Below, one piece after another: positions 1 through 23,560 of a stretch of DNA of 23,560 nucleotides. The DNA is from a virus. The stretch is from IMG/VR virus record IMGVR_UViG_3300031688_000130, positions 1-23,560 of that record; one strand, written 5' to 3'. The notes below the pieces were generated by a model, which was given only the letters and a program-made list of their open reading frames with translations, had not been told where the DNA came from and did no database searches. Made by a program: the position numbers and the translations under genes. Every line of letters begins with the position of its first letter. Position 1 is the first letter of the stretch.

Positions 1-129
1 AAAGAAATTATGAAATCTTGGAAGGCTTGTGTTCGGACTTGGGAAAGTAGAGAAAAGAAAAATCCAAAAACTATGTCTAAAATAGATATGCAATTAAATG
101 AATACTTAAAAGGAAAAGAATACTTATGA
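1..129 (+). CDS. C-terminal end of a replication-initiator-like protein (partial)
   Basis: An open frame enters from the left edge and ends at a TGA at 127-129, giving the last 42 residues. The visible part contains the pattern WKACVRTWESREKK. In phage replication-initiator/DnaD-like or helix-turn-helix proteins, a Trp-Lys-x-x-Val-Arg-x-Trp segment commonly lies close to the C-terminus. Its stop overlaps the next start as ATGA (126-129), so the two genes are probably translated together in a replication operon. The assignment rests on a short tail only; the DNA-binding part lies outside the window. Confidence 0.5.
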   Translation, partial: KEIMKSWKACVRTWESREKKNPKTMSKIDMQLNEYLKGKEYL

Positions 130-497
130 TACAATTAAAAAAAGAAAATATAAATGAACTTAAAGAAAAGGTTTATGAATTAATTGCTAAGACATCAATA
201 GAAATTGGACATAAAACAGATGGAAAAACTATGGCTAGTTTAAGTAATATATTTGCAGCAGACTTAATACAAGAGAAAAGATTTGGAAATATGACTTGGA
301 ATCAAGTTGAAGAAGCTTTTCATATTGGAGTAAGGTTTGGTAAAGACGAACCATTCTTAAACATCAGAACCTTTTATAAGTGGGTTTATGCTCATAAATT
401 AAAAATTGATGATGCTACTTATCAAGTAAGGACTTTAGGACAGCCAAAAGAAAAGACTCCTTATTATCAAGAACCTATTACAAAATTACTAAAATGA
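126..497 (+). CDS. Small conserved phage protein of the replication block, function unknown
   Basis: A 123-residue soluble, mostly helical protein. The middle part (about residues 45-100) has an aromatic-rich pattern, with an 'FLNIRTFYKWVYAHK' segment. This resembles replication-associated proteins of Bacteroidetes phages in which a conserved Tyr/Phe-x-x-Trp-hydrophobic element follows a short helical domain. I see no catalytic motif. The start overlaps the stop of the upstream replication-like gene (ATGA), and its own stop overlaps the next small gene in the same way, so it sits inside a tightly coupled operon. A role beside the replication initiator, for example as helicase loader or accessory factor, is inferred from position only. 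Confidence 0.6.
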   Translation: MIQLKKENINELKEKVYELIAKTSIEIGHKTDGKTMASLSNIFAADLIQEKRFGNMTWNQVEEAFHIGVRFGKDEPFLNIRTFYKWVYAHKLKIDDATYQVRTLGQPKEKTPYYQEPITKLLK

Positions 498-628
498 AAA
501 AAGAAGAACTTTACGATCCAGAAAAAAAAGGAACTTTTAAGATGATGTTTGGATTTCCACAACCTACAAGAATGGTTAGAAAAATATCTTATGGAAAAGA
601 ATATAAAGTTAATTTAAAAGTATTATAA
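494..628 (+). CDS. 44-residue microprotein, unknown
   Basis: The ATG at 494 overlaps the previous TGA (ATGA, 494-497), and the frame runs for 44 codons to TAA at 626-628. The product is basic (many Lys/Arg) and begins MKKEELYDPEKKGTF. It has no membrane segment and no motif I recognise. The stop/start overlap is the same device used by its neighbours, and it fills a gap of about 130 bases in an otherwise gapless operon, which is the main argument that it is translated. Confidence 0.5.
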   Translation: MKKEELYDPEKKGTFKMMFGFPQPTRMVRKISYGKEYKVNLKVL

Positions 629-632
629 AAAT

Positions 633-1058
633 ATGATAACAAGACAAACATCAATAGACTGCTTTAATCAAATTAAAGAAGCAGGTTTATTAGCTAAAAG
701 AAGATTTGAAACTTTTGAGGCTATATTTAAATCTGCTCCTTGTACTAGACAGGAGGCATTAGAACATACTAATCCTATAAATGCTTTATCATTAAGTGCA
801 GCAAGGTTTACTGAATTAAGGAGAATAGGAGTTATATATGAGAAAGATGTTAGATCTTGTAAAGTAACAGGAAGAAATGTAATAGAGTGGGATCTAACTG
901 ATAAATTACCTGTAACAGTAAAGAATACTAACAAAACAAAGAAACAAAGAGTAAATGATGCTTTAGATTCTTTACGTCAATTATATAAAAAGAAAGTAAA
1001 AGATTATAGTACTGATGAGGATTGGAAAATAGTAGCTGATCTGATTAAGAGTATATGA
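633..1058 (+). CDS. Winged-helix-like phage DNA-binding protein (putative)
   Basis: A 141-residue basic protein. Residues 20-85 suggest a winged helix-turn-helix: a helical stretch, then 'SAARFTELRRIGVI' (recognition-helix-like), then a beta-wing-like segment containing 'CKVTGRNVIEWDLT'. The combination of ELR-x-x-G-hydrophobic-Ile followed by a Cys-x-Val-Thr-Gly-Arg turn is familiar from small proteins next to ninG/ninB-type genes in phages. The C-terminal 50 residues are a charged helix. Its last codons overlap the NinG-like start (ATGA, 1055-1058), which places it with the recombination genes. A regulatory or recombination-accessory role is inferred, not shown. Confidence 0.5.
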   Translation: MITRQTSIDCFNQIKEAGLLAKRRFETFEAIFKSAPCTRQEALEHTNPINALSLSAARFTELRRIGVIYEKDVRSCKVTGRNVIEWDLTDKLPVTVKNTNKTKKQRVNDALDSLRQLYKKKVKDYSTDEDWKIVADLIKSI

Positions 1059-1465
1059 AAAAAACAATCAGTAAATTAAAAAAGGAACTAGACAAGTGGT
1101 TCAGTCTTTACATAAGACTTCGAGAGGCTAATGAATATGGCTATGTACAGTGTACAACTTGTTCAGTAGTAAGATTTTATAAAGATGGTATGCAAAATGG
1201 ACATTTTCAATCTAGGCGTTTTATGGCTACACGTTTCAATGAAGAAAATTGTTCTACACAGTGTATAAAATGCAATATGTATTCCCAAGGTGAACAGTAT
1301 AAATTTGGATTAGCTATTGATGCTAAGTATGGAGAAGGAACAGCAGAAGAGTTAGAGTATTTAGCTAGGACTATTCATAAAGTTTCAAGAGTTGAATATG
1401 AAGAAAAGATAAGTTATTATAAAGACCTTGTTAAAAACTTAAAAGAAGAAAAGCAAATAGCGTAA
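1055..1465 (+). CDS. ninG: NinG/Rap-like recombination nuclease
   Basis: A 136-residue protein matching the phage lambda NinG (Rap) family. Rap is a Holliday-junction/branched-DNA endonuclease that helps phage recombination. It has the family layout in order: a basic N-terminal helix, 'FSLYIRLREAN' (residues 16-26), a first cysteine pair C33-x2-C36, the 'GHFQSRRF' block around His50, then 'TRFNEENCSTQCIKCN' with C70-x2-C73, and a 'KYGEGTAEEL' segment before a charged helical tail. The cysteine pairs and His are the expected metal-binding and HNH-like residues. The gene overlaps the upstream winged-helix gene by ATGA, and a NinB-like gene lies 3.6 kb downstream, as expected for a nin-type recombination set. 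Confidence 0.87.
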   Translation: MKKTISKLKKELDKWFSLYIRLREANEYGYVQCTTCSVVRFYKDGMQNGHFQSRRFMATRFNEENCSTQCIKCNMYSQGEQYKFGLAIDAKYGEGTAEELEYLARTIHKVSRVEYEEKISYYKDLVKNLKEEKQIA

Positions 1466-1486
1466 CTATTTAAGTATCTTTGGCGT

Positions 1487-1843
1487 ATGACAGAACCAAT
1501 TTACGCAAATGATAAACATCGAGTAATTATTGAAACTTATATTACAATGTGCAAAGAGTTTGCTAAAGAAGTAAGTACAAAAAGTAGATATAATAATTAT
1601 TTAGAAGTTGTAGAAATTATTTTGGAGTATTCAAATAACTATGGTTCTGGAACGAGAGAAGATAATTTTTGGGATTGGATGCTTATTATACCTATCAATT
1701 TAGCAGTTGCAACAAATGGATTTTTTGCAGGAGTAGAAACAAGAAGTAACTCTGCAGTAGTCAGAGCTTATAGAATTGTTTTAGATGAGCTAGTACAAGA
1801 TACAGTAAATAAGATTGATAAGATAGAACCAATTAAAGAATGA
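1487..1843 (+). CDS. Hypothetical phage protein
   Basis: A 118-residue protein that I do not recognise. The N-terminal 50 residues are a charged helical region. Residues 61-83 ('FWDWMLIIPINLAVATNGFF') are hydrophobic but contain Asn and Pro, so a buried helix pair is as likely as a membrane segment. The C-terminal part is helical and acidic. Its ATG follows a short 21-base gap after ninG, and its stop overlaps the first methyltransferase start (ATGA, 1840-1843), suggesting translational coupling with that enzyme. Confidence 0.6.
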   Translation: MTEPIYANDKHRVIIETYITMCKEFAKEVSTKSRYNNYLEVVEIILEYSNNYGSGTREDNFWDWMLIIPINLAVATNGFFAGVETRSNSAVVRAYRIVLDELVQDTVNKIDKIEPIKE

Positions 1844-2433
1844 AAATACTAAATTTATATGCAGGAATAGGAGGTAATAGGCATTTGTGGGGAGATGAAC
1901 ACGAAATCACAGCTGTTGAATATAATGAAAAGATAGCTAATAAGTACAGAGCTTTATACCCTAATGATAAAGTTGTAGTTGCTGATGCTCACGAGTATTT
2001 ATTAGACCATCATAAAGAATTTGACTTTATTTGGAGTAGTCCTCCTTGTCAATCTCATAGCACTACAAATTATTTTACACAGTATATAAGAAAAAGACCT
2101 GTTTATCCTTTGATGAATTTGTATCAAGAAATAATATTTTTACAGAATTTTTACAAAGGAAAGTTTTGTGTAGAAAATGTAGTTAGCTACTATAAACCTT
2201 TAATAAAACCTGTGAAGATTGGAAGGCATTACTTATGGTCTAACTTTAATATAAATAAGATAGAACAGCCTAAAGATGATGTAGGAACAATGATGCCTAA
2301 ATATGGTAATAAAGCTTGTAAAAAACCATTAGAAGAAAGAAATGCAGTAAACTCTGAATTAGGTTTAAATATTTTAAACTCAGCATTAGGAATTATTAAT
2401 GAGTGTAAAGTAGAACAAGATAAACTATTTTAA
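1840..2433 (+). CDS. Short DNA cytosine-C5 methyltransferase (copy 1)
   Basis: A 197-residue protein with the core motifs of cytosine-5 DNA methyltransferases, which transfer a methyl group from S-adenosylmethionine to cytosine. Motif I is 'LYAGIGGN' (residues 6-13, SAM binding). An acidic residue follows at the end of strand 2 (AVEYNE). Motif IV is 'SSPPCQSHS', with C70 as the catalytic nucleophile. Motif VI is 'VENV' (E112). There is no clear motif VIII and no large target-recognition domain, so it is much shorter than standalone bacterial enzymes (usually over 300 residues), as in many phage minimal enzymes. A second paralogue lies at 4196. The likely role is protecting phage DNA from host restriction; the target sequence cannot be read from the gene. 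Confidence 0.82.
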   Translation: MKILNLYAGIGGNRHLWGDEHEITAVEYNEKIANKYRALYPNDKVVVADAHEYLLDHHKEFDFIWSSPPCQSHSTTNYFTQYIRKRPVYPLMNLYQEIIFLQNFYKGKFCVENVVSYYKPLIKPVKIGRHYLWSNFNINKIEQPKDDVGTMMPKYGNKACKKPLEERNAVNSELGLNILNSALGIINECKVEQDKLF

Positions 2434-2999
2434 TGACTGAAATTTATTTAGAAATATCAAAGCTTTCAGATAAGTTTCGGACTATGGCTTTTGGACTAAC
2501 CTCTGATGAAAATGAAGTTAATGAATCCGTACAAGAATTAATGCTTTATTTTCTTCAAGCTAATCCTGATGTAATTAGAAGTATTTATGAAAAAGATGGA
2601 ATATTAGGGATTACTAGATATGGAGCAGTTGCATTAAGACGTGCCTTAACAAGTCCTAGAAGTAATTACTATTATAAGTATAAAAAGTATTATACTCATA
2701 TTGATAGCTTGACAAGTGCAGTTACTTATGATGAAATGGATTCAGGAGAAACAATACCATCTAAGCACCTTTACAACTTGCCTAACGAAATAACAAGCAG
2801 TTATCAATGGACTAGCCTAGAAAAGATAGATAGTGCCTTAGATGGCTTTACTTGGTATGATAAGAAAGTCTTTGAGCTTTATTACTATGAAGGTAATACA
2901 TTAGACAGCCTGGCAAAGAAAACAGGAATTAGTAGAAACAGCTTATTCACGACTATAGACAAAGTAAGAACAGAATTAAAATATAAGCTAAGTGAATAA
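2433..2999 (+). CDS. Sigma-70-family-like transcription factor (putative phage sigma factor)
   Basis: A 188-residue protein. Residues about 25-72 resemble sigma region 2 in pattern (NEVNESVQELMLYFLQ, then a helical stretch ending in ALRR). Residues 141-186 look like region 4: 'YDKKVFELYYYEGNTLDSL' followed by 'AKKTGISRNSLFTTIDKV', a helix-turn-helix with the typical 'x-L-A-x-x-T-G-I-S-R-N-S' turn, and a final basic helix. The linker is Tyr-rich. It starts with TAATG overlap to the methyltransferase and ends overlapping the next gene. If it is a real sigma factor, its natural target would be the repeated TTCTATTATATA motif found only in the structural half. It could instead be a non-sigma HTH regulator, since region 2 is weak by eye. 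Confidence 0.6.
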   Translation: MTEIYLEISKLSDKFRTMAFGLTSDENEVNESVQELMLYFLQANPDVIRSIYEKDGILGITRYGAVALRRALTSPRSNYYYKYKKYYTHIDSLTSAVTYDEMDSGETIPSKHLYNLPNEITSSYQWTSLEKIDSALDGFTWYDKKVFELYYYEGNTLDSLAKKTGISRNSLFTTIDKVRTELKYKLSE

Positions 3000-3396
3000 G
3001 TTTTTTGTACCTAAAGATATATATGAAGATAGAATGGCTATCTGTAAAAGTTGTACTCACTATTCAAGTGTACTAGGAAATTGCGGAATTTGTTTATGTT
3101 TTATGAAAGTAAAGTCAAAAATTAGTAGTCAATCTTGCCCAAAGGGTTTTTGGCAAAAGACAACAGAGGTAGAAGTAAGAACAGATATTCCTGAAGAAAT
3201 AATAGCAGAGATTATATTACTTTGGGAAGACTTAAAAACAGGAAGAGCTAAAGACCAAACGGCAAAGAAGAAAATGATAGAGATATACAACGTATTGCAT
3301 AATACAAACTACTCAACAGGAACTAATTGCGGCTCTTGTATAGCAGCCTGCTTTGATGGAATAAAAAAAATATATAAAGAATACTCTAAGGACTAA
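2992..3396 (+). CDS. Two-module cysteine-cluster (zinc-binding) phage protein
   Basis: A 134-residue protein that starts at GTG (2992), overlapping the sigma-like gene by eight bases. The N-terminal 55 residues hold C18-x2-C21, C31-x2-C34-x-C36 and C49-P, followed by 'KGFWQK'. This is the 'R-x-x-I-C-x-x-C … C-x-C-x-M-x-x-K … C-P-x-x-x-W' cluster known from small metal-binding phage proteins. The last 25 residues contain a separate 'NCGSCIAACFDGIKKIYK' cluster (C113, C116, C120), which in other phages occurs on its own. The two modules are joined by an acidic helical linker. The function is unknown; nucleic-acid binding is plausible. The gene is followed by a structured intergenic region, so it may end an operon. 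Confidence 0.65.
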   Translation: MNKFFVPKDIYEDRMAICKSCTHYSSVLGNCGICLCFMKVKSKISSQSCPKGFWQKTTEVEVRTDIPEEIIAEIILLWEDLKTGRAKDQTAKKKMIEIYNVLHNTNYSTGTNCGSCIAACFDGIKKIYKEYSKD

Positions 3397-3455
3397 TACT
3401 AATTAATATAGGAGTCATACCTACAAAAGCATTTAATTTAACCTAGAGTAGTAGA

Positions 3456-3477
3456 GGGGGGGTTTGGTCGCCTCCCC
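3456..3477 (+). other. G-rich hairpin in the 3397-3491 intergenic region
   Basis: Seven Gs (3456-3462) can pair with CCTCCCC (3471-3477) with one G·U wobble, leaving the 8-base loop TTTGGTCG. It follows the cysteine-cluster gene and precedes a run of very small genes. There is no T-run after it, so it is not a standard intrinsic terminator; it could act as an mRNA 3'-end or processing structure. The rest of 3397-3491 is AT-rich with no other clear signal. Confidence 0.4.
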
Positions 3478-3491
3478 AATACAATAAAACT

Positions 3492-3581
3492 ATGGAGGTA
3501 ATAATATCAGATGGAGGAGATGAACAAGAGGGAATGCATATAACTTTAATTTTAAAGTGTCTTGTTTATTCATCAATTTAA
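3492..3581 (+). CDS. 29-residue microprotein candidate
   Basis: The ATG at 3492 follows 'aataaaact', the same leader seen before the tape measure gene at 14384. The frame runs 29 codons to TAA at 3579-3581. The N-terminal half is acidic (MEVIISDGGDEQEG) and the rest hydrophobic (ITLILKCLVYS). I do not recognise it, and a chance frame of this length is quite possible. The support is the leader resemblance and the position in a gap between genes. Confidence 0.25.
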   Translation: MEVIISDGGDEQEGMHITLILKCLVYSSI

Positions 3582-3626
3582 AAGACAAAAGAGTAAAGTC
3601 CCTCTCACTAACAAGGGCGTAGAATT

Positions 3627-3806
3627 ATGGAGGAAGAAGAAAGAACATATAAAACAATTAAGTGGATATTGAAAGACAATATTAAAAAGAACGTCAAATC
3701 TTTATGGACTTGGAAAGATGATAACTTCACTTGTATATATGAAAACTATGATGGAGATGATAGAATTTATACTAGCTCTCAACTTTTAAAACTTTTAACA
3801 AAATGA
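3627..3806 (+). CDS. 59-residue hypothetical protein
   Basis: A frame of 59 codons from ATG 3627 to TGA 3804-3806. It starts with MEEEERTYKTIKWILKDN and is helical, then has an aromatic, acidic segment (WTWKDDNFTCIYENY) that looks like a beta-hairpin, and ends with a Leu-rich helix. The stop overlaps the next small gene in an ATGATG context (3803-3808), matching the coupling style of the operon. No known family is recognised. Confidence 0.5.
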   Translation: MEEEERTYKTIKWILKDNIKKNVKSLWTWKDDNFTCIYENYDGDDRIYTSSQLLKLLTK

Positions 3807-3982
3807 TGATATTTACAATAATAGGAATAATTGCAGCAGTATTTTTTTTAATAGTTATAATAATGACTATTGTAGAGGGTAGAATAAAAAGAAAAACTAA
3901 AGAAAAATTCCTTTGGAAAATGGATAAGGTAGAAACAAGAACAGGAGGACTTGAAAATGATAGGATAAATGAAAGACAATAG
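3803..3982 (+). CDS. 59-residue single-pass membrane protein
   Basis: A frame of 59 codons starting MMIFTIIGIIAAVFF, with a strongly hydrophobic segment at residues 3-24 and then a basic stretch (GRIKRKTKEKF). This predicts one N-terminal transmembrane helix with a cytoplasmic tail by the positive-inside rule. The start overlaps the previous stop, and its last 14 bases overlap the DUF3310 gene start at 3969. Small one-pass membrane proteins in phages include holin, superinfection-exclusion and membrane-anchor proteins; nothing here decides between these, and its place in the early block argues mildly against a holin. Confidence 0.55.
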   Translation: MMIFTIIGIIAAVFFLIVIIMTIVEGRIKRKTKEKFLWKMDKVETRTGGLENDRINERQ

Positions 3983-4199
3983 AATACCAAGCTACTACAT
4001 AGGAAGTCGCTACAAGATAGAAGCAAGAAAAGTTATTGAAGATTTTGATTTATCCTATAATGTAGGGACTGCCTGTTCATATCTTTTGCGTTGTGGCAAG
4101 AAAAAAGAGGAAGGTATGGATATTATAGATAAGCATATAGAGGATATACAGAAAGCAATTAATCATTTAGAGTTTGAACTTGATAAACTAAAAGGATGA
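3969..4199 (+). CDS. DUF3310-family phage protein
   Basis: A 76-residue protein with the DUF3310 pattern: a Tyr-x-x-Gly-x-x-Tyr start, 'EARKVIEDFDLSYNVGTACSYLLRCGKK' core (compare E-x-x-x-V/I-I-E-x-F-x-L-x-F-x-x-G-N-A-x-K-Y-x-x-R-x-G-x-K), and a C-terminal 'DIIDKHIEDIQKAINHLEFEL' helix (compare D-L-x-K-A-x-x-Y-L). The family is common in phages, sometimes fused to nucleotide kinases. It is linked to nucleotide metabolism or DNA-interaction roles, but no biochemical role is established that I know of. The stop overlaps the start of the second methyltransferase (ATGA at 4196-4199). Confidence 0.75.
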   Translation: MKDNRIPSYYIGSRYKIEARKVIEDFDLSYNVGTACSYLLRCGKKKEEGMDIIDKHIEDIQKAINHLEFELDKLKG

Positions 4200-4846
4200 A
4201 AATATTAAACTTATACGCTTGTCTTGGTGGGAACCGATATAAGTGGAATGAAGTAAAAGAAGATATAGAAGTAACTGCTATTGAACTAGACCCTGAATTA
4301 GCCAGATTATATCAAGAAAGATTTCCTAATGACACTGTAATCATAGCTGATGCACATCAATACTTATTAGACCATTATAAAGAATACGACTTTATTTGGA
4401 GTTCACCTCCTTGCCCAACACATAGCAGAGCAAGATATTGGGGATTTGGTGCTAATGGTAAAAACCCAACATACCCAGATATGAAATTATATCAAGAAAT
4501 AATATTTTTACAACATCATTGTAAGGGTAAGTATGTGGTTGAAAATGTAATACCTTATTACAAACCTTTGATTGAAGCAAAAGAAAAAGATAGACATTTA
4601 TATTGGTCAAATTTTAATCTACCTAATACTTTAAATTCAAGACATTTTACTGGTTTATGTCAGACAAATAATGAATTAAAAAAATTAGAATTGTTTCATA
4701 ATATAGAATTAAAAAGCTATAAAGGAAAACAACGCAAAGATAAGATATTACGAAACCTAGTAGACTATGAAGTAGGTAAAACAATCTTTGAAACTATGTT
4801 AGGTATTGTAAGAAGGGAAGTTATTAATCAAGAAGAATTATTTTAA
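4196..4846 (+). CDS. Short DNA cytosine-C5 methyltransferase (copy 2, divergent)
   Basis: A 216-residue paralogue of the 1840 gene, clearly alike from the start (MKILNLYA) through 'ADAH-x-YLLDH', 'DFIWSSPPC', 'LYQEIIFLQ', 'VENV' and 'YYKPLI'. The catalytic cysteine is C73 and motif VI Glu is E116. Two changes stand out: motif I reads 'LYACLGGN' instead of 'LYAGIGGN', so the first SAM-loop glycine is Cys, and motif IV is PPCPTHS instead of PPCQSHS. Residues 80-95 and about 140-190 differ most between the copies, where target choice would be expected to lie. It could have a different target, or be partly degenerate. The gene is coupled by ATGA to the DUF3310 gene. Confidence 0.8.
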   Translation: MKILNLYACLGGNRYKWNEVKEDIEVTAIELDPELARLYQERFPNDTVIIADAHQYLLDHYKEYDFIWSSPPCPTHSRARYWGFGANGKNPTYPDMKLYQEIIFLQHHCKGKYVVENVIPYYKPLIEAKEKDRHLYWSNFNLPNTLNSRHFTGLCQTNNELKKLELFHNIELKSYKGKQRKDKILRNLVDYEVGKTIFETMLGIVRREVINQEELF

Positions 4847-4847
4847 T

Positions 4848-5099
4848 ATGACACTATATACTTGCGAATGTGGAAACACTAGAGAACTAGCTAAAGTTAC
4901 AATAGTTTTTAGAGATGGAAATTGGGAAGCAAAGGAAGCAGAGTGTGAATGTGGACTGTATATGGATAGCGAACCAACAGAAGGAATCCCATCACTACAA
5001 AGGACAGAACCTAGCCTAAGTAAGAGAAGGGATAACTTATGGGCTGGAGCAAAGGAAAAGCTAGTAGGCGAAAGGGGAATCAATGAATCCTTTGATTAA
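4848..5099 (+). CDS. Small zinc-ribbon-like phage protein
   Basis: An 83-residue protein with two CxC knuckles, C6-x-C8 near the start (YTCECGN) and C33-x-C35 (ECECGLYM), separated by a beta-hairpin-like segment (VTIVFRDGNWEAKE). This is the layout of a zinc ribbon. A conserved-looking C-terminal tail follows (SLQRTEPSLSKR, then WAGAKEKLVGERG). I recognise this as a recurrent hypothetical protein of Bacteroidetes phages, with no assigned role. It starts one base after the second methyltransferase and its stop overlaps the NinB-like start (TAATG at 5097-5101). Confidence 0.65.
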   Translation: MTLYTCECGNTRELAKVTIVFRDGNWEAKEAECECGLYMDSEPTEGIPSLQRTEPSLSKRRDNLWAGAKEKLVGERGINESFD

Positions 5100-5482
5100 T
5101 GAAGTTTGTAATAAAGGACAGTAGAGATAAGCAAAGCCTTTTCAGTTACCTAAAGGAATTAGATAATGACTACATAGTTAGTGTAAAGAAACAAAGAAAC
5201 ACAAGAAGTAATATGCAGAACAGTTACTATTGGAAATTTATAGTACAAGGACTAGCAGAAGAACTAGGATATTTTCCTAATGAAATGCATGACGTACTAA
5301 GAGCTAAGTTCTTATCTGAATATGAAATGATAAGTATTAACGATAATCAAATAGCATTAAATAAAATAGGTAGTACAACTGCTTTAAATACTAAAGCCTT
5401 TGAAGTATATACAGAGCAAATAAGAGTATGGGCTATAACTGACTTAGGCATAAGACTAATGCTGCCAAATGAATACGAGTAA
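5099..5482 (+). CDS. NinB-like recombination protein
   Basis: A 127-residue protein with features of the lambda NinB (Orf) recombination-mediator family and related Bacteroidetes phage proteins: an N-terminal strand, a basic 'VSVKKQRNTRSNMQNSYYW' region (compare Arg-Ser-x-x-Gln-Asn-x-x-Tyr-W), 'FPNEMHDVLRAKFL' (compare H-x-x-L-x-x-x-F-L), a Ser/Thr-Thr-x-x-L element ('STTALNTKAF'), and a C-terminal 'Y-x-x-x-I' helix. NinB binds single-strand-binding protein and DNA and helps RecA-type strand exchange. It is the last gene of the early block; the first late-promoter-like motif overlaps its end (5466-5497). The family call is by pattern only. Confidence 0.6.
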   Translation: MKFVIKDSRDKQSLFSYLKELDNDYIVSVKKQRNTRSNMQNSYYWKFIVQGLAEELGYFPNEMHDVLRAKFLSEYEMISINDNQIALNKIGSTTALNTKAFEVYTEQIRVWAITDLGIRLMLPNEYE

Positions 5483-5497
5483 TTTCTATTATATAAC
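5466..5497 (+). promoter_or_regulatory. Late-promoter-like motif, copy 1 (before terminase)
   Basis: CAAAT at 5466-5470 is followed at exactly 18 bases by TTCTATTATATAAC (5484-5497). The motif overlaps the end of the NinB-like gene and lies 27 bases before the terminase small subunit ATG. The same CAAA/TTCTATTATATA pair recurs at 16037, 17904 and 20376, with a partial upstream box at 6982. Confidence 0.62.
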
Positions 5498-5523
5498 AAC
5501 TTGATTAATCAAATTATTTCAAA

Positions 5524-5778
5524 ATGGAACATGGAGGAAAAAGAGAAGGAGCAGGACGTAAAGGTAAAGGTGAAGAACAAAAGCTAATAGAACACTTAAC
5601 ACCAATGAGTGGAATAGCACTTGAAGCTTTACAAGAAGGTATAAAACAAAAGCAACAATGGGCGGTTAAGTTATACTTTGAATACTTTTACGGCAAACCT
5701 CAGCAAAGAGTAGATGTAACTACTAATGATGAAAGTCTTAATGTACCTTTAATAAACTTTATAAGCTCTGAATCTTAG
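5524..5778 (+). CDS. terS: Terminase small subunit
   Basis: An 84-residue protein that opens with 'GGKREGAGRKGKG', the basic Gly-rich signature at the N-terminus of many phage small terminase subunits. This is followed by a helical segment (residues 18-60) and 'YFYGKPQQRVDV', also typical of the family before its C-terminal tail. TerS recognises the packaging site on phage DNA and loads TerL. It is short compared with the usual 130-180 residues. A late-promoter-like motif precedes it. The reading frame of the large terminase overlaps its last codons in the +1 frame, with no ATG for that gene. Confidence 0.8.
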   Translation: MEHGGKREGAGRKGKGEEQKLIEHLTPMSGIALEALQEGIKQKQQWAVKLYFEYFYGKPQQRVDVTTNDESLNVPLINFISSES

Positions 5779-6970
5779 CGAAAAATATAATGCACTATTT
5801 ACATCAGATGCTAGATACTTTATTATAACAGGAGGTAGGGGTTCTGGAAAGTCTTTTGCAGTTACAGTTTTTCTAACGCTCTTAACTATGTCTAGGAATG
5901 TTAGAGTCCTATTCACACGTTATACAATGACATCAGCACACCTATCAATCATTCCTGAGTTCTTAGAGAAGATAGGGCTGCTTGGATATGACAATACCTT
6001 TAGCGTAAACAAAGCTGAGGTAATAAACTTAGGAAACAAATCAGACATCCTATTTAGAGGTATCAAGACATCAGCAGGAAACCAGACTGCAAGTCTAAAG
6101 TCATTACAAGGGATAAGCACTTGGGTACTTGATGAAGCCGAAGAACTTGTAGATGAGAATATCTTTGATACTATTGATTTAAGTATAAGAGAAAAGAAAG
6201 TGCAGAATAGAATCATATTAGTATTAAATCCAGTTACTAAAGAACATTGGATATACAAAAGGTTTTTTGAGGACAAAGGAGTTGAAGGTGGTTTTAATGG
6301 CGTTAAAGACAATGTATGCTATATCCATAGTACATACCTAGATAATGAAACAAATCTCTCTGAGAGCTTCCTAGAGCGTATTAAGAGCATAAGGCATAAT
6401 AACTTTAAAAAGTATCAGCATAAGATTCTTGGGGGATGGTTAGCAAAAGCCGAGGGGGTTGTCTTCGAAAATTGGAGTATAGGTGAATTTAATCCTGATA
6501 ACTTACAGACTTCTTGTGGAATGGACTTTGGGTTCTCAATAGACCCTGACTCATTAACTGAAGTAGCAATAGATAAGAAGCATAAGAAGATATACTTAAA
6601 AGAACACCTTTATCGTAATGGATTAAAGAGTCAAGAGCTTGCTCAGATAATATTAGACAAAGTAGATAGTAAATTAATCATAGCAGATTCAGCAGAGCCT
6701 AGACTAATAGCAGACTTAAAGCATTTAGGAGTAAACATTAAAGCAGTTAAGAAAGGAACTATTGAAAGTGGTATAACTAGAATGCAAGACTATGAGCTTA
6801 TAGTAAGTCCTGAATCAACTAACATAGCTAAAGAGTTAAACAACTATGTATATTCAGACAAGGGTTCAAAATTATACGTAGATAATTGGAATCACGCAAT
6901 AGACGGCATTAGATATAATGTAATCTATCACCTAGACAATCCAAACTCAGGAAGGTATTTTGTGCAGTAA
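5768..6970 (+). CDS. terL: Terminase large subunit (non-ATG start or frameshifted)
   Basis: DNA-packaging ATPase/nuclease, 400 residues if read from CTG 5768. Walker A 'GGRGSGKS' lies at residues 22-29 (5831-5854). Walker B is 'WVLDEAEE' (D122, E123) and the coupling motif 'LVLNP' has N154. The nuclease half has 'GMDFGF' (D253), 'IADSAEP' (D307) and 'AIDGIRY' (D379), the three expected metal-binding acidic residues. The first ATG in frame is at 5888, downstream of Walker A, so it cannot be the functional start. In-frame TAA at 5762-5764 limits the start to 5765 or later, and CTG 5768 is the only near-cognate start that restores the family-like N-terminus (NLSEKYNALFTSDARYFIIT). A +1 frameshift from terS is the alternative. 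Confidence 0.9.
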   Translation: MNLSEKYNALFTSDARYFIITGGRGSGKSFAVTVFLTLLTMSRNVRVLFTRYTMTSAHLSIIPEFLEKIGLLGYDNTFSVNKAEVINLGNKSDILFRGIKTSAGNQTASLKSLQGISTWVLDEAEELVDENIFDTIDLSIREKKVQNRIILVLNPVTKEHWIYKRFFEDKGVEGGFNGVKDNVCYIHSTYLDNETNLSESFLERIKSIRHNNFKKYQHKILGGWLAKAEGVVFENWSIGEFNPDNLQTSCGMDFGFSIDPDSLTEVAIDKKHKKIYLKEHLYRNGLKSQELAQIILDKVDSKLIIADSAEPRLIADLKHLGVNIKAVKKGTIESGITRMQDYELIVSPESTNIAKELNNYVYSDKGSKLYVDNWNHAIDGIRYNVIYHLDNPNSGRYFVQ

Positions 6971-6981
6971 AAAAAATCGTT

Positions 6982-7012
6982 AAACTAAAAACAATAAATT
7001 TCTATTATATAG
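6982..7012 (+). promoter_or_regulatory. Late-promoter-like motif, copy 2 (before the tail-chaperone-like gene)
   Basis: TTCTATTATATAG runs 7000-7012 and ends three bases before the ATG at 7016. The upstream CAAA box is not intact here: the matching position 6982 reads AAACT. The closeness to the ATG suggests a leaderless or nearly leaderless transcript if the motif acts as a -10 element. Confidence 0.55.
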
Positions 7013-7015
7013 TGT

Positions 7016-7615
7016 ATGAAAGTTAAAATTAAAAAAGGAAGTAAATCAAAAGAGTTCAATTTAATCAATAGTTGGTCGGATGTTACGTTGGAAACTTGGC
7101 TAAAACTTATTGACTTTGAAACAGGAACAAAGACAGAAGAAGCTACAGAAACAATAGCAGCACTTTCTGACATTCCTAAGCAGTTAGTAAAGGAGTTATC
7201 CTTATCAGATGTAGCTGTTATAATGAGTAAGATAGGCGAGCTACAAGCCAAGCAAGATACTAAGCTAAAAAGGATAATAGAAGTAAATGGTGTTGAGTAC
7301 GGATATCATCCACAACTTTCAGAAATTACATTAGGTGAGTATGCAGACATAGAGCAGTTTATTAAGAACGGAATAGAAAATAATTTACCTGAATTAATGG
7401 CAGTTCTTTACAGACCTATTAAAGAAAAGAAAAATGATATTTATATTATAGACTCCTATGATGGAGATATACGACTCAGAGCAGAAGAGATAAAACAGAT
7501 GTCAGCAGAACAAGTGCAAAGTGCATTGGTTTTTTTTTACAATTTCGTGAAGGAGTTGTCGCTGATTTTGCCATCATATTTGATGGAGAAGCAGAAGGAA
7601 ATGAAACAGCAATAG
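7016..7615 (+). CDS. Tail-assembly-chaperone-like protein, zero-frame product
   Basis: A 199-residue protein with an N-terminal half of helices and strands, a central 'LSEITLGEYADIEQF' segment and 'LMAVLYRPIKEK', then 'MSAEQVQSALVFFYNFVKEL'. The 'T-L-G-E-Y … A-V-L-Y-R-P-I … FFY' series recurs in Bacteroidetes and marine phages. The gene has the layout of lambda gpG/gpGT-type tail assembly chaperones: a slippery run near its 3' end (7530-7538) and a second frame continuing to 7779. The shorter product ends with 25 residues unique to the zero frame. Chaperones of this type bind the tape measure during tail assembly. Here the tape measure gene is 6.6 kb downstream rather than adjacent, which is unusual. 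Confidence 0.65.
   Translation: MKVKIKKGSKSKEFNLINSWSDVTLETWLKLIDFETGTKTEEATETIAALSDIPKQLVKELSLSDVAVIMSKIGELQAKQDTKLKRIIEVNGVEYGYHPQLSEITLGEYADIEQFIKNGIENNLPELMAVLYRPIKEKKNDIYIIDSYDGDIRLRAEEIKQMSAEQVQSALVFFYNFVKELSLILPSYLMEKQKEMKQQ
7531..7537 (+). promoter_or_regulatory. Programmed -1 frameshift slippery heptamer T TTT TTT
   Basis: In the frame of the 7016 gene the codons read GTT TTT TTT TAC, so T7531 TTT7532-7534 TTT7535-7537 is a textbook X XXY YYZ heptamer within a run of nine Ts (7530-7538). A slip of one base continues with TTA CAA TTT CGT into the frame ending at 7779. A perfect hairpin, CCATCA-TATT-TGATGG (7571-7586), lies 33 bases downstream; that spacing is longer than usual for a stimulator, so its role is uncertain. 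Confidence 0.75.
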
Positions 7616-7779
7616 CAACTGAAGATTTTGCTAGCAAGTGGGGATGGTTCGGAGTTATGCACAGATTGTGTGGAGAGGATATAAGTAAATTAGAAAGTAT
7701 TACAAAGCTAAGTCTTTTAGAATGCTTGACCTGGCTAAGTTATGAAACAGATTTGAACTCACAAAATAAAGTAAAGTAA
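7537..7779 (+). CDS. Frameshift extension of the tail-assembly-chaperone-like protein
   Basis: This frame is -1 relative to the 7016 gene. It encodes 80 residues after the slip: a 'LQFREGVVADFAIIFDGEAE' start, then a helical domain containing 'FASKWGWFGVMHRLCGEDI' and 'LSLLECLTWLSYETD', to TAA at 7777-7779. The only ATG in it is well inside the conserved-looking domain, so it is unlikely to be translated alone. Fused to residues 1-174 of the upstream gene it gives a 254-residue product. The next gene begins at the base after its stop (7780), which supports this stop as a real gene end. The extension would correspond to the T part of lambda gpGT, which recruits the tail tube protein; that equivalence is inferred. 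Confidence 0.72.
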   Translation, partial: LQFREGVVADFAIIFDGEAEGNETAIATEDFASKWGWFGVMHRLCGEDISKLESITKLSLLECLTWLSYETDLNSQNKVK

Positions 7780-8328
7780 ATGGTTAATAATAAGACATAT
7801 AATAACGTAGTAAATACTCTTCTTAGATTAGGTGAGTATCACAAGCAAATAGAATCAACTTCTGTAGGAAATATATTTGACATCAATCTTGAAAAGATGC
7901 AGAAATTTCCCTTACTACATATTAACCCCACAAACGTAGTAACTGGCGAAAGTCAATTAACGTATAACTTCCAAATCTTTATTATGGACATGGTAACAGA
8001 AAAGGATAACTGGACTAAGAACTTTACAAACGCTAACTTTCCTAAATTAGTAAAAACTTTAACTAATGAGCAAGATGTATTTAATGAAACTTTACAAATT
8101 GTAACTGACTTCATTGGAATGCTTAGACACAGTACAAGACAATCATTAGCAGGAGTTGATGATATTAATTTCCCTTTATACTTTACGGAAGATCAATTTA
8201 CTATTGAGCCTTTTGAAGAAAGATTCGATAATCTTTGTTGCGGATATGTATTTAATATTGGTATCTTAGTTATGAATGACTTTCAGACTTGTGAAATTCC
8301 AGTAGATACTAATGGAGCAGGATATTAA
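7780..8328 (+). CDS. Putative tail terminator / tail completion protein
   Basis: A 182-residue soluble protein that starts directly after the frameshift-extension stop. It has an N-terminal helix, then 'SVGNIFDINLEKMQKFPLLH' and a beta strand with 'YNFQIFIMDMV', an acidic 'TNEQDVFNETLQIVTDFIGML' helix, and a C-terminal beta part. The mix of an N-terminal helix with strands around '(K/R)FP(L/V)' and a late helix recurs in Bacteroidetes siphophages and fits a tail terminator-like fold, but I cannot prove it. It lies between the chaperone-like gene and other neck/tail genes. Confidence 0.45.
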   Translation: MVNNKTYNNVVNTLLRLGEYHKQIESTSVGNIFDINLEKMQKFPLLHINPTNVVTGESQLTYNFQIFIMDMVTEKDNWTKNFTNANFPKLVKTLTNEQDVFNETLQIVTDFIGMLRHSTRQSLAGVDDINFPLYFTEDQFTIEPFEERFDNLCCGYVFNIGILVMNDFQTCEIPVDTNGAGY

Positions 8329-8399
8329 TGAAATGGAAGTTAAAATGGCTAACAGTAGAAATAGGATGGAAAAAATTTAAAATAACAATTAATTTATAA
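8328..8399 (+). CDS. 23-residue microprotein candidate
   Basis: The ATG at 8328 overlaps the preceding TAA (TAATG), and the frame runs 23 codons to TAA at 8397-8399, almost filling the 75-base gap before the next gene. The product is basic and Trp-rich, starting MKWKLKWLTVEIGWKKF, and resembles an amphipathic helix. The coupling signal is the same as for neighbours, but a chance frame this short is common. Confidence 0.3.
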   Translation: MKWKLKWLTVEIGWKKFKITINL

Positions 8400-8403
8400 A
8401 AAT

Positions 8404-8850
8404 ATGGCAGACTTAGTAACGACAATCTCAGAAACATGTACACTTAATGGAAGCCTTAGAGGCTCAGTAAATTCTTTAACTACAGCAGGAGTTAATGACG
8501 TATTTGAAAGGATAGTAACCTGTACGGCATCAGTAACTACAACAGTAGCAGTATTCGATACGCTACCATCAACATCAGCAGGAGCTATTGATGTAGATAG
8601 GACTAGATACGTTCGAGTAACAAACTTGGAAACGGCAGTAGATATTGAGCTAGCAGTACAAACTACTACATCAAGTTATACAGTAACAGTAAGAGCAGGA
8701 GGTTCTCACGTTCTATATTCAGGTGATGTAATTGCTTTAGGTCAAGTAGGCGCTCCTTCTTTTGGAACTATGTTAAACTTAGCTTCTTTACAAGTAAAAC
8801 CTACAACAGCGGTTACTGCTAGAGTTGAAGTATTTGTTGGAGTAGAATAG
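8404..8850 (+). CDS. Small beta-rich virion protein (putative)
   Basis: A 148-residue protein rich in Thr, Ser and Val, with alternating hydrophobic residues throughout ('VTVRAGGSHVLYSGDVIAL'), predicting a beta-sandwich. There are almost no Lys or helices. It sits inside the tail block, and its stop overlaps the GTG start of the next gene (TAGTG at 8848-8852). Small beta proteins of this kind in phages include decoration and tail-tube-associated proteins. I do not recognise a specific family. Confidence 0.5.
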   Translation: MADLVTTISETCTLNGSLRGSVNSLTTAGVNDVFERIVTCTASVTTTVAVFDTLPSTSAGAIDVDRTRYVRVTNLETAVDIELAVQTTTSSYTVTVRAGGSHVLYSGDVIALGQVGAPSFGTMLNLASLQVKPTTAVTARVEVFVGVE

Positions 8851-9398
8851 TGAAAACTAAAAATATAGAAAGGTACTTAGAAAGCTTTGGGAAACAGGTA
8901 GTAAAAGATTCAAGAGATCTATTGCAAAATGCAAAAGGAAGTACTTCTTTAGGTAATTCAATTAGATTTACAGTAACAAAAGAAGAAGGTGGTTTTTCTA
9001 CAAAGTTCTACATGGAAGAATATGGACAGTTTTTAGATAAAGGAGTATCTGGAAATAAAGTAAAACAATCATATATAAACTATGATGGTCAAAAGAAATC
9101 AAGTCCAGGAAAAGGATATACAACCAAAGGTCCGCCAATTGATATATTATCTAAATGGATTAAAAAAAAAGGAATAAAACCAAAAGGATTTAAAAGAGGA
9201 AGGTCAAAAGATACAGGGCAATTTGTTTCAGGGTTTGCTTTTTTAATAAGTAGGAAAATAAAAAGAGAAGGAATTAAGAGTCTAAGCTTTTTTCAGAAAC
9301 CTTTAGGATTACAATTTAAAAAGTTAGAAAAAGATTTTCTTAAAATATTAACGTTAGATATAAGAAATAATCTTGTAGAATTTTATAGACCAAAATAA
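8850..9398 (+). CDS. HK97 gp10-like neck / tail completion protein
   Basis: A 182-residue basic protein starting at GTG. It has an N-terminal helix, then a strand pair and 'YMEEYGQFLDKGVSG' (residues 54-68), which matches the 'x-Y-x-x-F-L-x-x-G-V-x-G' segment typical of HK97 gp10-like and related head-tail joining proteins. This is followed by a long Lys/Gly loop (KGYTTKGPPIDILSKWIKKK). A nine-A run at 9162-9170 lies in frame and does not break the gene. Such proteins sit at the neck of the virion and fix the tail to the head or complete the tail. The family match is by motif. Confidence 0.6.
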   Translation: MKTKNIERYLESFGKQVVKDSRDLLQNAKGSTSLGNSIRFTVTKEEGGFSTKFYMEEYGQFLDKGVSGNKVKQSYINYDGQKKSSPGKGYTTKGPPIDILSKWIKKKGIKPKGFKRGRSKDTGQFVSGFAFLISRKIKREGIKSLSFFQKPLGLQFKKLEKDFLKILTLDIRNNLVEFYRPK

Positions 9399-9405
9399 TT
9401 AAATA

Positions 9406-10803
9406 ATGGCAACAATAATAGAACAGAAACCTTTATTCGATACTTTAACAGCAGGAGAGAATGTAATTTTTGCAGTATCTAATACTAATATAGTTTCAAC
9501 TTTTACAGATGTAAAATTTATTGCTACAGTACATATAAGCAACCAAATCCCTAACCCATCAGTATTAACAGATGTAGTAGGTACTTTTAAAACTACCCCT
9601 AACAATGCAGGAGTAGGAATGTTCAACTTTAGTCCTATAGTAGAAAGTTTTGTTAGTTCTGATAACTTAGCAAGGAAAGACAGTACATATAAAGGAGTGT
9701 TAAATGGAACAGATAATAACGTGCCTATGCATTTAATTGATAAATTCTCAGGAAATATTAATACTATGAGATACTTAGTCATAAAGTTTACTGTACAATA
9801 CAACGATGGCACAGGAAGTATTATTGAAAATACTACAGGAGATATTTCTTTACCTATGAAATTAATAAATGGGTATCTTAAATACACTGATGAGTTAGAT
9901 TTAAACGGTGTTAATTTTGGCTACAATATTCTTAATAAATTTTCCTTTTCAAATACTCAAGAAAGAAAGTTTTTGACTAATGCTCCTTTAATACAATACG
10001 CTAATATAAATGATTACGGAACTGTAGGGCTATTAATGTCAAATCCTTTTTTTCCAGGTTTAGGATCAGCAGGTGCATACGGTATAAGGTATAAGTATTA
10101 TGACGATTCAGACGTTCTTCTAAATTCTGAAGATATTCAACAATCAAGTAACGGGGGCTTTAAATATCCTCAATCTATTATAGACGCTCAAATACTTTAT
10201 GCAGGAGTCTTTCCTGCTAACTTATCTAACTGGAGTACTATATTTAACGTTAATATAACAAAATTATCATATTACACTTTTCAAGTCATAGGGTCTACTG
10301 GTACTGTTATGTCATCTTTATATAGGATGAATATTAACTGTCCTAACACAAAAGGATTTGAGTCTATTAGACTTTGTTGGTTAAATCAGTGGGGTACTTG
10401 GGACTACTATACTTTTATCATGAAGTCTATTAAGAAAATTTCTACAAAAGGAAGTACATACCAGCAATTAGAAGGAAGTTGGAACTCTAGCTCTTACAGA
10501 ATTGACAGCTTTAGAGGAGGCAAGAAAGCCTTTAGAGTAAATGCTAAAGAAAAGATAACAATGAATACAGATTTTGTAAACGAGTCAGAATCAGCTTGGT
10601 TCGAAGAGCTTATTAATAGTCCTGAAGTTTATCTGTTAAAGGAAAAATCATCTGATAAACTTAATTCTTCTCTTAATAAATATGTAACACCTGTAAGACT
10701 TACAACTTCTAGCTATACTAAAAAGACCGTCGCTAATGATAAGCTAATGCAGTACACTTTTGAAGTTGAAAAAAGCAAGACACTTAGAACTCAGTCTATA
10801 TAA
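9406..10803 (+). CDS. Virion structural protein, probably distal tail/baseplate
   Basis: A 465-residue beta-rich protein. The N-terminal region has 'FDTLTAGENVIFAVSN', the start of a beta-sandwich domain often seen in Bacteroidetes phage tail proteins. The middle contains 'RLCWLNQWGTWDYYTF' (about residues 322-337), a strong marker of this structural family. The C-terminal part has a 'W-F-E-E-L-x-x-S-P-x-V-Y-L' segment and ends with a strand and 'SKTLRTQSI', like distal tail proteins that form rings at the tail tip. It overlaps the next gene by one base (TAATG). The precise tail position is inferred from order. Confidence 0.6.
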   Translation: MATIIEQKPLFDTLTAGENVIFAVSNTNIVSTFTDVKFIATVHISNQIPNPSVLTDVVGTFKTTPNNAGVGMFNFSPIVESFVSSDNLARKDSTYKGVLNGTDNNVPMHLIDKFSGNINTMRYLVIKFTVQYNDGTGSIIENTTGDISLPMKLINGYLKYTDELDLNGVNFGYNILNKFSFSNTQERKFLTNAPLIQYANINDYGTVGLLMSNPFFPGLGSAGAYGIRYKYYDDSDVLLNSEDIQQSSNGGFKYPQSIIDAQILYAGVFPANLSNWSTIFNVNITKLSYYTFQVIGSTGTVMSSLYRMNINCPNTKGFESIRLCWLNQWGTWDYYTFIMKSIKKISTKGSTYQQLEGSWNSSSYRIDSFRGGKKAFRVNAKEKITMNTDFVNESESAWFEELINSPEVYLLKEKSSDKLNSSLNKYVTPVRLTTSSYTKKTVANDKLMQYTFEVEKSKTLRTQSI

Positions 10804-13511
10804 TGAGTGTTCAACTAATAATATATCCACAGATCTATGACGGTTACAATGCAAATATTTTTACGAATACAAGCCAATTTATTATTAACGGTAATAATTT
10901 TAGTACAGTAAATTCTTCAACAGATCATACAGTAACTTTATCAAATGGAACACAAGAAGCAATAGACTTTTATGGAGCATCTTTAACTGTTAATACATGG
11001 AAGAGATTTCATAAGGGTGCTTCTGGAGTTAGTGAATCAGGAGGTCTTGTAACTATAAATCCCAAATCAGGTCAAGTTCAGCAAGGGCTTATTCAGAAAT
11101 TATCTAATTTAACAGTAGGAAATTTTTATAATATTACTTTGGATATTAACACAAATATTAATACTACTAACGCTTTTGGTATTTGGATTTATTCAGGAAC
11201 TATTCTACAGCAAGTTATTCCTATTCCTAATAATACAGGTTTTGTAAATATTTCATTTAATGCCTTTTCAACAGATGATACTATTGTTATAGTTGGTGAT
11301 TCAACTATTGATCAGAAGCTTGTATTAAATTCTATTACTATTAGAGATGCACAACCTATTCCAACTGGAGCAATTCAAATATTAGGAGATGGGCAAGTTA
11401 TTTGTGATCTTTATGAAGATGAAGATTTACCACTTACTTTAAGTGTTGATGATTTTAAAAATGTCGCTGAAAATGTACAGTCTTATTCTAAAGCCTTTAA
11501 AATTCCTGGCACAAAAAGAAATAATAGAATATTCGATCATATTTTTGAAATTACTAGAGAAGTAGCTGGATCTGGAGGATTAATATTTAATCCATACCAA
11601 AAAACAAAAGCAGTTTTAAAGCAGGACGGATTTCTTTTATTTGAAGGATATTTAAGAATGTTAGATATAATAGATAAGGAAGGAGAAATTAGTTATAATG
11701 TAAATTTATATTCTGAAGTTATAGCTTTAGCCGATATTTTACAAGAAAGAACATTTAAAGATTTAGACTTTACAGAGCTAGAACATGACTATAATTATAG
11801 TAATATAAGAAACAGTTGGCAAGGAATATTACCAGTTGCACCTTTGCCTTCAGGAAGTTTTGCAGGCTCAACAGGAGCTACTGCTACTAATGTATTAAGA
11901 TATCCTTTTTGTAATTGGAATCATCAATATAGCTACACAAATTCAGGGAATCCAAAACTTACAACTTTAGAAAGCGCATTTAGACCTTTTATAAATATAA
12001 AATACTTAATTAATAATATTTTTGCAGATACAGATTTTACTTATGAATCTAATTTTTTTAATACTGCTGATTTTAATAAGCTTTTTATGGACTTTAACTG
12101 GGGGTCAGGCAATGCTCCTGTTATTTTTAACTCGACAGGTTTATTAACTAATAAAAGTGATGTTGGTCTTGGTACTTCTATGGCTACTTTAAATTTTGAT
12201 GAAATGAATGCACTTTTAGTTGGTGGCGATCCATTAAATGCAAATTTTGGATATTCAGCAGGAGTATTTACAGCTCAAGAAGACGGTCAAGTATATACGT
12301 TCAGTTATGATATGCGGTTCGATAATGTTTCATTATCAAGCGACACTGTATTTGTTCAATGGCTTGTTAATGGAACTCCTGTTGATGTGGCTACTTCAAC
12401 TTCTACTTTTTTCACTTATTCAGGATCTTTTACTACTTCACCATTAGCAGCAGGAGATACTGTGCTATGTCAAGCTTTTTCTACTTTAGGGTTGTATGAA
12501 TTAGATGGCGTTTTCGATCCATTCGGAACACCTTCATTAGTAACAATTACAACTACATCCTACCAAACTACATCAGATACGTTATTAGAAACTCTAAGAG
12601 GAGAATTAGGGCAGTGGGATTTCTTAAAAGGAATAATTACAATGTTTAATTTAGTAACTATTCCTGATGAAGATAATCCTTTAAATATAAAAATAGAACC
12701 GTATGCAGATATATTTGTAAATAATACAGATAGCGTTCAATTAAACTGGACTGAAAAAATAGATGTTTCTCAAATTAAATTAAAACCTTTAACAGAATTA
12801 AATAGAAAGACTATTTTTAAATTTGTTGAAGATGATGATGACTATGCATTTAATCAATATAAGAATTTAGTAGACGGTCATTTATACGGAAGTAAAAAGT
12901 TTATAGCTACAGATCAATTTGATATATTAACTGGAGAAGAAGAAATTATAGCAGAGCCTTTTGCAGCAACAGTAGTAAAGCCTCTTAGTTCTGAATTTCC
13001 TGAGTTAATAGTTCCTTCTATTTATTCTTATAATTTTAATGACGACACTTCTGAAGGATTCGATAACAGCCCTAGAATTATGTATAATAATGGGGTAGTA
13101 ACTATGACTTCAACTACTTATAGCGTTCCTACACAAAATGGAGTAGCTGGTGATGCATTTGAAGATGAATATTTACAGTTTAGTCATTTAACAGATATAC
13201 CTACAGTTACTTCTATTCCTCCAAGTTTAACAGATACTATAGACTTTCATTTTGGTGAATGTCAATTAATTACTGGAGTAGGAGCTCCTACTGTAAATAA
13301 TTTATTTGGTATGTACTGGCTTCCATACTTTAATGAGCTTTACAATCCTAATACTCGTATCATGACTATAAAAGTAGATTTAAGTCCTTCAGATATAAAT
13401 ACTTTTAAATTTAACGATACAGTTTTTATTAAGAACAGAGTCTTTAGAGTAAACAAAATAAACTACCAGCCGAACGAATTGGCAACAGTTGAATTTATAC
13501 TTATACCATAA
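10803..13511 (+). CDS. Large tail/baseplate protein with beta-sandwich (carbohydrate-binding-like) domains
   Basis: A 902-residue protein. Residues 1 to about 190 look like a beta-sandwich of the carbohydrate-binding type (Asn/Ser/Thr-rich, 'GNFYNITLDINTN', 'KLVLNSITIRDAQ'). Residues about 200-330 hold a core I have seen in Bacteroidetes phage tail proteins: 'DEDLPLTLSVDDFKNV', 'YSKAFKIPGTKRNNRIFDHI', 'FNPYQKTKAVL' and 'LLFEGYLRMLDI'. Residues about 460-590 are an inserted beta domain ('QVYTFSYDMRFDNVSL'). The C-terminus resembles a hub-type beta region. It probably forms part of the baseplate or tail hub, and the sandwich domains may bind host surface sugars. This is an inference. Confidence 0.6.
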   Translation: MSVQLIIYPQIYDGYNANIFTNTSQFIINGNNFSTVNSSTDHTVTLSNGTQEAIDFYGASLTVNTWKRFHKGASGVSESGGLVTINPKSGQVQQGLIQKLSNLTVGNFYNITLDINTNINTTNAFGIWIYSGTILQQVIPIPNNTGFVNISFNAFSTDDTIVIVGDSTIDQKLVLNSITIRDAQPIPTGAIQILGDGQVICDLYEDEDLPLTLSVDDFKNVAENVQSYSKAFKIPGTKRNNRIFDHIFEITREVAGSGGLIFNPYQKTKAVLKQDGFLLFEGYLRMLDIIDKEGEISYNVNLYSEVIALADILQERTFKDLDFTELEHDYNYSNIRNSWQGILPVAPLPSGSFAGSTGATATNVLRYPFCNWNHQYSYTNSGNPKLTTLESAFRPFINIKYLINNIFADTDFTYESNFFNTADFNKLFMDFNWGSGNAPVIFNSTGLLTNKSDVGLGTSMATLNFDEMNALLVGGDPLNANFGYSAGVFTAQEDGQVYTFSYDMRFDNVSLSSDTVFVQWLVNGTPVDVATSTSTFFTYSGSFTTSPLAAGDTVLCQAFSTLGLYELDGVFDPFGTPSLVTITTTSYQTTSDTLLETLRGELGQWDFLKGIITMFNLVTIPDEDNPLNIKIEPYADIFVNNTDSVQLNWTEKIDVSQIKLKPLTELNRKTIFKFVEDDDDYAFNQYKNLVDGHLYGSKKFIATDQFDILTGEEEIIAEPFAATVVKPLSSEFPELIVPSIYSYNFNDDTSEGFDNSPRIMYNNGVVTMTSTTYSVPTQNGVAGDAFEDEYLQFSHLTDIPTVTSIPPSLTDTIDFHFGECQLITGVGAPTVNNLFGMYWLPYFNELYNPNTRIMTIKVDLSPSDINTFKFNDTVFIKNRVFRVNKINYQPNELATVEFILIP

Positions 13512-14371
13512 TGTCAGCGATTCCAAGAGAAAATATTTCATACTTAACAGGGTTTACAGTAAAACCTGCTGCGATTTCACAAATTGGAATTGTAACTTTT
13601 ACAGATGGACAAAATGAAGTAACCCCTAATCAATTACAATGTGAGTCTTATGGATATACTTACAATGTAGTAAACGGAACTTGCAATATTTTTCGGTATA
13701 ATGCAAATTTAGATATAGCTGTTGCAAATGAAAATAACAGAACTTACGGATCAGGAAACTCTACTGAAACAGGTACTAATAATACTTTAATAATGGGCGT
13801 TGATAATACAGTTAAAGGTTTATCACGTAATAATATAATAATAGGTAATGAAAATCAAATAGCAAACGGAATAAATAATGCTAACGTTTCAGGTACTTTA
13901 GGAGAGGCAACAGCAACTAACTCAACAGTCTTAGGGGGTAACGCTCCTGATGACCTTTTAGGCGAAAGACAAGCTATCAGAGTTATTTACGGAAAACAAA
14001 CTACAAGTGCAGCAACTTTAGCTTCTAATCTAAACAATACTTCAGGTAGTTTTTTTAAAATTCCTATTAATACGGCAATTTATTTTAACGCTACTATTCT
14101 AGCGGTTAGAGTTGGTGGCACTAATACTGGTAATAATGGAGATTATTTAAGCATGATTGAACGAGGTGTTGCTATTAATAAATCAGGAGTTACTACTATT
14201 CAAAGAGAACGAGATGTAATAAAATCTTCAGGTACAATTACAGGATGGAATGCAGTAGCGTCAGTTTCAGGAGATGACTTTTCTATTTCAGTTAGAGGTC
14301 GAAATAGCGTTACTTTAGAATGGATTTGTAATATAGAAATTACACAATTAAAATCAGGCGTTGCACTTTAA
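13511..14371 (+). CDS. Tail fibre/tip protein with YadA-like beta-roll repeats
   Basis: A 286-residue protein. The N-terminus includes 'TPNQLQCESYGYTYN', a conserved element of tail proteins of marine phages. Residues about 75-140 are a run of short Asn-Gly repeats ('GSGNSTETGTNN', 'IIIGNENQIANGINN'), resembling degenerate YadA-head/left-handed beta-roll coils. 'STVLGGNAPDDL' closes the roll, and the C-terminal 120 residues form a beta domain (TAIYFNATILAVRV). This fits a trimeric fibre or tip that touches the host. It lies between the baseplate-like gene and the tape measure gene. Confidence 0.6.
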   Translation: MSAIPRENISYLTGFTVKPAAISQIGIVTFTDGQNEVTPNQLQCESYGYTYNVVNGTCNIFRYNANLDIAVANENNRTYGSGNSTETGTNNTLIMGVDNTVKGLSRNNIIIGNENQIANGINNANVSGTLGEATATNSTVLGGNAPDDLLGERQAIRVIYGKQTTSAATLASNLNNTSGSFFKIPINTAIYFNATILAVRVGGTNTGNNGDYLSMIERGVAINKSGVTTIQRERDVIKSSGTITGWNAVASVSGDDFSISVRGRNSVTLEWICNIEITQLKSGVAL

Positions 14372-14383
14372 AAAAATAAAACT

Positions 14384-16033
14384 ATGGCAAAGGAAGTATT
14401 AGAATTGGAAGTTAAGACCAATATTGGAAAAGTTACAAAAGACCAAAAGGATTTTAACAAAGAACTTAAAAAAACTGAAGGAATTATAGAAGATGTTAAT
14501 GCTGAAGGTAAAAATACAGTATCAGAAATGCAAGTACTAGGTCTTTCTATAAACGGCTTAAAAGCTAGTTGGAAGTCTGCTGCTAGTGGAGCTAAGTTTC
14601 TATTTAGCAGTATTAAGTTAGGGATTGCTTCAACAGGTGTTGGGCTTTTACTTTTAGCTTTTGGTGCTTTAGCTACTTGGTTTGCTAAAACAAAAAAGGG
14701 TGCTGAAGTATTATCTGTAGCTTTTAAAGGTATTGGAGCAGCAGTTAATGTAATTGTAGATAGAATAGCTAACTTTGGAGGTGGAATTGCTAAATTATTT
14801 TCAGGAAATATAAGGGCAGGGTTAAAAGATATGGGTAATTCTTTTAAAGGTATTGGAGAAGAAATTAAAAATGACACTCTTTTAGCAATGGCTTTAGAAA
14901 AGTCTTTTCAGCGATTAACTGACAACCAAAGAGCGTTAAGTGTTGAAACTGCACAAAGAAGAGCTGATATTGAAGAATTAAAGCTAATAGCTGAAGATGT
15001 TACTAAGTCAGAAGAAGAAAGATTTAATGCAGCAGAAAAAGCTTTTAGTATAGAAACAGATTTATTAGAAAGAAGAATAGCTAACGCAACAGAAGCTGTT
15101 AGAATTGAAAAATTACGTTTATCTACTGTATTAGACCCTGAAGCAGAAGCACTAGATATTCTTGCACAAAAAGAAGTAGAACTTGCAACTATAAGAGGTG
15201 AATCTGTTACAAAACAAATAGAACTTAATAATAAGATAAATGCAATTAAGCAGGAAACTATTAATAAAAATATAGAAATAGCATCTCAAAATGAAGCAGA
15301 AGTAAAAGCAGCAGAAACTTTAATTAGAGAGCTAGAAATGATTAGACAGAAAGACCAAAATGGAAAAGACTTACGAGCTTTAAAAAATGAAACAGAAGAC
15401 GCTAAAGCTGCTGCTAGATTAACAGGTACGGCAGAGGAAGTAGCAGAAAAAATAAGACTAATTGATTTAATTTACGATGAAAAATATAAGGACTTAATAG
15501 ACAAACGATTTGACTATGACGTAAATGGAAACAAAGAAACAGGTATAAAAGTATTAAAAACTGATAAAGAAATTGCAGATGCAAAGGTGGCTATGCAATT
15601 TGATATGGCAAACCAAGGTCTAAGTATTTTAGCATCAGCAGCAGGTGAAGGAACAGCACTAGCAAGGGCTGCTGCAATAGCACAAGCTACTATATCAGGA
15701 GTCCAAGGAGTACAAAATGCATTTACATCAGCTAATGCAAATATAGGAGCAACAGCAGGAACTTTTGGAGCTTATCCTGTAACTATGGCAGCTCTAGCAG
15801 GAACTTTTGCAGCTATGAATATTGCTAAAATTGCAAGTGGTGGTAAACCAGGAGGAAGTGGAGGAGGAGGAGGCGGAGCAGCAGCTGCAACACCTGCGCC
15901 TCAAATGATGTCAGGGTCTTTTGATATTACAGGGGGAGTAGCTCCAGAACCAATGAAAGCCTTTGTAGTTACTGATGAAATGACAAACAGTCAAGACCAA
16001 TTAGCAAATATAAGACGTAGAGCTACTATCTAA
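14384..16033 (+). CDS. Tape measure protein
   Basis: A 549-residue protein with the usual parts of a siphophage tape measure. It has a charged N-terminal helix (residues 1-60), a hydrophobic segment at about 79-100 ('LGIASTGVGLLLLAFGALAT'), long coiled-coil stretches (about 175-410, rich in Ala, Glu and Lys), and an Ala/Gly-rich C-terminal hydrophobic part (about 415-490) followed by Gly-rich linker residues. Tape measures set tail length and are injected with the DNA. At 549 residues it is on the short side, so the tail is likely short to medium; the length estimate depends on how much of the protein is helical. The leader 'aataaaactATG' matches others in this phage. Confidence 0.8.
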   Translation: MAKEVLELEVKTNIGKVTKDQKDFNKELKKTEGIIEDVNAEGKNTVSEMQVLGLSINGLKASWKSAASGAKFLFSSIKLGIASTGVGLLLLAFGALATWFAKTKKGAEVLSVAFKGIGAAVNVIVDRIANFGGGIAKLFSGNIRAGLKDMGNSFKGIGEEIKNDTLLAMALEKSFQRLTDNQRALSVETAQRRADIEELKLIAEDVTKSEEERFNAAEKAFSIETDLLERRIANATEAVRIEKLRLSTVLDPEAEALDILAQKEVELATIRGESVTKQIELNNKINAIKQETINKNIEIASQNEAEVKAAETLIRELEMIRQKDQNGKDLRALKNETEDAKAAARLTGTAEEVAEKIRLIDLIYDEKYKDLIDKRFDYDVNGNKETGIKVLKTDKEIADAKVAMQFDMANQGLSILASAAGEGTALARAAAIAQATISGVQGVQNAFTSANANIGATAGTFGAYPVTMAALAGTFAAMNIAKIASGGKPGGSGGGGGGAAAATPAPQMMSGSFDITGGVAPEPMKAFVVTDEMTNSQDQLANIRRRATI

Positions 16034-16036
16034 AAT

Positions 16037-16067
16037 CAAATAAACTAACTTAATATCTATTATATAC
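16037..16067 (+). promoter_or_regulatory. Late-promoter-like motif, copy 3 (before the head protease)
   Basis: CAAAT at 16037-16041, then ATCTATTATATAC at 16055-16067, spaced 18 bases as in the other copies. The motif ends one base before the ATG at 16069, predicting a leaderless mRNA if it is the -10 element. It follows directly after the tape measure stop. Confidence 0.62.
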
Positions 16068-16068
16068 T

Positions 16069-17115
16069 ATGCCTTGCGAAAAATGTGAAAACGGAAAATA
16101 TAAATGGGGAAAGACTGGCTCTTGTAAGTACGATACAAAAGCAGACTGTGAAGAAGACAATAAAGACTATTATGAAGATATGAAGGAAACTAAAATTGTA
16201 GAATTAGTAATTTCAGACGATAGTCAAGAATTAGCAATAGACGCTATTAGTTTAGTAACGAGTCCTGCAATAGAACAAGACTTTGTATTCTTTGGTAAAG
16301 AAAAGAACAATTTAACCTTTGCTAAAGTAGATGAAGAAAAGCGTATGCTAGTAAGTCCTGCTTTGATTCCTAATAAAAACATATTCAGGCACGACCCTAA
16401 TACAGACTCAGACTACTATGTTTACTTTTCAAAAGAAACAGTAAGAAAGGCTGCTGAACTTTACCTAAAACATAACAATCATCACAAAGCTACTTACCAA
16501 CACCAAGACAGAGTTTCAGGCGTTCTAACAGTTGAATCTTGGATAAAAGAAGGAGATAGTGATAAGTCTAAATTATACGGCTACGACTTACCTAACGGCA
16601 CTTGGTTCGTTAAGATGAAGATAGAGAATGACGAGCTGTGGCAAAAGATTCGGAGTGGTGAGCTAAAAGGTCTGAGTATAGAAGGTTATTTCACAAATAA
16701 ATTTGAACAAATGCAAAAAGCAGAACCAACAACAGAAGAAATAAGAACTGCATTAAAAGAATTGTTAAGTAAAAAAAAAGTTAAAAAATTAGAGTTAGGT
16801 GCTATTGATGACTTGAATAGTTTAGTAAAAGAATTTACTTCAAAAATAGTACCTAAATACGAAAAAATAGTAAAAGAACAAGATGATTGGATTAAGATGG
16901 GAGATAAATTAAAGTCAAAAGCAGAAACCGAATATAAAGCTTATAATAAAAATGAAGCGTCTATGCTTAAATTAATGACTTTAATTAAAAAACAAGCAAA
17001 AGAATTAGGAGTAAATGTTATGGATATAAAAGATTATAAAAAAGCAGTAAATGCTTCTGATAGTAATTCAAGAATATACAAAACTTATGAAAGTATTAAA
17101 AAAATAAAAGTATAA
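16069..17115 (+). CDS. XkdF-like head maturation protease with added N- and C-terminal modules
   Basis: A 348-residue protein with three parts. Residues 1-40 hold a cysteine cluster (C3, C6, C19, C27) in a 'PCEKCENGKYKWGKTGSC' module. Residues about 42-210 carry the XkdF-type serine-protease signature: 'LVSPALIPNK', 'YYVYFSKETVRKAAELYL', H145 in 'TYQHQD', 'VESWIKEGD' with S157, 'GTWFVKMKI', and 'GELKGLSIEGYF'. Such proteases cut the capsid and scaffold proteins during prohead maturation. Residues 218-348 are a coiled-coil module that is related to the two small genes that follow. A late-promoter-like motif lies directly upstream. Confidence 0.8.
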   Translation: MPCEKCENGKYKWGKTGSCKYDTKADCEEDNKDYYEDMKETKIVELVISDDSQELAIDAISLVTSPAIEQDFVFFGKEKNNLTFAKVDEEKRMLVSPALIPNKNIFRHDPNTDSDYYVYFSKETVRKAAELYLKHNNHHKATYQHQDRVSGVLTVESWIKEGDSDKSKLYGYDLPNGTWFVKMKIENDELWQKIRSGELKGLSIEGYFTNKFEQMQKAEPTTEEIRTALKELLSKKKVKKLELGAIDDLNSLVKEFTSKIVPKYEKIVKEQDDWIKMGDKLKSKAETEYKAYNKNEASMLKLMTLIKKQAKELGVNVMDIKDYKKAVNASDSNSRIYKTYESIKKIKV

Positions 17116-17116
17116 T

Positions 17117-17503
17117 ATGAAACCAACACAAGAAAACATACTAAGACTAATACTAGAAAACAAATCTAAAAAAGAATTGTTAAGTGTTCAGAAGGTTGAG
17201 TTAGGTTTAGTTGATGATTTAATAAAAGATAGTAAAAAATTAAGTTCTAGATTTGAAACGGCTGTAAGAAATAATATGCAAATTACAAAACTTGTAAATG
17301 AAAACTTTAAAGAGATGGGTAATTTAGTTAAGGCAGCCAAAAAAGGATATGGATATGTTAATGTTATAGACAAGCAAATTTCTGAATTAGGAATAAAAGA
17401 CCCTAAAGGTTACAATGAAGCAGCAAAAATTATTTACGAAATTTCAGAAGGAGCAGGAGAGGGAATGTTAAAAGACTTAGCAAAATTTAAAGGATTACTA
17501 TAA
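17117..17503 (+). CDS. Small helical protein, paralogue of the protease C-terminal module (1)
   Basis: A 128-residue, mostly helical and Lys-rich protein. It begins MKPTQENILRLILENKSKKE and then has 'KVELGLVDDLIKDSKKL'. The same 'K-x-E-L-x-x-x-D-D-L' block occurs at residues 240-249 of the protease gene and in the next gene. It starts two bases after the protease stop, so it is probably part of the same transcript. It is most likely a scaffold or core component or a protease accessory, since it lies between the protease and the scaffold-like gene. I cannot recognise a family. Confidence 0.6.
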   Translation: MKPTQENILRLILENKSKKELLSVQKVELGLVDDLIKDSKKLSSRFETAVRNNMQITKLVNENFKEMGNLVKAAKKGYGYVNVIDKQISELGIKDPKGYNEAAKIIYEISEGAGEGMLKDLAKFKGLL

Positions 17504-17513
17504 ATAATATAAT

Positions 17514-17900
17514 ATGAAACCAACACAAGAACAAATACTAAGTGCTTTAAACAAGCTAGTAAGAGAAAACAAAACTGAACTTAAGACTGAGAAGGTTGAG
17601 TTAGCTTTAGTTGATGACTTAGAGAAGATATATACACAAGTAATAAAAAAAGCAGGAACAGTATCAAAAAGAAAAGATAATGCAATAGATACTATAAGAA
17701 CTCTAAAAGGAGAAGCAGTAAAAGTAAAGCAAGATACTGTTGATGGTTTAAAGAAAATAGAACAATTTAAAAAAGCAGCAAAAGAATTAGGTATAGAATA
17801 TCCTAGTAGAATAAAAGGGTTAGAAAAACAATTTGAAGATACTTTTAAAGATATGGAAACAACTCAAAGTAATTCTGATAAAGCTATGAAATTATTATAA
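17514..17900 (+). CDS. Small helical protein, paralogue of the protease C-terminal module (2)
   Basis: A 128-residue helical protein, the same length as its upstream neighbour. It begins MKPTQEQILSALNKLVRENK, followed by 'KVELALVDDLEKIYTQ'. The first six residues and the 'KVEL-x-LVDDL' block are shared with the 17117 gene. After that block the two diverge, keeping only a heptad-like, Lys/Glu-rich character. This points to duplication followed by drift. A late-promoter-like motif follows its stop. Confidence 0.6.
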   Translation: MKPTQEQILSALNKLVRENKTELKTEKVELALVDDLEKIYTQVIKKAGTVSKRKDNAIDTIRTLKGEAVKVKQDTVDGLKKIEQFKKAAKELGIEYPSRIKGLEKQFEDTFKDMETTQSNSDKAMKLL

Positions 17901-17903
17901 AAT

Positions 17904-17935
17904 CAAACAGAACAATAACTATTCTATTATATAAC
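17904..17935 (+). promoter_or_regulatory. Late-promoter-like motif, copy 4 (before the scaffold-like gene)
   Basis: CAAAC at 17904-17908 and TTCTATTATATAAC at 17922-17935, 18 bases apart. The motif ends 18 bases before the ATG of the scaffold-like gene at 17954, so the mRNA would carry a short leader ('agaacttaaaacaaaact'). Confidence 0.62.
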
Positions 17936-17953
17936 AGAACTTAAAACAAAACT

Positions 17954-18613
17954 ATGGATTTAAAAAATCAAATATTGGTAGCACTTGGTCTTGATAAAGA
18001 GCCAGATGTGAAATTAGCTTATCAAGCGAAAAGTGAAGATGGAACTATTTTCGTTTCAACTGCTGAAGAATTAGAAGCAGGAGTAGATATTTCAGTTCTT
18101 ACTGAAGATGGTACTACTATTCTTTTACCTGTTGGAACTTACAAGACTGATACAGGAGTTACTTTTAGAGTAGAAGAAGAAGGTATCGTTGCTGAAGTTA
18201 TGGAAACTGAAACTGAAGAAGTAGTTGAAGAAGAAATGACTGAAGACTTAGCAGTAGTTGAGGATTGGGAAGGTATGGAGAAAAGAATCCAAAACCTAGA
18301 AGATGCAGTTGCAAGTCTAAAGAAAGATAAAGACGGAGGAGATGATGAGGTTGAAGAAATGGCTGAAGAAGTTGTAGAGCCTTCTACTAATCCAAAGTCT
18401 ATAAAGACTACAGAAGTAGTTGAGTTCTCAGCAGAAGACGAATTAACAAAGTTAAAAGCTGAAAATGAAAAACTAAAGACTGAGTTAGCAGAAGCACCTG
18501 CATCAGCACCTTTAGATACAAATAAATTTAGTTCAGAAAGAGCAACTCCTACTGCACAAGATTTTAGAAGAATGACAAGTAAGGAAAGATTCTTATATAA
18601 CTTAAACAAATAA
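17954..18613 (+). CDS. Putative capsid scaffolding protein
   Basis: A 219-residue, strongly acidic protein located directly before the major capsid gene. Residues 1-30 are a helix, about 30-75 a beta region ('VSTAEELEAGVDISVL'), about 75-90 an acidic run of Glu and Val, about 95-115 and 145-165 coiled-coil helices ('MEKRIQNLEDAVASLKKD', 'ELTKLKAENEKLKTELAE'), then a low-complexity linker and a basic C-terminal tail with 'RMTSKERFLYNLNK'. Acidic, coiled-coil, compositionally biased proteins with a basic end in this position are typical scaffolds that guide capsid assembly and are removed by the protease. The call is by composition and order. Confidence 0.6.
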   Translation: MDLKNQILVALGLDKEPDVKLAYQAKSEDGTIFVSTAEELEAGVDISVLTEDGTTILLPVGTYKTDTGVTFRVEEEGIVAEVMETETEEVVEEEMTEDLAVVEDWEGMEKRIQNLEDAVASLKKDKDGGDDEVEEMAEEVVEPSTNPKSIKTTEVVEFSAEDELTKLKAENEKLKTELAEAPASAPLDTNKFSSERATPTAQDFRRMTSKERFLYNLNK

Positions 18614-18657
18614 TAAGTAGAGATAACTCTACATAAATAACTAAAAATAATCAAATT

Positions 18658-19566
18658 ATGGCAATTACAGTAGCTTCAAACTTTGCAGGTAAGGCAGCAG
18701 GATTCTACATCTCAGCAGCTTTAAAAGCATCCAACTCGTTAGACTATCTAACAATGATAGAAAATATTAAATTTAAGAGCAACATACAAGCTCTTAATCA
18801 AACAGTAAATTCTGTAGTAGACGCAACTTGCGACTTTACAGCAGCAGGAACTTTAGCTTTAACTGAAAAAGTATTAGAGCCTAAAAACTTACAAGTAAAT
18901 ATGGATATTTGTAAAGAAACTCTATTATCTTCTTGGGAAGCATTACAAATGAGAGCAGGAGCAGGCGCACCGCCACCTGCATCTTTTGATGATTACGTTA
19001 TCTCTTACATGGGCGATATTATAGCACAAGCTACTGAAAATTCTATCTGGGCAGGGACTAATGTAGCAGGACAATTTAACGGATTCTTAGGAGCAGCTAC
19101 AGGACTTTTACTACCAGGTGTTGATGCTACAGTTGTACAGAATGCAGCAGGGGGAGCATATACAGCAGGAACTATTATAGCAGAATTACAGAAGGCAGTA
19201 GCAGTTATTCCTGTTGCAGTTTTAGGTAAAGAAGATTTACATATTTACATGAGTCAGAGAACTTACCAATACTACATTGGAGCAGTTTCTACTTTAGGAT
19301 ATGTAAACGCTTATAACATGAATGGAGATTACGTGCCAATGTTTGAAGGCTACAAGATAGCAGTATGTAACGGAATGTTAGAAAATGAAGTTGTAATAGC
19401 TCAAAAATCTAACTTATTCTTTGGAACTGATCTTTTAAGTGATGCAACAAGAATTAACTTAATGGATATGGCTAATTTAGATGGTTCTGACAATATTAGA
19501 ATGGTAGCTCGTTACTCAGCAGGAGTACAGTCAGGAACAGGAGCTGATATCGTAAGACAGTCTTAA
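18658..19566 (+). CDS. Major capsid protein
   Basis: A 302-residue protein that follows the scaffold-like gene and precedes a tube-like structural gene. It opens with Ala/Ser-rich residues, has a helical 'LDYLTMIENIKFK' region and beta-rich segments, then 'DDYVISYMGDIIAQATENSIWAG' (a long helix as in the HK97 spine), a central 'AYTAGTIIAELQKAVAVIP' stretch and late strands ('DYVPMFEGYKIAVCNGM', 'NIRMVARYSAGV'). The length and pattern fit an HK97-fold major capsid protein. It has no long N-terminal delta domain, consistent with a separate scaffold. The codon starts are clean and the leader is AT-rich. Confidence 0.7.
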   Translation: MAITVASNFAGKAAGFYISAALKASNSLDYLTMIENIKFKSNIQALNQTVNSVVDATCDFTAAGTLALTEKVLEPKNLQVNMDICKETLLSSWEALQMRAGAGAPPPASFDDYVISYMGDIIAQATENSIWAGTNVAGQFNGFLGAATGLLLPGVDATVVQNAAGGAYTAGTIIAELQKAVAVIPVAVLGKEDLHIYMSQRTYQYYIGAVSTLGYVNAYNMNGDYVPMFEGYKIAVCNGMLENEVVIAQKSNLFFGTDLLSDATRINLMDMANLDGSDNIRMVARYSAGVQSGTGADIVRQS

Positions 19567-19578
19567 TAAATAAATAAT

Positions 19579-19606
19579 GGATGGAGGGGGTAAAACCCTT
19601 CCACCC
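19579..19606 (+). other. Hairpin between the capsid and tube-like genes
   Basis: TGGAGGGG (19582-19589) pairs with CCCTTCCA (19596-19603) with one G·U pair, around a GTAAAA loop (19590-19595); two further G-C pairs lie outside a mismatch. It comes 13 bases after the capsid stop. No T-run follows, so it may slow transcription or protect the 3' end of capsid mRNA rather than terminate. Confidence 0.5.
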
Positions 19607-19628
19607 TTAACCTAAAAAAAACAATAAA

Positions 19629-20225
19629 ATGGCATGTACGGCACTAACTAAGGGAAGGGGACTCGATTGCAATCGCATCTCGGGCGGCGTTAAATTTATT
19701 TATTTCGGAGTTTTTGATCAATTTAAAGCTCCAATAGACGGAACAGGAATAGCAGTAACGGCAGGAGAAGTTACTGACATAGAAATGGCAGCAGGAGCAG
19801 AACTTTACAGATACACTATGCCTCTTGGAGTAGCTAGTATTACAGATACTATCGTAGGATCGAGAGAAAACGGCACTATTTATTACACTCCAACTGCTCA
19901 AGTATTATTTAACAGACTTACAAAAGAAGACCAAAATCAAATTAAGCTCTTAGGAGCGACTAAGGTCGTTGTCTTTGCTCAATTAAATCAACAAATTTTA
20001 GCTACTGGAACTGATGTTATTGTTTGTTTAGGAAGAGTTAATGGTATGGAACTTAATGCAGGAACTATGGATTCAGGTGCTGCATGGGGAGATAAAAATG
20101 GTTACACACTTACATTTGACGGCATAGAGGCTGACCCTTTTCCAATGGTAGCAGATTATCCTATTGCAACAGGACCTTTTTCTAATGCAGGTTTTACCAT
20201 ACCTGGAGGAATAGTAACTTCTTAA
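19629..20225 (+). CDS. Structural protein, probably tail tube-like
   Basis: A 198-residue beta-rich protein. The N-terminus 'CTALTKGRGLDCNRISGGVKF' and the C-terminal 'WGDKNGYTLTFDGIEADPFP' match structural proteins of Bacteroidetes phages that are thought to be tail tube-like. The 'G-x-x-x-G-Y-x-L-T-x-x-G' end resembles the beta-rich C-terminus of tube proteins. The gene is just after the major capsid gene, which is unusual for a tube protein, so a head decoration or head-tail role remains open. Two terminators follow it. Confidence 0.55.
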   Translation: MACTALTKGRGLDCNRISGGVKFIYFGVFDQFKAPIDGTGIAVTAGEVTDIEMAAGAELYRYTMPLGVASITDTIVGSRENGTIYYTPTAQVLFNRLTKEDQNQIKLLGATKVVVFAQLNQQILATGTDVIVCLGRVNGMELNAGTMDSGAAWGDKNGYTLTFDGIEADPFPMVADYPIATGPFSNAGFTIPGGIVTS

Positions 20226-20249
20226 TTAGTTTCTTTTATATATTTTTAG

Positions 20250-20278
20250 AAAGGGTAGCTTAACAGTTACCCTTTTTT
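20250..20278 (+). terminator. Intrinsic terminator after the tube-like gene
   Basis: AAAGGGTA (20250-20257) pairs perfectly with TACCCTTT (20268-20275) around a 10-base loop, and the right arm runs into a T tract (20273-20278). It lies 25 bases after the stop at 20225. The layout is a classic Rho-independent terminator. Confidence 0.8.
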
Positions 20279-20283
20279 ACACT

Positions 20284-20334
20284 TAGTGAGGGTGGGGTGG
20301 TTTGACCATCTATAGAGAAATCTAGCGTTCACTA
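20284..20334 (+). other. Possible three-way-junction RNA element between two terminators
   Basis: Three stems fit this 51-base stretch: an outer stem TAGTGA (20284-20289)/TCACTA (20329-20334), a stem GGTGGT/ACCATC (20296-20301/20305-20310) with a 3-base loop TTG, and a stem TAGA/TCTA (20313-20316/20321-20324) closed by a GAAA tetraloop. This is outside any convincing gene. It could be a leader structure, an ncRNA, or just folded spacer DNA. The longest inner stem is six pairs, so the prediction is modest. Confidence 0.35.
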
Positions 20335-20341
20335 TGGGTTT

Positions 20342-20364
20342 AAGGTTGCTTTGGCAGCCTTTTT
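20342..20364 (+). terminator. Second intrinsic terminator
   Basis: AAGGTTGC (20342-20349) pairs with GCAGCCTT (20354-20361), including one G·U pair, around a TTTG loop (20350-20353), followed by a T tract (20360-20364). It stands about 64 bases after the first terminator and just 12 bases before the next promoter-like motif, forming a strong transcription boundary before the portal operon. Confidence 0.75.
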
Positions 20365-20375
20365 CCTTTATTAAC

Positions 20376-20407
20376 CAAACAGAAACAGACTTTTTCTATT
20401 ATATAAT
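20376..20407 (+). promoter_or_regulatory. Late-promoter-like motif, copy 5 (before the portal operon)
   Basis: CAAAC at 20376-20380 and TTCTATTATATAAT at 20394-20407, spaced 18 bases. The last base of the motif directly precedes the ATG at 20408, so transcripts would be leaderless. It directly follows the second terminator, which is what a promoter of an independent operon should do. Confidence 0.68.
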
Positions 20408-20896
20408 ATGATACAAGGATTTACGCAAACTGATATTTTAACAGAAATTTGTACTGAAGATAACAGAATAAATACTTTAGTAAATAGAACTCAGATTAGA
20501 TTCTTAGTGAAGTTTATAAATGACTTTGACGGTTCTATTAGTTATAGCTATTCTTTTGCAAGCGCTCAAGAGTTTATATTTCCTAGATACACAAAGATTC
20601 AGTTTTATTATGCATTAGTTCCTGATCTATTTTTGTCTACTATAAACTTATTGCCAGCAGGTCATTGGAAATATGAAATTTATGAAGTTAGTTGGATAGG
20701 TCAAGTAGTATTAAGTGATACGACCGCTCCAAAGACAGAAACTCAAGTACTTCCTGTAGCTGATAATAATGGAGTAGTAAATGGAATAGTAACTAAAGGA
20801 ATACTAAACTTAACAGAAAAATCTGGAACTGAGCAAGTTGAATATATTCAGCACCCAGAACCATCAGGAACTAACACTATTTATTACGGTCAATAA
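20408..20896 (+). CDS. Small virion structural protein, unknown role
   Basis: A 162-residue beta-rich protein. It has strands with 'IRFLVKFINDFDGSISY', a conserved-looking 'YTKIQFYYALVPDLFL' segment, 'LLPAGHWKYEIYEVSWIG' (compare Gly-x-W-x-Y-E-I-Y), and a C-terminal 'GILNLTEKSGTEQVEYIQH' ending common to structural proteins of Bacteroidetes phages. It is translated first in the portal operon and ends nine bases before the portal. Its role (decoration, neck or tail) is not clear. Confidence 0.55.
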   Translation: MIQGFTQTDILTEICTEDNRINTLVNRTQIRFLVKFINDFDGSISYSYSFASAQEFIFPRYTKIQFYYALVPDLFLSTINLLPAGHWKYEIYEVSWIGQVVLSDTTAPKTETQVLPVADNNGVVNGIVTKGILNLTEKSGTEQVEYIQHPEPSGTNTIYYGQ

Positions 20897-20905
20897 AAAT
20901 TAAAA

Positions 20906-22909
20906 ATGGATAAAATACTTTCAGTAGATTTAAGCACTTCAACAGCTCCTTTGGTACAAGAGGTTAGAGGAAAAGATTACATTGAGTACGGCGACTCTAA
21001 TGGAGAATGGAGAAACCTTTACCCACAGTTTTTAATTGACCTTTACTATTCAAGTTCTATAACGGCTGCAATCGTAAATGCGACTAGCGAAATGATAAGT
21101 GCTGAATCCCTAGTCATAACAGATGAAGATGATAGAGATGAAGAGGCAAGAGTAAAGCTACAGAACTTTATGAATAATGCTAATGGTAATGAAACACTAC
21201 ACGAGGTATTAAAAAAGGTAGCATTTGACTTTAAATTACAAGGAGCATTTGCACTTAATATAGTATGGTCAAAAGATAGAACTCAGATAGCTGAAATCTA
21301 TCATATACCAGTCGAAAAAATCAGGACCGAGCGTCCTGACGAATTTGGAAAAACTAGAGGGTACTATGTATCAGGAGATTGGGCAAATACAAGAACGAAC
21401 AAGCCTTATAGAGTTCCAGCCTTTAATGTTAATGATAGAACTTCACCTAATCAAATTCTTTATACAGGGCTTTACAGTCCTAATATGAATAGCTATTATA
21501 CGGCTGATTACATATCTTGTAATAACTGGGCGTTAATTGATTCTAAAGTTTCTGAGTTTCATCTTAATAATATATCTAACGGATTTACTGGCTCGTTTAT
21601 GATATCATTTGCGAATGGAATCCCAACGGCTGAAGAAAGAAATCAGATAGAAAGAAGTTTAGAAGATAAATTTACATCAGAAAAAAATGCAGGTAAATTC
21701 GTTTTGACTTTTTCAGATGACAAGACTAGAGTACCAGAAATAACTTCTATTAGTCCATCAGATTTAGATAAGCAGTATTTAGCACTCCAAGAACTTTTAA
21801 CTAGCAACATCCTCTCAGGTCATAGGGTTACTTCTAAGACACTTATGGGCTTAGATAGTGCTAACGGGTTCTCAAGCAATGCAGACGAGCTAGCAAACGC
21901 TAGTAATTTTTATCTTAATACGGTAATAATGCCATTCCAAGGGCAAATCTTAAAAGTATTGCACAAAATATTCCAAGTAAATAACATGGATATGCCAGTC
22001 CAGTTCGTACAGCTTAAACCAATAACAATTCAATTTGATTCTGCAACTATCAGGGATGTTATGACTCAGGACGAAATAAGAGAAGAAATAGGATTACCGC
22101 CTTTAGAAGGAGAAGCAGTTGAAGATTTTAAAAAAGAATTTGCTAAAGTTGGAATGATTGATGGAAAACCTGTTTATGACACCATAGAAGAAGCCTTAGC
22201 AAGTGCAAAGACTTTAGGGTGTGAAGGCTACCACTCACACGAATTAGAAGGTAAGACAGTCTATATGGCTTGCGAAGGTCATAAGGAAGCTACTGAGCTT
22301 TCAAAGTTCATAGAGGAGTTTGGAGAAGATATTTCTGAAGATTGGGAATTAATAGAAGAAGAAGTAGTAGACGGAGAACATCAAGACTTTAATTATGAAG
22401 AAGTATTAAATGATATTGCAGGCGAAAAGATTGAACTAGCTTCAACAGGTAGGGCAATTCCTAGTCGTAAGTCAGAACAAGATGGTATCTCTAAAAAGAC
22501 TTATGATTATTTCAGAGTTCGTTATGTTTATTCTAATGACAATTTCTTAACTAATAAGTCAGGAACTAAAAGAGAATTTTGCAGAAAGATGACAGCTGCT
22601 AAAAAACTTTACAGAAAGGAAGATATAATTAATATGAGTACAAAGGCAGTTAATCCTGGATTTGGAAAAGGAGGAGCTAATACTTACTCAATTTGGCTAT
22701 ATAAAGGAGGACCTCAATGTTTCCATTTTTGGAGTAGAAGAATCTTCAAGACTACAATAGGAGAATCTAGGACTACTAAAATAGAAGACGCTGATATGAT
22801 TGGCTACACGAAAGCAAAGTCAGAAGGCTTTACTGCTAAAAAGAATGATAAGCTAGTTGCAACGCCACCAAGAAAAATGAAAAATAACGGATATATAAAC
22901 GCAAGATAA
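20906..22909 (+). CDS. Portal protein with an appended C-terminal cysteine/histidine-containing region
   Basis: A 667-residue protein. Residues 1 to about 410 have portal features: 'YGDSNGEWRNLYPQFLIDLY', a stem-like helix around 290-310, 'VTSKTLMGLDSANGFSS' (309-325), and 'DVMTQDEIREEIGLPPL' (384-400), a familiar portal end. Portals are the ring at the capsid vertex through which DNA moves. Residues 427-465 form a small 'LGCEGYHSH … YMACEGH' module with C439, H443, H445, C456 and H459, a possible metal site. Residues 510-640 are another module ('FRVRYVYSN', 'KREFCRKMTAAKKLYRKEDI', 'NTYSIWLYKGGPQCFHFWSR'). It may act in head maturation or bind the protease; that is a guess. Confidence 0.78.
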   Translation: MDKILSVDLSTSTAPLVQEVRGKDYIEYGDSNGEWRNLYPQFLIDLYYSSSITAAIVNATSEMISAESLVITDEDDRDEEARVKLQNFMNNANGNETLHEVLKKVAFDFKLQGAFALNIVWSKDRTQIAEIYHIPVEKIRTERPDEFGKTRGYYVSGDWANTRTNKPYRVPAFNVNDRTSPNQILYTGLYSPNMNSYYTADYISCNNWALIDSKVSEFHLNNISNGFTGSFMISFANGIPTAEERNQIERSLEDKFTSEKNAGKFVLTFSDDKTRVPEITSISPSDLDKQYLALQELLTSNILSGHRVTSKTLMGLDSANGFSSNADELANASNFYLNTVIMPFQGQILKVLHKIFQVNNMDMPVQFVQLKPITIQFDSATIRDVMTQDEIREEIGLPPLEGEAVEDFKKEFAKVGMIDGKPVYDTIEEALASAKTLGCEGYHSHELEGKTVYMACEGHKEATELSKFIEEFGEDISEDWELIEEEVVDGEHQDFNYEEVLNDIAGEKIELASTGRAIPSRKSEQDGISKKTYDYFRVRYVYSNDNFLTNKSGTKREFCRKMTAAKKLYRKEDIINMSTKAVNPGFGKGGANTYSIWLYKGGPQCFHFWSRRIFKTTIGESRTTKIEDADMIGYTKAKSEGFTAKKNDKLVATPPRKMKNNGYINAR

Positions 22910-22911
22910 TT

Positions 22912-23481
22912 ATGAGTTACGTACTATTTATATCAGAGGCTAAATTAAAGGACTCTACAGCAATTAATCTTAATGTAGATGTAGACATCTTACTTCCATT
23001 TGTACGAGAAGCACAGAAAATCTATGTTGAAACCGCACTAGGGACTGATCTTAACAATAAATTAAAAGCCTTAATTGTAGCAGGTACAGTAAATCTTCCT
23101 GCAAATGTAGCTTACAAAACTTTACTAGATGACTACATAGGGGATATGCTTCCATCGTATAGTCTTTATCACGCTTTTAACTACCTACGTCATAAAGTGG
23201 AGAACGGTAATATCTATTCTAAGACATCAGAAACAGGAAATGCTTTAAGTACAGAAGAAGCTCAAAGCTTTAGAGAAGAAATATTAAACACTGGAAGTTA
23301 CTATCGTGAAAGACTTATAGACTACATACGTAATAATACTGCAAGTTTCCCTGAATATAATACAAACACTGGAGCAGATGTAAATCCTTCAAGAGAAAAT
23401 TACTACAATAATATGAATCTAGAAAGACCAAGACAAGGAACTAGACTTACTTTACAAAACTTTTTAAGTTCATCAGATTAA
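22912..23481 (+). CDS. Head-tail connector / head completion protein (putative)
   Basis: A 189-residue mostly helical protein. It starts 'LFISEAKLKDSTAINLNVDVD', followed by 'LLPFVREAQKIYVETALGTDL' and a long helix that ends 'SYSLYHAFNYLRHKV'. This is the pattern of the small head-tail adaptor proteins that follow portals in many Bacteroidetes phages (a DUF6712-like or gp6-like fold). It starts two bases after the portal stop and ends with TAATG overlap to the next gene, so all three genes are one operon. Confidence 0.6.
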   Translation: MSYVLFISEAKLKDSTAINLNVDVDILLPFVREAQKIYVETALGTDLNNKLKALIVAGTVNLPANVAYKTLLDDYIGDMLPSYSLYHAFNYLRHKVENGNIYSKTSETGNALSTEEAQSFREEILNTGSYYRERLIDYIRNNTASFPEYNTNTGADVNPSRENYYNNMNLERPRQGTRLTLQNFLSSSD

Positions 23482-23560
23482 TGAAGAAACACTACAAGAC
23501 AAAACCAATTAACATTACTAAGCTTAAATCTTACTTAGATAAAAAACCTAAAACAAATGA
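23481..23560 (+). CDS. Start of a small basic protein (partial)
   Basis: ATG at 23481 overlaps the TAA of the connector gene (TAATG). The frame is open to the window edge, giving 26 residues starting MKKHYKTKPINITKLKSYL, all strongly basic. It belongs to the same operon. No family is recognised from this fragment. Confidence 0.5.
   Translation, partial: MKKHYKTKPINITKLKSYLDKKPKTN

Follow-up and report, generated by a model that had tools for sequence, protein, structure and literature searches.

The window analysed here is the whole of a 23.6-kb virus record, taken as one strand. Directly downstream of a terminase large subunit gene (5888..6970, + strand; Pfam Terminase_3, E 4e-28), an open reading frame on the same strand at 7016..7615 encodes a predicted product of 199 aa. 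Near its end, this frame passes through nine consecutive T residues (7530..7538, + strand), which by direct reading lie in the phase GTT TTT TTT TAC and hold an in-phase T TTT TTT heptamer, the predicted point of a −1 frame change, at 7531..7537 (+ strand). Any run of at least nine Ts contains such an in-phase heptamer, whatever its phase, and the heptamer conforms to the pattern X XXY YYZ. The −1 frame is open from 7537 (LQFREGVVADF...) to a stop codon at 7777-7779 and specifies a domain of 80 aa (7537..7779, + strand) with a conserved FxxKWGW motif. The stretch 7538..7615 (+ strand) is thus read in both frames, giving a tail of 25 aa plus stop in the 0 frame. A shift at the heptamer would produce a fused protein of 254 aa that has its first 174 residues, the N-terminal domain, in common with the 199-aa form, and whose predicted junction-spanning peptide is QMSAEQVQSALVFFLQFR. 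The sequence-only reading had described this slippery run, the extents of the two frames, the products of 199 and 254 residues and a next gene beginning at 7780, and each of these was confirmed by direct reading and translation; the next gene (7780..8328, + strand; 182 aa) has its ATG at 7780, directly after the −1 frame stop.

Further along, a neck/tail-completion-like protein is encoded at 8850..9398 (+ strand; PHROG 29822, E 2e-16), the P12024L member of this PHROG matching phrog_5, tail completion or Neck1, at E 4e-4. Several genes separate the frameshift gene from position 14384, where a homologue of a P12024L tape-measure protein begins (14384..16033, + strand; PHROG 32985, E 1e-15); here the P12024L member matches phrog_9483, tail length tape measure, at E 6e-12. 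A portal protein is encoded at 20906-22909. The closest named phages are the Nonlabens phages P12024L and P12024S (recorded host Persicivirga sp., source seawater), and a megablast search against 50,697 phage records found no near relative of the window as a whole. The window also holds A9 runs within coding regions at 9162-9170 and 16771-16779, such runs being uncommon in these phages, and two similar ORFs at 1840-2433 and 4196-4846 (KILNLYAGIGGNRHLW / KILNLYACLGGNRYKW; SSPPCQSH / SSPPCPTH), which by their sequences look like a duplicated gene of the DNA cytosine methyltransferase type.

The conservation of the run and of the frame relation was assessed by an IMG/VR scan with the fused protein as query. 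This found 316 encoding stretches, the best 80 of which were kept, and in all of these best 80 of 316 the layout was identical to that of the window. Wider scans extended the set to loci with protein halves 24-36% identical to the window's, and a scan of genome contigs added a single locus from a metagenome-assembled genome, of Flavobacteriaceae (L177), with a comparable site of ten Ts. The scored set consisted of 256 loci, 207 of them distinct at 240 nt, with two loci left out: L256, because its sequence ends before the site, and L183, which is discussed below. Among the 207 distinct loci, the run at the junction was nine Ts in 141, ten in 65 and twelve in one, and never fewer than nine, and the C-terminal domain was in the −1 frame wherever it could be placed in a scored locus. 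The codon contexts of the site vary (GTT TTT TTT TAC; CTT TTT TTT TTC TAC; ATT TTT TTT TTG TGG; ATG TTT TTT TTT GCT; GTG TTT TTT TTT CTG; GGT TTT TTT TTG), and the run drifts across several codon columns among relatives whilst its length stays at nine or more. The proposed alignment of the −1 domain and the run across relatives therefore upheld both over the 256 loci, and the relatives devoid of a slippery run that would have told against a programmed site did not appear. Synonymous-codon shuffles within the other ORFs of these loci (523 kb) gave an expectation of ∼12 runs of at least nine Ts, against one seen, and yet every scored homologue has the run, which argues that its presence is not due to chance.

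Long homopolymers are prone to sequencing error, and the simplest artefact would be a miscounted run in a gene that is really a single ORF with ten Ts. One locus behaves as this predicts: L183 has nine Ts where its closest relatives have ten, its −1 relation is broken and its C domain falls in another frame, so that its one-T deficit is itself probably a miscount, judging from the sequence. For the window, a different T count on resequencing was not borne out, as the same nine Ts are found in L003-L007, five contigs of 99% identity that come from four metagenome data sets, and in the two isolate genomes, P12024L and P12024S, so the T9 is not an assembly error. The run is likewise kept in all the other classes of relatives, divergent codon contexts hold the same −1 relation, and no single-ORF relative occurs among the scored loci. 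We therefore regard a miscount as the explanation of the locus as extremely improbable.

Other features of the runs were seen in passing. Two contigs carry two copies each of the frameshift gene (G003 at 2999 and 34784, G006 at 8841 and 38004), with nine Ts in all four and clear divergence between the G003 copies; such pairs could come from phages in tandem, from a second tail module or from sequences joined during assembly. L183 (at 4375) and its relative L181 (at 3435) have in common a second T9, GCAAAG-T9-ACTAAG, in another gene, and since such runs hardly occur elsewhere in these coding regions it could be another slip site.

Coding constraint on either side of the run was examined through the variability of codon positions in 40 distinct genes of equal geometry from one of three groups of relatives, group A, to which the window belongs. 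Upstream of the run, the values for frame 0 positions 1/2/3 were 0.115/0.062/0.295. In the overlap (7538..7615 in the window), counted in frame −1, they were 0.142/0.068/0.156, with the 0-frame second positions varying most, the −1 second positions least, and third-position variation lowered in both frames. Past the 0-frame stop, frame −1 gave 0.090/0.051/0.286. The quietest position thus moves from the 0-frame to the −1-frame second positions at the run, and the sequence comparison indicates that coding constraint in group A passes from frame 0 to frame −1 there. Group C, with a 0-frame tail of ∼55 aa, shows a weaker switch (0.193/0.133/0.183), as would fit both frames being under some constraint; for group B, the calculation covered four usable sequences. 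The group C relatives also have a hairpin followed by nine Ts (GGGTGTTAGAAATAGCACC-T9) ∼36-55 nt upstream of the ATG of the frameshift gene (L265:430-464, L263:700-730), and T9 pairs of equal spacing are present in G002 and G004. The element resembles an intrinsic terminator, which suggests that a new transcript may begin at the frameshift gene.

The isolates are the place where the downstream domain has been annotated otherwise. At the equivalent position, both have CATAC-T9-ATCATT, and in P12024L the −1 frame beyond the run reads LSFRERL...KWGWY...WLAYQSDL, giving a predicted junction peptide MLEAPLIAYSSCILFFLSFR. The P12024 records show two hypothetical proteins here, gp40 and gp41 in P12024L, with the ATG of gp41 overlapping the stop of gp40 (TAATG). 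On this annotation, the downstream domain would be initiated independently and made as a protein of its own, through translational coupling with the first ORF, and an in-frame ATG is indeed found before the KWGW motif in 16/17 group B loci. However, group C offers only GTG (23/78 loci), and in group A, the window included, none of the 80 loci has an ATG, GTG or TTG there; the window contains no ORF of at least 50 aa with such a start that ends at 7779. An internal start for the −1 domain was accordingly rejected for group A, as expected from the earlier claim that this frame lacks an upstream start of its own. In P12024L itself, the T9 and the conserved −1 stretch LSFRERL...YPELY both precede the annotated ATG of gp41, and because homology in the −1 frame extends ahead of that ATG, the gp40/gp41 split is an effect of annotation. 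Thus, the phage in which the downstream domain might have proved to be a separate gene does not bear this out, and we give coupled translation from a second start very little credence. The split also extends to protein families: the P12024L halves match PHROG 32199 and PHROG 38404 strongly (the latter at 4e-43), and the window's N half matches PHROG 32199 at E 5e-12 and its C half PHROG 38404 weakly, at E 0.025. The two PHROGs, listed apart and each without an assigned function, are here the two halves of one gene.

The conserved −1 relation, the run, the switch of constraint and the absence of a −1 start in close relatives together make it very probable that the locus is one gene, in which two ORFs are joined by a programmed −1 fusion, whichever machine slips. 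From one start, two proteins would be made, and slipping at the T run would fix their ratio. The majority of events would yield the 199-aa short form, and a fraction would shift by −1 at T TTT TTT, or would proceed on an mRNA carrying an additional U, to yield the 254-aa form, which adds a predicted helical C-terminal domain with FxxKWGW. Beyond the fusion itself, we infer a short/long ratio, a chaperone role and the ribosome as slipping machine.

The ribosomal and transcriptional models yield an identical protein outcome. In the transcriptional model, the slip is made by RNA polymerase, which inserts an additional U at the run of at least nine Ts, and straight translation of the resulting U10 mRNA gives the long form. 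The invariance of the run fits this well: many bacterial genomes show evident selection against slippage once an A/T run reaches nine, and in Shigella mxiE and in IS elements, as here, a U/A homopolymer joins two ORFs on the addition of one base, although slippage is demonstrated in those systems, they are not phage tail genes, and the present case is read from sequence (PMC1088944). The drift of the run over codon columns at a constant minimum length points the same way. On the other hand, the conserved hydrophobic residues on either side of T TTT TTT (NTT ahead of it, TTA/TTT behind it in the −1 frame) lead to nine Ts almost automatically, so that the invariant run does not separate the models, and run length was rejected as proof of transcriptional slippage.

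A downstream stimulatory RNA structure is common, though not universal, in −1 programmed ribosomal frameshifting. No conserved structure was detected downstream of the run in pseudoknot-free folding, the mean z being −0.5 to +0.5 in three groups, and the consensus fold reached −2.4 kcal/mol over 123 columns with a two-sided change in 1/11 pairs. The codon shuffles described above showed how other T runs are avoided. Runs of eight were seen 6 times against 39 expected and runs of nine 4 times against 10.2, three of the four being this very site in added loci. Depletion was strongest for T8 without an in-phase heptamer (3 seen, 26.4 expected), whilst in-phase T7 heptamers were fairly common (29 seen, 49.5 expected). 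T runs elsewhere thus seem to be avoided by length and not by ribosomal phase, which points to a hazard of the polymerase type and agrees with the published study of A/T runs (PMC1088944), although replication slippage could also cause avoidance of long runs. The absence of conserved RNA structure and the avoidance by length make RNA polymerase nearly as likely as the ribosome. All demonstrated phage tail chaperone frameshifts known to us are ribosomal, and we know of no report of transcriptional slippage for a tail chaperone. Slipping by the ribosome at the T run is slightly favoured, at a little better than an even chance, and slippage by RNA polymerase is a serious contender that falls somewhat short of one.

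The product of the gene is probably a tail assembly chaperone, an assignment drawn from its architecture, the neck-like gene, the distant tape-measure homologue and a low-scoring structural similarity to HK97 gp13. Neither half matched a Pfam or NCBIfam model, and a PDB sequence search with profiles returned nothing convincing. AlphaFold2 modelled residues 1-174 with a pLDDT of 85.6, and the C-domain alone poorly (pLDDT 67). Foldseek against the PDB with the N-domain model found nothing significant (E 7.7); after realignment of the Foldseek list with VIA-align 2, the top chain was HK97 gp13 (2ob9_B; Z 3.4, 69 residues, 3.5 A), a low score, followed by Z 2.4 in a list otherwise nearly empty. 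This best structural match of the N-domain model is thus weak, and concerns residues 1-82 only. A viral structure library returned mostly unnamed phage proteins, with some matches of low significance that carry the label tail assembly chaperone, among them ctCpR1 (prob 0.90, E 0.03). R9VW65 of Flavobacterium phage 6H, taken by its length as the 191-aa CDS at 10352-10927, was another weak structural match. That CDS has no run of eight or more Ts inside, and the region around it (10040-10960, minus strand) seems to continue in other frames, possibly through sequencing errors or a different frameshift signal.

The comparison with lambda gpG/gpGT holds in several respects. Short and long forms have a common N-terminus, the two ORFs overlap and, close to where the first one ends, a heptamer marks a conserved −1 change, and a tape-measure homologue lies downstream on the same strand. 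Unlike in lambda, the site is a T9-T12 homopolymer, and no Pfam or NCBIfam chaperone model matched the predicted protein. The lambda G/GT arrangement first proposed for the locus thus stands as to the overlapping ORFs and the −1 relation and holds only in part as to gene order: the gene sits directly behind the terminase, with ∼6.6 kb between it and the tape-measure homologue, and no major tail protein was recognised among the window's genes. By analogy with lambda, coating of the tape-measure protein would fall to the part common to both forms and recruitment of the major tail protein to the long form, and neither form would remain in the virion.

Frameshifted tail chaperones are established (review, PMC5009743), and in one phage, two genes from a tail chaperone cluster gave measured values of 6% and 7% (PMC3711429). 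The literature searched, which included flavophage papers and few subscription papers, described neither this family nor the site, in agreement with the original remark that none was known in such phages. The frameshift gene is an unannotated, widespread case of established tail-chaperone frameshifting with an unusually uniform slippery run. The long protein has been missed because gene callers split or truncate the gene, as in the P12024 records. The analysis proposes a function for PHROG 32199 and PHROG 38404 and joins both into one gene, in phages that are common in marine metagenomes (hundreds of contigs). There is somewhat less than an even chance that in this widespread lineage of marine flavophages the long tail chaperone arises through slippage of RNA polymerase at the run of at least nine Ts, as a transcriptional version of lambda G/GT. 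The site lends itself, as a clean natural test, to asking whether the polymerase can take the ribosome's place in setting a tail-chaperone ratio.
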